This document shows positions 1 through 64,000 of a stretch of 64,000 nucleotides of DNA, piece by piece. The notes beneath the pieces were generated by a model. The model saw nothing but the letters and a program-made list of their open reading frames with translations, searched no databases and was not told the DNA's origin. A program made the position numbers and the translations under genes. The stretch is from NCBI GenBank assembly GCA_039944855.1, contig JBDUXZ010000011.1, forward strand, positions 1 through 64,000. The letters are read 5' to 3'. The DNA is from Rhodothermales bacterium. GTDB taxonomy: Bacteria > Bacteroidota > Rhodothermia > Rhodothermales > JANQRZ01. Numbering within the stretch: the stretch's first letter is position 1; each line of letters starts with the position of its first letter.

Positions 1-132
1 CTCCCCCTCGGAGGGGGAGGACAGGTGGGGGTCCGCCTCGCTCGACGCGACCGCATCGGGCTCCTCGAACGCTGCGGACCCCCCGCTCGCCCCGCAAGCG
101 GGGCTTGCTGCCCCCCTCCGAGGGGGGCGAGT
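1..132. repeat. Dispersed intergenic repeat, copy 1 (cut by window edge)
   Basis: The segment begins CTCCCCCTCGGAGGGGGAGG, continues ACAGGTGGGGGTCCGC, has a variable middle, then GCGGACCCCCCGCTCG and a closing CCCCCCTCCGAGGGGGGCG palindrome. The ends and the two GGTCCGC/GCGGACC blocks recur at 58913-59043 while the middle differs. It lies just upstream of glgB and may extend to the left of the window. The inverted internal blocks would let the RNA fold into a long hairpin. Whether it is mobile is not shown. Confidence 0.7.
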
Positions 133-182
133 CCATAACACGCTCTAAGCCTCCTCCTCCTCTCCTCCGCCTTACTCCCGCT

Positions 183-2069
183 ATGCCCAAGCTCGATTCC
201 GCCTCCGTCCAGCGCTGGCAGGACGGCCAGTTCACCGACAGCTACACCCACCTCGGCGCGCACCTCGAAGACGGCGGCACCCGCTTCACCGTCTGGGCGC
301 CGAACGCCGACGGCGTTGCCGTCGTTGGGGGCTTCAACGGGTGGAACCCGAAGGCGCACCCGCTCGAGCGCCACGGGCCGCTGTGGAGCGGGTTCGTCGA
401 GGGCGTGGGCGCGGGCGAGGGGTACAAGTACAAGATCTCGCACCGCGGCGGCGCCTTCGACAAGACGGACCCGTACGCCTTCCGCATGGAGTCCCCGGCC
501 GAGGGTGGGAGCACGAGCGCCGGCCTCGCGAGCGTCGTCACCGACCTCAGCTATGACTGGGGCGATGCGGATTGGATGGGGAGCCGGAAAGGGCCGGAGT
601 CGCTCTCCGAGCCCGTCTCGATCTACGAGGTCCACCTCGGCTCGTGGCGCCACAAGAAGCACGGCGAGAGCCTCAGCTACCGCGAGATCGCCGAGCCCCT
701 CGCCGATCACGTCGAGCGCTTCGGGTTCACGCACGTCGAGCTCCTCCCCGTGACCGAGCACCCGTACTACGGCTCGTGGGGCTACCAGACGCTCGGCTAC
801 TTCGCGCCGACGTTCCGCCACGGCTCGCCGCAGGACCTCATGTTCCTCATCGACACGCTCCACCAGCGCGGCATCGGCGTGCTCCTCGACTGGGTGCCCG
901 CCCACTTCGCGACGGACCCGCAGGGGCTCACCTTCTTCGACGGCACCTCGCTCTTCGAGTACGACGACCCCATCATGCAGCGCCACCCCGACTGGGGGAC
1001 GTACGTCTTCGACCTCGGCAAGCCCGGCGTGCAGAACTTCCTCCTCTCGTCCGCCCGCTTCTGGCTGGAGCAGTACCACCTCGACGGCATCCGCGTCGAC
1101 GCCGTGGCGAGCATGCTCTACCGCGACTACAGCCGGACGAAGTGGACGCCGAACATCTACGGCGGGCGCGAGAACCTCGAAGCCATCGCCTTCCTCCAGC
1201 GCCTCAACGCCGAGGTCTACGCCCACCATCCCGACGTCCTCATGGTGGCCGAGGAGAGCACGGCGTGGCCCGGTGTCACGCGCCCCGCCTACAGCGGCGG
1301 GCTCGGCTTCCTCTACAAGTGGAACATGGGCTGGATGCACGACACGCTCGAGTTCATGGGCGAGGACCCGATCAACCGGAAGTACCACCACCACGAACTC
1401 ACCTTCCCGCTCCACTACGCTTTCTCCGAGCACTTCACGCTCCCGCTCTCCCACGACGAGGTCGTCCACGGCAAGGGCTCGCTGTGGGGGAAGATGCCGG
1501 GCGACGCCTGGCAGAAGGCCGCCAACCTCCGCCTCCTCTACGGCCACATGGTCGGCCACCCCGGCAAGAAGCTCCTCTTCATGGGGAACGAGTTCGGCCA
1601 GCGCGGCGAGTGGAACCACGACCACGGCCTCGACTGGCACCTCGCCGACGAGGGCCTCCACGGCGGCCTCGCGCAGTGGACCGCCGACGTCTTCGGCCTC
1701 TACCGCGACCACCCCGCGCTCCACGACGACTCCCCCGCCGGCTTCGAGTGGATCGACTTCGGAGACGGCGGCAACAGCGTCGTGAGCTATCTCCGCAAGG
1801 GGAAGGACGGGCGGGCGCTCGTGTTCGTCGTCAACGCCACGCCCGTCGTGCGGCGGAACTACCGCGTCGGCGTGCCCGAAGACGGCGTGTGGAACGAGCG
1901 GCTGAACTCCGACGGCGAGGGGTACGGCGGCAGCGGCGTCGGGAACTACGGCTCGGTCGAGACGACGCCGGTGCCGTACCACGGCCGGCCGGTCTCGGTC
2001 GTGCTCACGCTCCCGCCCCTCGGCGTGCTCGTGCTCGAACGGCAGGAGCCGGAGACCGATGCGGCGTAG
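183..2069 (+). CDS. glgB: 1,4-alpha-glucan branching enzyme (GH13)
   Basis: A 628-aa cytoplasmic enzyme that cuts alpha-1,4 glucan chains and re-attaches them as alpha-1,6 branches in glycogen. An N-terminal CBM48-like beta-domain (about residues 20-110, with VGGFNGWNP) precedes the GH13 barrel. The catalytic triad is visible: nucleophile Asp306 in [15 protein letters not shown], acid/base Glu357 in [10 protein letters not shown], and Asp425 in [12 protein letters not shown]. Length matches bacterial GlgB lacking the extra N-terminal module. The ATG at 183 was chosen because it follows a C/T-rich leader, as for most genes here; an upstream TTG at 105 would read through the repeat. glgC and the debranching enzyme lie 31 kb away, so glycogen genes are scattered. 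Confidence 0.95.
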
Positions 2070-2138
2070 CCGTCCGTGATGGCAGGACCCGCGAGGCCGC
2101 AGGAATCGTACGCGCCTCCCACTCACGACGGAGAAGCG

Positions 2139-3656
2139 ATGACTCATCCCCTATCGGCGATCAAAGCCGCGATCCTGCTGATCACCGTGTGGCACGCGGG
2201 CTCGATGGGGTTCGCGCAGCGAGGGGGGACGATTTCGCTGACGCCAGCGAAGGCCCCCGGAGCGCCCGCGGCGGCGGCCCGATCCACGATCCCGCTGGAG
2301 GGCCGCGTCAACGCGCTCATCGTCTTCGTCCAGCGGAAGGACGACGTCTTCCGCCACTGCGTCGACCTCGCGGGGGTGCCCGTGGACACGAAGCCACCGG
2401 AGGTCGATTACGACACGTACTGTGGGAAAACACCCGGCGTGGACGGGCCGCGCTATGAGTCGTGGACGGACGACCCGGAGACGGAGTGGCCCGCCTTCAC
2501 TCTCGTCGATGGGGACACCGTGCGCGCGCTGCCCCAGTTCGCCTCCCGCCTCATCGACCCGCCCGGCACGGACCCTAGCGACTATACCGAGGGCTCGCTC
2601 AGCCACTACTACTGGCTGATGTCGAACGGGCAATTCCAGTTCGAAGGGCTCGTCTACCCCGAGTTGTTCATCCCGTCGTGCATCGCCAAGGACTGCGACG
2701 GCAACCCGAAGACGCGCACGTTCTCGGACTGGATCGCGATTGCGGGCGAGGCCATCGCTCACATCGCCGCCAACCCCCACGGCATCGACTTCGCCCCGTT
2801 CGACCGCTACGACAACCGCACGGGCGCCTTCACTCCCGACGCTGACGGCGACGGCGAGCCCGACGGCGACGGCGTCATCGACATGCTCGTGGTGCACTAC
2901 CGCCTCGGGCCCGCGTTCGCTCCGATGGGGACGAACCGGGAGTACGACCGCCTGTCGCTCGGCGGGAAGCGCATCGCCCGCACGTCCGGGGTGCAGAGCA
3001 ACGGGCCCAACGTGCAGGCGGCGGTTGCGGTGATCACGCACGAGATCGGGCATCGGCAGGGCCTGCGCCACGCCGTGGAGGACGAGGGCACCGGCGCTGG
3101 GACCGACCGGATGAGCGTGATGTGGAGCCACGACTGGGCCGTGATGAGCGCGCCCGACCGGATCCAACTCGGCTGGATCACCCCGCGCCGTATCGACCTC
3201 GCCACCTTTGACCGTCAGCGCCTCCGGCTCGGCGACACGTACCAAACGAACGAGGTCCTCCACGTCATGCGAGGCACGCCCGGCGAGGGTGACCTCATCG
3301 TCGAGGTGCGGACGCGGACGAACTGGTGGGACCGCGAGGCCGACGGCGTCAACGCCGATGGCGACCGCGCGGACTTCGTCCTCCCGCAGGAGGGGCTCTA
3401 CCTCTACAAGCGCGACCGCACCGGACGCCGCTTCTCCAGCATGGAGCGCACCGGGCTCCCCGCCCGCCGGTCGCAATGGAGGCCCACGCCTCCTTTCGCC
3501 TACGCGCCCGGTGACACCTACCCCCCGGCCACACCCTTCCGTTTCCGCTATTACGAGCGGGAAGAGATCGACCGCGGCCTCGCCATCACCGATATCGCCC
3601 GCGAGGGAAACACGTTCTCTTTCGACGTGTGGAGCGACTTCCCCACGGGCGAGTAG
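2139..3656 (+). CDS. Secreted M6-like zinc metalloprotease
   Basis: A 505-aa protein with an N-terminal signal peptide (about residues 1-27, ending MGFAQ). The zinc-binding helix HEIGHRQGLRH starts at His301 and fits HExxHxxGxxH. Asp-rich loops (DADGDGEPDGDGVID before the motif and DGVNADGDRAD after it) look like calcium-binding turns. Overall organisation resembles the M6/immune-inhibitor-A type peptidases, so an extracellular protein-degrading role is likely; the exact family is uncertain because M6 enzymes usually carry Asp rather than His as third ligand. Unusually for this window, the start is preceded by a purine-rich GGAGAAG a few bases upstream. Confidence 0.75.
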   Translation: MTHPLSAIKAAILLITVWHAGSMGFAQRGGTISLTPAKAPGAPAAAARSTIPLEGRVNALIVFVQRKDDVFRHCVDLAGVPVDTKPPEVDYDTYCGKTPGVDGPRYESWTDDPETEWPAFTLVDGDTVRALPQFASRLIDPPGTDPSDYTEGSLSHYYWLMSNGQFQFEGLVYPELFIPSCIAKDCDGNPKTRTFSDWIAIAGEAIAHIAANPHGIDFAPFDRYDNRTGAFTPDADGDGEPDGDGVIDMLVVHYRLGPAFAPMGTNREYDRLSLGGKRIARTSGVQSNGPNVQAAVAVITHEIGHRQGLRHAVEDEGTGAGTDRMSVMWSHDWAVMSAPDRIQLGWITPRRIDLATFDRQRLRLGDTYQTNEVLHVMRGTPGEGDLIVEVRTRTNWWDREADGVNADGDRADFVLPQEGLYLYKRDRTGRRFSSMERTGLPARRSQWRPTPPFAYAPGDTYPPATPFRFRYYEREEIDRGLAITDIAREGNTFSFDVWSDFPTGE

Positions 3657-4038
3657 GGCCGCTTCAGCAGCGCTACCGCGCCTCCAGCCATATCTCGGGA
3701 TCCTAGCGTCATCCGCTTCGTTGATGGCGCCGGCTTTCCCGTTGCGCCCTCGGCCTCCTTTCGGCAGGGCACGTCGGCGTGCCCTATCTTGCTAACCCGC
3801 TATGCAACAAAGCATCACACGGTGGGTTACATGCTAGCTCTTCCTCACCCCGGTGCTTTGCCGTGAACCCTGGCTCCGCACTCCACTCGGCTCGTCCGCG
3901 CCACCCGTTCACCCCGGTAGCGCCTGCTCTTCCCTCTTCATCGGCTACACCCCACGCACGACCGCGCCCGCCCGCTCAGAGGACGTCGTCCGTCCACCCG
4001 GCGCGCTTCACCCTCCCCTCACCCAACTCTTTACTCCT
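3657..4038. other. Intergenic region without a convincing gene
   Basis: About 380 bp between the metalloprotease and the first GlsB-like gene. Apart from one hairpin (3766-3785) and a strongly C/T-rich stretch running into the next start codon, I see no coding sequence: possible frames here are short and lack recognisable features. A promoter-like TATCTTG lies at 3786-3792, but its distance from the next gene is about 250 bp. Confidence 0.5.
3766..3785 (+). terminator. Hairpin, possible terminator of the metalloprotease gene
   Basis: AGGGCACG and CGTGCCCT form an 8-bp perfect stem with a TCGG tetraloop, followed by ATCTTGCT. The stem is strong but the T-run is weak, and it lies 110 bp past the stop codon. 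Confidence 0.4.
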
Positions 4039-4299
4039 ATGCTGAACCTCATCGTCATCCTTATCGTCGGCGGTCTCATCGGCTGGATCGCCAGCAAAGT
4101 CATGGGCACGGATGCCCAGCAAGGCATCCTCCTGAACATCGTCGTCGGCATCGTCGGTGCGCTCCTCGCTGGCTTCCTGCTGAACCCGCTCGTCGGTGGC
4201 GGCAACATCATGGCGGGCGACTTCAGCATCAGCGCCCTCCTGCTCTCGCTCGTCGGCGCGATCGCGCTGATCTGGATCGTGAAGCTCGTGCGCCGCTAG
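4039..4299 (+). CDS. GlsB/YeaQ/YmgE-family membrane protein
   Basis: An 86-aa inner-membrane protein of the transglycosylase-associated/GlsB-YeaQ-YmgE family, whose members are often induced by envelope or general stress; the molecular function is not established. Three hydrophobic segments are visible (about residues 2-20, 30-52, 62-82), with the typical GGLIGWIASKVMGTD and GIVGALLAGFLLNP stretches. The ATG follows a long C/T-rich leader without Shine-Dalgarno sequence. A second, diverged member of the family follows 31 bp downstream on the same strand. Confidence 0.85.
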   Translation: MLNLIVILIVGGLIGWIASKVMGTDAQQGILLNIVVGIVGALLAGFLLNPLVGGGNIMAGDFSISALLLSLVGAIALIWIVKLVRR

Positions 4300-4330
4300 C
4301 CGGGGCGTGCAGCCTTTACCCTCCTGAGCC

Positions 4331-4573
4331 ATGAACATCCTGCTCTTTCTCCTCACCGGCCTCCTGGCCGGGTTCCTCGCGGAGAAGGTGACAGGCTCGT
4401 CGATGGGGCTGCTGGCGAACCTGATCATCGGGGTCGTCGGTGCCTTCATCGGGGGCTTCCTGTTCGGCCCGCTCGGCCTCGCCGCGCGCGGCCTCGTCGG
4501 GAGCCTCGTTACGACCACGGTCGGAGCCATCGTACTCCTCCTCGTGGTCGGCTTCATCCAACGCAAGACGTGA
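4331..4573 (+). CDS. GlsB/YeaQ-like small membrane protein, second copy
   Basis: An 80-aa protein with three predicted membrane helices and the family pattern GLLAGFLAEKVTGSSMGLL followed by IIGVVGAFIGGFLFGPLG. It is more diverged than the upstream copy and ends in a basic tail (IQRKT). The tandem arrangement suggests duplication and co-transcription. The role is likely the same poorly understood stress-related one. Confidence 0.8.
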   Translation: MNILLFLLTGLLAGFLAEKVTGSSMGLLANLIIGVVGAFIGGFLFGPLGLAARGLVGSLVTTTVGAIVLLLVVGFIQRKT

Positions 4574-4586
4574 AACAACGCACGAC

Positions 4587-4606
4587 GCGACCGGCCCGCC
4601 GGTCGC
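4587..4606. repeat. Short GCGACCGG...CCGGTCGC palindrome
   Basis: An 8-bp stem (GCGACCGG/CCGGTCGC) separated by CCCG. A closely similar palindrome (GCGACCGGCCGGTCGC) occurs at 39860-39875, so this may be a dispersed hairpin rather than a gene-specific terminator. No T-run follows. Confidence 0.45.
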
Positions 4607-4636
4607 TCCCTACCCTCTGACCAACCCCCTACGTAC

Positions 4637-5326
4637 ATGACACGCTTTCCCCTCATCGCTCTGTGTGCCCTCGCGTTCCTCGTCTCCGCCTGTGAGACCG
4701 AGCCCGCCGAGCCCATGGAGCCCGAAGCGGGCGTGATGGACGCCGACATCGCGGCCTACCGCGCCGACGTCGACGTCCGCACCCAGCGCCTCGACGCCGC
4801 CATCGCCGAACTGGAAACGAAGGCGCAGAACGCCGGCGAAGAGATGCGCGAGGAGTACAACGAGCAGATCGCCGAGCTCCGCGAGGAGCGCATGGAGATC
4901 GCCAACGACCTCGACGCCCTCCAGGCCGAAACGGCCGAGGAGCTGAACGAGGCCAAGATGGAAATCGACGACGAGATCAACGAGCTCGACCGCGACATCG
5001 ACCAAGCGCAGCTCGCCTTCGCCGAGAACGCCGAGGAGCTCCGCATGGCGGCCGACCGCCAGCTCGAAGAGATCGACGCCGAGATGGACCGGCTCCAGAA
5101 CGAGGCCGGTGCCGAGGCCGACGAGGCCATGGCCGAGCTCGCCCAGGAGCGCCAGGAACTCGTCGCCAATCTCGACGCCCTCGGCGACGCGACGGAAGAG
5201 CAGTTCCAGGAGATGAAGATGGGCATCGTGGAGGGCTTCAACAACCTCGGCGACGCCATCGGCAACATCCGCATCCCGACTGACGTCGACGTGGACGTGG
5301 AGACGACGCCGGCGGACAACATGTAG
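4637..5326 (+). CDS. Coiled-coil lipoprotein
   Basis: A 229-aa predicted lipoprotein: signal peptide plus lipobox LVSAC with the lipidated Cys at residue 19. The mature protein is almost entirely a Glu/Ala-rich amphipathic helix (about residues 35-215) with repeated heptad-like blocks such as AELETKAQNAGEEMREEYNE, ending in a short Val/Asp tail (DVDVDVETTP). It could span or organise the periplasm, but no specific family was recognised. It sits downstream of the two GlsB-like genes, and a terminator hairpin follows it. Confidence 0.8.
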   Translation: MTRFPLIALCALAFLVSACETEPAEPMEPEAGVMDADIAAYRADVDVRTQRLDAAIAELETKAQNAGEEMREEYNEQIAELREERMEIANDLDALQAETAEELNEAKMEIDDEINELDRDIDQAQLAFAENAEELRMAADRQLEEIDAEMDRLQNEAGAEADEAMAELAQERQELVANLDALGDATEEQFQEMKMGIVEGFNNLGDAIGNIRIPTDVDVDVETTPADNM

Positions 5327-5351
5327 GCCGACCGCCTGCACGGAACCCGTT

Positions 5352-5381
5352 CGGGGCCGGGGGCTAAGCTCCCCGGCCCCG
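5352..5381 (+). terminator. Rho-independent terminator after the coiled-coil lipoprotein gene
   Basis: A perfect 11-bp GC stem (CGGGGCCGGGG / CCCCGGCCCCG) with an 8-nt loop is followed by TTCTGTTTC. It starts 26 bp after the stop codon and ends 13 bp before the next ATG, so the CAP-domain gene may be a separate or read-through unit. Confidence 0.75.
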
Positions 5382-5394
5382 TTCTGTTTCCTCT

Positions 5395-5967
5395 ATGCCT
5401 AGGTCCCCCCACGTGCTGCTCGTGCTGGCCCTGCTGCTTGCGGCGGGCTGTACGACCCCGCGCCCCGCCGCACAGCCGAGCGCGCCCGCCGCCCGACCGC
5501 ACTTCGACCTCCCGGACCTGGAGCGCCGCGTGCTCCGCGAGGTCAACGTGGTCCGGGACCGGCACGGCCACGCGCGGCTTGACGCCGACACGGCCCTCGC
5601 CGCCCTCGGCCGCGCCCACAGCGACGCGATGCAGCGCCGCGGCTTCTTCGCCCACGCCGACCCCGAAGGCCGGCGCGCCGCCGACCGAGCCCGCCGCGCG
5701 AGCTACCCCTTCCGCGCCCTCGGTGAGAATCTCTACCGGGGACGCCTCTACGACACCGTCACCCGCTCTCGCATCGGCGACCGCACCACGACGTCCACGC
5801 TCTGGCACACGCCGGACGCGCTCGCCGCCCTCGTCGTGCAGATGTGGATGGAGAGCCCGGGTCACCGCGACAACATGCTCTCCACCTCGTTCGACTACGG
5901 CGGCGTCGGGATCGCCGTCGGAGCCGGGGACGAGGTGTTCGTCACCCTCAACCTCAGCGCACGCTGA
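5395..5967 (+). CDS. CAP-domain (SCP/PR-1, YkwD-like) lipoprotein
   Basis: A 190-aa predicted lipoprotein (lipobox LAAGC). The CAP domain covers about residues 45-188, with AHSDAMQRRGFFAHADPEGR, the GENLYRG signature and WMESPGHRDNMLS, the hallmark motifs of YkwD/SCP proteins. His residues and Glu of the CAP cavity are retained. Bacterial CAP proteins are extracytoplasmic; their biochemical activity is mostly unknown. The start lies in the tail of the preceding terminator. Confidence 0.88.
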   Translation: MPRSPHVLLVLALLLAAGCTTPRPAAQPSAPAARPHFDLPDLERRVLREVNVVRDRHGHARLDADTALAALGRAHSDAMQRRGFFAHADPEGRRAADRARRASYPFRALGENLYRGRLYDTVTRSRIGDRTTTSTLWHTPDALAALVVQMWMESPGHRDNMLSTSFDYGGVGIAVGAGDEVFVTLNLSAR

Positions 5968-6067
5968 GAAGAGCGGAAGAGACGAAGAGCGGAAGCAGCC
6001 AGCCCTCGCTCCTAGCGCTCCTCGATTTCTCGTCTCCCCGGCTCTATCCACCCATCTCTGCATCTCA

Positions 6068-6625
6068 ATGAACTGGATTACGACGTCCGGCTCCGCCGTC
6101 CTCATGGTCATCGTCTCGGCGGTCGGGATGTACGCCGCGCTGATCCTGCTGACGCGGCTCTTCGGGCTGCGCAGCTTCTCGAAGATGTCGGGCTTCGACT
6201 TCGCCGTCACGGTCTCCATCGGGTCGATCCTCGCGGGCACCGTGCTCACGCCGAGCCCGCCGCTGCTGCAGGCGCTCGTCGCGCTCGCCACGCTCTACGC
6301 CCTGCAGATCGGCCTCGCCGCGTGGCGCGCGCGCTCGTCGACCGTCGCCGACGTCGTCGATAACCAGCCCGTGCTGCTGATGGCCGGGCGCACCATCCTC
6401 CACGACAACCTCCGCCGCGTCAACGTCTCCGAGGCCGACCTCCGCGCCAAGCTGCGTGAGGCCAACGTGCTCTCGCTCGACAGCGTCCACGCCGTCGTCT
6501 TCGAGTCGACCGGCGACGTCTCCGTCCTCCACGGCGACGCCGACGACTTCGACCCGTGGCTGCTCGACGGGGTGGACGACGCCGACCGCATCGCCCACCC
6601 GGAGAGCCATTCGGGACCGTCGTAG
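6068..6625 (+). CDS. DUF421/YetF-family membrane protein
   Basis: A 185-aa protein with three N-terminal transmembrane helices (about residues 10-28, 40-62, 66-84) and a C-terminal alpha/beta domain, the standard DUF421/YetF architecture. FGLRSFSKMSGFDFAVTVSI between helices 1 and 2 is the conserved family block. The first ATG with a C/T-rich leader was chosen; a longer frame upstream overlaps the CAP gene out of frame and is not coding. Function is unknown. It converges with the phosphohexomutase gene across a shared hairpin. Confidence 0.85.
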   Translation: MNWITTSGSAVLMVIVSAVGMYAALILLTRLFGLRSFSKMSGFDFAVTVSIGSILAGTVLTPSPPLLQALVALATLYALQIGLAAWRARSSTVADVVDNQPVLLMAGRTILHDNLRRVNVSEADLRAKLREANVLSLDSVHAVVFESTGDVSVLHGDADDFDPWLLDGVDDADRIAHPESHSGPS

Positions 6626-6650
6626 AGGCGCCCCGGCGGGGCGTCTCTAC
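6622..6650. terminator. Bidirectional terminator / GTAGAG...CTCTAC palindrome
   Basis: GTAGAGGCGCCCC and GGGGCGTCTCTAC form a 13-bp stem (one G-T pair) with a 3-nt loop, between convergent genes that end at 6625 and 6660. It begins within the stop codon region of the DUF421 gene. The same outer sequence GTAGAG(A/G)CGC...GCGTCTCTAC occurs at 18660 and 53584, so a dispersed repeat seems to serve as the terminator. Confidence 0.65.
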
Positions 6651-6659
6651 CTCTCCGCC

Positions 6660-8075
6660 TCAGCCTTCGACGAGGTCCACGCCCGCCTGCACGAGCCCGT
6701 CGGCGCGGTCCTGCGACGACGCTTCGGCGTAGATGCGGAGGACGGGCTCGGTGCCGGAGGCGCGGAACATCAGCCAGCCGTCGGCGAAGCGGAACTTGAC
6801 GCCGTCGAGGTCTTCGACCGAGGTCACGGCGTCGCCACCAATCGCGTCGGGGCGGCGGTTGGCGAGACGGTCGAGGAAAGCCTCCTTTTTCGCCTGCGTC
6901 GTGTGGAGGTCCTGCCGGGCGTAGAACAGCGGGCCGTAGGCGTCCTGCAATTCCTCGACGAGTTCGGAGAGCCGCAGCCCGCGCGCCATCATCATCTCGA
7001 CGACGGTGAGCCCGATGTAAATCCCGTCGCGCTCCGGCACGTGGCCCTTCACCGCGATCCCCCCCGACTCCTCGCCGCCGACCAGCACGTCGCCCTCGAC
7101 GATCTTCGGCGCGATGTACTTGAATCCGACCGGCGTCGCCTCGACCGGGAGCCCGAGCGCCGCGCCCATCCGGTCGAGCATGTCACTCGTCGAGAACGTC
7201 TTGACGACGGTGCCGCCGAGGCCTTTCTCCTCGTGGAGGTACTTGACGAGGAGCGCGAGGATCTTGTGCGAGTCGACGAACCGCCCCTCCTCGTCCATCA
7301 TCCCGATCCGGTCGGCGTCGCCGTCGAAGGCGAGCCCGACGTCGCAGCCCTCTTCGACGACGAGGCGCGAGAGGTACTCCAGGTTGCGCTCGATGGGCTC
7401 GGGCGGCTGCCCGTGCATGCCGGGGTTGTGCTCGTCGTGGACCTCGACGACGTTGTCGCGCCCGAGCAGATCCGTGACCGTCCCCATCCCCGCGCCCCAC
7501 ATGGGGTCGACGCCGACCTTCAGCCCGGAGCGTCGGATGCCCTCGATGTCGAGCCGGTCGCGGAGCACGTGGCGGTACGCCTCGCGGAGATTGATCGACT
7601 CGATGAGGCCGTCGGCACGGAGCGCGTCGAGTGGGTGCAGCTCGAACGTGTCGGCCTTGTCGAGTTCGGCCTCGACCGCCGCGATGTGTTCGGGGAAGGC
7701 GGGGCCGCCGAAGCTGGCTTTGATTTTGAATCCGCTGTATTTCGGCGGGTTGTGGCTCGCCGTGATGACGATGCCGGCGTCGTGGCCGTACTCCTTCGTG
7801 GCCCAGCTCACGCTCGGCGTGGTGACGAACGAGTCGGCGAGTTGGACGCGGATGCCGGCGGAGGCGAGCACGCGGGCGACGTGGGCGGCGAAGGCCTCGC
7901 CCTGGAACCGCGTGTCGTAGCCGATCACGGCGGAGGGCGTGCCGTCGGCACCCTGTTGCGCAATGGAGTGGAGCCACCGCGCCGTGGCGCGGGCCACGCG
8001 TTCGAGGTTGGCGAAGGTGTAGCCGTCTGCGATGACGGCGCGCCAACCGTCGGTGCCGAACTTGATGGGGGTCAT
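6660..8075 (-). CDS. Phosphoglucomutase/phosphomannomutase family protein
   Basis: A 471-aa alpha-D-phosphohexomutase that moves phosphate between C1 and C6 of a hexose. All four signatures are present: ITASHNPPKYSGFKIK with phosphoserine Ser107, metal-binding FDGDADRIG (about residue 250), sugar-binding VGGEESGGIAV, and phosphate-binding RASGTEPVLRIYAE near the C terminus. The TFGTDGW-type N-terminal block (IKFGTDGWRAVI) starts at residue 4 and supports ATG 8075 rather than the longer frame. Exact substrate (glucose, mannose or glucosamine phosphate) cannot be read from sequence; a supply role for glgC is plausible. Confidence 0.92.
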   Translation of the reverse strand: MTPIKFGTDGWRAVIADGYTFANLERVARATARWLHSIAQQGADGTPSAVIGYDTRFQGEAFAAHVARVLASAGIRVQLADSFVTTPSVSWATKEYGHDAGIVITASHNPPKYSGFKIKASFGGPAFPEHIAAVEAELDKADTFELHPLDALRADGLIESINLREAYRHVLRDRLDIEGIRRSGLKVGVDPMWGAGMGTVTDLLGRDNVVEVHDEHNPGMHGQPPEPIERNLEYLSRLVVEEGCDVGLAFDGDADRIGMMDEEGRFVDSHKILALLVKYLHEEKGLGGTVVKTFSTSDMLDRMGAALGLPVEATPVGFKYIAPKIVEGDVLVGGEESGGIAVKGHVPERDGIYIGLTVVEMMMARGLRLSELVEELQDAYGPLFYARQDLHTTQAKKEAFLDRLANRRPDAIGGDAVTSVEDLDGVKFRFADGWLMFRASGTEPVLRIYAEASSQDRADGLVQAGVDLVEG

Positions 8076-8165
8076 GCGATTGGAGACTTGGATTCGGGAG
8101 AAGCGTCGATACGCGAGGCCGGACACCACAACGATGCCCGGCCCCGCTGTGGACGTTTACGTGCG

Positions 8166-10244
8166 CTAGTTGGAGCCGGCGCCGTCCATCATGTCCTTCA
8201 TCATCGGCCGCGCCTCTTCGGCGAGGTTGGAGACGTCGGCGGGCGGGGGCTCGCCACCGGGGCCGATGAGGTAGTGGTCGAACCAGCGGAGGGCGCGGAG
8301 GGTGTAGTCGAAGCGCGCCGTGGCAGAGCGGTTGCCGTGGCCCTCGCCGGGGTAGTAGACGAGCCGGACCGGCGCCTGCCCGCGCAGCTTGAGGTGACGG
8401 TACAGCTCCAGCGACTGGCTCGGGTGGACGCGCGGGTCCTCGGCGCCATGCATGATGAGGAGCGGGGTCACCGACTGGCCGGCGTAGTAGATCGGGCTCC
8501 GTTCGAGGAAGAACTGCCAGTCGTCCCACACCCGCTTACGCGCGTGGACCTCGAACTCCTCGTTCGGGATGTCCGTCGTGCCCACCTTCGAGATGTTATT
8601 CGAGATGCCGACGAACATCACCCCGGCGGCGAAGCGCTCGGAGTAGCGCGTGGCGAGCCATCCCGTCGCGTAGCCGCCGTACGAGCCACCCGTCACGCCG
8701 ACCTTGTCGCCATCCACGAGCCCGGTCTTGACGAGGTAGTCCACGCCGTCGACGAGGTCGTCGAACTCGGCGCCGGCGGGCTCGCCCTGGCTCGTCTTCG
8801 AAAAGGCGACGCCGCGCCCGGTCGAGCCGCGGTAGTTGGGGTAGAACACGGCGTAGCCCTTCGCCGCCGCCATCTGCCCGAGGAGCGAGTAGCCCGTGAG
8901 CCAGCCGTTGGTGTAGTGGCTCTCCGGCCCGCCGTGGACGACCATCACGAGCGGCACGCGCGTGCCCTCCTCGTAATCGAGCGGACGGATCAACATCCCT
9001 TGCAGCATCAGCCCGTCGCGCGCCGGAAACTCGACGACCTCCTGCGGCGCGAGGCGCTTCTCGGTGAGCCACGGGTTCGTGTCGGTCACGCGCTTCGGGG
9101 CGCCTCCGGCCATCACGTACAGTTCGGACGGATGTTGCGGGCTGTCCGCCGAGAAGGCGATGACATCGCCGTCGTCGGACATCGAGAAGCTGCCGAACGT
9201 GGCGAAGCCTCCGGAGAGGAGCAGGCCGCCGCCGCCCGTGAGCCGGACGCGCTGCATCACGGACTCGACGCCGCGATCGGCCGCGTAGCGGATCGTGTCG
9301 TCATCCTCCCACGCGATCGCGTTGACGTGGCCTTCGTAACCGGGGAGGACGTCGTCGAACGAGCCCGTCTGCGTGTCGGCGACCATCAGGCGGCCGGCGG
9401 CGGGGTCGTTGATATCGGCGGCGGAGATGAAGGCGAGGTGCGCGCCGTCCGGGCTCCACGCGAAGGAGCCGAGCTTGCCGGGGTTCTCGATCCGCGCCAC
9501 GACGGCGCCGGTCGCGGCGTCGAGGATGCGGATGCGCTGGCTCATGTACGAGTCGTCGACGAACGGCGTCGGCGCGACGGCGACGGCGATCTGCTCGCCA
9601 TCGGGGCGCCATGCGAGGTCGTAAACCGTGCCTGCGAGGTCCATCATCCGCGGCGCGGCATCGGAGAATGGCGTAGCGATCCACAGCTTGCTATCGGCCG
9701 ACTCCTCTTCGTAGATCTCGGGCTGGTAGGGGAGGACCGGATCGGCCGCGTCCACCGGCTCCTCGGCGATGAAGGCGACGCGGTTGCCGTCGGGGCTCCA
9801 CGCATAGGCTCCGATCGAGGTGGCGAAGCTCAGCGCCCGCTCCATCTCGCCCGTCGCCGGGTCCATGACGTAGAGGGCCGGGCGGGCGTCGCCATCGGCG
9901 GCCTTCGTGAGGAAGGAGAGGCGGCCGTCGGGCGTCCAGGCGACGCGGCTGTGCGTGACGGCGCCGCCACGGAGGCCGCGGTGCGTGTCGTCGTCCACGT
10001 CGTAGACGTAGAGCTCGGAATAGGGCGACGCGTTCGTATCGAACGGGTCGCGCGGGACGCTGACGGTGTAGGCCACGCGCTCGCCGTCGGGCGCCACGGC
10101 CACACTCCCGACCGTCTCGATGCGGGCGATGTCGTAGGGCGTGAGTACGTCTGTTTGTGCGAACGCGGCGGGGGCGAGCAGGGCCACGAGCAGGCTGAGG
10201 CGCCCGCCCCATCGGAGGGCGTGGCGAAGAGGGAGGAGCATCAT
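8166..10244 (-). CDS. S9-family (prolyl oligopeptidase/acylaminoacyl peptidase-like) serine peptidase
   Basis: A 692-aa exported peptidase: signal peptide (about residues 1-29, ending AAFAQ), a beta-propeller built from WSPDG-type repeats (YAWSPDGNRVAF, LAWRPDGEQIAV, FAWSPDGAHLAF), then an alpha/beta-hydrolase domain. The catalytic triad is Ser521 in GGSYGGYATG, Asp in GAEDPRVHP (about 604) and His in GEGHGN (about 635). Family members hydrolyse short peptides in the periplasm. Two adjacent ATGs (10244 and 10241) are possible starts. A promoter-like TACCTTTCG lies 36 bp upstream. Confidence 0.92.
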   Translation of the reverse strand: MMLLPLRHALRWGGRLSLLVALLAPAAFAQTDVLTPYDIARIETVGSVAVAPDGERVAYTVSVPRDPFDTNASPYSELYVYDVDDDTHRGLRGGAVTHSRVAWTPDGRLSFLTKAADGDARPALYVMDPATGEMERALSFATSIGAYAWSPDGNRVAFIAEEPVDAADPVLPYQPEIYEEESADSKLWIATPFSDAAPRMMDLAGTVYDLAWRPDGEQIAVAVAPTPFVDDSYMSQRIRILDAATGAVVARIENPGKLGSFAWSPDGAHLAFISAADINDPAAGRLMVADTQTGSFDDVLPGYEGHVNAIAWEDDDTIRYAADRGVESVMQRVRLTGGGGLLLSGGFATFGSFSMSDDGDVIAFSADSPQHPSELYVMAGGAPKRVTDTNPWLTEKRLAPQEVVEFPARDGLMLQGMLIRPLDYEEGTRVPLVMVVHGGPESHYTNGWLTGYSLLGQMAAAKGYAVFYPNYRGSTGRGVAFSKTSQGEPAGAEFDDLVDGVDYLVKTGLVDGDKVGVTGGSYGGYATGWLATRYSERFAAGVMFVGISNNISKVGTTDIPNEEFEVHARKRVWDDWQFFLERSPIYYAGQSVTPLLIMHGAEDPRVHPSQSLELYRHLKLRGQAPVRLVYYPGEGHGNRSATARFDYTLRALRWFDHYLIGPGGEPPPADVSNLAEEARPMMKDMMDGAGSN

Positions 10245-10279
10245 CGCAAGACAGGCTAATGAGCGGGGGAACAGGAGTC

Positions 10280-10287
10280 GAAAGGTA
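10280..10287 (-). promoter_or_regulatory. TAnnTTYG-type promoter motif upstream of the S9 peptidase gene
   Basis: TACCTTTC (followed by G) on the minus strand, 36 bp before ATG 10244. It resembles the Bacteroidota -7 element TAnnTTTG. No clear -33 TTG box is seen. Confidence 0.35.
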
Positions 10288-10447
10288 CGCGCCGCGAACG
10301 CCTCGCGTCTCGGATTTGGGGTTGCCGCGGGCGGAGAACGACGCGCGCATGACATCCCAGGCATAGCCCAGGGGGCCGACTCCTGCAATTCCCCGCTCCC
10401 CGCTCAGCCTCCCCCCTACACCGATAGCTCGACGGATGCGCGAAGTT

Positions 10448-10505
10448 GGGTGCGGTGGGAAGCCCGAGCGGCGGTTGCGCGAACCGGAGACCCAGAGGGT
10501 CAACA
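10448..10505. repeat. Conserved 60-nt segment, copy A
   Basis: GCGGTGGGAAGCCCGAGCGG, CGGTTGCGCG and a terminal hairpin GACCC-AGA-GGGTC. Copy B at 12046-12103 shares CGGTGGGAAGCC, CGGCGG(T/C)TGCGCG and a hairpin at the same place (GACC-CGAGC-GGTC). Preservation of the hairpin despite sequence change suggests an RNA element or a structured repeat; orientation of transcription for this copy is unknown. Confidence 0.4.
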
Positions 10506-10549
10506 ATCCGAGGACCGCAGCCGCCGCTTTCGTGTACGCCCGCCTCCGC

Positions 10550-11005
10550 TCACCGGACGGCGACGGGCTCCACGACGACCTCGGTGCGGACGGAGTTGGC
10601 GATGAAGCACGCGGCGTGCGCCCGCTCGTGCATCTCCGCCATGACCTCCGCCGACGGCGCCGCCCCGCCGAACGTGACGCGGGGCCGCAGCACGACGCGC
10701 GTCACGGCGAGCCGTCCATCCGCGTTCTTCGCCAGCACGCCCTCCGCCTCGTCCTCATAGCCCGTCACGACGAGCCCGTCGCGCGCGGCAAGCGCGAGGA
10801 ACGTCAGCAGGTGACAGCTCGCCAGAGAGGCGACGAACGCCTCCTCGGGGTCCACGAGCGCCGGGTCCCCCCGATACGCCGGCGCGGCCGATGCGTCGAC
10901 CTCCGTTCCGCCCTCGAAGTGCCAGCGGTGGGTGCGGGAATACGTAGCGTACGTGAACGGCGCGTCGGTGGGCTGCCAGCGGACGGTGGCGCGGTGGGCA
11001 GACAT
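10550..11005 (-). CDS. OsmC/Ohr-family peroxidase-like protein
   Basis: A 151-aa protein of the OsmC superfamily, thiol-dependent peroxidases that reduce organic hydroperoxides. The two expected redox cysteines are present, in LASCHLLTFLALA and in HAACFIANSV; the domain spans nearly the whole protein, and the length fits. ATG 11005 aligns the N terminus with family members; an upstream GTG would add 21 residues of low-complexity sequence. It is probably cytosolic. It does not show features that separate OsmC from Ohr or YhfA subgroups with certainty. Confidence 0.88.
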   Translation of the reverse strand: MSAHRATVRWQPTDAPFTYATYSRTHRWHFEGGTEVDASAAPAYRGDPALVDPEEAFVASLASCHLLTFLALAARDGLVVTGYEDEAEGVLAKNADGRLAVTRVVLRPRVTFGGAAPSAEVMAEMHERAHAACFIANSVRTEVVVEPVAVR

Positions 11006-11053
11006 GCGGGCGGAAATCTGTGCGGTGGGGTCCCGAGTGTCGGGTGGGCTTCC

Positions 11054-11059
11054 TATAAT
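11054..11059 (+). promoter_or_regulatory. TATAAT hexamer upstream of the 42-aa peptide gene
   Basis: A perfect TATAAT stands out in GC-rich surroundings 40 bp before ATG 11099, just after a small CCCGA-GTG-TCGGG hairpin. No clear -35 box is present. Confidence 0.35.
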
Positions 11060-11098
11060 AGAGCCCATCCCTCTTCTCCCCTAGCCTCTCCGCCGCTC

Positions 11099-11227
11099 AT
11101 GCTTCCGATGAACAACATCTTCCGCACGCTCATCGCCGGGTACGGCGCCAAAAAACTCGGCGGCGGCTGCTTCAGCACCGTCCTCATCTTCATCGTCCTC
11201 TTCTGGCTCCTCGGCCAGTGCGGCTGA
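11099..11227 (+). CDS. Small single-pass membrane protein (42 aa)
   Basis: A 42-aa peptide, MLPMNNIFRT at the N terminus, then YGAKKLGGGCFSTVLIFIVL and a short WLLGQCG tail. A basic/Gly-rich amphipathic start is followed by one transmembrane helix (about residues 24-38) and two cysteines, at residues 24 and 41. It follows a typical C/T-rich leader, which together with the TATAAT upstream and non-random composition supports real translation. I recall similar short proteins in Bacteroidota but cannot name a function. A second in-frame ATG at 11108 is also possible. Confidence 0.55.
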   Translation: MLPMNNIFRTLIAGYGAKKLGGGCFSTVLIFIVLFWLLGQCG

Positions 11228-11240
11228 CGCGGGCACCCCG

Positions 11241-11867
11241 CTAGAGGCACCCCGTCGGGTCGACCCACGAGCCGTCGCCGAGCATCTCGACCTCGCCATC
11301 GTCGAAGAAGATGAGGTCTGCGCTGTCCTCCGGTTGGATGACGTAGAGGTCGTCGAACACGCGGCCGGGGAGGTCGGGCGAGGTGAAATAGGCCCGGTAG
11401 AAACCCGACGGCACGAGCCGGCCGCGCGCGTCGCGGAGGTCCCAGTCGAAGCTCCGGCTCGGGCTGTCTTTCTCGAGGACGCGCACCGTCTGCCCCACCG
11501 GCGAGTAGACCCGCACGACGCCGCCCGCCACGTGCGCGTCTTCGCGCGGCGCCCCCGACGCGAACCAGTACGCACCGACGATCTCGATGCGGACGCGGGC
11601 GGGCAGGTTGATGAAGCGCAGCCGCCGGTCGTCGGCGCTGCTTTCGTACGTGCTCGTCCCGCGGTACGGGTTCGGAACGGCGGTGATGAGGCCGGACGTG
11701 CGCGCCGGCCGCCCGCACGCACGGAAGGGATCGGCCTCGGGCCGCTCCGGCGTCGTGACGACGAAGCCGGTCACGGTGAGGTCGGCGCCCGCGTTGCTCC
11801 CGTCGCTGTCGCAGCCGAGGAGGAGGAGCACGGGGAATAGGACGAGGGCGAGCGGACGGGGCAGCAT
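11241..11867 (-). CDS. Lipoprotein with FlgD-like/fibronectin-type beta domain
   Basis: A 208-aa predicted lipoprotein (lipobox LLLLGC, lipidated Cys near residue 19). The mature part contains ITAVPNPYRGTSTYESS and RRLRFINLPARVRIEIV, then VRVYSPVGQTVRVLEKD and SFDWDLRDARGRLVPSGFYR. This resembles the repeated 'VPNPYRG...G..VRTL' beta domain common in secreted proteins of Rhodothermota, related to the FlgD/T9SS tail fold. A specific role cannot be assigned. ATG 11867 follows a C/T-rich leader and a TAGATTCG motif lies 37 bp upstream. Confidence 0.75.
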   Translation of the reverse strand: MLPRPLALVLFPVLLLLGCDSDGSNAGADLTVTGFVVTTPERPEADPFRACGRPARTSGLITAVPNPYRGTSTYESSADDRRLRFINLPARVRIEIVGAYWFASGAPREDAHVAGGVVRVYSPVGQTVRVLEKDSPSRSFDWDLRDARGRLVPSGFYRAYFTSPDLPGRVFDDLYVIQPEDSADLIFFDDGEVEMLGDGSWVDPTGCL

Positions 11868-11903
11868 GAAAAGAGGTCGGGACGGGGTCGGATAGCGGGG
11901 GGT

Positions 11904-11911
11904 CGAATCTA
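11904..11911 (-). promoter_or_regulatory. TAnnTTYG promoter motif upstream of the lipoprotein gene
   Basis: TAGATTCG on the minus strand, 37 bp before ATG 11867. It fits the same pattern as sites at 10280, 16854 and 49629. Confidence 0.35.
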
Positions 11912-12045
11912 AACGGCTGTATCGCCCGGCGTCGCCGCGCGGAGGTGAAGGCGATGGAAAATCGGCGGCGCGCTCCGCGTCGTGGAATCCCCCACGCGAT
12001 GCCGCTACCGCGCCTCGCAGCGCGGCAACGCCGGGAGCGCGACGT

Positions 12046-12103
12046 TGTCGCACGGTGGGAAGCCGGAACGGCGGCTGCGCGCCCCGATGACCCGAGCGGT
12101 CGT
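12046..12103. repeat. Conserved 60-nt segment, copy B, upstream of fhs
   Basis: GTCGCACGGTGGGAAGCCGG, CGGCGGCTGCGCG and a hairpin GACC-CGAGC-GGTC, matching copy A at 10448-10505. It ends about 95 bp before the fhs start and would lie in the fhs leader if transcription starts upstream. I could not match it to a known riboswitch class with confidence. Confidence 0.4.
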
Positions 12104-12196
12104 GGAACCGACGGGTCGGTTGTTCGGGAGCACGCGGCCGTCGTTCGTCCCGGCTCTCGCCTCTTCACTCCGGCTCCTCACCAACGCCCTACGCCC

Positions 12197-13864
12197 GTGC
12201 TCACCAGCATCGAGATCGCCCAGCAGTCGCCCCTCCGCCACATGCGCGAGTTCATGGCCGAACTGGACCTCGCCGAAGAGGAGTTCGAGTTCTACGGCAA
12301 GTTCACCGGCAAAATCCGGCTGAGCGTGCTCGACCGCTTCGCCGACCGGCCCGACGGCAAGCTCATCCTCGTCACCGCGATGTCGCCGACGCCGCAAGGC
12401 GAGGGCAAGACGCTGACGACGATCGGGATCGGGCAGGCGCTCGGACGGCTCGGCAAGCGCGGGATGATCACGCTCCGCGAGCCCTCGCTCGGGCCGGTGT
12501 TCGGGATCAAGGGCGGCGCGGCCGGCGGCGGCTACGCCCAGGTCCTCCCGATGGAGAAGATCAACCTCCACTTCAACGGCGACCTCCACGCGCTCACGAC
12601 GGCGCACAACCTCCTCGCCGCGCTCCTCGACAACCACCTCTTCCGCGGCAACGACCTCGGCTTCGACGTGACCGGCCCGCTGTGGGGCCGCGCGCTCGAC
12701 ATGAACGACCGCGCGCTCCGCCACGTCGTCGTCGGCCTCGGCGGGCGGCTCGGCGGCGTCCCGCGCGAGGATGGCTTCGTCATCACCGCCGCCTCCGAGA
12801 TCATGGCGATCCTCGCGCTCGCCCGCGACCGCGCCGACCTCAAAGACCGCCTCGGCCGGATCATCGTCGGCTACACGCGCGACGGGGAGCCGCTCCGCGC
12901 CCACGACCTCGAAGCTGAGGGCGCGCTCGCCGTCGTGCTCAACGAGGCCATCATGCCGAACCTCGTGCAGACGATGGAGGGCACGCCCGCGCTCGTCCAC
13001 GCCGGCCCGTTCGCCAACATCGCCCACGGCACGGCCTCCGTCCTCTCCGACCGCATCGCCCGCAAGCTCGCCGACTACGTCGTGACCGAGGCCGGCTTCG
13101 GCGCCGACCTCGGGGCCGAGAAGTTCTTCCACATCGTCAACCGGCAGGCCGACCTCTGGCCCTCCGCCGTCGTCGTCGTGGCGACATGCCGCGCCGTCCG
13201 CTACCACGGCGAGGCCGACCCGACGGTGCCCGCCGATGCCGCCGCGTTCGGGCGCGGGCTGACGAACCTCGAACGTCACGTCCGCAACATGCAGCAGTTC
13301 GGCTCGCCCGTCGTCGTCGCCGTCAACCGCTTCCCCGACGACTCGGAGGAGGAACTGACGATGATGGCGGAGGCGTGCGAGGCGTGGGGCGTGCCGTGCG
13401 TCCCGCACGAGGCGTTCGCGCACGGCGGGGCCGGGGCCGAAGCCCTCGCCGAGACTGTCGTCGCCCTCGCCGACGGCAACCCCGACCCGACCCCGCGCTT
13501 CCTCTACGACCTCGACGACACCGTCGAGGAGAAGATCTACGCCGTCGCCACGCGGATGTACGGCGCGAGCGACATCTACTTCGAGAGCGGCGCGCGGAAG
13601 GCACTCGACCGCCTCGTCGCGCTCGGCTTCGGCGACCTGCCGATCTGCATCGCCAAAACGCAGTCGTCGTTCTCCGACGATTCGAAACGGCGCGGCGCAC
13701 CGAGCGGCTGGACGCTCACCGTCACCGACGTGCAGCTCTCGGCCGGCGCGGGCTTCCTCGTCGTCGTCTGCGGCAACATGATGCTGATGCCGGGGCTCGG
13801 CGCGCGCCCCGCCGCGCTCGGGATGGACGTCAACGACGAGGGGATGATCACCGGGCTATTCTGA
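12197..13864 (+). CDS. fhs: Formate-tetrahydrofolate ligase
   Basis: A 555-aa cytosolic ligase making 10-formyl-THF from formate, THF and ATP for one-carbon metabolism. The family blocks are clear: the ATP-binding SPTPQGEGKTLTTIGIGQAL (about residues 57-77), then REPSLGPVFGIKGGAAGGGY and MEKINLHFNGDLHALT, and VRALKMHGG-like VRYHGEADP. GTG 12197 gives the standard length and follows a C/T-rich leader (the next ATG, 12242, would remove 15 conserved-looking residues). The long upstream extension of the frame is non-coding. Confidence 0.95.
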   Translation: MLTSIEIAQQSPLRHMREFMAELDLAEEEFEFYGKFTGKIRLSVLDRFADRPDGKLILVTAMSPTPQGEGKTLTTIGIGQALGRLGKRGMITLREPSLGPVFGIKGGAAGGGYAQVLPMEKINLHFNGDLHALTTAHNLLAALLDNHLFRGNDLGFDVTGPLWGRALDMNDRALRHVVVGLGGRLGGVPREDGFVITAASEIMAILALARDRADLKDRLGRIIVGYTRDGEPLRAHDLEAEGALAVVLNEAIMPNLVQTMEGTPALVHAGPFANIAHGTASVLSDRIARKLADYVVTEAGFGADLGAEKFFHIVNRQADLWPSAVVVVATCRAVRYHGEADPTVPADAAAFGRGLTNLERHVRNMQQFGSPVVVAVNRFPDDSEEELTMMAEACEAWGVPCVPHEAFAHGGAGAEALAETVVALADGNPDPTPRFLYDLDDTVEEKIYAVATRMYGASDIYFESGARKALDRLVALGFGDLPICIAKTQSSFSDDSKRRGAPSGWTLTVTDVQLSAGAGFLVVVCGNMMLMPGLGARPAALGMDVNDEGMITGLF

Positions 13865-13871
13865 GCGCGTG

Positions 13872-14513
13872 CTACGACTCCGACGCGCCGCGATGGAGAC
13901 GAAAGACGGGGAGGTCGAGGCCCCAGACGATCGCCGCGAGGCGGAGTGCGACGACCACGCCCGCCCCGACGAACGCCGCCGCGAGCGTCGGCCCGGCGAG
14001 CGCGACGAGACCGACGTAGACGAGCCCCCCCGCGAGCGAGGCCGTGGCGTAGAGGTCGCGCCGGAGGATGAGCGGGATCTCGCTCGTGAGCACGTCGCGG
14101 ATGGCCCCGCCCGCCGTCCCCGTGACCGCCCCCATCACGACCGCGATCACGCCGGGGAGGTCGGCTTCGAGGGCGATCCGCGCGCCGCTGACGGTGAAGA
14201 GCGCGAGGCCGAAGGCGTCGGCGATGAGGAGGGCGCGGCGCGGGGCCGTCCCCCGCTTCACCGACGGAACGGCGCGGGCCGTGGGGATCGTCGCCGCGGC
14301 GGCGAGGCCGATCACGAGGAGGTAGGTCGTGTCCTCGATCCAGAAGATCGGACTCCGGTCGAGGAGCACGTCGCGGATCGTCCCGCCCCCGATCGCCGTC
14401 ACGACGGCCACCACGAAGACGCCGAGGAGGTCGAGGCTTTTGCGGCCGGCGGCGAGAGCCCCACTGATGGCGAAGACGGCCACGCCGAGGAGGTCGAGCG
14501 CGTAGAGCGTCAT
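13872..14513 (-). CDS. TRIC/UPF0126 family cation channel (YicG-like)
   Basis: A 213-aa polytopic membrane protein with about seven helices arranged as an internal repeat. Each half carries the pore motif: AIGGGTIRDVLLDR in the first and GTAGGAIRDVLTSEIP in the second, characteristic of trimeric intracellular cation (TRIC) channels and bacterial UPF0126 proteins. Known bacterial members form trimeric K+-permeable channels; physiological role is unclear. It converges with fhs, with only 7 bp between the stop codons. Confidence 0.9.
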   Translation of the reverse strand: MTLYALDLLGVAVFAISGALAAGRKSLDLLGVFVVAVVTAIGGGTIRDVLLDRSPIFWIEDTTYLLVIGLAAAATIPTARAVPSVKRGTAPRRALLIADAFGLALFTVSGARIALEADLPGVIAVVMGAVTGTAGGAIRDVLTSEIPLILRRDLYATASLAGGLVYVGLVALAGPTLAAAFVGAGVVVALRLAAIVWGLDLPVFRLHRGASES

Positions 14514-14590
14514 GCGGAGTCCCTCCGGCGGCGGTCCGTCATCGCTCAGCCCTCGCCGCGCTTGCCGGCGGAGATCAGCTCGCCCCCCCT

Positions 14591-16828
14591 TCAGTGAACG
14601 ACGAGCAGGCGACGCGTAACTACCACCTGTCCGACTGAGACACGATAGAGGTACGTTCCTGTTGGAAGGGACGAAGCATCGAAGCCGACCTCGTGGGGAC
14701 CCGGCGCGAGCGGCCCCTCGACAAGCGTCGCGACACGGCGACCGAGCACGTCAAGTACGTCCAGACGAACGGGGGCACCGTTCGCCGGCGGCACGTAGAA
14801 ACGGATCGTCGCCGCGTCAGCGGTCGGGTTCGGAAAGCTCTGCTCTAGTAGCAGCGCCGCAGGCGCCGCAGCGTCGTCTTCCGCCGGCACGATCCCAGCG
14901 GGGGTATAGACGAAGAGGCCGCGGAAAGCCGTCCCAAACGCCACGCGGCCGTCCGGCCCCGGCGCGATGGAGACGAACGGGAAGCCGCCCAGCGAGTCGG
15001 CGGGGGGGAGCGGGGCGTTCTGCGAGGTGAAGCTCCTCCAGGTCTCGCCGTCGAACTGCGCCGCCGCGCTCTCGCCGCCAACCCACACGCCCCCTTGCGG
15101 GTCGACCGCGACGCTAGCAGGCTCGGTGACGCCCGTGGCGCTAGCGGGCACCACCGACCACGCCGCTCCATCGAAGCGCGCCAGCGCTCCGAAAGGAGAC
15201 GTGGCCCACACCGTACCCCCAGCATCCACGGCGATGTCGGTGACGTAGTCCGTCGGGAGTCCGTCGGCAGAGGTGTAGGACATCGCCGTTTCCCCGTCAG
15301 TCCGGACCACGCCGAGATCCCGCGTCGCCAGCCACACGTTACCGTCGGCGTCTCCAGCCGCAGCGTGGATGTATGTCGAGAAGAGGTCGACGCCGGAGGG
15401 CGTGAGCCACTCCCACGAGGTCCCGTTGAATCGAGCGAGTGCGGCGCCCTGGCCCGCATCGCCCCAGCGTTCGAGCGCTGCCCACATCGTCTCCGTCCCG
15501 CCGGGCTCCAGGACGACGGCGAGGGCGCGGGTGCCGCTGAGGTCGGCCGGTAGGCCATCGGTGTACTCCGTCCAGACCTCGCCGTCGAAACGTGCTGGGC
15601 CGCCGCCAGCCGGGGCGGCCCACAGGCCACCGTCGCGGTCGACAGCGAGATCGTCGATGCGGCCGTCTGGGAGGCCGGTCCAGTAGGGGTGCCAGTGCGT
15701 CCAGTCCCGCCCGTCGAAGCGGCCGACACCGTAGCTCTGCGTACCGAAATAGAGCGCACCATCCGGCCCCCAGGCGACGGCGGGTAGCCACGTATCGTTC
15801 GGACCCAGCGAGAACGTCGTCGGGGCCGAGACCATCCCGCCCGTCGTCTCGACGTAGCCCAACTGCCCTTCGTACTCAGGCGCCACGGCCAGCCACGACC
15901 ACAGCTCGTCACCGTCGAGCACAAACGTGCGAGACACCGAAAACCCCTCCGTCTCTACTTCAAGGAGGACATCGTCCACGATGCGGAAGAGGTTGCCGGC
16001 GGTGCCCCACACACTCCCGTCCGGTGCCACGGCGAGCCTGTCGGGCCGGATCGTATCCATCGGCCATTCGTCGCGGGTGTAGATGGTGACCTCGCCGGCG
16101 TCGAGGTGGACGAGACCCTCCTGCTGCGTGCCGGCCCACACCTCGTCCGGCCCCGTCACGGCGAGAGCGATCATCCCGTCGTTGGGGAGGTCCGAGTTAT
16201 CGGGAGTCCACGCCGTCCAACCGATACCGTCGAAGCGTGCGAGCCCCCAGCCGCCCGCCCAGAGCACCCCGCTCTCGTCGCTATGGATCGCCCGGACGTA
16301 GGAGAGCGGGAAATCCGAGTTGGCCGTCGTGTACGCCGTCCAGGCCGTCCCGTCGAAGCGGAGAATCCCACCGTAGGTCCCGACCCACAGCGCGCCAGCG
16401 GCGTCCACGTGCAGCGTAGTGACTTCGCCGCGCAGTTCCGGCGTGTTCGCGGCGTCGTACACCGTCCACGCCCCGTCGCGGAAGCGCGCGATGGCCCCGT
16501 CGCCTCCATCGAGCCACGGGATCCCGACCCACAGCTCACCCTCGGCACCGAGGGCGAGCGCGGCGATACGAGCGCTCGGCAGGCCGGAATTGAACGGGGT
16601 GTAGGTCGTAACGCGACCCGTCCGGCGGTCGTGGCGGAGGAGCGCGCCCTCAACGCCGCCCGAGCCGCCCCCTTGCACGGCGATCCAGGTGTTGTCGCCA
16701 TCGCGGGCGATGCTGGGACCATCCCAACTGCCCGGGTAACCGGGGACATAGTAGTCCCAAGTCCCCTCTTGCGCGGACGACGGCACGGCGAGAAGAACGG
16801 CAAGAAAGAGTAGGACGAGACGATGCAT
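14591..16828 (-). CDS. Secreted two-component-regulator-propeller-type protein with T9SS sorting domain
   Basis: A 745-aa exported protein. A signal peptide (residues 1-20, ending VPSSAQ) is followed by about 14 propeller blades of the pattern 'P-x-G-x-VWxGTxxGLxRFDGxxWTxYT', e.g. LWVGTYGGILRFDGTAW and LWAGGWGLARFDG. The last 85 residues are a T9SS type-A sorting domain (LEQSFPNPTADAATIRFYVP, then LPTGTYLYRVSVG). It should be delivered to the cell surface by the type IX system. Unlike propellers of hybrid sensor kinases it has no kinase part, so it may be a stand-alone binding protein. Base composition is slightly less GC-rich than its neighbours. Confidence 0.85.
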   Translation of the reverse strand: MHRLVLLFLAVLLAVPSSAQEGTWDYYVPGYPGSWDGPSIARDGDNTWIAVQGGGSGGVEGALLRHDRRTGRVTTYTPFNSGLPSARIAALALGAEGELWVGIPWLDGGDGAIARFRDGAWTVYDAANTPELRGEVTTLHVDAAGALWVGTYGGILRFDGTAWTAYTTANSDFPLSYVRAIHSDESGVLWAGGWGLARFDGIGWTAWTPDNSDLPNDGMIALAVTGPDEVWAGTQQEGLVHLDAGEVTIYTRDEWPMDTIRPDRLAVAPDGSVWGTAGNLFRIVDDVLLEVETEGFSVSRTFVLDGDELWSWLAVAPEYEGQLGYVETTGGMVSAPTTFSLGPNDTWLPAVAWGPDGALYFGTQSYGVGRFDGRDWTHWHPYWTGLPDGRIDDLAVDRDGGLWAAPAGGGPARFDGEVWTEYTDGLPADLSGTRALAVVLEPGGTETMWAALERWGDAGQGAALARFNGTSWEWLTPSGVDLFSTYIHAAAGDADGNVWLATRDLGVVRTDGETAMSYTSADGLPTDYVTDIAVDAGGTVWATSPFGALARFDGAAWSVVPASATGVTEPASVAVDPQGGVWVGGESAAAQFDGETWRSFTSQNAPLPPADSLGGFPFVSIAPGPDGRVAFGTAFRGLFVYTPAGIVPAEDDAAAPAALLLEQSFPNPTADAATIRFYVPPANGAPVRLDVLDVLGRRVATLVEGPLAPGPHEVGFDASSLPTGTYLYRVSVGQVVVTRRLLVVH

Positions 16829-16853
16829 GCGGCAGGTTACTAACGCGAAGAGG

Positions 16854-16861
16854 CGAAGATA
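16854..16861 (-). promoter_or_regulatory. TAnnTTYG promoter motif upstream of the propeller gene
   Basis: TATCTTCG on the minus strand, 26 bp before ATG 16828, within the short spacer after recN. Confidence 0.35.
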
Positions 16862-16916
16862 ATTGCAGGTCGTGCTGCGCAAACGGGACCGAGAAAATTC
16901 ATGCGGGTCGCCAAGC

Positions 16917-18638
16917 CTACTCCCGTCTCCCCGCCGAGATCAGCTCGCGGGCGCTCGCGAGCGCGGCCTCGCTGACGGCCTCGCCGCTGACGAGCGCGGC
17001 CACCTCGCGCGCCCGCTGGTCGTCGGCGAGCCGCTTGATCCGCGTCTTCGTCCGCTTCCCCTCGACGTACTTCTCGACGAGGAAGTGGTGGTCGCCGAGC
17101 GCGGCGATCTGCGGGAGGTGCGTGATGGCGATGATCTGGTGGTAGGCCCCGAGCCGCTGCATGCTCTCGCCGACGCGCCGCGCGATCTCGCCGGAGATCC
17201 CCACGTCGATCTCGTCGAAGACGAGGATCGGGAGCCGCTCGCTCTTGGCGAGGATGGTCTTGAGCGCGAGCATGATCCGGCTGATCTCGCCGCCGGAGGC
17301 CACCTTTGCAAGCGGGCGCGGGACCTCGCCGACGTTCGTCGTGATGTAGAACTCGACCACGTCGGCGCCGTGCGGGAAGGCCCGGAGCCGCTCCGTCCGG
17401 GGCCCGTTCGGGAACGCGACCCACCCCGCCGCGTCGGCCTCGTGCGCGAACTCGACGACGAACTGGCTGTGCGGCATCCCGAGGTCGGCGAGCTCCTGCC
17501 GGATCATCTTCTCGATCCGCTCGGCAACCTCGTGGCGCTTCTGGCTCAGGCGGTACGCGGCCTCGGAGAGCCGCGTCTGCGCCTCGCCGATCTGCCCGTC
17601 GAGCCGGGCGATCGCGCCCTCGAAGTCGGCGGCGAGCGCGTACGTCTCGCCGATCTCGCGGCGGTGGTCGAGCACGGCGTCGAGCGAACCGCCGTACTTC
17701 CGTTTGAGCGTTTCGAGCTGGCCGAGCCGCTCGCGGATGCCTTCGAGCCGCTCGGGATTGAACTCGATCCGGGCGTTGTAGTCCTGCAAGAACTTCGTCG
17801 CCTCCTCGACGGCGATCTCGGCCGACTGCATCTCGGCGAGCGTCGCCTCGAACGCGCTGTCGATCCGGGCGAGGTCGCGCAGCTCGTTGCGGACGACGAC
17901 GAGGCGGTCGTAGATGGCGTCTTCGCTCTCGTAGAGCATCTCGTAGAGGCCGGACGTGGCCTCGAAGAGGGTCTCGGCGTTCTCCAGAATCCGCCGCTCG
18001 GCTTCGAGCGCGTCCTCCTCGTCGGCCTCGGGCGCGACGGCGTCGATCTCGCCGATCTGAAACTCGATGAGCGACTTCTGCTGTTCGAGTTGCTTCTCAC
18101 GGCGGACGAGCGTGTCGCGCTCGCGCCCGAGCCGGAGGACGTCGGCGTAGTGGTCGGCGTAGGTCGTCACGAGCCCGCCGAGGCCGCCGAAGTCGTCGAG
18201 GAGCGCGAGGTGGGTCTCGGTGCGGAGGAGCGACTGGTGCTCGTGCTGGCCGTGGAGGTCGAGGAGCTGCTCGGCCACGTCGCGGAGCACGGCGAGCGTG
18301 GCGGGCGTGTCGTTGACGAAGGCGCGGCTGTGCGTGCCCGAGACCTCGCGGCGGACGATGAGCACGCCGTTCTCGTTCGGCTCGATCTCGTTCGCGCGGA
18401 GGAGGTCGGGCAGCCGCCCCTCGTTCGCGTCGTCGAAGAGGCCCTCGATGACGGCCTTTTTCGCACCCGCGCGGACGGCCTCGGTCGAGGCTCGCTCGCC
18501 GAGGATGAGGCCGAGCGCGCCGAGGAGGATGCTCTTGCCCGCGCCCGTCTCGCCGGTGATGATGTTGAGCCCGCTGTCGAACTCGACCTCGAGCGCCTCG
18601 ATGAGGGCGTAGTCGCGGATGTGGAGGCTGCGGAGCAT
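16917..18638 (-). CDS. recN: DNA repair protein RecN (SMC-like ATPase)
   Basis: A 573-aa SMC-family ATPase acting in double-strand-break repair. N-terminal Walker A GETGAGKSILLGALGL (about residues 28-44) is followed by the RecN block GERAST, long coiled coils (about residues 150-380, e.g. RREKQLEQQKSLIEFQIGEI), and a C-terminal ABC signature LAKVASGGEISRIMLALK with Walker B LPILVFDEIDVGISG. Length fits the family. ATG 18638 was chosen because MLRSLHIRDYALIE is the conserved N terminus; the longer frame adds 12 residues that overlap a palindromic repeat. Confidence 0.95.
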   Translation of the reverse strand: MLRSLHIRDYALIEALEVEFDSGLNIITGETGAGKSILLGALGLILGERASTEAVRAGAKKAVIEGLFDDANEGRLPDLLRANEIEPNENGVLIVRREVSGTHSRAFVNDTPATLAVLRDVAEQLLDLHGQHEHQSLLRTETHLALLDDFGGLGGLVTTYADHYADVLRLGRERDTLVRREKQLEQQKSLIEFQIGEIDAVAPEADEEDALEAERRILENAETLFEATSGLYEMLYESEDAIYDRLVVVRNELRDLARIDSAFEATLAEMQSAEIAVEEATKFLQDYNARIEFNPERLEGIRERLGQLETLKRKYGGSLDAVLDHRREIGETYALAADFEGAIARLDGQIGEAQTRLSEAAYRLSQKRHEVAERIEKMIRQELADLGMPHSQFVVEFAHEADAAGWVAFPNGPRTERLRAFPHGADVVEFYITTNVGEVPRPLAKVASGGEISRIMLALKTILAKSERLPILVFDEIDVGISGEIARRVGESMQRLGAYHQIIAITHLPQIAALGDHHFLVEKYVEGKRTKTRIKRLADDQRAREVAALVSGEAVSEAALASARELISAGRRE

Positions 18639-18659
18639 AGCGCGTTCGTGGAATCGGCG

Positions 18660-18687
18660 GTAGAGACGCAGCATGCTGCGTCTCTAC
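18660..18687. repeat. Perfect 28-bp palindrome GTAGAGACGCAGCA...
   Basis: GTAGAGACGCAGCA followed directly by its reverse complement. It lies between the recN start and the stop of the upstream minus-strand gene, where it could end transcription of that gene. Same termini as the palindromes at 6622 and 53584, so it belongs to a dispersed hairpin family. Confidence 0.7.
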
Positions 18688-18712
18688 GGATGGCACAGCG
18701 GAGGGCCGGAGT

Positions 18713-19348
18713 TTACGAATCCGAGGCCGGCGAATCCGATGCAGACTCGGTGGGTTCGCCGCCGAGTTGCCGCGCGCCCTCGCACGACTGCGGCGCGAGT
18801 TCGCGCTGCAACTCGGCGGAGATCCGCAGGACGACCTCCACCTGTGCAAGCGTCGGCTCCCCCGTCTGCATGACGACGCCGAGCGCCTGCCGCACGAGCC
18901 CCTGGTACATCTCGACGAGGGTGTAGTAGCGGCCGATGCCGAGCGCCTGCTCGTACGGGAAGAGCGCGAGTGCGCCCTTTGCCTGCGCCGTCTCGTACGC
19001 CGCCGTCGTGACGAATGCGGGGTTGTACCCACGCCACGTCGGCATCTGCCGCATCGCGATCATCCCGTCACCTTGCACGGCCGAGGCGTTCGCTACCCGC
19101 ACGCTGTCGAGTTCAGCGAGGACACGCTGGTGGTAGGTCTGCGCCTGTGTCAGCCGCTCGCAGTTGTATGCCATCTCGCCCGCGATCCCACGCAGTGCCA
19201 CGCGCTCCTCGCGCTGGTCCACGAAGTGCTGTCGGAGTTCGTTCGCCCCGAGCGCGAGTGTCACGCCGAGCACGACGACGAACACTTCGAAGGCGAGTTG
19301 TCGCCACGTGAACTGCCGTTTCGCGGAGGGTCGTCGTCGGCTGAGCAT
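18713..19348 (-). CDS. Hypothetical N-terminally membrane-anchored protein
   Basis: A 211-aa protein. Basic N terminus, then one transmembrane helix (about residues 19-38, FEVFVVVLGVTLALGANELR), then an extracytoplasmic helical domain. The helix-plus-helical-domain layout (membrane anchor followed by ELRQHFVDQREER) resembles small Bacteroidota proteins of the DUF6090 type, but I am not certain of the family. The C-terminal tail is Ser/Asp-rich (ESASDSPASDS). It lies just upstream of recN in the same direction and is followed by a palindrome. Confidence 0.65.
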   Translation of the reverse strand: MLSRRRPSAKRQFTWRQLAFEVFVVVLGVTLALGANELRQHFVDQREERVALRGIAGEMAYNCERLTQAQTYHQRVLAELDSVRVANASAVQGDGMIAMRQMPTWRGYNPAFVTTAAYETAQAKGALALFPYEQALGIGRYYTLVEMYQGLVRQALGVVMQTGEPTLAQVEVVLRISAELQRELAPQSCEGARQLGGEPTESASDSPASDS

Positions 19349-19363
19349 GAGGTCGAAGGAGGG

Positions 19364-19858
19364 CTAGAGCGTGAGGGTCGCGAGGTCGTAGAGCCCGAGT
19401 GTAAGGAATCCCGCCGCGGCAATCGAAGCGACGGTCCGCACATGGTTCCACCGCGTCCACCGCGCGGCGTAGTCGGGCCAGAACGCGATGGCGTCGGCCC
19501 CCTCTCGCTCGGCGAGCGCATTGTTGAGCGGGACGTTTCCAGCGGCCGTCACCCCGAAGGCCCCGATGAGGTAGAGCGCGGCTCCCGCGAGCACGTTCAG
19601 CGTCGGCGGGTGCCAGCCGATGAGCGCACCGAGGAGGAGGAACGCGCATGCCACCGCCGTCCCGACGAAGAGGAACAGGAAGAGCGGGTTGAGGATCGTG
19701 ACGTTGACGGCCTGCATGAACGCGACGGCGCGTTCCGGGGCGAGTCGCGCGAGGGCCGGCATCACCGCGTTCGAGAACACGAAGAACAGCCCGCCCATCA
19801 GCCCGCTCCCGATCGCAGCGAAGGCAACCACGGAGACCAGCAAGTCGGCGTAGGACAT
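19364..19858 (-). CDS. DUF1772 (anthrone oxygenase-like) membrane protein
   Basis: A 164-aa protein with four predicted transmembrane helices. The DUF1772 signature NVPLNNALAEREG followed by a Trp-rich WTRWNHVRT block occupies residues about 105-145. Family members include anthrone oxygenases of polyketide clusters, but in most bacteria the function is unknown. Start chosen at ATG 19858; a longer in-frame alternative adds 11 residues. It lies 15 bp upstream of the next minus-strand gene and is probably co-transcribed. Confidence 0.8.
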   Translation of the reverse strand: MSYADLLVSVVAFAAIGSGLMGGLFFVFSNAVMPALARLAPERAVAFMQAVNVTILNPLFLFLFVGTAVACAFLLLGALIGWHPPTLNVLAGAALYLIGAFGVTAAGNVPLNNALAEREGADAIAFWPDYAARWTRWNHVRTVASIAAAGFLTLGLYDLATLTL

Positions 19859-19931
19859 CGGGACACTCGGACGATAGGCGGGAGACCGCAAGCTAGCGAT
19901 CTCCCACCTTCCGAATCACCACAGGGTAGAC

Positions 19932-20339
19932 TTACGGATAGTCTGCTGAATAAACGTATCCGAAGCGGTGGAGACTGTCAACCGGCCCCGAGTAGTCCAC
20001 AAGACCCTCTCTGCCTGCCGTCACAATAATTGCGAAGCGGTAGGGCTCGAACTCCCCGATAGTATTGGGTGACATCACATCCCCAACTGCCAGTCCCTTC
20101 GGGAGAGTAAACACGGTCTCCATTTCTCCTCCCGTGTCCGAGAAAACGCCGATGTCGACCGCGCGAGTCAAGACCCCCGTCCGGTGCGCCTCACAAATCG
20201 AGGGGAAGCCGAGCCACCGCTCGATGGCGCTCCAACTCAGCCAGACATTGAACGCCACTGATACTAGCAGCAACGCGATCAGAAGTCGCCTCCCTGTTAC
20301 CTCAGACTGGCCTGGGTAGCCCCTCATTCTATCCGGCAT
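19932..20339 (-). CDS. Hypothetical single-pass membrane protein downstream of secA
   Basis: A 135-aa protein with one transmembrane helix (about residues 17-37, RRLLIALLLVSVAFNVWLSW) and an extracytoplasmic domain with a single Cys (ICEAHRTGV) and MSPNTIGEFEPYRFAI. No family recognised. It begins 8 bp after the secA stop codon and so may be co-transcribed with it. It is clearly less GC-rich than secA and its neighbours, which could mean recent acquisition. A second ATG (20327) four codons downstream is an equally good start. Confidence 0.6.
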   Translation of the reverse strand: MPDRMRGYPGQSEVTGRRLLIALLLVSVAFNVWLSWSAIERWLGFPSICEAHRTGVLTRAVDIGVFSDTGGEMETVFTLPKGLAVGDVMSPNTIGEFEPYRFAIIVTAGREGLVDYSGPVDSLHRFGYVYSADYP

Positions 20340-20347
20340 CCCCGAAA

Positions 20348-23300
20348 TCAGTCCTCCACGCGGACGAGCATCCAGCCGTTGTTGATCTTCGAAACGGCGT
20401 GCTTGTACTTCAGCGTCTCCTCGACCCCGGTGGACGGGTTCATGATCGTCACGCGGTCGTTGCGGCCGGGCTCTTTCTCGACGACGACGGGCTCGGCGGC
20501 CACCGTTGGGTCGCGCTCGGCGGAGGAGCCGTTGCCGCCGGTGTTGACACCGTAGCTCTGCTTCTCCTCCTTCTGCGCCTGCGCCCGGCTGCGGTCGAGG
20601 CGGGACTTCGGCGCGGCGGTCTGGGTCTGCACGCGCTTGCCGTCGACGAGCGGGCCAGCTTTGAAGACGAGGGAGACGGCCTCCTGCTGGATCTCCTGCA
20701 TCATCTCGGCGAAGAGCTTGTACGCCTCCATCTTGTACTCGATGAGCGGGTCCTTCTGCCCGTAGGCGCGGAGCCCGATGCCCTCCTTCACCTCGTCGAG
20801 GTCGCGGAGGTGCTCGGTCCACCGGCTGTCGATCGTCGAGAGCACGGCGGCGCGTTCGAGCCCGTCGTTCACCTCCTGCCCGTTCGTCGCCACCACGTCT
20901 TCGGGGCGGACGACGACGCGCATCATCTTGCGACCGTCGGTGAAGTCGACGAACAGCCGCTCGGGCTTCTTCTCGTCGTCGGGGCGGTTGACGATCTCCT
21001 GGATCGAGTTGAAGAACGGGCGAGCGAGCGACTCGCGCTTGCGGTTGTAGTGGGCGAGCGCGGCGTCGTAGACGGCCTCGATCATCCCGTCCTCGCCGAG
21101 CCCGAACGCCTTCTGCCGGTCCATCTCGAAGTCGAACGCGAGCGTCCGCATCAGCTCCTCGCGGAGCCCGTCGAGGTCGCCGTCGCCGAAGTGGGCGTGG
21201 ACGAGGCGCTCGACGACCTGGTAGAGCATGTCGAGGATGTCCGAGTGCAGCCGGTCGCCGAGGAGGGCGTGGAGGCGCTGGTCGTAGATGACGGTGCGCT
21301 GCGCGTTGAGCACGTCGTCGTAGTCGAGCTGGCGCTTGCGGATGGCGAAGTTGTTCTGCTCGACCTTCTTCTGCGCGCGCTCGATGCCCTTCGTGATCCA
21401 CTTGTGGGTGATCACCTCGCCCTCTTCCATCCCGAGCTTGTCCATGATCTTCGCCGTCCGGTCGTGGCCGAAGAGGCGCATCAGGTCGTCTTCGAGCGAG
21501 ACGTAGAACACCGACTCGCCGGGGTCGCCCTGGCGGCCGGACCGGCCGCGGAGCTGGAGGTCGATCCGGCGCGACTCGTGGCGCTCGGTGCCGAGGATCG
21601 CGAGGCCGCCCTTGTCTTTGACGGCGTCCTTGATCTTGATGTCGGTCCCGCGCCCGGCCATGTTCGTCGCGATCGTGACGGCGCCTTCGCGGCCCGCCTC
21701 GGCGACGATCTGGGCCTCGCTCTTGGCGCGGTCCTTCCGCGCGTTGAGCACGTTGTGCGGGATGTTCTGCCGCTTGAGCATCCGCGCGAGCGTCTCCGAC
21801 ACGTCGACGCTCGTGGTGCCGACGAGTACGGGCTGGCCGGCCTCGTGGTACGCGCGGATTTTGTCGAGGATGGCGTTGTACTTCTCGCGCTTCGTCTTGT
21901 AGACGAGGTCTTCCTCGTCGGCGCGGGCGATCGGGCGGTTCGTCGGGATGATCGAGACTTCCATGTCGTAGATCTTCCCGAACTCCTCGGCCTCGGTCTC
22001 GGCCGTGCCCGTCATGCCGGAGAGCTTGTGGTAGAGGCGGAAGTAGTTCTGCAGCGTGATCGTCGCGTACGTCTGCGTCGCCTTCTGGACCTGCACCTGC
22101 TCCTTCGCTTCGATGGCCTGGTGGAGCCCGTCGGAGTAGCGGCGGCCCGGCAGCACACGGCCCGTGTGCTGGTCGACGATCTGCACCTTCTCGTCCTGGA
22201 CGATGTACTCGACGTCCTTCTCGTAGAGCGTGTACGCCTTGAGGAGTTGGTTGACGGCGTGGATGTGCTCGGAGCGCTCGGCGAAGCGGGTGTAGAGGTC
22301 ACGCTTGGCGGCCTCCATCTCGTTGGCGAGCACGCGGAGGTCGTTGTCGAGCTTGTGCTGGCGCTTCTCGTCGGAGAGCGAGGCGTCGGCTTTGAGTTCG
22401 GCGCGGAGGTCCTCCTTCTTCTGCTCGAACTCCTTCTCGATGCGAGCGATCTCGTAGCCCACGTCGGGGATGATGAAGAACTCGATGTCCGAGCCTGCGG
22501 CTTTCGCGATGAACTCGCGGCCCTGGTCCGTCAGCTCGAGCGAGTGCTGCTTCTCGTCGAGGGCGAAGTGGAGCACCTCGTCCACCTCGGGCATCCGCTT
22601 GGCGTTGTCCTGGAGGTAGAAGAACTCGGTCTTGCGGAGGAGCTGGTCGACACCGGGCTCTCCCTTGAGCTTGATGAGCCGCTTGTTCTTCGGGTAGCCG
22701 CGCTCGGCGCGGAGAAGGGCGAGGCCGGCCTCGTCTTCGAGCCGGCGCGCCTCCTTCTTGTCGCCCGCCGCTTCGGCCGCGGCCTGCTCCTTGAGCAGCC
22801 GCTCCGCATCGCCGACGAGGCCGGCGACGAGCTTCTGCTGGGCATAGACGAGCCGGTCCACGGGGGGCCGCAGTTCCTCGAAGCGGTCCTCCTCGGCGTC
22901 CGGCACGGGGCCGGAGATGATGAGCGGCGTTCGCGCCTCGTCGATGAGCACGGAGTCCACCTCGTCCACGATCGCGTAGTGGTGGCGGCGCTGGACGAGT
23001 TGGTTGGCGTCGACGACGAACGAGTTGTCGCGGAGGTAGTCGAACCCGAACTCGTTGTTGGTGCCGTACGTGATGTCGGCGCGGTACGCCTGGCGGCGGC
23101 CGGCCGAGTGCGGCTCGTGTCCGTCGATGCAATCGACGGTCAGGCCGAGGTATTCGTAGATCGGCCCCATCCACTGCGCGTCGCGCTGGGCGAGGTACGG
23201 GTTGACCGTGACGAGGTGGACGCCGCGCCCGACGAGCGCGTTGAGGTACATCGGGGCGACGGACGTGAGCGTCTTACCCTCGCCCGTTTTCATCTCGGCC

Positions 23301-23812
23301 ACGCGCCCGCGGTGGAGCACGATGCCGCCGATGAGTTGCACGTCGAACGGCACCATCTCCCACGTGATCTCGCTGCCGCCCGCTTCCCACGTCTTCCCGA
23401 GGTGGCGGCGACAGACCTCCTTCACGACGGCGAACGCTTCGGGCAGGAGCTCTTCGAGCACGTCCTCGACGGTGTCGAGCCACTCCTGTTCGAGGTCGTC
23501 GAGTTGCTCGACGAGCGTCTGCCGCTCGGCGTGGCTGAGCGTCTCGCCGGCATCGGGAGCCTGCCCGTCCCCGCCGACCGGCTCCTCGTTCGCCGCGCGG
23601 AGGCGGGCGCGGATCTCGGTCCGCTCGCGGTCGAGCTCGGCGACGGCCTCGTTGATGCGGGCCTTGAACTCGGCGGTCTTACCCTTGAGCTCGGCCTCCG
23701 TGAGGTGCTGGAAGCGGTCGGCGTAGTCGTTGATCTCGTCGACGAGCGGCTGGAACTGCGAGATGTCGCGCTTATTCCGTTCGCCGAAGAGTTTCTTGAT
23801 GACGTTCAACAT
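20348..23812 (-). CDS. secA: Preprotein translocase ATPase SecA
   Basis: A 1154-aa motor ATPase that drives proteins through SecYEG. Motifs: Walker A EMKTGEGKTLTSVAP (about residue 175), helicase-like DEVDSVLIDEARTPLII (about 280), GTERHESRRIDLQLRGRSGR and QGDPGES in NBD2. It is about 250 residues longer than E. coli SecA, because of Bacteroidota-type insertions including a long charged block in NBD1 (about residues 310-510, e.g. EFEQKKEDLRAELKADASL). The C terminus lacks the CxCx8C(H) zinc motif and ends instead in a basic domain with VTIMNPSTGVEETLKYKHAV. The start follows a C/T-rich leader. Confidence 0.96.
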   Translation of the reverse strand: MLNVIKKLFGERNKRDISQFQPLVDEINDYADRFQHLTEAELKGKTAEFKARINEAVAELDRERTEIRARLRAANEEPVGGDGQAPDAGETLSHAERQTLVEQLDDLEQEWLDTVEDVLEELLPEAFAVVKEVCRRHLGKTWEAGGSEITWEMVPFDVQLIGGIVLHRGRVAEMKTGEGKTLTSVAPMYLNALVGRGVHLVTVNPYLAQRDAQWMGPIYEYLGLTVDCIDGHEPHSAGRRQAYRADITYGTNNEFGFDYLRDNSFVVDANQLVQRRHHYAIVDEVDSVLIDEARTPLIISGPVPDAEEDRFEELRPPVDRLVYAQQKLVAGLVGDAERLLKEQAAAEAAGDKKEARRLEDEAGLALLRAERGYPKNKRLIKLKGEPGVDQLLRKTEFFYLQDNAKRMPEVDEVLHFALDEKQHSLELTDQGREFIAKAAGSDIEFFIIPDVGYEIARIEKEFEQKKEDLRAELKADASLSDEKRQHKLDNDLRVLANEMEAAKRDLYTRFAERSEHIHAVNQLLKAYTLYEKDVEYIVQDEKVQIVDQHTGRVLPGRRYSDGLHQAIEAKEQVQVQKATQTYATITLQNYFRLYHKLSGMTGTAETEAEEFGKIYDMEVSIIPTNRPIARADEEDLVYKTKREKYNAILDKIRAYHEAGQPVLVGTTSVDVSETLARMLKRQNIPHNVLNARKDRAKSEAQIVAEAGREGAVTIATNMAGRGTDIKIKDAVKDKGGLAILGTERHESRRIDLQLRGRSGRQGDPGESVFYVSLEDDLMRLFGHDRTAKIMDKLGMEEGEVITHKWITKGIERAQKKVEQNNFAIRKRQLDYDDVLNAQRTVIYDQRLHALLGDRLHSDILDMLYQVVERLVHAHFGDGDLDGLREELMRTLAFDFEMDRQKAFGLGEDGMIEAVYDAALAHYNRKRESLARPFFNSIQEIVNRPDDEKKPERLFVDFTDGRKMMRVVVRPEDVVATNGQEVNDGLERAAVLSTIDSRWTEHLRDLDEVKEGIGLRAYGQKDPLIEYKMEAYKLFAEMMQEIQQEAVSLVFKAGPLVDGKRVQTQTAAPKSRLDRSRAQAQKEEKQSYGVNTGGNGSSAERDPTVAAEPVVVEKEPGRNDRVTIMNPSTGVEETLKYKHAVSKINNGWMLVRVED

Positions 23813-24239
23813 GGGACGTAGGGAATGGGGTCTACTTCAAAAGTCGTGGCCGCGGGGCAGGGCGCGGGGCCGAGCGTTCGGACGATACAACGTGGTGGGG
23901 CGGCAGGGCCATGCGGCGCGCGCGATTCTTCGAAAGCGGACAGCGCGGGCGCCGGCGGGTCCGTACGCGGGCGACGGTGCGGGATTTTTGCACGGGAGGC
24001 CCGCTCACGGGCATCGTACCTTATACTTTCGGGCTATCGGCCAATCCGGCAGCAAACTACAACGGAGGACACCGCCTATCGGCTCTGGATACTACGCGCA
24101 GCGTGCTCGCAAACGTGATGCCGATGCGTCAGCCGTGCTCTCACGCGAGGTGCCAACGCGCGTTCCCGCCCGCTACGCGTTTCCTCCCGTTCTTTACGGC
24201 GGTTTCCCTGCCTCCCGTCCTCCCTGCCGATTTGTCTTC
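23813..24239. other. Divergent intergenic region between secA and porQ
   Basis: About 430 bp without a supportable gene; frames reading into porQ from upstream look non-coding. It must hold the promoters of both divergent genes. A TACTTTCG motif at 24024-24031 and a run GATTTTTG at 23982-23989 are the only promoter-like sites I noticed. Confidence 0.5.
24024..24031 (+). promoter_or_regulatory. TAnnTTYG promoter motif upstream of porQ
   Basis: TACTTTCG, within CTTATACTTTCGGG, 209 bp before the porQ ATG. An identical octamer stands upstream of the gene at 38662. Confidence 0.3.
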
Positions 24240-25202
24240 ATGCTGCGCTCCCTGCTCCTCACCGCCCTCGTCGTCCTGCCCACGCTCGCGAGCGCTCAGC
24301 CGAGCCGACTGACCGGATTCGGCTTGCTCCGGCTCGAACCCTCGGCCCGCGCGACGGCCCTCGCTGGGGCCTACGGCGTCGGCTCGGGCGAAGACGTGAA
24401 CGCCCTCTTCGCCAACCCCGCCCTTCTCGGCGAGGCCGACCACGGGCAGCTCGCGGTGAGCTACCTCAACCACCTCTCGGACATCAGCGCCGGATTCGTG
24501 GTCTACGCCCGCCACGTCGAGCGCCTCGGCGGCACCGTCGCCGGGTCCGTCCGCTTCCTCTCCTACGGCGACTTCGAGCGCGCCGACGCCGACGGCACCC
24601 GCTCCGGCGACACGTTCGGCGCCTCCGACGCGATCGTCACGCTGAGCTACGCCCGGCCTGCCGGCGACCGCCTCCACGTCGGCGGCAGCGCCCACGCCGT
24701 GTTCTCCTCCGTCGACGACGCGAGCGCGAACGCCCTCGCCGCCGATTTTGGCGTGACGTACCAGATCCCCGCGCAGGGCCTCGCGCTCAGCGCCTCGCTC
24801 CACAACCTCGGCGTGGTCACGAGCGACCTCGGGGCGGAGGGCGACGAACTCCCCACGGACCTCCGCTTCGCGGTGTCGAAGCGCCTGCAGTATGTCCCGC
24901 TCCTCATCACTGTCGCAGGCTACGACCTGACCTCGTTCGAGAGCGAGAACGGGACGGCGCTCAACGAGATCGCCCGCCACCTCTCGATCGGCGGCGAGTT
25001 GCAATTCGGCGAGGCGTTCGCCCTCCGCGCGGGCTACAACCACCGGCTCCACGAGGAGCTCAAGACCGGGACGCGGATCGACCTCGCCGGGCTCGGCCTC
25101 GGCTTCGGGCTGAACCTCCGCCGCTTCGGGTTCGACTACGCCTACAACGCGTGGAGCTCGTTCGGCGGCCTCCACCACATCACGCTCCGCACCCGGATCT
25201 GA
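24240..25202 (+). CDS. porQ: Type IX secretion system protein PorQ
   Basis: A 320-aa outer-membrane beta-barrel protein of the PorV/PorQ (FadL-like) superfamily. Signal peptide residues 1-19 (LASAQ). The family hallmark FGLLRLEPSARATALAGAYG followed by NALFANPALLG marks PorQ/PorV; the remaining sequence is alternating amphipathic strands ending in an aromatic/basic C terminus. In T9SS, PorQ works with PorZ at the attachment complex that handles sorted cargo, fitting the T9SS-tailed proteins at 14591 and 49710. The start follows a C/T-rich leader; two paralogous lipoprotein genes follow. Confidence 0.88.
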   Translation: MLRSLLLTALVVLPTLASAQPSRLTGFGLLRLEPSARATALAGAYGVGSGEDVNALFANPALLGEADHGQLAVSYLNHLSDISAGFVVYARHVERLGGTVAGSVRFLSYGDFERADADGTRSGDTFGASDAIVTLSYARPAGDRLHVGGSAHAVFSSVDDASANALAADFGVTYQIPAQGLALSASLHNLGVVTSDLGAEGDELPTDLRFAVSKRLQYVPLLITVAGYDLTSFESENGTALNEIARHLSIGGELQFGEAFALRAGYNHRLHEELKTGTRIDLAGLGLGFGLNLRRFGFDYAYNAWSSFGGLHHITLRTRI

Positions 25203-25282
25203 GCGCACAGGATTTGGCCGGGTACGAATGGGCGCTTCGGGCTAGTTTAGGCCGCGTCTCCCTTCCCCCTATCCCCTCCGCC

Positions 25283-25774
25283 ATGCGCCTCTCGCTCCTG
25301 CTCCTCGCCCTCACCCTCACCGCCGGCGCCTGCTCCACGAGCGAGTCGATGCGGGACGACGCTCCTACCATGAGCACGGAAGAGATCACGGACGATCAGC
25401 CGACGCAACGGATCACGCTCAGCGAGCCCTTCGCCGTCGAACTCGGCGCGAAAGCCCGCTTCCCCGCCGACGACGTGGAGGTCCGCTTCGACAGCATCAC
25501 GAGCGACAGCCGGTGCCCGGCGAACGCGACGTGCGTCCGCGCCGGCGAGGCCTACGCTCACTTCACCCTCCTCGAAGCCGACGGCTCGACCACGCCGTTC
25601 AAGCTGGAGATGCCGGGCCTCGTGATGGAGATGCCGGACTCCGAGCGCGTCACCTTCCAGCAGGTGGACCGGTTCTCGGTCGCGCTCTATCTCCTCCAGC
25701 CCTACCCCGAACTCGCCGAGGAAGCGGACATGCCGACGACCGCCACGCTTGAAGTCCGCCGTACGATGCGATGA
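25283..25774 (+). CDS. Lipoprotein with SRCP motif, copy 1
   Basis: A 163-aa predicted lipoprotein (lipobox LTAGAC). A beta-rich domain contains VRFDSITSDSRCPANATCV, the 'D-S-R-C-P-x4-C' motif seen in many small Bacteroidota lipoproteins and likely forming a disulfide. The C-terminal half ends in FSVALYLLQPYPELAEE. The next gene is a paralogue overlapping it by 4 bp (ATGA). Function unknown. Confidence 0.8.
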   Translation: MRLSLLLLALTLTAGACSTSESMRDDAPTMSTEEITDDQPTQRITLSEPFAVELGAKARFPADDVEVRFDSITSDSRCPANATCVRAGEAYAHFTLLEADGSTTPFKLEMPGLVMEMPDSERVTFQQVDRFSVALYLLQPYPELAEEADMPTTATLEVRRTMR

Positions 25775-26310
25775 CACGCGCGTTCATTGCTGAGCTTTCA
25801 TCGGCACCGCCTAGCTCCATTTCGAAGCGCCTGCCCCTGCTTGTCCTCGCGTGCTCTCTCGCGTCGTGCTCTGGAAGCAGGTCCTCCGGACCACGTGCGC
25901 CGATCCAAGCACAGCTCGGCGAGACGGTCGTTCTGGAACAGGGCGATGTCGTGGATTTCCTCGATGCGGACGCCGTTGTTCGCTTCGACAGCATATCGCA
26001 GGATACCCGCTGTCCCGAGGACACGTCGTGCGCCTCCCGTGGCGAGGCCGCAGCGCACTTCACTCTCCGCCGAGCTACTCCTAGCGGAGCCGACGCTGTG
26101 ACGCCCTTCCTCCTCACCATCGAAGGCCACCTGCCCGGTGACGCTGTCGAGAACATCCAGCGCGCCGTCTCCAATCTGGAAGAAGCGAGGCCCGTGATGG
26201 TGAAAGGCTATCCCGTGTTCCTCCACCTCCTCCAGCCCTACCCCGGCTTCGCAGCCGAACGCAAGATGCCACCGACGGCAGTCCTCACCTTCGGGCGTAG
26301 CGAGGATTGA
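25771..26310 (+). CDS. Lipoprotein with SRCP motif, copy 2
   Basis: A 179-aa paralogue of the preceding gene: VRFDSISQDTRCPEDTSC and FLHLLQPYPGFAAERKMPP align directly with copy 1. Lipobox LASC lies around residues 29-32 after a hydrophobic stretch LPLLVLACS; the first 18 residues may be extra if translation starts later. It is less GC-rich than copy 1 and the sequences have diverged strongly, so the duplication is not recent or one copy was imported. Translation is probably coupled through the 4-bp overlap. Confidence 0.78.
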   Translation: MTRAFIAELSSAPPSSISKRLPLLVLACSLASCSGSRSSGPRAPIQAQLGETVVLEQGDVVDFLDADAVVRFDSISQDTRCPEDTSCASRGEAAAHFTLRRATPSGADAVTPFLLTIEGHLPGDAVENIQRAVSNLEEARPVMVKGYPVFLHLLQPYPGFAAERKMPPTAVLTFGRSED

Positions 26311-26319
26311 GCCTTGCGC

Positions 26320-27264
26320 TCACGCGCGGTCTTCGATGCTGCGCTTGAGGAGGCCCTGCTTCTTGAAGTAGATCATCGTCGTGTCGAGCGTGCCGTGGCG
26401 CATCCGTTGGCGGACCTCCTCGACGCCCATCCCGTCGTTGAGCCAGATGAGCGCGGCGGTGTGCGTCAGCGAGTGCGGCGAGACGCCGGGACGCTTGAGC
26501 CCGGCCGCCTTCAGCAGCCCGTTGATCCGGCTGCGGACGCTCCGCGTGTTGAGCCGCTCCCCCGCCGAGCGGTGCCCGTGCGAGACGAAGAGCGGGTCCT
26601 CGGGCCGGACGCGCCCGCGCGTGTCGAGGTAGAGCCGGATCGCGTCCATCACCGGCGGGTCGATGGGGACCTGCTGGTCTTTGACGGTGTGGCCCTTGCC
26701 CTGCACGCGGAGGAACCACCCGAGGAGGGTCTGGTCGAGGTCCTGCATATCGGCACGGACGAGTTCGATCTCGCTCAGCCCGGCGTAGAGCATGAGGTAG
26801 ACGATCGCCCGGTCGCGCTTCTCGATGGGGCTCGCGGTGCGGAGCACGTCTTTGAGCTGCTCCACCTCCTCTTCGGTGAACACCTTGCGCGAGTGCTCGC
26901 TCGGGCGGCGGTTGCCCTTGACCGGCCGCGCCGGGTTCTCCTCCAGCAGCCCGATGTCGACGAGGTACTGGCAGAATCGACGGATTGCCGTGAGGTACGT
27001 CGAGACCGAGACCTGGCTCAGTTCACGCTCCTCCATCAAATATTTCTTGTACCGCTCCACGTCTTCCGTGCGGAAGCGGAACCCTCCAGAGGGGGAACGG
27101 CCCCGCTCGACGGCGTGCCACCGCTCGAACTCGTTGAGCGAGCGCCGGTACGTGCCGACGGTCTCTTTGCTCTTCCCCTTGAGGTACTCGCTCACGAACC
27201 CCTCGAGGCGCGATTCGAGTTCGGCAGCGGAGAGGACGAGGGGCGGGCCGGCGGCGTCGGGCAT
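26320..27264 (-). CDS. Tyrosine-recombinase-like protein lacking both catalytic arginines
   Basis: A 314-aa protein with a SAM-like N-terminal core-binding domain (about residues 20-105) and a C-terminal phage-integrase fold (about 125-305). Aligning by eye to the family, box I normally 'TGLR..E' reads YAGLSEIELVRADM, with Ser at the catalytic Arg position; box II normally 'HxLRHT' reads PHSLTHTAAL, with Thr at the second Arg. The Lys-bearing GKG turn (VQGKGHTVKD), the HG of MRHGTLDTTMIYF and the Tyr nucleophile are kept. With both arginines absent, DNA cleavage should be severely impaired, suggesting a DNA-binding, regulatory or partner-dependent role. A 49-bp palindrome lies just upstream. 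No other phage genes are near. Confidence 0.85.
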   Translation of the reverse strand: MPDAAGPPLVLSAAELESRLEGFVSEYLKGKSKETVGTYRRSLNEFERWHAVERGRSPSGGFRFRTEDVERYKKYLMEERELSQVSVSTYLTAIRRFCQYLVDIGLLEENPARPVKGNRRPSEHSRKVFTEEEVEQLKDVLRTASPIEKRDRAIVYLMLYAGLSEIELVRADMQDLDQTLLGWFLRVQGKGHTVKDQQVPIDPPVMDAIRLYLDTRGRVRPEDPLFVSHGHRSAGERLNTRSVRSRINGLLKAAGLKRPGVSPHSLTHTAALIWLNDGMGVEEVRQRMRHGTLDTTMIYFKKQGLLKRSIEDRA

Positions 27265-27321
27265 GGAGATAACGGCTATTGGAAGCCGCAATCTACGGGC
27301 TTCCGCCCTCTCAAAACGCAA

Positions 27322-27370
27322 AACGTACGGGGGCCCGAAGCGAGATTTTTGCTTCGGGCCCCCGTACGTT
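27322..27370 (-). terminator. Strong terminator-like palindrome (20-bp perfect stem)
   Basis: AACGTACGGGGGCCCGAAGC and its exact reverse complement flank a 9-nt loop GAGATTTTT. On the minus strand it follows the E2 gene stop by 25 bp and is followed by TTTGCGTTTTG, so it fits a terminator of that gene. It also lies 58 bp upstream of the recombinase-like start, so a role as a recognition site for that protein cannot be excluded. Confidence 0.7.
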
Positions 27371-27394
27371 GTAAGCGTCACGACTCGACGTCCC

Positions 27395-29230
27395 TCAGAT
27401 CGCCTCGTTCGGGTCGATGCTCTCCAGCGCGTCTTTGTAGGCTTGCAGGTAGCTCGCGCCCATCGAGCCGTCAATGATGCGGTGGTCGTAGGTCAGCGAG
27501 ACGTACATCATCTGCCGGATCGCGATGATGTCGCCGAGTTCGGGGTGCTCGACCACGACGGGGCGCTTCTTGATCGCGCCGGGCGACAGGATCGCCACCT
27601 GCGGCTGGTTGATGATCGGCGTGCCCATCAGCGAGCCGAGGCTGCCGACGTTCGTCACGGTGAACGTGCCGCCCTGCAGTTCGTCGGGCATGAGCTGCTT
27701 GTTCCGCGCCCGGTCGGCGAGATCGGCAATCGCGTGCGTGAGCCCGGTGAGGTTCTTCTGCCCCGCGTCGCGGACGACGGGGACGAGCAGGCCTTTCGTG
27801 CCGATCGCGACGGCGATCCCGATGTGGTAGTCCTTCTTGACGATGATCCGCTTGCCCTCGACGGAGGCGTTGAGCGTGGGGTGCGTGCGCAGCGCCTCGA
27901 CGGCGGCGCGAACGAAGAACGGGGTGAACGTGAGCTTGACGCCCTCACGCTGCTGGAACGCGCGCTTGTTGTTCTCCCGCGCCTTCACGAGGTTCGTCAC
28001 GTCGATCTCGTTGAACGAGGTGACGTGCGCGCTCGTGTCCTTCGACCGGCGCATGTGCTCGGAGATGAGCTGCCGCATCCGGTCCATCTCAATGATCTCG
28101 ACGCGGTCGCCGTAGTCGCCCGAGGGGGGCGGCGCGGCCGGCTTCGCCCCCTGCTTAGGCTGCGCGGCGGGTGCCTGGCGTTGCTGCGGCGCTGCCTGCG
28201 TCTGGGCCGGCGCCGACGTGCGCTGCTTGACGTAGCCGAGGATGTCCTGCTTCGTGACACGCCCTTCCGTCCCCGTGCCCTTGATCGACTCCAGCTCTCG
28301 CTGGGAAACGCCCTCGGCGCTCGCGATCGAGCGAACGAGCGGCGAGTAGAACCGGCCGTCCTCGCCACGTCGCTGCAGCGGGCCCCTCGCGGCGACCTCC
28401 GCTTCGGCGGGCTCAGCGAGGGGCGAGCCGTCGCCGGCGAGGGCGCGGCCCGTCATCCCGTAGCTCTTCTCGGGCGCCGACGGGGTCTCCCCCGCCTCGG
28501 CCGCTGCCGGTTGCTGCTTCGGGGCCGACGGAGCGGGCGACGCGCCGGCAGCCGCTCCGTCGCCCGTCGCAACGATCGCGATCGGCGCGCCGACGTCAAC
28601 CGTCTCGCCTTCCTGCACGAGGATCTCGACGAGGATACCCTTCGCCGGCGACGGCACCTCAGAATCGACTTTGTCGGTGGAGATCTCCAGCAGCGTCTCG
28701 TCAAGCTCGACCTCGTCGCCGACCTGCTTGGCCCACGACAGCACGGTGCCCTCCATCACGCTCTCGCCCATCTTCGGCATGACGACTTCGGTGCGCTCGC
28801 CCCCTCCGCTTGCGACGGGCGGAGCGGCTTCGGCGTTCGCCTGCGCTCCGGCGCCCGTGGCTTCGGCAGCCTCCTCCGCCACCGGTTCGATGTTCGGCGC
28901 GGCGGGCTTCGCTTCCTCCGACACCTCGGGCTCGGCCGCCGCTGCGTCGGGTCCGGCGCTCGAACCATCGCCGCCGACGGGCGCGTCCACGTCCGTCTCG
29001 ATGACGGCGATCTTCGCCCCCACCTCCACGGTCTCGCCCTCGGGGACGATGATTTCTGCGATCCGACCCGCGGCCGGGGACGGCACCTCGGAGTCGACCT
29101 TGTCGGTGGAAATCTCGAGGAGGGTCTCGTCGAGCTCGACCTCGTCGCCGACCTGCTTCGACCACGTCAGCACGGTGCCTTCCATCACGCTCTCGCCCAT
29201 CTTGGGCATGACGACGTCGACTTTAGCCAT
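27395..29230 (-). CDS. Dihydrolipoamide acyltransferase, E2 of a 2-oxoacid dehydrogenase complex
   Basis: A 611-aa E2 protein. Two N-terminal lipoyl domains, each with EISTDKVDSEVP (lipoyl lysines at about 44 and 187), are joined by Ala/Pro/Glu linkers. A peripheral E3/E1-binding domain follows (about 325-365, SPLVRSIASAEGVSQRELES then GTGTEGRVTKQDILGYV). The C-terminal catalytic domain carries the active-site SLTYDHRIIDGSMG with His/Asp. The general form suits a 2-oxoglutarate or branched-chain complex; the sequence alone does not settle which, and no E1 or E3 gene is adjacent. The MAKVDVVMPKMGESV start follows a C/T-rich leader, and a strong hairpin follows the gene. Confidence 0.93.
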   Translation of the reverse strand: MAKVDVVMPKMGESVMEGTVLTWSKQVGDEVELDETLLEISTDKVDSEVPSPAAGRIAEIIVPEGETVEVGAKIAVIETDVDAPVGGDGSSAGPDAAAAEPEVSEEAKPAAPNIEPVAEEAAEATGAGAQANAEAAPPVASGGGERTEVVMPKMGESVMEGTVLSWAKQVGDEVELDETLLEISTDKVDSEVPSPAKGILVEILVQEGETVDVGAPIAIVATGDGAAAGASPAPSAPKQQPAAAEAGETPSAPEKSYGMTGRALAGDGSPLAEPAEAEVAARGPLQRRGEDGRFYSPLVRSIASAEGVSQRELESIKGTGTEGRVTKQDILGYVKQRTSAPAQTQAAPQQRQAPAAQPKQGAKPAAPPPSGDYGDRVEIIEMDRMRQLISEHMRRSKDTSAHVTSFNEIDVTNLVKARENNKRAFQQREGVKLTFTPFFVRAAVEALRTHPTLNASVEGKRIIVKKDYHIGIAVAIGTKGLLVPVVRDAGQKNLTGLTHAIADLADRARNKQLMPDELQGGTFTVTNVGSLGSLMGTPIINQPQVAILSPGAIKKRPVVVEHPELGDIIAIRQMMYVSLTYDHRIIDGSMGASYLQAYKDALESIDPNEAI

Positions 29231-29412
29231 GAGTAATAGGGATGTGTAGGGCGGGGAAAAGAGAAGGCGGAATATACGTCCGCTCGGCGAAGCGCTTCCG
29301 CGGTGGCGTAGCATTGCGAAGGGTGACTCGCCCCTTTTTCACTAACCGTACCTGTCCCCGTTCCAAGGCGGCAGCGAGCTCAGGGATCACGCGCGCACTA
29401 GTCAAACGTAGT

Positions 29413-29444
29413 GAGGGGAGACCCCATCACTGGAGTCCCCCCTC
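29413..29444 (-). terminator. Hairpin after the sigma-factor gene
   Basis: GAGGGGAGACCCC and GGAGTCCCCCCTC can pair over 13 positions with two mismatches around a 6-nt loop, 24 bp beyond the sigma-factor stop codon. The T-run is weak. Confidence 0.45.
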
Positions 29445-29467
29445 TAGACTGATTCAGACGGCGTACG

Positions 29468-30043
29468 TCAGTTGACCTGCACGGAGTACACGTCGTCGAG
29501 CAGGTTCTGGAGCTTGGTGCGGCCGCGGTTGATCCGGCTCTTCACCGTCCCCATCGGGAGCCCCGTGATCTCGGCGATCTCCTCGTAAGCGAGGTTCTGC
29601 ACGTCACGGAGCACGACGACTTCGCGGAACTCCTCGGGAATCTGCCGGAGCGCGTCCTGGATGTGGCGATCCTGGATGGCAGCTTCGGCGCTCTTGTCGG
29701 GGAGGAACGTCTCGTCCGGCAGCGGCATCTCGTACTCCTCACCGTCGCGGCTCTGCGACTGGATGGAGTAGGTCTGCCGGCGCTTGCGCTTGCGGTACTC
29801 GCTGCGCGCGAGGTTGCCGGCGATCGTGTAGAGCCACGTCGAGAACTTCGCGACGGGACGGTACGAGTGTCGGTTGCGGTAAACGCGGAGAAACGTCTCC
29901 TGGAGGAGGTCTTCGACGCGGCGGCGGTCTTTGTTGAAGCGGTAGAGGTAGTGGGAGAGCCGCTCGGAGTAGCGGTCTACGAGGATATTAAACGCCTCGA
30001 CCGTGCCGGCCTGAAACTGCCGCATCAGATCCTCGTCGTTCAT
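29468..30043 (-). CDS. ECF-type RNA polymerase sigma factor
   Basis: A 191-aa sigma-70-family factor of the ECF (RpoE-like) type. Region 2 spans about residues 10-85 (EAFNILVDRYSERLSHYLYR, DLLQETFLRVYRNRHSY, KFSTWLYTIAGNLARSEYRK). Region 4 spans about 130-185 (ALRQIPEEFREVVVLRDVQN, YEEIAEITGLPMGTVKSRIN). ATG 30043 gives a normal ECF length; a GTG at 30130 would add 29 basic residues. No anti-sigma factor gene is adjacent, which is unusual and leaves its control open. The AT-rich block at 30278-30325 lies upstream. Confidence 0.92.
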   Translation of the reverse strand: MNDEDLMRQFQAGTVEAFNILVDRYSERLSHYLYRFNKDRRRVEDLLQETFLRVYRNRHSYRPVAKFSTWLYTIAGNLARSEYRKRKRRQTYSIQSQSRDGEEYEMPLPDETFLPDKSAEAAIQDRHIQDALRQIPEEFREVVVLRDVQNLAYEEIAEITGLPMGTVKSRINRGRTKLQNLLDDVYSVQVN

Positions 30044-30277
30044 AGCTTCGAGGGTGTCGCGGCGAGCTTGGCGGGCGCGCGTGTGCGGGGCGGTTTTGAC
30101 GTATCGGCGGGTTTCGATGGTAGTATCCACTCAGATTCAGGTAGGTGCAACGGCAGGGCAGTCAGCATCCCGACGGTCGATCGTGTCGGAATTCGTTCTA
30201 ACAACGTTCAACAACCGCTCCAACGTATCTGTTTCTGACAAGCTGACAGGCACGCCCTAGTCAATTCTCGGCGAAGG

Positions 30278-30325
30278 CCTTAATAATTCAAAAAATACAC
30301 GTATACAACGTTTTTATATACAGTG
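30278..30325. promoter_or_regulatory. AT-rich block between sigma factor and ASRT-like gene
   Basis: About 48 bp of conspicuously AT-rich sequence (TTAATAATTCAAAAAATACAC, then an imperfect inverted repeat CACGTATA...TATACAGTG) in an otherwise GC-rich region between divergent genes. It is a likely promoter, UP-element or protein-binding region for either or both genes. Confidence 0.4.
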
Positions 30326-30497
30326 ACTCCGATCGCAGGGTAAGCAGAAACAGGGATTCCCCCAGGTCAGAGTGGGAGGGACCCGCATGCGTCTCGCCCT
30401 CAGCCTGCCGACGGCGTCCTCCTTCGAGGCCCGTTCTGAAACCGCTCCGCCTGTTACGCTGTACCCAATTCCCATCGTTTCCCCATCCTCTTCGCTC

Positions 30498-30875
30498 ATG
30501 CCTACCCCAACCGGCAAACGTCGCTGGGCTATCGCAGAGGGATACATCCCCGCGTGGGGCACTGGCCCCGAACCGGAATTTGCCAGCCACGAGACGTTCT
30601 GCGTCCTCAACGCGGGAAGTAAAGACGCGCACCTCGAGGTCACAGTGTTCTTCGCCGACTGCGAGCCCATTGGACCGTACCGCGTGACCGTCCCGGCGCG
30701 CCGAACGAAGCACGTCCGCTTCAACGACTTGGCCTACCCCGAGCCAAACCCACGCGGGACGGACAACGCAAGCCTCATCGAGAGCGATGTACCCGTCGTC
30801 GTCCAGCACACCCGGCTCGACTCGCGGCAAGCGAGAAACGCGCTCCTCACGACGATGGCGTTCGCGACGGACTGA
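30498..30875 (+). CDS. Sensory rhodopsin transducer (ASRT)-family protein
   Basis: A 125-aa cytosolic protein closely matching the Anabaena sensory rhodopsin transducer family (PF07100), small beta-sandwich proteins that form tetramers. Near-identical blocks recalled from ASRT are present: WAIAEGYIP, GPEPEFASHET, LNAGSKDAHLEV, GPYRVTVPARRTKHVRFNDL and VVVQHTRLDSRQA. The homologues have been linked to rhodopsin signalling in Anabaena and to carbohydrate or DNA binding. No rhodopsin gene is in this window, so here it is an orphan. ATG 30498 follows a C/T-rich leader and aligns with the ASRT N terminus. Confidence 0.93.
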   Translation: MPTPTGKRRWAIAEGYIPAWGTGPEPEFASHETFCVLNAGSKDAHLEVTVFFADCEPIGPYRVTVPARRTKHVRFNDLAYPEPNPRGTDNASLIESDVPVVVQHTRLDSRQARNALLTTMAFATD

Positions 30876-30934
30876 GGGCACTCGCCCCCTACCTACCCAC
30901 AAAAAACAACCCTTCACCCACTCACCCGAGACCC

Positions 30935-31330
30935 ATGGCTAAGACTACAGCCCCGAAAAACACAGACGCCTCCCCCGAGACGCCCGACGCCTCGACGGCG
31001 GACACGACCAAGAAGGCCGCCGCCGCGAAGTCGACGGCAGCTAAGAAGCCGGCAGCCAAGAAGGCCGCGGCTACATCGACGGCGGCGAAGAAGCCTGCCG
31101 CGAAAAAGCCGGCCGCCAAGAAGGCCGCTGCAAAGAGCACGAAGGCCGACGACGCGGCGGCCAAGAAGCCCGCTGCGAAGAAGTCGACCGCGAAGAAGAA
31201 CAGCGGGCCGACGCAGGAGGACATCGCTCGCCGGGCGTACGAGCTCCACCAGCAGCGCGGCGGTGCCCACGGTAGCCACGAAGACGACTGGCACCGGGCG
31301 GAAGCAGAACTGCGCGGCAAGAAGAAGTAA
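30935..31330 (+). CDS. Histone-H1-like Lys/Ala-rich protein with C-terminal DUF2934
   Basis: A 131-aa protein in two parts. Residues about 1-90 are low-complexity, made of repeated AAKKPAAKK / AAKST units, as in bacterial H1-like proteins that bind DNA through a basic disordered tail. Residues about 92-128 are a DUF2934-like helical domain: TQEDIARRAYELHQQRGGAH followed by DDWHRAEAEL. A nucleoid-associated role is likely but inferred. It lies 59 bp downstream of the ASRT gene on the same strand. The repeats are prone to slippage, so length may vary among strains. Confidence 0.85.
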   Translation: MAKTTAPKNTDASPETPDASTADTTKKAAAAKSTAAKKPAAKKAAATSTAAKKPAAKKPAAKKAAAKSTKADDAAAKKPAAKKSTAKKNSGPTQEDIARRAYELHQQRGGAHGSHEDDWHRAEAELRGKKK

Positions 31331-31356
31331 GCCGCCCGCTCCAGCCCTAGCACGTC

Positions 31357-31386
31357 CCTGCACCGGTGGAAGCCCATCGGTGCGGG
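31357..31386 (+). terminator. Hairpin after the H1-like gene
   Basis: CCTGCACCGGTGG and CCATCGGTGCGGG form a 13-bp stem (two G-T pairs) with an AAGC loop, 26 bp after the stop codon. No T-run. Confidence 0.5.
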
Positions 31387-31529
31387 AGACGTGCGTTCGG
31401 CGCGCATCGACGTCAGCCCCTACCGGTCAGCAAATGGAGCGCGAGCAGAACGCACCCTGAATCCACGGTCGGCGGCGGCGGGCGGTGTTCTCTTTCAGCC
31501 TCGCTTCCCTCCTACGCTCCCCGCCTCCG

Positions 31530-33452
31530 ATGCCCCTGCTTTCGCTCGACGCTGTCCGCAAAAACTACGGCGTGAAGCCGCTCCTCGAAGACGTCACGTT
31601 CGTCCTCGAGGCCGACGAGCGGATGGGCGTGATCGGACCGAACGGGTCGGGGAAGACGACCCTCCTCCGCATCATTGCGGGCGTCGAGCCGCCGGATGGG
31701 GGGCGCGTGGCGGCGACGAGCGGGAGCCACGTCGCGTATCTCCCGCAGAACCCCGTGTTCGACGACGCGCAGACCGTGCTCGACGCCGTCTTCGATCAGG
31801 GGAACGAACGGACGCGACTGCTCCACGACTACGAAGCGGCGTTGCACAAGCTCGACGCCACCGGCGGGTCGGATGAACGCCTGCTCGAACGGCTGTCTGA
31901 CCTCTCACACCAACTCGACGTGTCGGGCGGGTGGGACCTCGAAGCGAATGCGAAAGCCGTGCTCGATCGGCTCGGCATCGTCGACACCGACGCCATTGTC
32001 GGGACGCTCTCGGGCGGGCAGCGCAAGCGCGTTGCCCTCGCCCGCGCGCTCGTCCTCCGGCCCGACCTCCTCATCCTCGACGAGCCGACGAACCACCTCG
32101 ACGCCGAGACGATCTCGTGGCTCGAAGGCTACCTCGCCCGCTACACCGGCGCGCTCCTCCTCGTCACGCACGACCGCTACTTCCTCGACCGCGTGACGAA
32201 CCGGATGTTGGAGCTCGACGGCGGCACGGCGCAGCGCTTCGACGGCAACTACACGTACTACCTCGAGAAGAAGGAGGAGCAGGCGCTCCGCGACGAGGCC
32301 GAGGAGCAGAAGCGGCAGAACCTCGCCCGCCGCGAGCTCGCGTGGCTGAGGCGCGGAGCGAAGGCGCGGACGACGAAGCAGAAGGCGCGCGTAAACCGAG
32401 CCGAAGCCCTCCTCTCTGAGCCCACCGAGCGGGCCGCGGCGGAGATCGAGCTCTCGGCCCCCGCGACCCGGCTCGGCACGAAGGTCGTCGAGCTCGACGA
32501 CGTCTCGAAGGGGTTCGACGGCGAGACGCTCGTCGCCGACTTCACGTACAACGTGCTGCGCGGCGACCGGCTCGGCATCATCGGGCCGAACGGATCGGGC
32601 AAGACGACCCTCCTCGAGATGATCGCGGGGCGGCTCGCGCCCGACGCCGGCACCGTCACGCTTGGGAAGACCGTGACGATCGGCTACTACGACCAGGAAA
32701 GCCGCGCGCTCGACGACGACCTCCGCCTCATCGACTACATCAAAGAGGTGGCCGAGGTCGTCCGCACGGCCGACGGCGCGCTCATCACGGCGAGCCAGAT
32801 GCTGGAGCGGTTCCTCTTCCCGCCCGCGATGCAGTACACCCCGATCGGCCTCCTCTCCGGCGGCGAGCGGCGGAGGCTCTACCTCCTCCGCGTGCTGATG
32901 GGCGCGCCGAACGTGCTCCTCCTCGACGAGCCGACGAACGACCTCGACATCCCCACACTCGTCGCGCTCGAAGACTACCTCGACGGGTTCGCCGGCTGCC
33001 TCATCGTCGTCTCGCACGACCGCTACTTCCTCGACCGCACCGTCGACCACCTCTTCCGGTTCGAGGGCGAGGGAAGGCTGCGGGAGTATCCGGGGGCGTA
33101 CAGCGCGTTTTTGGAGATCCACGAACGCGAAGAGGCGGAGCAGGCTGAAGCGGAGCGCGCAGCGGCGAAGCGAGCAACGGCCCCCGCTCCCCCGCCGGAA
33201 CCAGTCGCCGCCGCGCCCGCAGCGAAATCGACCGGGGCGCGCAAGCTGTCGTACAAAGAGCAGCGCGAGCTGGAGTCGCTTGAAGTGCGGATCGAGGAGG
33301 CCGAGGAGCGGAAGGCAGACATCGAGCAGCGCATGGCTGAGGCGGCGAGTGACTTCGATGCCGTCACCGCGCTCTCCACCGAGCTGCACGCGCTCGTGAA
33401 GCAACTCGACCGCGACGTGGAGCGGTGGGCCGAACTCGCAGAGATGGCGTGA
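31530..33452 (+). CDS. ABC-F family ATPase, Uup type
   Basis: A 640-aa soluble protein with two ABC domains and no membrane segments. Domain 1: Walker A IGPNGSGKTTLLRI (about residue 36), signature LSGGQRKRVALARAL, Walker B LLILDEPTNHLD. Domain 2: IGPNGSGKTTLLEM (about 355), LSGGERRRLYLLRV, VLLLDEPTNDLD. A C-terminal coiled coil (about 570-638, SYKEQRELESLEVRIEEAEE) is typical of Uup. ABC-F proteins act on ribosomes; Uup additionally influences recombination and branched DNA. Assignment to Uup rests on the coiled-coil tail. Confidence 0.9.
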   Translation: MPLLSLDAVRKNYGVKPLLEDVTFVLEADERMGVIGPNGSGKTTLLRIIAGVEPPDGGRVAATSGSHVAYLPQNPVFDDAQTVLDAVFDQGNERTRLLHDYEAALHKLDATGGSDERLLERLSDLSHQLDVSGGWDLEANAKAVLDRLGIVDTDAIVGTLSGGQRKRVALARALVLRPDLLILDEPTNHLDAETISWLEGYLARYTGALLLVTHDRYFLDRVTNRMLELDGGTAQRFDGNYTYYLEKKEEQALRDEAEEQKRQNLARRELAWLRRGAKARTTKQKARVNRAEALLSEPTERAAAEIELSAPATRLGTKVVELDDVSKGFDGETLVADFTYNVLRGDRLGIIGPNGSGKTTLLEMIAGRLAPDAGTVTLGKTVTIGYYDQESRALDDDLRLIDYIKEVAEVVRTADGALITASQMLERFLFPPAMQYTPIGLLSGGERRRLYLLRVLMGAPNVLLLDEPTNDLDIPTLVALEDYLDGFAGCLIVVSHDRYFLDRTVDHLFRFEGEGRLREYPGAYSAFLEIHEREEAEQAEAERAAAKRATAPAPPPEPVAAAPAAKSTGARKLSYKEQRELESLEVRIEEAEERKADIEQRMAEAASDFDAVTALSTELHALVKQLDRDVERWAELAEMA

Positions 33453-33535
33453 GCGGCGCGTGAGCAGGACGTTCTTGCGAGAAGCCATCGTGACTTTCCT
33501 GTGACGTAGAACGTTGTAACTCGTACGTTGAGGCC

Positions 33536-33553
33536 CGGACCGTGCGCGGTCCG
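33536..33553 (+). terminator. Short hairpin between the ABC-F gene and glgC
   Basis: CGGACCG and CGGTCCG pair around TGCG, followed by a C/T-rich run into the glgC start 36 bp later. Might be a terminator of the upstream gene or part of the glgC leader. Confidence 0.4.
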
Positions 33554-33588
33554 TCCCCCTTCACCCGCTCCACTTCACCCCTCCTCTC

Positions 33589-34857
33589 ATGGACCAGATG
33601 CTCGCCATCATCCTCGGCGGTGGCGCCGGGACGCGGCTGTTCCCCCTCACGAGCTACCGCGCGAAGCCCGCCGTCCCCCTCGCCGGGAAGTACCGCCTCG
33701 TCGACGTCCCCATCTCGAACTGCCTCAACTCCGGGCTCGACCGCATCTTCGTCCTCACCCAGTTCAACTCGGCCAGCCTCAACGGCCACATCGCCCGCGC
33801 CTACCGGTTCGACCGGTTCCGCAGCGGGTTCGTCACCGTGCTCGCCGCCGAGCAGACGCTCTCGTCGAAGCACTGGTACCAGGGCACGGCCGACGCCGTC
33901 CGCCAGTCGCTCCCCCACATCCATAGCTTCCCGCACGAGTACGTCGCCATCCTCTCGGGCGACCAGCTCTACAGCATGGACTACCGGCTCATGCTCGCCC
34001 ACCACCGCGAGCACGGGGCCGACATCACGATCGCGACGACACCCGTTCACGCCAACGACGCTCCCGGCTTCGGAATCCTGAAGACGGACGAGCACCACGC
34101 CATCACGGAGTTCCACGAGAAGCCGCCGCTCGACCAGCTCGACGGGAAGGAGAGCCCGGTCTCCGACGAGATGGAAGCGGCGGGCCGCGTCTACCTCGCC
34201 TCGATGGGCATCTACATCTTCAACTCGTCCGTCCTCAAGGAGATGCTCGACGCGGACCCCGACGACCACGACTTCGGCAAGGGGATCATCCCGCGCGCCA
34301 TCCGGGAGCGCCGCGTGCTCTCGTACCCGTTCGAGGCGTACTGGAGCGACATCGGCACGATCCGCTCGTTCTTCGACGCCAACCTCATGCTCGCCCAGCC
34401 AAAGCCCGACTTCAACCTCTACGACCCGGTGATGCCGCTCTACACGAACGCGCGGATGCTGGCCCCGGCGAAGGTCGAGAACTCCGCCGTGCGGAACGCG
34501 ATCATCAGCGAGGGCAGCGTGATCGTCGGCGCCGAGATCACCGACTGCGTCATCGGGCTCCGCTCGTTCGTCGGGCGCGGTTCGACCATCCGGCGGGCCG
34601 TGGTGATGGGCTCGGACTACTACCCGTGGCAGGAGACGCTGAACCGCGAGCCGGTACAGGGACCAAAACGGCCGGGCATCGGGACGAACACGTTCATCGA
34701 GAACGCCATCATCGACCGCAACGCGTCGGTGGGGAATGACTGCACGATCGCGAACCGCGAAGGGACGAGCGAGGGCGAGGGGCCAGGCTTCTACATCAGC
34801 GACGGCATCGTCGTGATCGAGAAGAACGCCGAGATCGCCGACGGCACGGTGATCTAG
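33589..34857 (+). CDS. glgC: Glucose-1-phosphate adenylyltransferase
   Basis: A 422-aa enzyme making ADP-glucose from glucose-1-phosphate and ATP, the committed step of bacterial glycogen synthesis. N-terminal nucleotidyl-transferase signature [20 protein letters not shown] (residues 9-28), [14 protein letters not shown], the Asp of [11 protein letters not shown] and Glu/Lys of ITEFHEKP. The C terminus is a left-handed beta-helix (about residues 285-420, [19 protein letters not shown]) used for allostery. The product feeds glycogen synthase (not in window) and GlgB (left edge). The debranching enzyme gene follows 120 bp downstream. Confidence 0.96.
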
Positions 34858-34914
34858 GCTCGCTGCCGCGTTTGCGGGGCGATATCGGGCGGGCAGCGAG
34901 CGAACCTCGCCCCG
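34858..34914 (+). promoter_or_regulatory. Interleaved stems in the glgC-debranching enzyme spacer
   Basis: Two perfect stems overlap in an A-B-A'-B' order: GCTCGCTGCC (34858-34867) with GGCAGCGAGC (34892-34901), and CGGGGCGA (34875-34882) with TCGCCCCG (34907-34914). They can form either a pseudoknot or two mutually exclusive hairpins, as in attenuators. The structure begins directly after the glgC stop codon and ends 63 bp before the next start. Confidence 0.45.
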
Positions 34915-34977
34915 AGATCCTCGTGTAAACGAGCGTTCTCGCGAAACGCCGCCCCTCTCCCCCTCGCCCTCCCCTTC

Positions 34978-37287
34978 GTGCGCCGATCCCTCGTCCGCCT
35001 CCGCCCCCGGACCGACACCCTCTACACCAGCCGCGGCTTCCTCTCCCTCGCCACCGACCGCGACGGGTTCATCGACGACGGGAGCGAGCACGGGTTCTTC
35101 GCCCACGAGACGCGGATGCTCTCGCGCTACCGCTACCGCGTCGACGGCGAGGCGTTGACGCCCGTCGCGCTCTCGAATGTGGACCAGCACACGTGGCTCG
35201 GCCACTACATCCGCGAGGCGCCCGGCAATGAGCGCGGCGGCGGCGACCACGGCAGCGGGATGATGGACCCCGAGAGCGAGTACACCCTCGAACTCCAGCT
35301 CCACCGCCGCCTCGGCGCGAGTGTCGTCGAGCGGGCGACGATCACGAACTACACCCAGCAGCCGACCGCTTTCCGGCTCACGGTCGAGGTCGACGCCGAC
35401 TTCGCGGACCTGCAAGAGACCTCGGGCGAGCGGAAGCAGGAGGGGACGTGCGAGCGGACGTGGGACGCCGCCGCGCGCGCGCTCACGTTCGACTACCGCG
35501 CCGAGCACGCCTACGACCACCAGGGCGTCGCCGGCACGGCCTCGATCCACCGCCGCTTCGTCGTCCGCGTCAGCGAAGCGGACACGCCGCCGGTCTTCGC
35601 CGACGGCTGCCTCACGTTCGACGTCACGCTCGCGCCGGGTGCCGCGTGGCACGCCCGGCTCGACTGGCTCCCCTACGTCGAGGCGATGCCCGAGTGGGAC
35701 CTCGCCGCCGACGACCTCACCGACCCCGACGCGGCCCTCGCCGAGCGGGACCGGCGCGACGGGCTTTTCTTCGCCGAAGCGACGACGTTCGAGACGGCCG
35801 AGAGCGCGACGCTCGCCCCCGTCGTCACCGCCGCACTCGACCGAGCGCGGAGCGACCTCGCCGCGCTCCGCCTCTACGACCTCGACCGGGGCGAGCGGGC
35901 GTGGACGCTCGCCGCCGGCCTCCCGATCTACCTCGCCCTCTTCGGGCGCGACGCGCTCACCGCCGCGTGGCAGGGCGGCCTCCTCGGGCCCGAGATGCTC
36001 ACCGGCACGCTCCCCGCCCTCGCCCACTTCCAGGGCACCGAGGACGTGCCGTGGCGCGACGAGCGGCCCGGCCGGATGCCGCACGAGGCCCACACCGGCC
36101 CGCTCGCCCGGCTCCGCTTCAACCCCTTCGGCCGCTACTACGGCTCGATGACGACGAGCGCGTTCTACCCCGTCGCCGCCGCTGAGCTGTGGCACTGGAC
36201 CGGCGACCGCGACCTCGCCTTCCGCGACCTCGGCCCCACGCTCGACGCCTTCGCCTGGCTCGACGCCCACGGCGACCGCGACGGCGACGGGTTCTACGAG
36301 TACCTCACGCGCTCCGAGCAGGGCACGAAGCACCAGGGCTGGAAGGACTCGCCCGACGCGATTGTCGGCGCCGACGGCCGTCTCATCGAGCCGCCGATCG
36401 CGACGTGCGAGGAGCAGGCGTTCGTCTACCAGGCCAAGTTCGCCTACGCCGAGACCCTCTGGCAGCTCGGCAAGCGCGACGACGCCGAGCGGCTCTTCGG
36501 CGAAGCCCGAGACCTCAAAGAGCGGTTCAACGACGCGTTCTGGCTGGAGGACGAGGGGACCTACGCGATCGGGCTCGACGCCGACAAGCGCCCGATCCGC
36601 GCCATCACGTCGAACCCCGGCCACTGCCTCGCCACCGGCATCGTCCCCGCCGAGCGCGCCGAGCGCGTGGCCGAGCGCCTCTTCCAGCCTGACCTGTGGA
36701 GCGGCTGGGGCATCCGCACGCTCTCGACGGAGAACCCGGCGTACAACCCGTACAGCTACCACCGCGGGAGCGTGTGGCCCGTCGAGCACGGGACGTTCGC
36801 GCTCGCGCTCATGCGCTACGGGCTGTGGGATCGGCTCCATCAGCTCTGCCGCGCGCAGTTCGAGGCCGCCGCCCTCTTCGACCACGTCCGCCTCCCGGAA
36901 GTGTTCAGCGGCCACGCGCGGACGGACGCGCAGCCGTTCCCCGCGTTCTACCCGCAGGCGAACAGCCCACAGGCGTGGAGCGCGAGCGCCGTGTTCACGT
37001 TCGTGCAAGCCCTCCTCGGGATCTACCCTTACGCCCCGCTCCACCTCCTCGTCGTCGACCCACACCTCCCGGAGTGGCTGCCCGAGCTGACCGTGCGCGG
37101 CCTCCGCGTCGGCCCGGCGACAGCGACGATCCGGTTCTTCCGCAAGGACGATGGATCGAGCAGCTACCACGTCGAGCATGTCGAGGGCCCGCTCCACGTC
37201 GTCCGGCAGCCCAGCCCGTGGTCGCTCACGGCGACGACGGGCGAGCGGATCGCGGACGCCCTCGCCAGTCTGCTCCCCGGCAAGTAG
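34978..37287 (+). CDS. Glycogen debranching enzyme (amylo-alpha-1,6-glucosidase family)
   Basis: A 769-aa enzyme with the layout of bacterial GDE proteins: an N-terminal beta domain (about residues 15-260, LYTSRGFLSLATDRDGFIDD) and an (alpha/alpha)6 barrel (about 290-740) of the GDE_C/GH133-like type. Typical catalytic-region blocks are LPIYLALFGRDALTAAWQG, LTRSEQGTKHQGWKDS and YNPYSYHRGSVWPVEHG. It should remove alpha-1,6 branches during glycogen breakdown. The frame begins with GTG 34978 directly after a C/T-rich leader. It is transcribed with or shortly after glgC. Confidence 0.9.
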   Translation: MRRSLVRLRPRTDTLYTSRGFLSLATDRDGFIDDGSEHGFFAHETRMLSRYRYRVDGEALTPVALSNVDQHTWLGHYIREAPGNERGGGDHGSGMMDPESEYTLELQLHRRLGASVVERATITNYTQQPTAFRLTVEVDADFADLQETSGERKQEGTCERTWDAAARALTFDYRAEHAYDHQGVAGTASIHRRFVVRVSEADTPPVFADGCLTFDVTLAPGAAWHARLDWLPYVEAMPEWDLAADDLTDPDAALAERDRRDGLFFAEATTFETAESATLAPVVTAALDRARSDLAALRLYDLDRGERAWTLAAGLPIYLALFGRDALTAAWQGGLLGPEMLTGTLPALAHFQGTEDVPWRDERPGRMPHEAHTGPLARLRFNPFGRYYGSMTTSAFYPVAAAELWHWTGDRDLAFRDLGPTLDAFAWLDAHGDRDGDGFYEYLTRSEQGTKHQGWKDSPDAIVGADGRLIEPPIATCEEQAFVYQAKFAYAETLWQLGKRDDAERLFGEARDLKERFNDAFWLEDEGTYAIGLDADKRPIRAITSNPGHCLATGIVPAERAERVAERLFQPDLWSGWGIRTLSTENPAYNPYSYHRGSVWPVEHGTFALALMRYGLWDRLHQLCRAQFEAAALFDHVRLPEVFSGHARTDAQPFPAFYPQANSPQAWSASAVFTFVQALLGIYPYAPLHLLVVDPHLPEWLPELTVRGLRVGPATATIRFFRKDDGSSSYHVEHVEGPLHVVRQPSPWSLTATTGERIADALASLLPGK

Positions 37288-37302
37288 GGCTCACGCCCGT
37301 CG

Positions 37303-38415
37303 TCACGCCCCGTCGCTCATCCACTCCTCCGGTGCGGCGAGCGTGATGCGGCACCCGTCGCCCGGCGCGGACTCAATCGCGAGGCTGCCGCCGACGAGTT
37401 CGAGCCGTTGCCGCACGCTGTAGAGCCCGAAGCCGGCTGGCCCTTCGTCCTCGCTGGACTCCGCCGCCGCGGGGTCGAACCCACAGCCGTCGTCCTCCAC
37501 GACGAAGACCGCACCGCCGTCGCACGACTCCAGCCGGAGCCGCGCCGCGTCCACCCCGGCGTGCTTCACGACGTTGAACAGGAGCTCGCGGATGATCTGC
37601 ACGACGAGGATCCGCAGCTCCCGCGACGGGATCCGGCACGGGCACGCGGCCGTCACCTCGATCGTCATCCCGTACATCCCGCCCATGTGCTCGGCGAGCC
37701 AGCGGAGCGCGACGGCCATGTCCTCCCGGTCGAGCACGGGCGGCGTGAGTTCGACGGCGAGGTGGCGCGTGACGTCGATGGCCTGGTCGAGGATGTCCTC
37801 GGCGTCGGTGAGGCGTTTGTGCGTGGCTTCGGGGCTGACGGCGGGCGCGTGCAGCAGCCGCAGCGCGAGCTTCACGCCGAAGAGCATCTGCTGGACGTTG
37901 TCGTGGAGGAGGTCGGCGACGCGGCGGCGCTCGGCCTGCTCGGCGAGGGTGAGGGCCGAGGCGAGGGCGCGGACCTCGCGGTTCTTCGCTTCGAGCGCGG
38001 CGGCGTGCTCGGCGAGCGCCCGCTGCTGCGCATCGAGGGCCCGCCGGAGTGCCGCTTTCTCGACGGCGTTCGCGATCGCGCGCTCCAGCCCCTCCTCCGT
38101 CAGCCGCCCCTTCGTGAGGTAGTCGTGCGCGCCCCCCCGCATCGCCTCCACGATGATCTCCGGCGTCTCCATCCCCGTCAGCATCACGACGGGCACGTGG
38201 CGCTCGACGAACGCGGGCAGTAGGTCGACGCCGGCGGCGTCGGGGAGCCGGTAATCGAGGAGGACGAGGTCGGGCTCGTCGGCGCCGAGCAGGGCGCGAG
38301 CCTCGCGCGCCGTGGCCGCCTCCCGGACGTGGTAGTGCCGAGCCAGCAGGGTCCGGACGAGCGCACGGTCCGCTTTGCTGTCGTCCACGAGGAGCAGGTC
38401 GAGGGGGTCAGTCAT
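37303..38415 (-). CDS. Receiver-domain sensor histidine kinase (HisKA_3 type)
   Basis: A 370-aa soluble kinase. Residues 5-120 are a response-regulator receiver domain (phospho-acceptor Asp54 in VLLDYRLPD, Lys102 in YLTKG). A coiled coil (about 125-160) leads to the NarX-type dimerisation domain with phospho-His171 in LLHDNVQQMLFG, then a HATPase_c domain (FNVVKHAG, DDGCGFDP, GFGLYSVRQRLELVGG). No membrane segments or other sensor domain are present, so it probably takes phosphate from another kinase and passes it to a NarL/LuxR-type regulator not encoded nearby. It converges with the debranching gene (15 bp). Confidence 0.92.
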   Translation of the reverse strand: MTDPLDLLLVDDSKADRALVRTLLARHYHVREAATAREARALLGADEPDLVLLDYRLPDAAGVDLLPAFVERHVPVVMLTGMETPEIIVEAMRGGAHDYLTKGRLTEEGLERAIANAVEKAALRRALDAQQRALAEHAAALEAKNREVRALASALTLAEQAERRRVADLLHDNVQQMLFGVKLALRLLHAPAVSPEATHKRLTDAEDILDQAIDVTRHLAVELTPPVLDREDMAVALRWLAEHMGGMYGMTIEVTAACPCRIPSRELRILVVQIIRELLFNVVKHAGVDAARLRLESCDGGAVFVVEDDGCGFDPAAAESSEDEGPAGFGLYSVRQRLELVGGSLAIESAPGDGCRITLAAPEEWMSDGA

Positions 38416-38552
38416 GGGAGGCCGTTCGGCCCTCGCGGACCTCAAGGGATCGGACGCGAGGCGATGCGCCGGGGGGCCGGGGAGTCGTGGGTGCATGGGC
38501 GGAGGCAGGACCGCTCGTCGTCGGGGAGCTGCGTGGGCGGCCACAAAGGTAA

Positions 38553-38560
38553 TACTTTCG
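38553..38560 (+). promoter_or_regulatory. TAnnTTYG promoter motif
   Basis: TACTTTCG, 102 bp upstream of the ATG at 38662, in the divergent spacer after the histidine kinase start. Confidence 0.3.
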
Positions 38561-38661
38561 ACCTCCCAACGCCTTCCCCCACCGACCTGACTGCGCGTTG
38601 GCATGCCGACGCTTCACAGCTTATCCTCTCCTCACCCTCCCACCACGACATCCCCGACTTC

Positions 38662-39009
38662 ATGGCCAAACTCATCCCCGGTTCCTTCTCCGTGGACCAC
38701 CTCGGCATCTACCCCGGCTTCGTGCAGTCCCTCGGCGATCAGGGCTTCGACGGCCCCGTCCATCCGCTCTTCACCTTCGACGTGGCTCAGGTGATCGCCG
38801 CCGATTGGTGCGAGTTCGAGGGGATGCCGGACGAGCCCCCTGCCCAAGCCTATTACGAGTCCGACGACGACGCCTTCCACCTCTACGAGCCGGCCACGAA
38901 CGAGTGGCACGTCCTCAACGGGGAGACCTACGGCCCCGCGAAGCTCTACGCGATGGGGCGCGACCTGTGGACGTGGCGCCGCACGTCGCGCCGCACCAGC
39001 GCTCCGTAG
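38662..39009 (+). CDS. Hypothetical soluble protein
   Basis: A 115-aa acidic protein with no signal peptide or membrane helix. Sequence blocks include MAKLIPGSFSVDHLGIYPGF, HPLFTFDVAQVIAADWCEFE and YESDDDAFHLYEPATNEWHV, followed by a basic C-terminal tail (WRRTSRRTSAP). No family recognised. A C/T-rich leader precedes ATG 38662. Composition is like that of real genes here. Confidence 0.6.
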   Translation: MAKLIPGSFSVDHLGIYPGFVQSLGDQGFDGPVHPLFTFDVAQVIAADWCEFEGMPDEPPAQAYYESDDDAFHLYEPATNEWHVLNGETYGPAKLYAMGRDLWTWRRTSRRTSAP

Positions 39010-39199
39010 GAGCCCGGCGCTCGGCGAGGCTGAGGAATCCGGCGCGGGAGCGCGCCCCGAGGCCCTCGACGCCACGCCTGCTCCCCGCGTCGATCGCGTG
39101 CTCCGCATGACGTAAAGATGCGAATACGACATGCCCGATTAGATTTTGCCGGCTTGAGCGAGAGCAGCGTGGGTGCTCCCTCGACTGAGCGGAGTCCGG
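39010..39199. other. Short region without a supportable gene
   Basis: About 190 bp between convergent genes; I see only a small GCGCGGGAGCGCGCC hairpin near 39043 and no coding sequence. Confidence 0.4.
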
Positions 39200-39367
39200 C
39201 TACGCCCCCCGCCGCGTGGCTCCCCACACGCTCAGCACGGGCAGCGTCGTCATCTGCACAACGAGCGAGAGGCCGACGGTGTGACCGAGCACGATGAGCA
39301 CGCCGTCGAGGACGAAGCCCCACAGCGCGATGCGCTTCAGCGGGGGCGATGCGTAGCCGCGGAGCAT
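39200..39367 (-). CDS. Small membrane protein, last gene of the copper operon (55 aa)
   Basis: A 55-aa protein beginning MLRGYASPPLKRIALWG, then two hydrophobic stretches (about residues 13-28 and 29-49) interrupted by LGHTVGLSL, and ending WGATRRGA. It begins 4 bp after the stop codon of the cupredoxin gene, so it is almost surely co-transcribed with the Cus operon. The positive-outside-loop pattern suggests one or two membrane passes. No family recognised. Confidence 0.6.
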   Translation of the reverse strand: MLRGYASPPLKRIALWGFVLDGVLIVLGHTVGLSLVVQMTTLPVLSVWGATRRGA

Positions 39368-39371
39368 CGGG

Positions 39372-39815
39372 TTAGGACTTGATCATGAGCGAGCCGCGCT
39401 GCATGTCCATCCCGCAGACGAACTCGAAGTCGCCGCTCTCGGTCGGCGTGAACTCGACGGCGACGGGCTCGTCGAGCGGGAGGTCCGTCGTCGGCACGTC
39501 GAAAGCGGGGATCGTCACCTGCGACGAGCACTCGGACTCGACCGTGCGCGTGAAGACGATCCGGGCGGGAACGCCCGCTTCGAGAGCGATCTCGCGGGGG
39601 ACGTACCCCATCCGCCCGGCTTCGATCTCGACGACCTGCACGCCGTCGACAATCTGGGGTTCGGCAGGGCCGTCGTCGTCGGCCATCTCGTGATCGTGCA
39701 TCGTCGCGTTCTCGCCGGTAGGCGGCGCGCCCTGCATCGCACCGTCGTCGGCGTCACCGCACGCGGCGAGGGCGAGGAGGAGGGCGAGGAGCGGGAAGAG
39801 TTTGAGCGTGGTCAT
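39372..39815 (-). CDS. Cupredoxin-domain lipoprotein
   Basis: A 147-aa predicted lipoprotein (lipobox LALAAC). After a His/Met/Asp-rich linker (MHDHEMADDDG) comes a cupredoxin-like domain (about residues 60-147). Candidate metal ligands are Cys in VESECSSQVTIP and Cys/Met in FVCGMDMQRG. Similar cupredoxins accompany CusA/CzcA pumps and copper ATPases and probably hold or deliver periplasmic copper. It is sixth in the minus-strand resistance operon, after cusA. Confidence 0.85.
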   Translation of the reverse strand: MTTLKLFPLLALLLALAACGDADDGAMQGAPPTGENATMHDHEMADDDGPAEPQIVDGVQVVEIEAGRMGYVPREIALEAGVPARIVFTRTVESECSSQVTIPAFDVPTTDLPLDEPVAVEFTPTESGDFEFVCGMDMQRGSLMIKS

Positions 39816-39853
39816 GGGTCTGTGGCGTTGGGTTGGTGTTGGTCAGGGGCAGC

Positions 39854-39881
39854 GTAGGAGCGACCGGCCGGTCGCCCGTAC
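39854..39881. repeat. GTAGGAGCGACCGG...CCGGTCGCCCGTAC palindrome
   Basis: A near-perfect 28-bp palindrome in the 70-bp spacer between cusA and the cupredoxin gene. Its core GCGACCGGCCGGTCGC resembles the hairpin at 4587. It could act as an intra-operon processing or attenuation signal, but its recurrence suggests a dispersed repeat. Confidence 0.55.
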
Positions 39882-39885
39882 AGGG

Positions 39886-42800
39886 TTAGCGCGAAGGGTG
39901 CGCGGCGGCATCGGGGGCGAGGGGCTCGAATGCGAGGTCGGCCGACTGCCCGTCGCCGGGCGGGGTCGTGCGGAGTTCGTGGCGGAGCCGGCGGCCCTGC
40001 ACGACGACGTAGAGCGCGGGGATCATGATGAGCGTGTGGACCGTGCTCGTGACGAGCCCTCCCACCATCGGCGTGGCGATCCGCTGCATTACCTCGGCCC
40101 CCGTGCCCGTCCCGATCATGATGGGGACGAGGCCGATGATCGTCGTAAAGACGGTCATCAGCTTTGGGCGGACGCGGTCGACGGCGCCCTCTTCGAGCGC
40201 TTCCTTCAGCCGCGGCACCGACGTCAGCCGGCCGTCGCGGCGGTAGCGCTTCACGGCTTCGTCGAGGTAGACGTGCATCACCACGCCCGTCTCCGCCGCG
40301 AGCCCCGCGACCGCGATCAGCCCGACGCCGACGGCGATCGAGAAGTTGTACCCGAGCGCGAGCATCAGCCAGATCGCGCCCACGACGGCGAACGGGAGCG
40401 GGATCATCAACAGGAGGGCCTCGGTCGCGCTGCGGAAGTGGAGGAAGAGGAGGAGGAAGATGATCGCGAGCGTGATGGGGACGAGCACGGCGAGCCGCTC
40501 GTTGGCGCGCTCGAGGTATTCGAACTGCCCGCTCCACTTCAGCGCATAGCCCGGTGGAAGCGTCACAGACTCGGCGACGACCTCGCGCGCACGCTGCACG
40601 TAGCTCCCCACGTCGGCCTCGTCGGTGAGGTCGATGAATACCCACGCGTTCGGGCGGGCGTTCTCGCTCTTCACCATCGGCGGGCCGGCGACGTACGAGA
40701 AGTCGGCGAGCTGACCGAGCGGGACGTTGGCGCCGTTCGGCGTCGGGACGAGGACTTGGCGGAGCGCGGGGAGGTCGTCGCGGAGAGCGCGGGGGTAGCG
40801 GACGTTGACGGGGTAGCGCTCCAGCCCCTCGACGGTCGTCGTCACGTTCATCCCGCCGACGGCGGCCGAGATCACGTCCTGCACGTCGCCGCTCGTGAGG
40901 CCGTAGCGGGCGGCGGCGCGGCGGTCCACGTCGATGTCGAGGAAGCTCCCGCCCATCACGCGCTCGGCATACGCGCTCCGCGTGCCGGGGAGGTCTTTGA
41001 CGGCCGCCTCGACCTCGCGTCCGAGCCGTTCGAGCACGGCCAGATCCGGCCCGGCGATCTTCACCCCGACCGGCGTCTTGATCCCCGTCGCGAGCATGTC
41101 GATCCGCGTCTTGATCGGCATCGTCCATGCGTTCGTGAGGCCGGGGAAGTTGATCGCCCGATCCATCTCTGCGGTCAGCGACTGCCGCGTCACGCCGTCG
41201 CGCCACTCGCTCTCGGGCTTGAGGATGACGGTGGTCTCGATCATCGAGAGCGGGGCCGGGTCGGTGGCCGTCTCGGCGCGGCCGATCTTGCCGAAGACGC
41301 GCTCGACCTCGGGGAAGCTCGCGATGATGCGGTCGGTGCGCTGGAGCAACTCTTTAGCCCCCTGCGGCGAGATGCCGGGCAGCGTCGTCGGCATGTAGAG
41401 GAGGTCGCCCTCCCACAGCGGCGGCATGAACTCGCTGCCGATCTGCGGGAACGGGACGAGGACGTCACCAAACACGAGGCGCTGCACGGGGAGCACGGTT
41501 AGAAACAGGAGGCTGAACCCGACGACGAGCACGGCGACGGGCCGGCGGAGCGTGCCCCGGATGAGCGGGCGGTAGGCGCGGAGGAAGAACCGGGCCACCG
41601 GGTTCTGCTGCTCGCTGCGGATCTTCCCCTTGACGAAGACGGCCATCAGCGCGGGCACGAGCGTCACGGCGAGGAAGGCCGCCGCTGCCATCGCGAACGT
41701 CTTCGTCAGCGCGAGCGGACGGAACATCCGGCCCTCGACCTGTTCGAGCGTGAAGACCGGCAGGAAGCTGACGGTGACGATGAGGAGCGAGAAGAAGAGC
41801 GACGGCCCGACCTCCTTCGCCGCCTCAATCACGGCGTGCAGCCGCTCCGATTCGGTGAGTTCGGGCGGCGGCCCGTCGCCCGTCGCCTTCGCCGCGCGCG
41901 CCCGCTCGATGTGTTTGTGCGCGTTCTCGACCATCACGAGGCTCGCGTCCACCATCACCCCGATCGCGATCGCGATCCCGCCGAGACTCATGATGTTGGC
42001 GTTGATGCCAAGCAGGTACATCACCCCGAGCGAGATCAGAATGCCGACCGGCACCGTCACGACGGCGACGAACGCGCTGCGAACGTGGAGGAGGAACACG
42101 AAGACGATGAGCGCGACGACGAGCAGCTCCTCCCAGATCCGCGTCGTGAGCGTGTCGACGGCGCGGCCGATGAGCGCGCTCCGGTCGTACTCGGCGACGA
42201 CTTCGACGCCCGGCGGCAGCCCGGACTCCAACTCCACGAGCCGCGCCTTCACCCGATCAATCGTCGCCTGCGCGTTCTCGCCGTAGCGCATCACCACGAT
42301 CCCGCCGACGACCTCGCCCTCGCCATTCACGTCCGCAATGCCCCGCCGGATCTCCGGCCCGAGCTGGACCGTCGCCACGTCGCCGACGGTGACGGGCGTC
42401 CCGCCCTCGGCCTTGACGACGACCTCGCGGATGTCCTCGACGCCCTGCAAATACCCCTTCCCGCGCACGATGAACTCGCGCTCGCCGAGTTCAAGCAGTC
42501 GCCCGCCAACGTCGCGGTTCGACCGTTTCAGCGCCTCGCCGACGCGCCCGATCGGGACGCCGTACGCGGCGAGCTTCTGCGGGTCCACGACGACCTGGTA
42601 CTGCTTCTGGAACCCGCCGACGGTGGCGACTTCGCTCACGCCGTCGACGGCCTGCAGTTCGTACTTGAGGTAGAAGTCCTGCACGCTGCGGAGCTGGGCG
42701 AGGTCGTAGGTGCCCGTCGTGTCGCGGAGCGAATACTGGTAGACCCACCCGACCCCCGTCGCATCCGGCCCGAGCGCGGGGCTCGCGCCCTCGGGCAGCC

Positions 42801-43158
42801 GGTCCTGGATCTGCGAGAGGTATTCGAGCACGCGGCTCCGCGCCCAGTACATGTCGGTCCCATCCTCGAAGATGACGTAGACGAAGCTCGTCCCGAACAT
42901 CGAGTAACCGCGGACGGTCTTGGCGAACGGCACCGAGAGCAGCGCCGACGTGAGCGGGTACGTCACCTGCTCCTCGACGATCTGCGGCCCCTGCCCGGGG
43001 TACTCCGTCCGCACGATGACCTGCACGTCGGAGAGGTCGGGGATCGCGTCGATCGGCGTGTTGAGCGTCGCCCACGCGCCGAGCGCCGCCACCACGAGGG
43101 TGACGATGCCGACGAGCAGGCGGTTGCGGGCGCTCCAGTCGATGAGGCGTTCGAGCAT
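39886..43158 (-). CDS. cusA: CusA/CzcA-family heavy-metal RND efflux pump
   Basis: A 1090-aa inner-membrane RND pump with 12 transmembrane helices and two large periplasmic loops. The TM4 motif GVMVDASLVMVENAHKHIE is of the monovalent-cation (Cu+/Ag+, CusA) type rather than the Asp-Gly-Glu motif of zinc/cobalt CzcA. Other family blocks: EEQVTYPLTSALLSVP, YSMFGTSFVYVIFEDGTD, GWVYQYSLRD, PMKTRIDMLATGIKTPVG-like PIKTRIDMLATGIKTPVG. With the adjacent CusB and TolC it should form a tripartite pump exporting copper or silver from the periplasm. Specificity is inferred from the motif. Confidence 0.93.
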   Translation of the reverse strand: MLERLIDWSARNRLLVGIVTLVVAALGAWATLNTPIDAIPDLSDVQVIVRTEYPGQGPQIVEEQVTYPLTSALLSVPFAKTVRGYSMFGTSFVYVIFEDGTDMYWARSRVLEYLSQIQDRLPEGASPALGPDATGVGWVYQYSLRDTTGTYDLAQLRSVQDFYLKYELQAVDGVSEVATVGGFQKQYQVVVDPQKLAAYGVPIGRVGEALKRSNRDVGGRLLELGEREFIVRGKGYLQGVEDIREVVVKAEGGTPVTVGDVATVQLGPEIRRGIADVNGEGEVVGGIVVMRYGENAQATIDRVKARLVELESGLPPGVEVVAEYDRSALIGRAVDTLTTRIWEELLVVALIVFVFLLHVRSAFVAVVTVPVGILISLGVMYLLGINANIMSLGGIAIAIGVMVDASLVMVENAHKHIERARAAKATGDGPPPELTESERLHAVIEAAKEVGPSLFFSLLIVTVSFLPVFTLEQVEGRMFRPLALTKTFAMAAAAFLAVTLVPALMAVFVKGKIRSEQQNPVARFFLRAYRPLIRGTLRRPVAVLVVGFSLLFLTVLPVQRLVFGDVLVPFPQIGSEFMPPLWEGDLLYMPTTLPGISPQGAKELLQRTDRIIASFPEVERVFGKIGRAETATDPAPLSMIETTVILKPESEWRDGVTRQSLTAEMDRAINFPGLTNAWTMPIKTRIDMLATGIKTPVGVKIAGPDLAVLERLGREVEAAVKDLPGTRSAYAERVMGGSFLDIDVDRRAAARYGLTSGDVQDVISAAVGGMNVTTTVEGLERYPVNVRYPRALRDDLPALRQVLVPTPNGANVPLGQLADFSYVAGPPMVKSENARPNAWVFIDLTDEADVGSYVQRAREVVAESVTLPPGYALKWSGQFEYLERANERLAVLVPITLAIIFLLLFLHFRSATEALLLMIPLPFAVVGAIWLMLALGYNFSIAVGVGLIAVAGLAAETGVVMHVYLDEAVKRYRRDGRLTSVPRLKEALEEGAVDRVRPKLMTVFTTIIGLVPIMIGTGTGAEVMQRIATPMVGGLVTSTVHTLIMIPALYVVVQGRRLRHELRTTPPGDGQSADLAFEPLAPDAAAHPSR

Positions 43159-43194
43159 GGGTGTGGTCCGTTGTCCGTTGTCCGTGGTCACTCG

Positions 43195-43743
43195 TCAGTC
43201 GGTGTAGCCGCGGAGGCGGTCGTATTCGGCGATCTGCTCCGGGGTGAGGGCGGCGCGCAAGGCGACGTGGGCGCGAAGATGCACCGCACGGAGTTGCCCC
43301 TGCGCTTCGGCGATGTGTGCGGTGATACGGTCCACCATCTCCGGCGTGGCCGCGCCATCGGCGAAGAGTCGGTCGAGGTGCTCCTCGCGCTCAATGATCG
43401 ACGCGCCGAGCGGGCGGGCCTCGGCGAGCATCTCCATGCGGAGTCGTTCGGCCTCGGCGCGCTGCGCGTCGGTGAGGCCGAGGGCGTCGGCGAGTTCGAG
43501 AACGTGGAGCGGGCCGGGGTAGCTGTGGAACTCGGCCGCTTTGGCGAGCCCCATCCCGCGGCCTTCGCGCAGTCCGGCGACCTCGTCGGGCGTGAGGCCG
43601 GTCGGGACGTGTGCCGAGTCGGCGCGGTCGATGAGCGAATCAGCGCGGCGGTGTTGGGCGTGGTCGTGCTTCTGCGCGAGCGCGGCGGGCGCAGCGAGGA
43701 GCAGGAGGAGGGCGAGGGTCAGGCGCATGAGGCTGGGGTTCAT
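43195..43743 (-). CDS. Periplasmic LTXXQ/CpxP-CnrX-like heavy-metal resistance protein
   Basis: A 182-aa exported protein: signal peptide (about residues 1-23, ending AALAQ), His-rich start of the mature part (KHDHAQHRR), then long helices with ALGLTDAQRAEAERLRMEML and ALRAALTPEQIAEYDRL, the LTxxQ-type repeats of the Spy/CpxP/ZraP/CnrX group. Such proteins sense or buffer periplasmic metals and act as chaperones. Start alternatives are ATG 43743 or 43728. Lies between cusB and cusA, 36 bp from cusA. Confidence 0.82.
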   Translation of the reverse strand: MNPSLMRLTLALLLLLAAPAALAQKHDHAQHRRADSLIDRADSAHVPTGLTPDEVAGLREGRGMGLAKAAEFHSYPGPLHVLELADALGLTDAQRAEAERLRMEMLAEARPLGASIIEREEHLDRLFADGAATPEMVDRITAHIAEAQGQLRAVHLRAHVALRAALTPEQIAEYDRLRGYTD

Positions 43744-43775
43744 GGATTCGTCTGGCTGTGGCAGGCCTTTCTCAT

Positions 43776-43869
43776 TTGTCATTGCGAGGAGCGGAGCGAC
43801 GAAGCAATCTCCTCAGGCCTGCTGGAGTCGGGAGATTGCCGCGCTCCCTTCGGTCGCTCGCAATGACAA
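43776..43869. repeat. MITE-like repeat with TTGTCATTGCGAG termini
   Basis: A 94-bp element with 13-bp perfect terminal inverted repeats (TTGTCATTGCGAG / CTCGCAATGACAA) and an inner pair AGCAATCTCC / GGAGATTGC. It lies inside the Cus operon, between cusB and the LTXXQ gene. A related element occupies 55192-55318. Palindromic repeats with this very sequence are widespread in bacterial genomes, so it is probably non-autonomous or REP-like. Confidence 0.65.
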
Positions 43870-43886
43870 TAGGGTTCCAGGAGGCA

Positions 43887-45299
43887 TCAGTGGTTCATCT
43901 GGCTGTGATCGGTTTCATCCATCGGGTCGGGCGCGGCGTCCGGCATGGCCCCCGTCATCGCGCCGACGGCGGCGGCGAGCCGGGCCTCGGAGTCGATGAG
44001 GAATTGGGCGCTCGTGACGACGGTCTCGCCGCCGTCGAGCCCGGCGAGGATCTGGACCGCGCCCTCGCCTTCCTCACCGAGCGTGACGGGCTGCGGGCGG
44101 AAACGGCCGTCGCCGAGCGCGAGCACGACGACGGCGGCATCGCCCGTGCGGATCACGGCCTCGCTCGGGACGGTCGGGCGCGCCTCGCTCGGCGCGCCGA
44201 AGAGGGTCGCCGTCGCGAACATCCCCGGCTTAATCCGGCGGCCGGGGTTCGGCACCGCGACGCGGGCCGTTCCCGTGCGCGTCGCCGGGTCGAGCGTGTC
44301 GTAGACGTACTCCACGCGGCCCGTCAACTCGGTGCCGGGCTGGCTCTCCAGCCGGACCACGGCGCGCGTGCCGGCGTCGACCCACCCAAGGTCTTGCTCT
44401 GGCACGTCAACTTGCAGCCAGAGCCCGCTGAGGTCGACGATCTCCATCAGCGTCATCCCCGCCGTGGCCTGCATCCCCTCGACGACACGCTTCTCGGTGA
44501 CGGTGCCGCTCGCGGGCGCGTAGATCGTGAGCGTCCGCGTCACCTCGCCCGTCGACTCCAACCGCTCGACCTGCCCAGCGCTAATGTCGAAGAGAGAGAG
44601 GCGGCGGCGGGCCGCTTTGACGAGCCGGTCGCCGTCGCCCCCGCCGAGGAGTTCGCGGTTGCGGAGAGCGAGGAGGTATTCCTCCTGCGTCGAGACGAGC
44701 TGCGGGCTGTAGAGTTCGAGGAGCGGCTGTCCGGCGCGGACGCGGTCGCCCTCGGCGTCGACGTAGAGCCGCTCGACCCACCCGCTGACTTTGAGGCTGA
44801 CAACCTCGCGGGCGCGGTCGCTCGCCTCGAACACGCCCGTCGTGCGGAGATCGCGGCTGAGCGTGCGCACCATTACCGGGGCCGTCCGCACCCCGATGTT
44901 CTGCATCGTCACGGCGTCGATCTCGACGGTCCCTGCGGGCGCGCCGGAGACGGGCACGGGCTGGAGGTCCATCCCGCAGACCGGGCACTGGCCGGGTTCG
45001 TCCTCGACGATCCACGGGTGCATCCCCGATTGGTAGACGATCCCGTCGCCGTCGAGGTCTCGGGTGGCGAGCCCGCCCGCCGACTGCGCGGAAACAGCAG
45101 GCGTCACCTCAGCTATGTCGTCAGCGTCGTCGCCACGGAGAAACGTCCACGCGAGCCCGACGGCAACGAGGAAGAGAACGAGCGCGCCCACGACGAGCAG
45201 GGCCGTGCGCCGCTTCGGGCGCGGCCGTTCGGACTCGGCGTAGGGCGAGCGCTCGGGCGGCGTCGCCGGTGGCGCGGGGTGCGGGGTCGTGGGATTCAT
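43887..45299 (-). CDS. cusB: CusB-type periplasmic adaptor (membrane fusion protein)
   Basis: A 470-aa periplasmic adaptor with one N-terminal membrane anchor (about residues 31-53, LLVVGALVLFLVAVGLAWTF). A heavy-metal-binding domain near residue 90 carries YQSGMHPWIVEDEPGQCP and VCGMDLQPV, typical of copper/silver CusB proteins. The barrel-sandwich hybrid follows (LKVSGWVERLYVDAEGDRV, YAPASGTVTEKRVVEGM), then beta-barrel and membrane-proximal domains. The C terminus is Met/His-rich (DETDHSQMNH), a possible extra metal site. Its ATG overlaps the TolC stop by 4 bp. Confidence 0.92.
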   Translation of the reverse strand: MNPTTPHPAPPATPPERSPYAESERPRPKRRTALLVVGALVLFLVAVGLAWTFLRGDDADDIAEVTPAVSAQSAGGLATRDLDGDGIVYQSGMHPWIVEDEPGQCPVCGMDLQPVPVSGAPAGTVEIDAVTMQNIGVRTAPVMVRTLSRDLRTTGVFEASDRAREVVSLKVSGWVERLYVDAEGDRVRAGQPLLELYSPQLVSTQEEYLLALRNRELLGGGDGDRLVKAARRRLSLFDISAGQVERLESTGEVTRTLTIYAPASGTVTEKRVVEGMQATAGMTLMEIVDLSGLWLQVDVPEQDLGWVDAGTRAVVRLESQPGTELTGRVEYVYDTLDPATRTGTARVAVPNPGRRIKPGMFATATLFGAPSEARPTVPSEAVIRTGDAAVVVLALGDGRFRPQPVTLGEEGEGAVQILAGLDGGETVVTSAQFLIDSEARLAAAVGAMTGAMPDAAPDPMDETDHSQMNH

Positions 45300-46612
45300 C
45301 GGAGCCTAGAGTCGGAGGGCTGGAGGTCGGCGAGGGCGGCCCCGCCGAGGGCGCGTTCGAGCCGGGCCGTGGCGTCGAGATAGCGGCCGAGGGCGTCTTC
45401 GAGCCCGAGTTGGACCTGGAATCGAGTGCGCTCGGCGTCGAGGAAGGCGGCGTAGTCGGCCTCGCCCGTGGTGTAGGCGGCGAGCACGGACTCGACTGTG
45501 GCCTGCGCCTGCGGGACGAGGCGGTCGCGGAAGAGGGCGAGCGTCTCGGCCTCACGATGGACGATGTGGACGAGGTGGGCGATTTCCGTCGAGATCGCCG
45601 TGTCGAGCGCGTCCTGCCGGGCCTCGACCTCGGCCTGTCGGAGCCGGGCCTCTTCGAGCCGGGCGTTGAGCCGCCCGCGCTGGAGCGGGACGCGGGCCGA
45701 GAGCATCACGGCGAGCGCATCGGTGCCATCGGCCGTCGGCGGCGTGGCGCGGTCGGTCACGTCGAAGTACGTCACGCCGACGCCGATCTCGGGGTAGAAC
45801 GCTTTTCGGGCGAGGGCGACTTCGGCTTCAGCACGCTCGGCGTCGGTTTCGAGCGCCTGCACCTCGGGCCGGAGCCGGCGGGCGACCTCGGCGAGCGCGG
45901 CGTCGGCGCTCGGAAGCGGCGGCGGCGTGAGGCCGACGGTGTCGGCGAGCGCGAGGCTGGGGCGGTTCGTCAGGTGGGCGAGGGTGTGGAGCGCGGCATG
46001 GCGCCGGGCGTCGAGGTCGAGGAGGCGGGCGCGGAGCCGCTCTTCTTCGAGCCCGACCTGGAGCACGGCGCCCTGCGGTCCGCGGCCCACTTCGTAGCGG
46101 ACGGCGGCGGCCTCGGTGAACGCGTCGAGCCGGGCGCGGAACGAGCGGACGAGCGCCTCGGTGCGCTGGATCTGGTAGAGTGTGTAGTAGGCGCGTTTGA
46201 CCTGGAGCGCGAGGTCGAGCGCGAGCACGTCCGCCTCATAGCCCGCGACTTCGGCCCCGAGGTCGGCCGCGCGCTCGCGGAGGGCGAGCGTGCCCGGCCA
46301 CGGGATCGTCTGCTCGACGCGCCACTGCGTCCGCTGCGCGCCGAGCGCCGTCACGAGCGGATACGGAAACGCCGTCACCGCGACGGTCGGATCGGGCAGC
46401 ACGCCGACCTGACCGCCGACGGTGGCGAGCGCGGCGGCGTCGAGCCGAGCGGCGCGGAGCGTCGGGTTCGCCGCTTCGACCTCGGCGAGGAGGGCCGAGA
46501 GGTCGAGCGGCGCGGAGTCGGGAGCCTGAGCGCGAGCGCCGCCGGAAACGGCGAGCCCGAGAGGGAGGGCGCAGGCCAGCAGCGCGCGACGCGCTGCACG
46601 AGGGAGAGTCAT
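45296..46612 (-). CDS. TolC-family outer-membrane efflux protein
   Basis: A 438-aa outer-membrane factor. Signal peptide residues 1-28 (SGGARAQ), then two OEP repeats of long helices with beta strands (LSALLAEVEAANPTLRAARL, RLRPEVQALETDAERAEAEV, VMLSARVPLQRGRLNARLEE). It provides the outer-membrane exit duct for the CusAB pump. Gene overlaps cusB by 4 bp (ATGA), so translation is probably coupled. Confidence 0.92.
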   Translation of the reverse strand: MTLPRAARRALLACALPLGLAVSGGARAQAPDSAPLDLSALLAEVEAANPTLRAARLDAAALATVGGQVGVLPDPTVAVTAFPYPLVTALGAQRTQWRVEQTIPWPGTLALRERAADLGAEVAGYEADVLALDLALQVKRAYYTLYQIQRTEALVRSFRARLDAFTEAAAVRYEVGRGPQGAVLQVGLEEERLRARLLDLDARRHAALHTLAHLTNRPSLALADTVGLTPPPLPSADAALAEVARRLRPEVQALETDAERAEAEVALARKAFYPEIGVGVTYFDVTDRATPPTADGTDALAVMLSARVPLQRGRLNARLEEARLRQAEVEARQDALDTAISTEIAHLVHIVHREAETLALFRDRLVPQAQATVESVLAAYTTGEADYAAFLDAERTRFQVQLGLEDALGRYLDATARLERALGGAALADLQPSDSRLR

Positions 46613-46685
46613 GGTGCTGATGGATCCGGGGGAACGACACGGCGGGACGACGCGGCAGGGCCGGTCGCCGGGGGGCCGGGACGGA

Positions 46686-47120
46686 TCAGATCAGCAGGAC
46701 CGAGAGCGCGAGATGGGAGCGGACGGACAGCGGTGGCGGCCCGGTGTCGCGCGGTGCAGGCGCCGGCGTCGGAGCCACGACATCGGCGACGAACGGGGCG
46801 AGCAGGGCGACGAGGGGCGTGAGCGACTGCGCGGGGTCCGCCACCGTCGTGTGGTCCGACGGGACGGCGGCGACGGCGAGGCAGCACGTCTGCATCGTCG
46901 GGCCGCCGGGCGCTTCATCGCTGGATTCCTCGCCCCCATCGGGCATCCCCCCGTGGCAGGGCGGCATCGCCGGCATCTCGCTCGGCGCCTGCGCCGTGGC
47001 GGGCAGCGGGCCCACCCCGCAGAGGTGCAGCAACGTCGGGCCGCCCGCTCCGAGCAGGAGGACGAGCGCTGCGACGAGCACGGCGGCGGCGAGGCGGTAT
47101 GGTCGGGAGCCGTTCAGCAT
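46686..47120 (-). CDS. Exported Cys/His-rich small protein, first gene of the copper operon
   Basis: A 144-aa protein with an N-terminal hydrophobic helix (about 9-28, AAAVLVAALVLLLGAGG) and metal-ligand-like clusters: LLHLCGVG, MPPCHGGMPDGG and TMQTCCLAVAA. A second hydrophobic stretch (about 100-114) and a C-terminal SVRSHLALSVLLI follow. It resembles in form the small DUF2946-like proteins found beside copper genes, but I am not certain of the family. It is directly upstream of TolC (73 bp) and preceded by an operator-like palindrome. Confidence 0.62.
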   Translation of the reverse strand: MLNGSRPYRLAAAVLVAALVLLLGAGGPTLLHLCGVGPLPATAQAPSEMPAMPPCHGGMPDGGEESSDEAPGGPTMQTCCLAVAAVPSDHTTVADPAQSLTPLVALLAPFVADVVAPTPAPAPRDTGPPPLSVRSHLALSVLLI

Positions 47121-47138
47121 AGGGCGGGCGGGATACCC

Positions 47139-47159
47139 TAAGCTAAAGCCTTTGGTTTA
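47139..47159. promoter_or_regulatory. Candidate operator upstream of the copper operon
   Basis: TAAGCTAAAG-C-CTTTGGTTTA is a 21-nt imperfect palindrome (8 of 10 pairs), 19 bp upstream of the first operon gene (start 47120). Placement and symmetry suit a MerR/CsoR/CopY-type regulator, but no regulator gene is adjacent and no known copper-box consensus was matched. Confidence 0.4.
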
Positions 47160-47269
47160 CCCCCGCCCCATAGTTCTCGTTAAGGTTGGAGCCCGTCCAC
47201 CGATCCGCCACATCCGTGCGACGGCGCGGAAGACGGCGGCGAGAGGCCTCGGCCCGACGCTAACACCTG

Positions 47270-47659
47270 TCACACGTTGTCGACGGCCGTGCGCAAGCGG
47301 TCGCGGATCTCGGCCGCGATCTCGCCGAGCGCGTCGTTCTCCACGGCCGACATCGAGGCGACGGGGTCGACGGCGGCGATCTCGGTCTGCCCGTCGCCGA
47401 TGTCGTGGAGGATCACGTTGCACGGGAGCATGGTCCCGATGAGCGGCTCGGCCTGGAGCGCGCGATGCGCGGCGGGCGGGTTGCAGGCCCCGAGGATTTT
47501 GTAGGGGCGCATGTCGACGTCGAGCTTCTTCTTGAGCGTGGCCTGAATGTCGATCTCGGTGAGGATGCCGAAGCCTTCTTCTTGGAGCGTGCCGCGGACG
47601 CGGGCCTCGGCTTCAGCCATCGGGAGATCGACGGTGCGTGCGTAGTGATAGGTGTTCAT
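47270..47659 (-). CDS. DUF302 domain protein
   Basis: A 129-aa protein nearly all DUF302: YARTVDLPMAEAEARVRGTL, GFGILTEIDIQATLKKKLD, and the conserved YKILGACNPPAAHRAL. The Cys of GACNPP and LPCNVIL are possible ligands. DUF302 proteins often sit with metal and thiosulfate/sulfur redox genes; function is not established. ATG 47659 gives the normal family length; the upstream frame is non-coding. It lies upstream of the Cus operon, in the same direction, separated by about 150 bp containing the candidate operator. Confidence 0.85.
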   Translation of the reverse strand: MNTYHYARTVDLPMAEAEARVRGTLQEEGFGILTEIDIQATLKKKLDVDMRPYKILGACNPPAAHRALQAEPLIGTMLPCNVILHDIGDGQTEIAAVDPVASMSAVENDALGEIAAEIRDRLRTAVDNV

Positions 47660-47949
47660 GGCCGTGGAATAGTTGATGGAGTGATCGGAGCGTTGCAGAA
47701 TAGAACCGTAATACGAGCGAACGGCGCCGAGGTGCTCCGCGGTCGCCTTAATTCGCCGTGAGGTGCCGCAGGGAACCGCCACCGGGAATCCCCCTCGCCC
47801 CGGCGCGGTCGATGGACGCGCCATTCGATGGGCGCGACGAGGTGCGACGAGATCGGGGCGACGTTCGAGGTTCGGCTGCCCTGCCTCGCGTGTGCCGAGC
47901 CGAAAGCCTCACCCGACGCCGCGTAACCCGCAAGATCGTCGAATCAGAT
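47660..47949. other. Intergenic region, nothing recognised
   Basis: About 290 bp between the DUF302 start and the MITE-like element. Possible frames are short and unconvincing. It should contain the DUF302 promoter. Confidence 0.4.
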
Positions 47950-47957
47950 CCGCCCTT

Positions 47958-48096
47958 GCTCTGTTGAGAAGCTCTCGTTCTGGTCGTCCGGAGCTTGTCG
48001 AAGGACCTCTCCTGAGCACCGCGCAGCTCCTCAGAGATCCCTCGGCTGCGCTCGGGATGACACGAAGGGTCGCTGTGCTGAGCTTCTCAACAGAGC
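47958..48096. mobile_element. MITE-like element with 17-bp inverted termini
   Basis: GCTCTGTTGAGAAGCTC (47958-47974) and its exact reverse complement (48080-48096) bound a 139-bp non-coding element. The octamer CCGCCCTT lies immediately before the left end (47950-47957) and again 3 bp after the right end (48100-48107), as expected for a target-site duplication with a slightly longer terminus. The interior contains GGAGCTTGTCGAAGGACCTC and CCTCGGCTGCGCTCGGGATGACA, sequence common in dispersed bacterial repeats. No transposase is present. Confidence 0.6.
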
Positions 48097-48200
48097 AGTC
48101 CGCCCTTAGTAACATTTAAGGGGAGTCCCCGGCTCTTTCTCCGCGCTGTCGGGTAAAAGGGCCGCACGTCATCTCTCCCTTCTCTCCTCTCTACACTTCC

Positions 48201-48605
48201 ATGGTTACCCACGAGATCCTCTCCGCCCACCCCGCTCCCGCCGACCCCCTCGACGCGCTCGCCGCCTGCATCGAGGCCTGCTTCGAATGCGAGCAGTGCT
48301 GCACTGCCTGCGCCGACGCCTGCCTCGCCGGCGAGAAGGCCATGCGCCGCTGCATCCGCACCGACCTCGACTGCGCCGACATCTGCGCCGCCACCGGCCG
48401 CGTCCTCTCCCGCCAGACGGCTCCGTCGTGGGCGCTCATCCATGCCCAGGTCGAGGCATGCCGCACGGCCTGCCGCGTCTGCGCCGAGGAGTGCGAGCAG
48501 CACGCCGACGAGCACGAGCACTGCCGGATCTGCGCCGAATGCTGCCGCCGCTGCGAGCAGTCCTGCACGCGGCTCCTCGACGCGCTTCCGAAGGCCAGCG
48601 CCTGA
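48201..48605 (+). CDS. Four-helix-bundle copper-storage protein (Csp-like, 20 Cys)
   Basis: A 134-aa cysteine-rich protein with 20 Cys, arranged as CxxxC and CxxC pairs along helices (ACIEACFECEQCCTACADAC, RICAECCRRCEQSC). This is the pattern of the DUF326/Csp family, whose members bind many Cu(I) ions inside a four-helix bundle. No signal peptide, so it is probably the cytosolic form (Csp3-like). Divergent from the DUF302/Cus side and separated from it by the MITE-like element. A hairpin follows the stop codon. Confidence 0.9.
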   Translation: MVTHEILSAHPAPADPLDALAACIEACFECEQCCTACADACLAGEKAMRRCIRTDLDCADICAATGRVLSRQTAPSWALIHAQVEACRTACRVCAEECEQHADEHEHCRICAECCRRCEQSCTRLLDALPKASA

Positions 48606-48624
48606 CCCCGTCGCCTGCCAGCGA

Positions 48625-48658
48625 GCCGGGTGAGCGCGCCGCGTCGTGCTCACCCGGC
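48625..48658 (+). terminator. Hairpin between csp-like and DUF305 genes
   Basis: GCCGGGTGAGC and GCTCACCCGGC form a perfect 11-bp stem with a 12-nt loop, 19 bp after the stop codon. A short mixed pyrimidine stretch follows later; no T-run. Confidence 0.55.
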
Positions 48659-48713
48659 CGTCATAGACCCCTATCGAGCCCGCGCCCTTCCTCCTCACCC
48701 ACCCCGTGCCCCG

Positions 48714-49568
48714 ATGTCGTACACACGCTTCTTCGCCATGATCGCCACGTCGACCGTGGTGATGTTCATCCTCATGTATTCGACGGTCTACGTGCTCGAT
48801 CACGTCTGGTGGAGCCAGACGAAGTTCTGGATGGCGCTCTACATGGGTGCCGCGATGGCCGTCATCATGCTCGGCTTCATGCTCTCGATGTACGACGACA
48901 AGCGGAAGAACGTCGCCATCTTCGTCGGGAGCGCCGTCGTCTTCGCCCTCGCCCTCTTCTTCGCCCGCAGTCAGGAGACGGTCGGCGACGTGGCGTGGAT
49001 GAAGGCGATGATCCCGCACCACTCCATCGCGATCCTCACCAGCGAGCGGGCCGAGATCTCTGATCCCCGCGCCCGCCGCCTCGCCGACGACATCATCCTC
49101 GCGCAGCGGGCCGAGATCGCCGAGATGGAGGCGCTCATCGCCGACCTCGAGGGCGCCGACTACGAGGGCGGCGAGCCCCTTCCGCCTTCGGTCCCTCCCG
49201 TGGAGGGCGGGTCCGAAGATGTGGCCGGCGCGCCGAGCCTCACCGTGGCCGAGCCCGCGCTCCGCGGCAACGTCGTGATCCTCGACGAGGTGAAGGTCGC
49301 GTCCGACGCGTGGGTCGTGATCCACCCCGACGCCGGGGGCCGGCCCGACGTCGGGACGATGCTCGGCCGCTCGTTCGTCATGCACGGGACGACGGCCCGC
49401 GTGCCCGTAGCCCTCGACGTGGCGGTGGAGCCGGGCGCCACGCTCTTCGCCACGCTCCACGACGACACCGGCGAGATCGGCGCGTTCGAGTTCGTCGGCG
49501 CCGGCTCGGTCGACGCGCCGCTCGTGGCGAACGGGATCCCCGTGTCCCAATCGTTCGTCGTCAATTAG
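48714..49568 (+). CDS. DUF305 membrane protein with C-terminal beta domain (DUF7282-like)
   Basis: A 284-aa protein. Three N-terminal transmembrane helices (about 6-27, 38-58, 64-84) are followed by a DUF305 helical domain (about 90-145) with MKAMIPHHSIAILTSERAEI, whose His/Met-rich sequence is typical of copper-associated DUF305. After an acidic linker (PPSVPPVEGG) the last 105 residues form a beta domain, VVILDEVKVASDAWVVIHPD then VVPVDVAVEPG-like PVALDVAVEPGATLFATL, as seen in DUF7282 proteins. The fusion suggests a metal-linked membrane role. ATG 48714 follows a C/T-rich leader. Confidence 0.82.
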   Translation: MSYTRFFAMIATSTVVMFILMYSTVYVLDHVWWSQTKFWMALYMGAAMAVIMLGFMLSMYDDKRKNVAIFVGSAVVFALALFFARSQETVGDVAWMKAMIPHHSIAILTSERAEISDPRARRLADDIILAQRAEIAEMEALIADLEGADYEGGEPLPPSVPPVEGGSEDVAGAPSLTVAEPALRGNVVILDEVKVASDAWVVIHPDAGGRPDVGTMLGRSFVMHGTTARVPVALDVAVEPGATLFATLHDDTGEIGAFEFVGAGSVDAPLVANGIPVSQSFVVN

Positions 49569-49628
49569 CCCTGCAGCCCACCGCCACGGAGCGTGCGGCG
49601 GCTCGCAACCCCTGCGATAGGTTCGGGT

Positions 49629-49636
49629 TATCTTTG
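49629..49636 (+). promoter_or_regulatory. TATCTTTG, perfect TAnnTTTG motif upstream of the GH81 gene
   Basis: A full match to the Bacteroidota -7 consensus, 74 bp before ATG 49710. I see no clear -33 TTG at the usual spacing. Confidence 0.45.
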
Positions 49637-49709
49637 GCCTCACGGCAGGTGACTCCACGGAAAATCGGGGTTCGCCCCTGCTCTCTCCGTGTCTGCTTCC
49701 TGCTGTTCT

Positions 49710-52700
49710 ATGACGACGCCCTCGGCCTCCCGCTCTTCCCGCCTGCCCCTTCTCTTTGGCCTGCTCTGGGCGCTTCAGTTTCTGATCGTAGGGGACTCGG
49801 CGCTCGCCCAGGCCGTGCAGGTCGGGCTCGGGAGCTACAGCACCTCGCTCCCCTCCGGTGCGGTGGGGCCCCAGAACTTCGAGGGCCAGCCGATCGCTCC
49901 CAAAGTCTCGGCGGACTTCGCACTCCCGATCCAGTCGAACGACTACTGGAGCAGTCTGATCTACCCCTTCTTCAACGACCCCTACTCCAACATCCTGTAC
50001 GCCCACCCGATCAACGCGAGGGCGACCGCGGCGGGCCTCCAGATCGGATACACGACCGACCCCATCTTCGTAGCCGCCGACTACCTCTACCCGTTCGCGG
50101 CCCAACTGACGGTCGGGGTGGACGGGCTCTCGGCGAGCCGTGCGACGGCGCACGACTACGGCGACTGGACCGCGACGGCGCGGTGGAACGGCGGCGCCGT
50201 CACGATGGAGGCCACGCTCGGCCACGGCCTCCCGTACGTCTTCTTCGAGGTGGTGGGCGGGCAGGCCGTCCTCACGCCCGCCCAGAGCCCGACCATCTGG
50301 CACCGCGAGGGCGGTGTGCTGGGCCTGACGATCGGCGGGAAACACTACGGCGTGTTCGCGCCGTCGGCCGCCACGTGGACGGGCACGAGCACGCTCCGCT
50401 CCACCCTCGACGGCGAGCGCTACCTCTCGGTGGCCGTCCTGCCTGACGCGCAGCCCGCCACGCTGGAGTTGTTCCGGCGACACGCCTACGCCTTCGTCAC
50501 CGACAGTCGGGTCGCGTGGGCCTACGATGAGGCGACCGCGCGCGTCACGTCGACGTACGCCTACGACACCGTCCTCAAGGAGAGCGGTCCATCGAACGTG
50601 AACGCGACGCTGACCGCGCTCTACCGCCACCAGTGGCTCCACAGCACGGCCACCCTCACGGGCCACACCTACCGGTCGCCGCGCGGCGAGATGCGGCTCT
50701 CCGAGGGCAACGCGTTCACGATGGAGCACGGCTTCACCGGCGTCCTCCCCGCCCTGCCCGACCGCGGCGACTACAACCCGGCGACCCTGCTCGCCCTCGT
50801 CCAGGACGCAGCGCAGGAGACGCTGCCCGCCGGGCCGACGTACGACAACGGCAAGGCGATGGGCCGCTTCGCCCACCTCGTCCACATCGCCGACCAGATC
50901 GGCGCGACGGCCGAGCGCGACCACTTCCTCGCCCAGCTCAAGACCCGGCTCGAAGACTGGTTCACGGTGGGCGGCGCGCAGGAGTACTCGTACGACGCCA
51001 CGTGGGACGTCCTCACCGGCTACCCCTCCGGCTTCGGGGCGGACAACCAGATCAACGACCACCACTTCCACGCCAGCTACGCCGTGATGAGCGCGGCCAC
51101 GATCGCGCAGTACGACCCCGCGTGGGCCGCGCAGGAGCACTGGGGCGGGATGGTCAACCTCCTCATCAAAGACGCCAACAACTGGGACCGCGCCGACGAG
51201 CGCTTCCCCTTCCTCCGCACCTTCGACGCCTACGCCGGGCACTCGTGGGCCGCCGGCCACGGCGACTTCGCCGAGGGCAACAACCAGGAATCCAGTTCGG
51301 AATCGATGCACTTCGCCTCGTCGGTCGTGCTGTGGGGCGAGGCGACGGGGCAGACGGAGATCCGCGACCTCGGGATCTACCTCTACGCTACCGAGGCCTC
51401 CGCCGTCGACGAGTACTGGTTCGACGTGGACGACGAGGTCTTCCCCGAGGCCTACCCGCGCGTCGCGATTGGGATGGTGTGGGGCGGGAAGGGCGTGCAT
51501 TCCACGTGGTTCGGCGCCGACCCCGAGTTCATCCACGGCATCAACATCCTCCCGGTCACGGCGGGCTCGCTCTACCTCGGCCGCCACCCCGACTACGTCC
51601 GCGCGAACTACGCCGAGATCGTCGCCGAGCGCGGCGGGCAGCCCGTGGTGTGGAAGGACGTGCTCTGGCAGTACCTCGCCCTGAGCGACCCGGCGCAGGC
51701 GCTGGCCTACTACAACGCCGACCCCGGGTACGAACCCTTCGACGGCGAGTCCCGCGCCCACACCCTCCACTGGCTCCACAACCTCAAGGCGATGGGCCAC
51801 GTCGAGCCCGACATCGCGGCCGACGTCCCGACCTACGCCGTCTTCCGCGATGCCAACGATGACCTCACGTACGTCGCCTACAACGCCGGGGCGGACGCGC
51901 GCCAGGTGACGTTCTCCGACGGCTTCTCCATGCTCGTCGAACCCCGGTCACTGCGCTCAGAGAGCACCGCGGCCGGGAACCCGAACGCCCCCCGCGTCCT
52001 CCTCGTCGCCGACAAGACCTCCGGCAAGTCGCCGCTGAGGGTGGCCTTCGAGGGCAGCCAGAGCTTCGACCCCGACGGCGGCGCCCTCTCCTTCGCGTGG
52101 ACGTTCGGCGCCGACAGCACGGCCTCCGTCGCCGATACGACGGTCACGTTCACGAGTGTGGGCCCCCGCTGGGTGAGGCTCACCGTCTCGGACCCCGAGG
52201 GCTTGGTGGCGAGCGACAGCGTGCTGATCCGGGTGCTCCCGAACGGCATGCCCTTCCCCGGCGCGCCGCCCGTCGTTCCGGCGGTGATCGAGGCCGAGGA
52301 CTACGACCTCGGCGGCGAAGGCGTCGCCTACCACGACGCGGAGCCGCAGAACATCGGCCTCGCCTACCGCCCGAGCGAAGGCGTCGACATCGAGGCATCG
52401 ACCACGAACGGTTTCGACGTCTACTGGATCACGGCAGGCGAGTGGCTGGAATACACGTTCGAGGTCGCCGAGGCGGGCGCGTACACGTTCGCCCCGTACG
52501 TCGCCAGCGTGCCGGGCTTCGGTCAGTTCCGGATGCTGATCGACAACGTCGACGTGAGCGGGGTGCGCGACGTGCCGGGCACGGGCGGCTGGCAGTTCTG
52601 GGAGCCCATCGAGATCCCGGCCGTGCCGCTCGAAGCCGGCATCCACATCATGCGGTTCGAGTTCGACTCGCCCTCCGACCCAAACGGCTGGCTCTTCAGC

Positions 52701-53027
52701 CTCAACTACATCGCCGTCACCGAGGCTACCGGCGTGAGCGCGGAGGACGACGCGGGCGTACCGGACCACTTCGACCTGAAGCCGAACTACCCGAACCCCT
52801 TCGCCACCACGACCCGCTTCGACTACGCCCTGCCTCGTGCCGAGCACGTGACGGTCGAGGTGTTCAACTACGTCGGGCAGCGCGTCGCGGTGCTGACGGA
52901 CGAGATCCGGGAAGCCGGCGTCCACGCCGTCACGTTCGACGCGGCGGCACTGCCGAGCGGGACGTACTTCTATCGGCTGACCACGCCCTCGTTTTCGAAG
53001 ACGCTGAAGATGTCGATGGTCCGGTGA
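49710..53027 (+). CDS. Secreted GH81 endo-beta-1,3-glucanase with PKD, CBM6 and T9SS tail
   Basis: A 1105-aa exported enzyme. Signal peptide about residues 1-34 (ALAQ). The GH81 domain covers about 40-720, with the catalytic blocks NDHHFHASYAVMS (about 449) and EGNNQESSSESMHFASS (about 522); the two Glu of EGxNQESSSE are the usual catalytic region. A PKD domain (about 755-845, FEGSQSFDPDGGALSFAWTF), a CBM6-like domain (about 860-1010, VIEAEDYDLGGEG, YWITAGEWLEYTF) and a type-A sorting domain (LKPNYPNPFATTTRFDYALP, LPSGTYFYRL) follow. It should degrade laminarin or fungal/algal glucan at the cell surface. A GTG 21 bp upstream is an alternative start. Confidence 0.93.
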   Translation: MTTPSASRSSRLPLLFGLLWALQFLIVGDSALAQAVQVGLGSYSTSLPSGAVGPQNFEGQPIAPKVSADFALPIQSNDYWSSLIYPFFNDPYSNILYAHPINARATAAGLQIGYTTDPIFVAADYLYPFAAQLTVGVDGLSASRATAHDYGDWTATARWNGGAVTMEATLGHGLPYVFFEVVGGQAVLTPAQSPTIWHREGGVLGLTIGGKHYGVFAPSAATWTGTSTLRSTLDGERYLSVAVLPDAQPATLELFRRHAYAFVTDSRVAWAYDEATARVTSTYAYDTVLKESGPSNVNATLTALYRHQWLHSTATLTGHTYRSPRGEMRLSEGNAFTMEHGFTGVLPALPDRGDYNPATLLALVQDAAQETLPAGPTYDNGKAMGRFAHLVHIADQIGATAERDHFLAQLKTRLEDWFTVGGAQEYSYDATWDVLTGYPSGFGADNQINDHHFHASYAVMSAATIAQYDPAWAAQEHWGGMVNLLIKDANNWDRADERFPFLRTFDAYAGHSWAAGHGDFAEGNNQESSSESMHFASSVVLWGEATGQTEIRDLGIYLYATEASAVDEYWFDVDDEVFPEAYPRVAIGMVWGGKGVHSTWFGADPEFIHGINILPVTAGSLYLGRHPDYVRANYAEIVAERGGQPVVWKDVLWQYLALSDPAQALAYYNADPGYEPFDGESRAHTLHWLHNLKAMGHVEPDIAADVPTYAVFRDANDDLTYVAYNAGADARQVTFSDGFSMLVEPRSLRSESTAAGNPNAPRVLLVADKTSGKSPLRVAFEGSQSFDPDGGALSFAWTFGADSTASVADTTVTFTSVGPRWVRLTVSDPEGLVASDSVLIRVLPNGMPFPGAPPVVPAVIEAEDYDLGGEGVAYHDAEPQNIGLAYRPSEGVDIEASTTNGFDVYWITAGEWLEYTFEVAEAGAYTFAPYVASVPGFGQFRMLIDNVDVSGVRDVPGTGGWQFWEPIEIPAVPLEAGIHIMRFEFDSPSDPNGWLFSLNYIAVTEATGVSAEDDAGVPDHFDLKPNYPNPFATTTRFDYALPRAEHVTVEVFNYVGQRVAVLTDEIREAGVHAVTFDAAALPSGTYFYRLTTPSFSKTLKMSMVR

Positions 53028-53074
53028 CGCGCTGCGCGGCGAGGAGATGGCTACGCGTGGGAGTGTGCGAAACG

Positions 53075-53119
53075 ACGAACGCCCCGGCCCAGCATCAGCG
53101 GCTGGACCGGGGCGTTCGT
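53075..53119 (-). terminator. Bidirectional hairpin between GH81 gene and tRNA-Thr
   Basis: ACGAACGCCCCGG and CCGGGGCGTTCGT form a perfect 13-bp stem, with extra inner pairing CCAGC/GCTGG. It starts 47 bp after the GH81 stop and directly abuts the tRNA 3' end, so it likely ends tRNA transcription on the minus strand. Confidence 0.65.
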
Positions 53120-53120
53120 G

Positions 53121-53196
53121 TGGAGCCAATGACCGGACTTGAACCGGTGACCTGCTCATTACGAGTGAGCTGCTCTACCAACTGAGCTACATTGGC
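53121..53196 (-). tRNA. tRNA-Thr (anticodon CGT)
   Basis: A 76-nt cloverleaf on the minus strand. Acceptor GCCAATG pairs with CATTGGC; D-arm has GCTCAGTTGGTAGAGC; the anticodon stem GCTCA/TGAGC encloses loop CTCGTAA with anticodon CGT; T-arm ACCGG-TTCAAGT-CCGGT. CCA is encoded (53121-53123 as TGG on the plus strand). Anticodon CGT reads ACG. Confidence 0.96.
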
Positions 53197-53272
53197 GGTC
53201 GGGGCGTCCAAACTACGGCTCCCCACCCGCCGAGGTCAAGCGCACCCTCCCCCGCCCCCCCGGGGATAATCC

Positions 53273-53460
53273 ATGAAGGCCGCCCCGATCTACGGCGCAG
53301 CCTCCCACGCACGTTCGAACTCCGCCACGTCTCGAAGTCCTTCGGTGCCACGACAGCCCTCCACGACGTGACGCTCCTCGCCCTCGCCGCGCAGGGCCTG
53401 TTCGACCTCGCCGAACGCGTTGTCGTGCTGCGCGGCTTGCGAGTGGAACGGGCGGCCTAG
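53273..53460 (+). pseudogene. Remnant of a sugar-ABC-type ATP-binding protein
   Basis: One frame (53308-53460) reads TFELRHVSKSFGATTALHDV TL, matching the first strands of MglA/RbsA-like ATPases (ELR.VSKSF....AL.DV.L), then jumps to LFDLAERVVVLRGLRVERAA and a stop, matching the end of such a domain (L.DR..VLR.G). The Walker and signature motifs in between are gone, and the ATG at 53273 (MKAAPIYG) is in another frame. This looks like a deletion remnant rather than a gene. The rest of 53200-53600 holds no supportable gene. Confidence 0.5.
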
Positions 53461-53583
53461 CTGTCTGCCGGGGCCGTGTCTGCTGGGGCCGCTTTCGGAC
53501 GTCGGCGTGGGAACGCCGCCTGCTGCGTCTTGAGGAATGCCGCCACACCTCGGCCCAGCCTCGCATTGATTCGGACCGACGGC

Positions 53584-53607
53584 AGAGGCGCAACATGTTG
53601 CGTCTCT
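53584..53607. repeat. AGAGGCGCAACATGTTGCGTCTCT palindrome
   Basis: A 24-bp palindrome (one G-T pair) with the same outer AGAG(A/G)CGC...GCGTCTCT as those at 6622 and 18660. It lies 59 bp upstream of the M32 carboxypeptidase start. Confidence 0.6.
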
Positions 53608-53630
53608 ACGGGTGCTCGGGCTTCGAGCTG

Positions 53631-53638
53631 TAGCTTTG
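53631..53638 (+). promoter_or_regulatory. TAGCTTTG, perfect TAnnTTTG motif upstream of the M32 gene
   Basis: Full match to the Bacteroidota -7 consensus, 28 bp before ATG 53666, the best-placed example in the window. Confidence 0.5.
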
Positions 53639-53665
53639 CCGCCCCTCCTCTATCCTGCGAATCCT

Positions 53666-55171
53666 ATGCCCAGCCCCCCCGACCAACTCGCCGCGCTCAA
53701 AGACAAGCTCGGGCTCATCGCCGACCTCAACGCGGCGGCGACGCTCCTCGAATGGGATCAGGAGACGTACATGCCGCCGGGCGCGGCCGAGGCGCGCGCG
53801 CAGCAACTCGCCACGCTGAAGACGCTGTCCCACGAGTACTTCACCGATGACGCCGTCGGCCACCTGCTCGATGCGCTCGACGGCGACCTCGACGGCGAGA
53901 TCGACCGCGCGCTCGTCCGCGTCACCCGCCGCGACTTCGACCGGGCCCAGCGGCTCTCGGCCGATTTCGTCGCGCGCTTCGCGACGGCGAAGGCGCACGC
54001 GATGGAGGCGTGGAAACGCGCGCGCGCCGCCGACGACTTCGCCCACTTCGCCCCGCACCTGCAGGAGATCGTCGACCTCAGCGTGGAACAGGCCGAGACC
54101 GTCGGGTACGAAGACCGGCGTTACGACGCGCTCCTCGACGAGTACGAGCCGGGCACGACGTGGGCCGACATCGACCGCGCGTTCCGCGCCCTCCGCGCCG
54201 ACCTCGTCCCCATCGTGCAGGCCCTCGCCGAGGCCGCGCCGCCCGATGACGCGTTCCTCCACCGACCCTACGACGAGGACCGGCAGTGGACCTTCGGTCT
54301 CGACACGATCCGCGCCTTCGGGTACGATTTCGAGCGCGGCCGGCAGGACCGCTCGGCCCACCCCTTCTCCACGTCGCCCGCGCTCACCGACTGCCGGATC
54401 ACCACGCGGCTCACGCCCGACTTCTTCCCGACGGGCTTCTTCGGGACGCTCCACGAGTGCGGCCACGCGCTCTACGAGCTCGGCGTCGACCCGGCATTCG
54501 CGCGGACGCCGCTCGAAAGCGGGACTTCGCTCGGGATGCACGAGTCGCAGTCACGGCTGTGGGAAAACCTCGTCGGGCGCAGCCGGCCGTTCTGGCGCTG
54601 GGCGTACCCGCGCCTGCGCTCCACCTTTCCCGACGTGCTCGGCAGCGTGGACGAGGCCGACTTCTACCGCGCCATCAACCGCGTGCAGCCGTCGCCGATC
54701 CGCGTCGAGGCTGACGAGGTGACGTACAACCTCCACGTCATGCTCCGCTTCGAACTCGAGACGAAGCTGATCGACGGGACCCTCGCCGTGGACGACGTGC
54801 CGGAGGCGTGGAACGCGGCGATGGAGGACCTCCTCGGCTTCGCCCCGGCGAGCGACGCCGACGGCTGCCTGCAGGACATCCACTGGTCGCTCGGCGCGCT
54901 TGGCTACTTCCCGACGTACACCCTCGGCACGCTGATGTCGGTCCAGCTGTTCGAGGCGGCCGAGCGCGACCTCGGCGACCTCGGCGCGCACTTCGAGCGG
55001 GGCGAGTTCGGGCCGCTCCTCGGGTGGCTGCGCGAGCACGTCCACCGCTGGGGCCGCGCCCGCACGGCTGCCAAAGTGCTGCACGACGCGACGGGCGAAT
55101 CGCTCCGCGCCGAACCGTGGCTGCGCTACGTCCGCCAGAAGTACGGCGCGGTCTACGGGGTCGAGCTTTAG
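53666..55171 (+). CDS. M32-family metallocarboxypeptidase (Taq type)
   Basis: A 501-aa cytosolic enzyme of the thermostable carboxypeptidase 1 family, removing C-terminal residues from peptides. Zinc motif HECGHALYELG (HExxH at His263-His267) with the third ligand Glu in LGMHESQSRLWENLVGRSRP. Other M32 blocks: LEWDQETYMPPGAAEARAQQ, ITTRLTPDFFPTGFFGTL and YNLHVMLRFELE. All-helical, length as expected. ATG 53666 follows a C/T-rich leader and an excellent -7 motif. Confidence 0.95.
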   Translation: MPSPPDQLAALKDKLGLIADLNAAATLLEWDQETYMPPGAAEARAQQLATLKTLSHEYFTDDAVGHLLDALDGDLDGEIDRALVRVTRRDFDRAQRLSADFVARFATAKAHAMEAWKRARAADDFAHFAPHLQEIVDLSVEQAETVGYEDRRYDALLDEYEPGTTWADIDRAFRALRADLVPIVQALAEAAPPDDAFLHRPYDEDRQWTFGLDTIRAFGYDFERGRQDRSAHPFSTSPALTDCRITTRLTPDFFPTGFFGTLHECGHALYELGVDPAFARTPLESGTSLGMHESQSRLWENLVGRSRPFWRWAYPRLRSTFPDVLGSVDEADFYRAINRVQPSPIRVEADEVTYNLHVMLRFELETKLIDGTLAVDDVPEAWNAAMEDLLGFAPASDADGCLQDIHWSLGALGYFPTYTLGTLMSVQLFEAAERDLGDLGAHFERGEFGPLLGWLREHVHRWGRARTAAKVLHDATGESLRAEPWLRYVRQKYGAVYGVEL

Positions 55172-55191
55172 AACCCCTAACAAACCCCCGC

Positions 55192-55318
55192 TTGTCATTG
55201 TGAGCGACTGAAAGGAGCGCGGCAACCCCGCAGGGCTCGGCGTAGCCCATCTCCTGATTTTGGCAACCCGAAGGAGCTTGCCGCGTCGCTCGACGTCGTC
55301 TCGCTCCTCGCAATGACA
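55192..55318. repeat. TTGTCATTG...CAATGACA repeat, second copy
   Basis: A 127-bp element with ends TTGTCATTGTGAGCGA and TCGCTCCTCGCAATGACA, internal GGAGCGCGGCAA and GGAGCTTGCCGC. It is related to, but longer and more diverged than, 43776-43869. Its right end abuts the stop codon of the M42 peptidase gene; together with the M32 stop it fills the convergent spacer, so it may act as a terminator. Confidence 0.6.
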
Positions 55319-55319
55319 G

Positions 55320-56399
55320 TCAGAGGATGTCCGCGCGGAAGGCATCGTCGGCGGTGATGGAGCGGGCGAAGGCGGTCATCAGCCGGATCGCGTGCTCGAC
55401 GTCGCCGAGGTCGACGGTCTCGACGGTCGAGTGCATGTAGCGCATCGGGATCGAGATGAGCGCGCTCGGGATGCCGGACTTGGTGTGGAAGATGACGTCG
55501 GTGTCGGTCCCCGAGTAGCGCGACGACGCCTCGTGCTGGAGCGGAATCTTTTCCTGCTCGGCCACTTCGATCAGCCGCTCGACGACTTTGGGGTGGTTGA
55601 CGGTGCCGTGCGTGATGCTCGGCCCGCCGCCGAGCGTGACCTCGCCGTGCTTCGCCTTCGGGATACCGGGCGAGTCGGTGGCGTGCGTCACGTCGAGCAC
55701 GAGGGCGAGGTCGGGATCGAGCCGGTAGGCGACCATCTTCGCGCCGTTGCCGCCGATCTCCTCCTGCACCGCGTTGACGCCGACGACCGTCCGCTGCCGC
55801 TTCTCCTTCGACGCCGCGAGCCCTTTCAGCGCCTGCGCCACGACGAACCCGCCGAGCCGGTTGTCGAGCGCCCGCCCGATCAGCCGCTTATCGGTCAGGG
55901 CCTCGACGGACTCGGCGTAGACGGCCGGATGTCCGACCCGGATGCCACGCTCGGCGACTTCGGTCTTGCTCGACGCGCCGATGTCGAGGAAGAGCTCTTC
56001 GAGCTTCGGCGCCTTCTCGTCGTCCTTCCGGTCGCGGAGGTGGATCGCCGTGTTGCCGACGACGGCGAGGACCGGGCCCTTCGCCCCGAGGATGCGGACG
56101 CGCTTGCCGCGCGCGATCGCCCAATCGCTCCCGCCGATGCGGTCGACGTGGATGAACCCGTCGTCGGTGACGTACTTCACCATGAACCCGATCTCGTCGG
56201 CGTGCGCTTCGAGCATCACCGTCGGCCCGCTGTCGGGGCCGTCGAGCGTGGCCCAGACGTTCCCGTACGGGTCGGCCTCGACGCGGTCGGCGAAGCCGCC
56301 GACGTAGCCCGCCCACTTCTTCTGGCCGGGCGTCTCGAAGCCGGTCGGGCTGGGGGTGGAGAGGAGGTCGAAGAGGAAGTCGCGGTCGGCGTCGGTCAT
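55320..56399 (-). CDS. M42-family glutamyl/deblocking aminopeptidase
   Basis: A 359-aa cytosolic metallopeptidase of the tetrahedral (TET) aminopeptidase family. Metal ligands: His66 and Asp68 in LEAHADEIGF, Asp in IGRALDNRLGG, Glu-Glu in VQEEIGGNGA, Asp in LDVTHATDSPG, and His in MRYMHSTVE near the C terminus. Typical size and single domain with inserted PDZ-like beta part. ATG 56399 matches the family N terminus (FDLLSTPSPTG). It is convergent with the M32 gene; the two peptidases may cooperate in peptide turnover. Confidence 0.92.
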   Translation of the reverse strand: MTDADRDFLFDLLSTPSPTGFETPGQKKWAGYVGGFADRVEADPYGNVWATLDGPDSGPTVMLEAHADEIGFMVKYVTDDGFIHVDRIGGSDWAIARGKRVRILGAKGPVLAVVGNTAIHLRDRKDDEKAPKLEELFLDIGASSKTEVAERGIRVGHPAVYAESVEALTDKRLIGRALDNRLGGFVVAQALKGLAASKEKRQRTVVGVNAVQEEIGGNGAKMVAYRLDPDLALVLDVTHATDSPGIPKAKHGEVTLGGGPSITHGTVNHPKVVERLIEVAEQEKIPLQHEASSRYSGTDTDVIFHTKSGIPSALISIPMRYMHSTVETVDLGDVEHAIRLMTAFARSITADDAFRADIL

Positions 56400-56413
56400 G
56401 TCGAAGTTGAGAG

Positions 56414-56494
56414 CGTAGAGGCAGACCCACGTGTCTGCCCGGAGTCGGGTGAATGCTATGCTGGAACAGGGCGAACACACGGGTTCGCCCCTAC
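56414..56494. repeat. Pair of GTAGRGG hairpins in a divergent promoter region
   Basis: GTAGAGGCAGACC...GTCTGCC (56415-56439) and CAGGGCGAA...TTCGCCCCTAC (56467-56494) lie head to head with GTAG and CTAC as outer ends. Each half is a small hairpin and the whole block resembles the GTAGAG...CTCTAC palindromes elsewhere. It fills the spacer between the divergent M42 and PIG-L genes, so it may carry or disturb their promoters. Confidence 0.5.
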
Positions 56495-56561
56495 GTCGGC
56501 GGCGGCGGAGGAACCCGGCGGGGCGCGCGCTGTGGAAGGCGCAGCCCACGAATCCGCGCTT

Positions 56562-58856
56562 ATGAACGTCCGACCCGCCGCCCTGTTCGCCCTCTTCCTC
56601 GCCCTCGCCGCGCCCGCCACCGCGCAGGTCGACGCGCCCGCGCCGCTCGTGGTGATGAACCTCGCGGCGCACCCCGACGACGAGGACGGGCTGACGCTCG
56701 CGCACTACCGCTGGGCCGAAGACGCCGTCGCGTACTCGGTGATCTACACGCGCGGCGAGGGCGGGCAGAACGAGATCGGGCCGGAGCTCTACGAGAAGCT
56801 CGGCGCGATCCGCACGGCGGAGACGGAGGCGGCCGGGCGGCGGCTCGGCACGCAGGTCCGCTTCCTCAACTTCTACGACTTCGGCTACTCGAAATTCGCC
56901 GCCGAGGCGTTCGAGGAATGGGGCGGGCGCGACAGCGTGACGGCGCGGCTCGTCTACGTGATCCGGAAGCTGAAGCCGGACGTGATCTTTACCAACCACG
57001 ACACACTCACGGTCGGCAACACGCAGCACGGGCAGCACCAGGCCGTCGGCATCTCGGCCTACGACGCGATGGGCCTCGCGGCCGACCCGAGTTATCACCC
57101 CGAGCAGCTTGAGGAGCCGGGCGTGGACCTGTGGCAGCCGAAGCGGCTCTTCCTCCGCAAGTGGCGGTGGACGGGAGGCGAGGACGCGAGTGCGGACGTG
57201 AAGGTGCCCGTCGGCGACGTGATCCCCGGCCGCGACGTGTCGGCCGCGGATCTCGCCGTCGAAGCCGCCGCCGAGCACCGCTCGCAGGGCTTCGACAAGT
57301 TCGCCCCGCGTTTCCGACGCGACACGACGTACTTCCAACTCCTCCGCGCCGCGCCCGGCGTCCCGCCCCTCCCGCCGAACGCGACCGACCTCGCCGTCGG
57401 GCTCGTCCCGAACCAACACGCGGTCGACGCGGACCTCGCCTACCTCATCGACAGCGGGCGCATCGATTCGATGCTCCGTACGATCGGTTTGGTGCCCGAA
57501 GCAGACACCACGCTACCCGGCGACGAAGTAGCGGTCCACTGGCCACAGGACATGGCTTTCTACGACGACGGCCAACCCACGCCCGTCGAGATCACGTTCA
57601 GCGGCGCGGTCGATACCGTGATTACGGTGCCGGCGGACGCGTCGCCGGGCGGCCCCGTAGGCGTGCTCCGCATCCCCGCCGACGCGACGCCGACGCTCCC
57701 GAAGGACGCGCGGCAGTACGACCGCTTCCTCAGCGGCCCGCCGATCCAGTACACCGTCCGCGTGCCCGGCGATGCCGACGCGTGGTACACCGCCGCGCAC
57801 CTCCCCCTCGAGATCGCCCCGCCGCTCGCGATCGAGCCCGCCGAGGCCGTGCTCCGGCTCCGGCCCGGCCGCAACGCGATCCCCGTCCGCGTGCACGTCT
57901 TCGACGCCGCCGCGGACTCCGTCACGCTCGGCGTGAGCATGCGGGAGTTCGACCCGTTGGAGCCGATCTACACGCTCCAGAGCCGGACGTTCGCCGTCTC
58001 GGGCACCGGCTCCGTCGTCGACAGCGTCGCGCTCACGCTGGACCAGGCGGAGTTCGAGGTCGGGCCGCACACGCTCTACCTCAGCGCGGTCCCGCTCTAC
58101 GGCGCGGCGCGCGGCGCGCGGCGCGGCACGCCCGTCTACACGACGCAGCCCGCCCGCGCTCTCCCGCCCATCCTCCTCCCCGGGTCGCTGACGGTCGGCA
58201 TCGTCGAGAGCTACGACGACGCGACGGCGAATGCGCTCCGCGAGATGGGGGCGACCGTCGTCCCGCTCGACTCGACGACGCTGGCGGCAGGAGACTTCGA
58301 CGGCCTGCACACGGTCGTCGTGGACATCCGGGCGTACCTCGTGCGGAACGATCTGCGGCAGTACAACGAGCGGCTGCTCGACTGGGTGCGCGGCGGCGGG
58401 CATCTCGTCGTGACGTACCAGAAGACGTTCGAGTGGAACCCGCAGTACGACGACCCCTTCGACGCAGAGCGGAAGAACCCGGCGGGCTTCGCGCCCTACC
58501 CGCTGCTCCTCGGGCGCGACCGCGTGACGTACGAGGACGCGCCCGTCACGCTCCTCGACCCCGAGCACGCCCTCTTCCGCGCGCCGAACGCCATCACCAA
58601 CGCCGATTGGGCTGACTGGGTGCAGGAGCGCGGGCTCTACTTTCCCGCCGAGTACGACGACCGCTACACCGAACTCTTCGCGATGCACGACCCTGGCGAG
58701 GCCCCGCTCCGTTCGTCGACGCTCATCGCGGATGTGGGCGAGGGGACGTACGTCTACACGGCGCTCGGGTGGTACCGGCAGCTCGCGGCCTACAACCCCG
58801 GAGCGTACCGGCTCTTCGCGAACCTCGTCAGCCTCCCCCTCGTGGATGAACGCTAG
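56562..58856 (+). CDS. Exported PIG-L-family deacetylase with long C-terminal region
   Basis: A 764-aa exported protein. Signal peptide residues 1-22 (APATAQ). The PIG-L/LmbE domain lies at about 30-240: metal ligands H37-P-D-D in LAAHPDDEDGL and the His of TLTVGNTQHGQHQAVG. Such enzymes are zinc N-deacetylases of sugars. The remaining 500 residues are beta-rich domains plus a C-terminal ThuA/glutamine-amidotransferase-like part (LTVGIVESYDDATANALREM, VVVDIRAYLVRNDLRQYNER) , as in the longer Bacteroidota PIG-L proteins. Substrate unknown. Confidence 0.88.
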   Translation: MNVRPAALFALFLALAAPATAQVDAPAPLVVMNLAAHPDDEDGLTLAHYRWAEDAVAYSVIYTRGEGGQNEIGPELYEKLGAIRTAETEAAGRRLGTQVRFLNFYDFGYSKFAAEAFEEWGGRDSVTARLVYVIRKLKPDVIFTNHDTLTVGNTQHGQHQAVGISAYDAMGLAADPSYHPEQLEEPGVDLWQPKRLFLRKWRWTGGEDASADVKVPVGDVIPGRDVSAADLAVEAAAEHRSQGFDKFAPRFRRDTTYFQLLRAAPGVPPLPPNATDLAVGLVPNQHAVDADLAYLIDSGRIDSMLRTIGLVPEADTTLPGDEVAVHWPQDMAFYDDGQPTPVEITFSGAVDTVITVPADASPGGPVGVLRIPADATPTLPKDARQYDRFLSGPPIQYTVRVPGDADAWYTAAHLPLEIAPPLAIEPAEAVLRLRPGRNAIPVRVHVFDAAADSVTLGVSMREFDPLEPIYTLQSRTFAVSGTGSVVDSVALTLDQAEFEVGPHTLYLSAVPLYGAARGARRGTPVYTTQPARALPPILLPGSLTVGIVESYDDATANALREMGATVVPLDSTTLAAGDFDGLHTVVVDIRAYLVRNDLRQYNERLLDWVRGGGHLVVTYQKTFEWNPQYDDPFDAERKNPAGFAPYPLLLGRDRVTYEDAPVTLLDPEHALFRAPNAITNADWADWVQERGLYFPAEYDDRYTELFAMHDPGEAPLRSSTLIADVGEGTYVYTALGWYRQLAAYNPGAYRLFANLVSLPLVDER

Positions 58857-58878
58857 CATTGCTTATGGACCCGAGTGA

Positions 58879-59967
58879 GTGGAATCTGGCGAGCGGCCTG
58901 AAGGCTGCGTTCCTCCCCCTCGGAGGGGGAGGACAGGTGGGGGTCCGCTGCGCTTGAAAGACCGACGCCCCGCACCTCGAACGTGGCGGACCCCCCGCTC
59001 GTCCCGCAAGCGGGCCTCGCCGCCCCCCTCCGAGGGCGGCGAATTCGTAGCGCGTGGTACTGAGCCCGCGGATATCCGCACGCGGCGGCTGGCGTACGCG
59101 GCCCTCGCGACGGCGGCCGTGCTGTGGGGCGCGTCGTTCCTCCTGGGCAAGCTCGCCCTCGCCGAGGTCCCGCCGAGCTACCTCATCCTCTACCGCTTCG
59201 TGCTCGCCTCCGCCGTGATGCTGCCGTTCGTGCGCTGGTCCCGGCTCGCGTGGTCGCGCCCGACCGCGTGGCTGGTCCTCGCCTGCGCGCTCGTCGCCGG
59301 GCCGCTGATGTTCCTCGTGCAGTTCGAGGGGCTGGCGCGGACGACGGCGTCGAGCGCGGCGCTCCTCGTCGCGGCGGCCCCGCCGATGCTCGCGCTCGCG
59401 GCGGCGGTCTTCGACGGCGAGCGGCCGACCCGGCTGGCGTGGTTCGCGATCGGCCTCGCGACGGTCGGCGCCGTCCTGCTCGTCGGGCGGCCGGGGCCCG
59501 GGCGGACGCTCCTCGGCGACGGGCTCGTCCTCACCTCGATGGTCGCGGCGGTCGCGTGGACGCTGCTCGCGCGGCGGCTGTCGCGGCGGATCGGCGCGCT
59601 CGCGGCGACGGCGCTGCAGTTCGCCCTCGGCGCCGTCATCCTCGTGCCGGTCGCGTGGGTGCTGGAGGGGCCGCCGCCGCTCGCGCTCACGGGCGGAACG
59701 TGGGCGTCGGTGCTCGCGCTCGGCGTCGCGTGCACGGCCGTCACGTTCGGGCTGTGGAACTGGGGCATGCTGCACGTCGAGGCCGCGCGCGGCGGCGTGG
59801 TGGGGAACCTCGAACCGCTCATCGGCTCGCTCCTCGGGGTCGCGTTTCTGGGCGAGGTCCTCGGGCCGTACTCACTCGTCGGCGGCGTGCTCCTCCTCGT
59901 CGCGGCCGTACTCGTGACGCGGCCCGTACATCCGCGAGCGATCGCCCCGGCGGAGGCGGCCCCGTGA
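58879..59967 (+). CDS. EamA-type DMT-family transporter (N terminus uncertain)
   Basis: A drug/metabolite transporter with ten predicted helices in two EamA repeats. The core starts at about residue 70 of the annotated frame (RRLAYAALATAAVLWGASFL) and ends TRPVHPRAIAPAEAAP; second repeat near 195 (TSMVAAVAWTLLARRLSRRI). Between the first in-frame start (GTG 58879) and the core the frame runs through the dispersed repeat 58913-59043, giving about 50 atypical Arg/Gly/Pro residues. No ATG/GTG/TTG is in frame between the repeat and the core. Either the repeat inserted in the 5' end, or a non-standard start is used. Overlaps the next gene by 4 bp. Confidence 0.8.
   Translation: MESGERPEGCVPPPRRGRTGGGPLRLKDRRPAPRTWRTPRSSRKRASPPPSEGGEFVARGTEPADIRTRRLAYAALATAAVLWGASFLLGKLALAEVPPSYLILYRFVLASAVMLPFVRWSRLAWSRPTAWLVLACALVAGPLMFLVQFEGLARTTASSAALLVAAAPPMLALAAAVFDGERPTRLAWFAIGLATVGAVLLVGRPGPGRTLLGDGLVLTSMVAAVAWTLLARRLSRRIGALAATALQFALGAVILVPVAWVLEGPPPLALTGGTWASVLALGVACTAVTFGLWNWGMLHVEAARGGVVGNLEPLIGSLLGVAFLGEVLGPYSLVGGVLLLVAAVLVTRPVHPRAIAPAEAAP
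58913..59043. repeat. Dispersed repeat, copy 2, at the 5' end of the EamA gene
   Basis: CTCCCCCTCGGAGGGGGAGG, ACAGGTGGGGGTCCGC, then a variable middle and GCGGACCCCCCGCTCG followed by CCCCCCTCCGAGGGCGGCG. Matches 1-132 at both ends. An ATG at 58865 (MDPSEWNLASG) in another frame lies just upstream and runs out inside the repeat. Confidence 0.75.
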
Positions 59968-60983
59968 GCGAGTTCGTCCCGCCCCCCCGCTTCGACGGCG
60001 CCACGTTCGACACGTACCGCCCGCAGAACGACGCGCAGGCCGTGGCACTCGCCGACGCCGAGCAGTTCGCCGAGCGCGTCCGCGAGCGCTACACCGGCTC
60101 CGCACTCCGCCGCTGGCTGAAGTCCGACGCGGGGCTCCGCAGCGGGCTCTACCTCGTCGGGCCCGTCGGCACGGGGAAGACGCACCTCCTCGTATCGATC
60201 TACCGCGCGCTCTCGCCGGGCGTGCCGTGTGCGTTCCTCCACTCGTCGGCCCTCTTCCGCGCGACGGAGCACCCCGAGGCCTACGCCGAGCGCCTCGCCG
60301 AACGCTACCGCGTCCTCCTCATCGACGAGGTCGAGCTCGACGACCCGGCGAACGAGGTCCGCCTCATCAACGTGCTCAAGGCGCTCCAAAAGCTCGGCGT
60401 GACGGTGGCGGCGACGAGCAACGCCGAGCCGGAGAAGTTCGTCTCGGCGCAGTTCGGGCGCGACCGGCTGGAGCGGTTCATCTCCGAGGAGTTCCGGCGG
60501 ACGTACCACGTCGTGTTCGTCCCCGGCGAGGACTTCCGGCGCGGCCTCGCCAAGCCCGGCCGCGCGTGGGTCGGCCCGCTCGACGCGGCGGACGCGGCGA
60601 TGCGCCACGCCTACGAGCGGGCCGACGGCGAGGCGCTCTGGCTCGGCCGCGACGCCCTCCTCCTCCGCACCGCCGAGACCGAGCGGCAGGCGCTCGCCGC
60701 CGAGCTCACCGCGCCCGACCGCCTCTTTCTCGCTGGCCTCCGCGTGGACTCCACCGACGACGCGCTCCGCCTCCTCCGCGTGATCGACGACCTCTACACG
60801 CACCCCGCGCCGCCCGTGCTCTACTTCACGGCCGAGGCGCCGCCGGAGCGGTGGTTTCCAAAGGACCGAGCCGGCGCCGGGGTCGAGGCGGCCGTGGCGG
60901 AGAAGTTCGAGCGGACGGTGTCGCGGCTCCACGCGCTCTGCGCCGTGCAGCGCGTCGGCGCCGCCGTCCACCGCGAGCCGTAG
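59964..60983 (+). CDS. AFG1/ZapE-family ATPase
   Basis: A 339-aa AAA+ ATPase of the AFG1 (ZapE) family. Walker A GPVGTGKTHLLV (about residue 70), Walker B RVLLIDEVELDDP, sensor VAATSNAEPEKF, and Arg-finger-containing RDRLERFISEEFRRTYHVVF. In E. coli ZapE affects Z-ring stability; the mitochondrial relative assists membrane-protein turnover. The GTG start overlaps the EamA stop (GTGA), indicating translational coupling. Length fits the family. Confidence 0.92.
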   Translation: MSEFVPPPRFDGATFDTYRPQNDAQAVALADAEQFAERVRERYTGSALRRWLKSDAGLRSGLYLVGPVGTGKTHLLVSIYRALSPGVPCAFLHSSALFRATEHPEAYAERLAERYRVLLIDEVELDDPANEVRLINVLKALQKLGVTVAATSNAEPEKFVSAQFGRDRLERFISEEFRRTYHVVFVPGEDFRRGLAKPGRAWVGPLDAADAAMRHAYERADGEALWLGRDALLLRTAETERQALAAELTAPDRLFLAGLRVDSTDDALRLLRVIDDLYTHPAPPVLYFTAEAPPERWFPKDRAGAGVEAAVAEKFERTVSRLHALCAVQRVGAAVHREP

Positions 60984-61049
60984 GGGCGAGCGGCCACTTC
61001 GTGGTAGCGAGCCACGGCGTAGCTTGTCCCCTCTCCCATTCCGTCGCCG

Positions 61050-62501
61050 ATGCCCTTCTTCGACCTCCCGCCGTGGCTCGTCACCTTCGGCGTGCCTGCC
61101 CTCCAAGTCCTCGGCGTGCTGAGCGCGCTCGACGCCGTGATGCGGGCGCGGACACCGCAGGGCTCCACGGCGTGGGCCGTCGCGCTCATCGCGATGCCGC
61201 TCCTCGCGCTCCCGGCGTACTGGATCTTCGGCCGCGCCCGCTTCGAGGATTACGTCGAGGCACTGCGCGGCTTCAACACCGTCGTGAGCGAGCGGCTGAA
61301 GGCCGTCCGCTCCGGCCCCCTCGCCGAGTTCCTCGTCGACCCCGACGGCGATCCGGAGGAGGAGCGCGGCGAGCTCCACGCCTTCGACGAGCTCGCCACG
61401 CTCCCGCTCACGTGCGGCAACGACGGCCGGCTCCTCGTGGACGGGCACGCGACGTTCGACGCGATCTTCGCCGCCTTCGACCGCGCCGAGCACTACATCC
61501 TCGCGCAGTTCTACATCATCCACGACGACGAGATCGGCGGGCGGTTCAAGGAGAAGCTGATCGCAGCGGCGCGGCGCGGCGTCCGCGTCTATCTGATCTA
61601 CGACGAAGTCGGCTCGCACAAGCTGCCGAAGGCGTACAAGCGCGAGCTCGAAGCGGCCGGCGTCGAGGTGTCGAGCTTCAGCGGGCACCGGAGCCGGTTC
61701 AAGCGGTTCCGGCTCAACTTCCGCAACCACCGCAAGATCGTCGTCGTCGACGGGACGTGGGCGGCGATGGGCGGGCTCAACGTGGGCGACGAGTACCTCG
61801 GCCGCGACGAGAAGCTGAGCCCGTGGCGCGACACCCACGTCGCGATCGAAGGGCCGGTGGTGCAGGGCGTGCAGCTCTCGTTCGTGCGCGACTGGTACTA
61901 CGGCTGCGAGGAGATCCCCGAGGTGAGGTGGCAGCCGACGCGCGCCGACGCCGACCGCGAAGCGCTCGTCCTCGCCTCGGGCCCCGCCGACGACCTCGAG
62001 ACGTGCGGCCTCCTCTTCACCCACGCCATCGAATCGGCCGAGGAGCGGGTGTGGATCGCCACGCCGTACTTCGTGCCGGACGGGCGCGTGCTCGGCGCGC
62101 TCCAACTCGCGGCGCTGCGCGGCGTCGACGTCCGCATCCTCATGCCGCGGCAGTCGGACAGCGTGTTCTTCAAGTACGTCCCCTACGCGTACCTCCCCGA
62201 CGTCGAGCGCGCCGGGGTGAAGGTGTACCTCCACGAGCCCGGCTTCATGCACCAGAAGGTGCTCCTCGTGGACGAGGACTACGCCGCCGTCTCGACGGCG
62301 AACTTCGACAACCGCTCGTTCCGGCTCAACTTCGAGATCACCGTCCTCTTCGCCGACGCCGGCTTCGCGCGCGACGTGGCCGCGATGCTCGAAGACGACT
62401 TCGCCCGCTCGACGCAGATCACGCGCGCCGACATGGAGGACAAGTCCTACGCCTTCCAGGTCGCGACACAGGTGACGCGGCTCTTCGCGCCCGTCCTCTG
62501 A
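61050..62501 (+). CDS. cls: Cardiolipin synthase (bacterial type, PLD superfamily)
   Basis: A 483-aa membrane enzyme. One or two N-terminal transmembrane helices (about 8-60) followed by two phospholipase-D HKD motifs: NHRKIVVVDGTWAAMGGLN (about 228-246) and MHQKVLLVDEDYAAVSTANF (about 397-416). It joins two phosphatidylglycerol molecules into cardiolipin and glycerol. The PLDNT-like N-terminal GSTAWAVALIAMPLLALPAY is typical of ClsA. It is 66 bp downstream of the AFG1-like gene. Confidence 0.93.
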   Translation: MPFFDLPPWLVTFGVPALQVLGVLSALDAVMRARTPQGSTAWAVALIAMPLLALPAYWIFGRARFEDYVEALRGFNTVVSERLKAVRSGPLAEFLVDPDGDPEEERGELHAFDELATLPLTCGNDGRLLVDGHATFDAIFAAFDRAEHYILAQFYIIHDDEIGGRFKEKLIAAARRGVRVYLIYDEVGSHKLPKAYKRELEAAGVEVSSFSGHRSRFKRFRLNFRNHRKIVVVDGTWAAMGGLNVGDEYLGRDEKLSPWRDTHVAIEGPVVQGVQLSFVRDWYYGCEEIPEVRWQPTRADADREALVLASGPADDLETCGLLFTHAIESAEERVWIATPYFVPDGRVLGALQLAALRGVDVRILMPRQSDSVFFKYVPYAYLPDVERAGVKVYLHEPGFMHQKVLLVDEDYAAVSTANFDNRSFRLNFEITVLFADAGFARDVAAMLEDDFARSTQITRADMEDKSYAFQVATQVTRLFAPVL

Positions 62502-62507
62502 GCGTCG

Positions 62508-62573
62508 CTACTCGGTGAAGTCGAGCGTCGTGCCGTCGGCCTGCGGCAGCGGCGGTTTACCGCGCGGTGACAT
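62508..62573 (-). other. Short C-terminal-like fragment next to the haloperoxidase-like gene
   Basis: A 21-codon frame on the minus strand, ATG-started: MSPRGKPPLPQADGTTLDF then TE and stop. It looks more like the tail of a lost gene than an independent peptide. It directly follows the haloperoxidase-like stop codon. Confidence 0.25.
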
Positions 62574-62580
62574 CAGAGAC

Positions 62581-63843
62581 TCATTCAGGCAGCAGGTAGT
62601 TGCTCGTGATATGACTCATGATTCGCCGACCGAGGGCGAGGCCTTCGTCGGCCGCATAGCGGAAATGCCATCCGAGTTGGATGCGCGAGTCGGCGCACTC
62701 CTCGGCAGCAGCGCTGAAGCTCATGAACGCCCGCGTCGGCATTCCTTCGGGAGCAGTGGTGGGACTCATCGAGAAGGAAAACTCATCGCCGAACTCGTGT
62801 CCGAGTACGCCGAGCGAGGCCGCACAGGCCGTCGCGTGCGCCGACGCATAGTCCTGGAAAGGCGGCGTGGGGCGGAGCGGCTCCCAGTCGGCGGCCGGCG
62901 TGGTGGCGGGATTCCCGTCAGCCTCCGCCGCATGGATCGCGGTCACGGGACGCCAGTGGTCGTACTCGTACTTTGAGTCCCACACGGCGATGTAGCCGTC
63001 GTAGAGCGCCACGTTGAGCGTTGCGAAGAGGCGAGCGGCGTCCCAGACGTCGATGCCCTGCTCGGCGACGAGTTCGCGCGCGAGCCGGTTGACAGAGCCC
63101 TCGGCAAACTCCATCCACCACACGGCATAGCCGGTCTGTTCGTCCGTGCGCACGGTGCTGGTCACGCCCCCCTGCGCCTTCGCCTCGGCGTACGCCTCCG
63201 CATAGGCGGCGCTCTTCACCTCGGGCGGGGGAGGCGGACGGAACTGGTCTGGCGATGTCAGCGCGAAGGGCCGGGCATAGCGAAAGCCGGGTTGGAGCAT
63301 GAAGCTGTCCCACGTCCCCGTCGTCTGGTACCGGCCCGGTGCATCGCCGAAGGCGTATTCACCCGCGAAATCCCAACCGTCGCCTTCTCGGAGAGCCAAG
63401 ATGGCCGAGGCGCATGCGCGACCCAACGTTCCCGCCCGCGCCTTCCTGACTCCGGCTGGAATAGGAGCCAACCAACGGGTCAGCGCACTGTCCAGGCTCG
63501 ACCTCCGGTCGGGGTACTGCGTGACGAGCACCTCGTAGGCGGCCTGAGTCACGGCCGCGGTCGGATCAGCGTCGGTCTGCGCGGCGGTGCAGGCGTAGCG
63601 CGTGTACCGTGGCTCGATGGAATTGAGCGCGTCGTGCATGGCGAGGTGCATCATCGAGAACGCGCGGTGCCCCTTAAAGGTGAAGAACGAGTCCTCGGCG
63701 TAGGCGATCTCGTAAGCCACCTCGTTCCACGCTGCGACGACGCTTTCCTCGTCCACCGGGGCCGCGTTCGCGCGTGCGCTGGGATCGTTCGAGAGCGAGA
63801 CGAGGAGCGCGACACCGAAGAGCATCATGGGGCTGGCTTGCAT
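62581..63843 (-). CDS. Exported vanadium-haloperoxidase/PAP2-like protein
   Basis: A 420-aa exported protein. Signal peptide about residues 1-25 (PSARA). The vanadate/phosphate site motifs of the VCPO/PAP2 group are visible: SKYEYDHWRPVTAIH (Lys and Arg), FQDYASAHATACAASLGVL (SxHA in place of PSGH), and SRIQLGWHFRYAADEGLALG (RxxxGxH). Enzyme may oxidise halides or dephosphorylate; activity not resolvable. Unusually, its ATG is preceded by a strong Shine-Dalgarno AGGAGGT 5-6 bases upstream, unlike nearly all other genes here. Less GC-rich than its neighbours and preceded by an AT-rich block, hinting at transfer. Confidence 0.85.
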   Translation of the reverse strand: MQASPMMLFGVALLVSLSNDPSARANAAPVDEESVVAAWNEVAYEIAYAEDSFFTFKGHRAFSMMHLAMHDALNSIEPRYTRYACTAAQTDADPTAAVTQAAYEVLVTQYPDRRSSLDSALTRWLAPIPAGVRKARAGTLGRACASAILALREGDGWDFAGEYAFGDAPGRYQTTGTWDSFMLQPGFRYARPFALTSPDQFRPPPPPEVKSAAYAEAYAEAKAQGGVTSTVRTDEQTGYAVWWMEFAEGSVNRLARELVAEQGIDVWDAARLFATLNVALYDGYIAVWDSKYEYDHWRPVTAIHAAEADGNPATTPAADWEPLRPTPPFQDYASAHATACAASLGVLGHEFGDEFSFSMSPTTAPEGMPTRAFMSFSAAAEECADSRIQLGWHFRYAADEGLALGRRIMSHITSNYLLPE

Positions 63844-63882
63844 AGCTTACCTCCTCGAAATGGGTTCACATCCGTTTGAATG

Positions 63883-63894
63883 GTAAATATTTAC
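63883..63894. promoter_or_regulatory. GTAAATATTTAC palindrome upstream of the haloperoxidase-like gene
   Basis: A 12-bp perfect AT-rich palindrome, 40 bp upstream of the ATG at 63843, in the most AT-rich stretch of this end of the window. A possible operator or promoter core. Confidence 0.4.
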
Positions 63895-64000
63895 ATAGAT
63901 ATGGTCAAGTCGGCATCGCCCTGGGCGTGCTCGGCCTGGCACGACGGGGTGCGGTAGAACCAGCGGCTCTACGACCTGCTCGGCGTCGAGTCGGCGTGGT
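63895..64000. other. Right edge, unassigned
   Basis: About 105 bp at the end of the window. A short plus-strand frame MVKSASPWACSAWHDGVR ends in a stop, after which NQRLYDLLGVESAW reads open to the edge. This could be a broken or partial gene, but nothing can be identified. Confidence 0.25.

Follow-up and report, generated by a model that had tools for sequence, protein, structure and literature searches.

The window, a stretch of 64,000 nucleotides from the genome designated G000, contains an open reading frame (ORF) for a Xer-type tyrosine recombinase, which is referred to as the dead Xer below. The following features were assigned at the locus:

26320-27264, minus strand: ORF of the dead Xer-type tyrosine recombinase, 314 aa (Pfam, alignment to solved structures, AlphaFold, Foldseek)
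27269-27275, minus strand: operator-like motif CCGTTAT, 5 bp ahead of the ATG; core of CCGTTATTGCAA
27324-27369, no strand: perfect inverted repeat with 19-bp arms, terminator-like, after the E2 gene and between it and the dead-Xer gene (printed sequence)
27395-29314, minus strand: dihydrolipoamide acyltransferase (E2), upstream neighbour, conserved in Rhodothermales
23730-25202, plus strand: ORF of an outer-membrane protein, neighbour on the other side, PorV/PorQ-like by eye, syntenic
20351-23836 (ORF, stop to stop), minus strand: SecA, conserved synteny

The terminator-like repeat suggests that the dead-Xer gene has a promoter of its own.

Phage_integrase (E-value 2.4e-21) and SAM-like core-binding domains were detected in the 314-aa protein with Pfam, corresponding to the two-domain Xer type. 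The same tyrosine recombinase fold, consisting of a core-binding and a catalytic domain, was obtained with AlphaFold (pLDDT 93.8, pTM 0.84; 104 family members supplied), and the top Foldseek matches of the predicted structure were Xer and Cre. The best library matches were XerC, XerA, and XerD, with scores below the NCBIfam equivalog cut-offs for XerC (TIGR02224, 132.5 versus 335 bits) and XerD (TIGR02225, 113 versus 329.6 bits). Alignment with XerD (PDB 1a0p), XerA, and other solved structures placed Ser164 (GLSEIE) at the column of the first catalytic arginine (Arg I) and Thr267 (HSLTHT) at that of the second (Arg II), as had been claimed in the sequence-only reading, which gave no strand for the gene (minus). 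K190, H264, H290, and Y299 were found at the expected catalytic columns, and the protein reads SKHTHY instead of the R-K-H-R-H-Y of active Xer recombinases. Chain 14 of PDB entry 9i5v, labelled RaiA and comprising 401 residues, was observed to match Xer recombinases over positions 18-279, which points to a fusion or a naming error. A link to ribosome hibernation, raised by the name of this chain, was rejected because raiA is located elsewhere in the window's own genome.

Orthologues of the dead Xer were detected in 39 of 40 relatives, with one gene per genome, and in 94 of 196 genomes of the class, comprising 92 of 98 Rhodothermales and two genomes from another family (families carry the anonymous labels f1 to f15). 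In a survey of the phylum, distant orthologues were present in 81 of 395 genomes. Within the Rhodothermales, the neighbourhood is fixed: one flank holds prs, rplY, pth, hppA, and the E2 gene, the opposite flank the outer-membrane protein gene, secA, and recN (names by eye from translations). Conservation of the substitutions at one location across the order, which had been proposed as a check, was thereby borne out. A functional link through the E2 or SecA neighbours was rejected, since the synteny is restricted to the Rhodothermales and differs in other classes.

Both arginines were present in none of the 131 distinct family members; the residues RKHRHY were found in all 49 active comparators (30 canonical Xer and 19 other recombinases). 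Most Rhodothermales members read SKHTHY, eight members carry Ser in place of Tyr (SKHTHS among the column states), another large branch shows SKFRIY, and Chlorobiales members show RKHQHY or SKHRHY. In family f15, nearly all catalytic residues are gone (e.g. SKQTPD, NAGRPF) at an unchanged gene position. As the same substitutions occur in dozens of independent genomes, they do not represent a sequencing or frame error. The dN/dS ratio was approximately 0.12-0.26 where measurable and 0.12 for one pair of the fully eroded type, and an eroded-type protein was still modelled as a confident fold (pLDDT 89.7). The occurrence in nearly all relatives and the purifying selection contradict the alternative that the substitutions are unique to a decaying gene. 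Judged by these comparisons, the family is a conserved pseudoenzyme and not a dying gene.

Near-invariant columns of the family comprise Y39, R41, Y90, T92, and R95 in the core-binding helices, R241 and R244 in one helix, and K190, R287, and R289. These regions match the DNA-contacting regions of the tyrosine recombinase fold. The earlier suggestion that the protein probably binds DNA without cutting it was supported. The tail past the Tyr column ranges from 2 to 37 residues (median 13), and that of canonical Xer recombinases is almost constant at 19. In Xer proteins, this tail holds the helix swapped between subunits in the tetramer; its variable length therefore makes a canonical tetramer look less likely for the dead Xer.

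It is highly improbable that the dead Xer is still a recombinase, rescued by Arg287 and Arg289 or by a partner, even though the lysine, both histidines, and the tyrosine are kept in most Rhodothermales members and the two arginines are nearly invariant. IntDOT, the integrase of CTnDOT, works with Ser at Arg I, a replacement also found in the dead Xer. However, IntDOT is active on a mobile element and keeps Arg II, whereas the dead Xer is chromosomal and has lost both arginines, with Thr267 at Arg II. Arg287 and Arg289 (RMRH) lie off both catalytic columns, and the arginine of VRADM, likewise named as a possible substitute, is not conserved across the family. Moreover, several lineages carry Ser in place of Tyr, some have lost the six residues completely or almost completely, and a fixed active partner is lacking, as described below.

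In a FastTree phylogeny (midpoint root), the family formed a single deep clade apart from canonical Xer. No viral relative was found in one pattern-seeded scan of viral contigs, and a viral origin was rejected after this empty scan. The mobile or viral context and the patchy distribution of mobile-element integrases were not observed, the gene being near-universal and syntenic in the order, and the reported lack of phage genes around it was upheld. The dead Xer is an ancient Xer-like paralogue of vertical inheritance. Its earlier description as a domesticated chromosomal protein requires amendment in this respect, as the gene is not a recent capture.

Canonical XerC and XerD were missing from the Rhodothermales, with a best XerD-model score of 188 bits against the cut-off of 329.6 (18 genomes within G000-G039). 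This cut-off was exceeded in 18 of 18 sampled genomes outside the order, where the dead Xer coexists with canonical XerC and XerD. In place of these, many Rhodothermales carry an intact single Xer, designated X2, and some another one, designated X3. A search for a second, active recombinase, as had been recommended, yielded an intact X2 on contig C5 of the window's own genome. Nine further ORFs of the phage integrase family were noted in this genome (contigs C3, C5, C8, C22, C30, C37, and C38), of which five or more carry the complete catalytic set of six. X2 is missing from G006, G083, G030, and G010, all of which keep the promoter motif described below. Obligate pairing with one active partner was rejected because many dead-Xer genomes are devoid of X2. 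Retention of the dead Xer does not depend on which active Xer a genome carries, which indicates that the protein has no fixed partner; the proposed action together with another subunit was not supported.

The half-sites of Escherichia coli dif are 11 bp long, each with TTAT at its inner end. Dif-like palindromes of 11 bp - 6 bp - 11 bp with the inner ends ATAA/TTAT adjoin X2 and X3, in the 11-6-11 layout of dif (PMC5357621). In the majority of the genomes inspected, ATAA-N6-TTAT palindromes were located at most about 1.2 kb from the active Xer. One example is ACTTCCGATAA-GAACTG-TTATCGGAAGT; the palindrome of the window's own genome is AGGTGTGATAA-TAAGGG-TTATCACGGGT. The arm symmetry of these sites reached 11/11 (L422 at G000:C5:38575, L397, L438, L426, L439, L435, and L430). 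A recombinase gene adjoining dif is a hallmark of the single-recombinase systems XerS/difSL and XerH/difH (PMC5357621), and this likeness concerns X2 and X3, not the dead Xer.

The conserved motif ahead of the dead-Xer gene begins with CCGTTATTG. Its core CCGTTAT was present upstream of the gene in sense orientation in 72 of 80 Rhodothermales outside f15, compared to 1/80 for the reverse complement and 2/80 for the reversed string. In f15, it was found upstream of the gene in 0 of 14 genomes. The copy at 27269-27275 is the only one in the 64 kb of the window on both strands. In other genomes, the motif is located up to 230 bp upstream, and this variable distance indicates operator-like behaviour and not a fixed promoter box. 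A plain -35 promoter box was rejected, as the motif lies close before the ATG in the window, in f12, and at parC. The promoter copy mostly continues with TTGAC (CCGTTATCTCC in the window) and the terminus copy described below with TTGCAA, the core being shared. The named candidate sites are CCGTTATTGCAAT and the promoter site CCGTTATTGAC. Outside the order, TAATTTCTGTTATTG was found upstream of the dead Xer in three members from two families with other neighbours; a related upstream motif was limited to 3 of 34 regions outside the Rhodothermales. Among Chlorobi-type, Kapabacteria-type, and f15 members, no common upstream motif was detected beyond chance or close kinship. Across these genomes, the motif tracks the dead-Xer gene and not the neighbouring genes.

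Copies were also located at other genes. Among the Rhodothermales families with a retained promoter motif, most carry CCGTTATTG or the variant CTGTTATTG approximately 10-25 bp ahead of parC (L281-L343), and two genomes have one of these shortly ahead of parE (L300, L305). A trio of motifs (+,-,-) recurs at L278 (G008:C49), G009:C1:1033468-1033575, G012:C1:2553429-2553511, and G083:C2:1190998-1191105. In G008, the trio adjoins a gene resembling nrdJ, which encodes a B12-dependent ribonucleotide reductase. A DnaA-box-like sequence (TTATCCACA) was noted between the copies at L278. Matches in rpoD of one genus were dismissed as coding sequence, and matches in scpB and E2 were dismissed because they coincide with conserved coding stretches.

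A scan of two complete genomes (G009 and G012) with the 9-mer CCGTTATTG revealed a cluster in which the strand of the sites flips exactly at the X2 gene. The surroundings of X2 were then examined in further genomes as a test of the predicted flip, which held in one f12 genome and in the window's own genome. In the latter, the array is composed as follows:

Contig C5, 6558, 19024, 28037, 29216, and 35039, plus strand: array sites
Contig C5, 37601-38566: X2 gene
Contig C5, 40140, 45618, 48024, and 59618, minus strand: array sites

In five genomes of five families, the window's own included, every one of the 35 YYGTTATTGCA sites is oriented towards the centre (35/35; binomial 3e-11); for the fifth genome of this set (G004), the array was visible in its left half only. 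The centre is a dif-like site beside the active single Xer, with the two opposed polar clusters flanking it. The terminus consensus reads CCGTTATTGCAA and continues into A-rich DNA. The sign change of the GC skew coincides with the array in G009. YYGTTATTGCA was absent from 300 kb sampled elsewhere in G009 and from the 64-kb window. No terminus array was detected in the stretches read from f5, f14, and f15; f5 and f14 nevertheless keep the promoter motif.

A considerable share of the array sites is located at gene starts (parE, guaB, ribF, prfB), which makes a transcriptional role possible, and several overlap start codons. The motif might accordingly serve as a conventional transcription element in a regulon located near the terminus, its polarity being derived from gene orientation. 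This explanation is unlikely. Across the array regions the coding-strand bias is weak, and on the right-hand side in G004 it is even inverted, so that it is insufficient to account for the polarity; several of the sites fall within open frames or in intergenic DNA; the genes bearing sites are functionally unrelated; and the sampled 300 kb of G009 were free of sites.

Another protein, either X2 or a terminator or regulator, might bind the polar sites, the dead Xer being merely regulated by it and having another role at DNA. The location of X2 precisely in the middle of each array, the copies before parC and parE and in the three-site region by nrdJ, and the f4 and some f13 genomes which keep the dead Xer without the motif are in favour of such a binder. 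X2 is absent, however, from the four motif-keeping genomes named above. Moreover, the motif follows the dead-Xer gene across neighbourhoods, vanishes in the 14 genomes with an eroded protein, and shares its TTAT core with Xer half-sites. Binding by another protein is thus regarded as rather doubtful, somewhat less so than the regulon.

The preferred reading, to which a probability of roughly 0.6 was assigned, is that the catalytically dead Xer recognizes half-sites of the Xer type, regulates the gene encoding it, and serves as a marker of the terminus. CCG-TTATTGCAATG would represent a lone asymmetric Xer half-site, its TTAT resembling the inner TTAT of the dif arms. Owing to the asymmetry of the half-site, a bound protein would have a built-in direction. 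The dead Xer would thus share with XerC and XerD the two-domain fold and TTAT-type half-sites, but differs from them in its score (132 versus 335 bits), the loss of both arginines, and its separate clade. The protein, kept as a sequence-specific DNA-binding protein, would repress its own gene through the promoter copy. At the terminus it would serve as a polar landmark, most likely as a barrier which lets forks in and not out. Since the motif also precedes parC and parE (topoisomerase IV), the dead Xer may tie decatenation to the terminus.

Two marks of fork traps are known from tus and rtp, each of which carries a ter site in its own promoter, and from E. coli and relatives, in which dif is located between the innermost ter sites (PMC10331603). 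Both were seen here, the first as the core motif in 72/80 genomes with copies that differ beyond the core, and the second as the array of 35/35 centre-pointing sites in five families. From this correspondence we infer that the sites are bound by the dead Xer, which would also regulate its own gene and label the terminus. Like Tus/Ter of E. coli and RTP/Ter of Bacillus subtilis, the arrangement combines opposed polar clusters around dif with a site in the promoter of the putative DNA-binding protein. In contrast to these systems, the protein has a Xer fold and no homology to either Tus or RTP, the sites differ in sequence, and fork arrest is a prediction.

Fork arrest is considered the leading candidate function of the landmark, and the removal of chromosome-organising motors its main rival. 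According to the latter, the dead Xer would occupy the array sites and remove SMC complexes or guide FtsK and topoisomerase IV near dif, without arresting forks. For B. subtilis XerD, sequence-specific unloading of SMC at the terminus is cited in PMC12322038, which makes it an example of a Xer fold with a non-recombination role in this region; the sites studied here adjoin dif, and parC and parE carry the motif. In B. subtilis, XerD reportedly performs both jobs in one protein, whereas a dedicated paralogue without catalysis would be employed here. By analogy, both the strictly opposed orientation of the sites (35/35) and the presence of a copy in the protein's own promoter appear closer to fork traps than to SMC unloading. 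The SMC or FtsK role is a possibility of some weight, though clearly behind the preferred reading.

The dead Xer is therefore probably a DNA-binding marker of the terminus region and not an enzyme, as deduced from comparative data. The most far-reaching version is put forward tentatively: a third, independently evolved terminus system, in which a pseudoenzyme binds polar half-sites, blocks outgoing forks, regulates itself, and links topoisomerase IV to the terminus. If true, this would be a third independent origin of a polar dif-flanking system, in the Bacteroidota, and a case of a recombinase turned into a chromosome landmark. The tie between the dead Xer and the terminus would also provide a testable reason why an order without XerC and XerD carries a near-universal Xer that does not cut.
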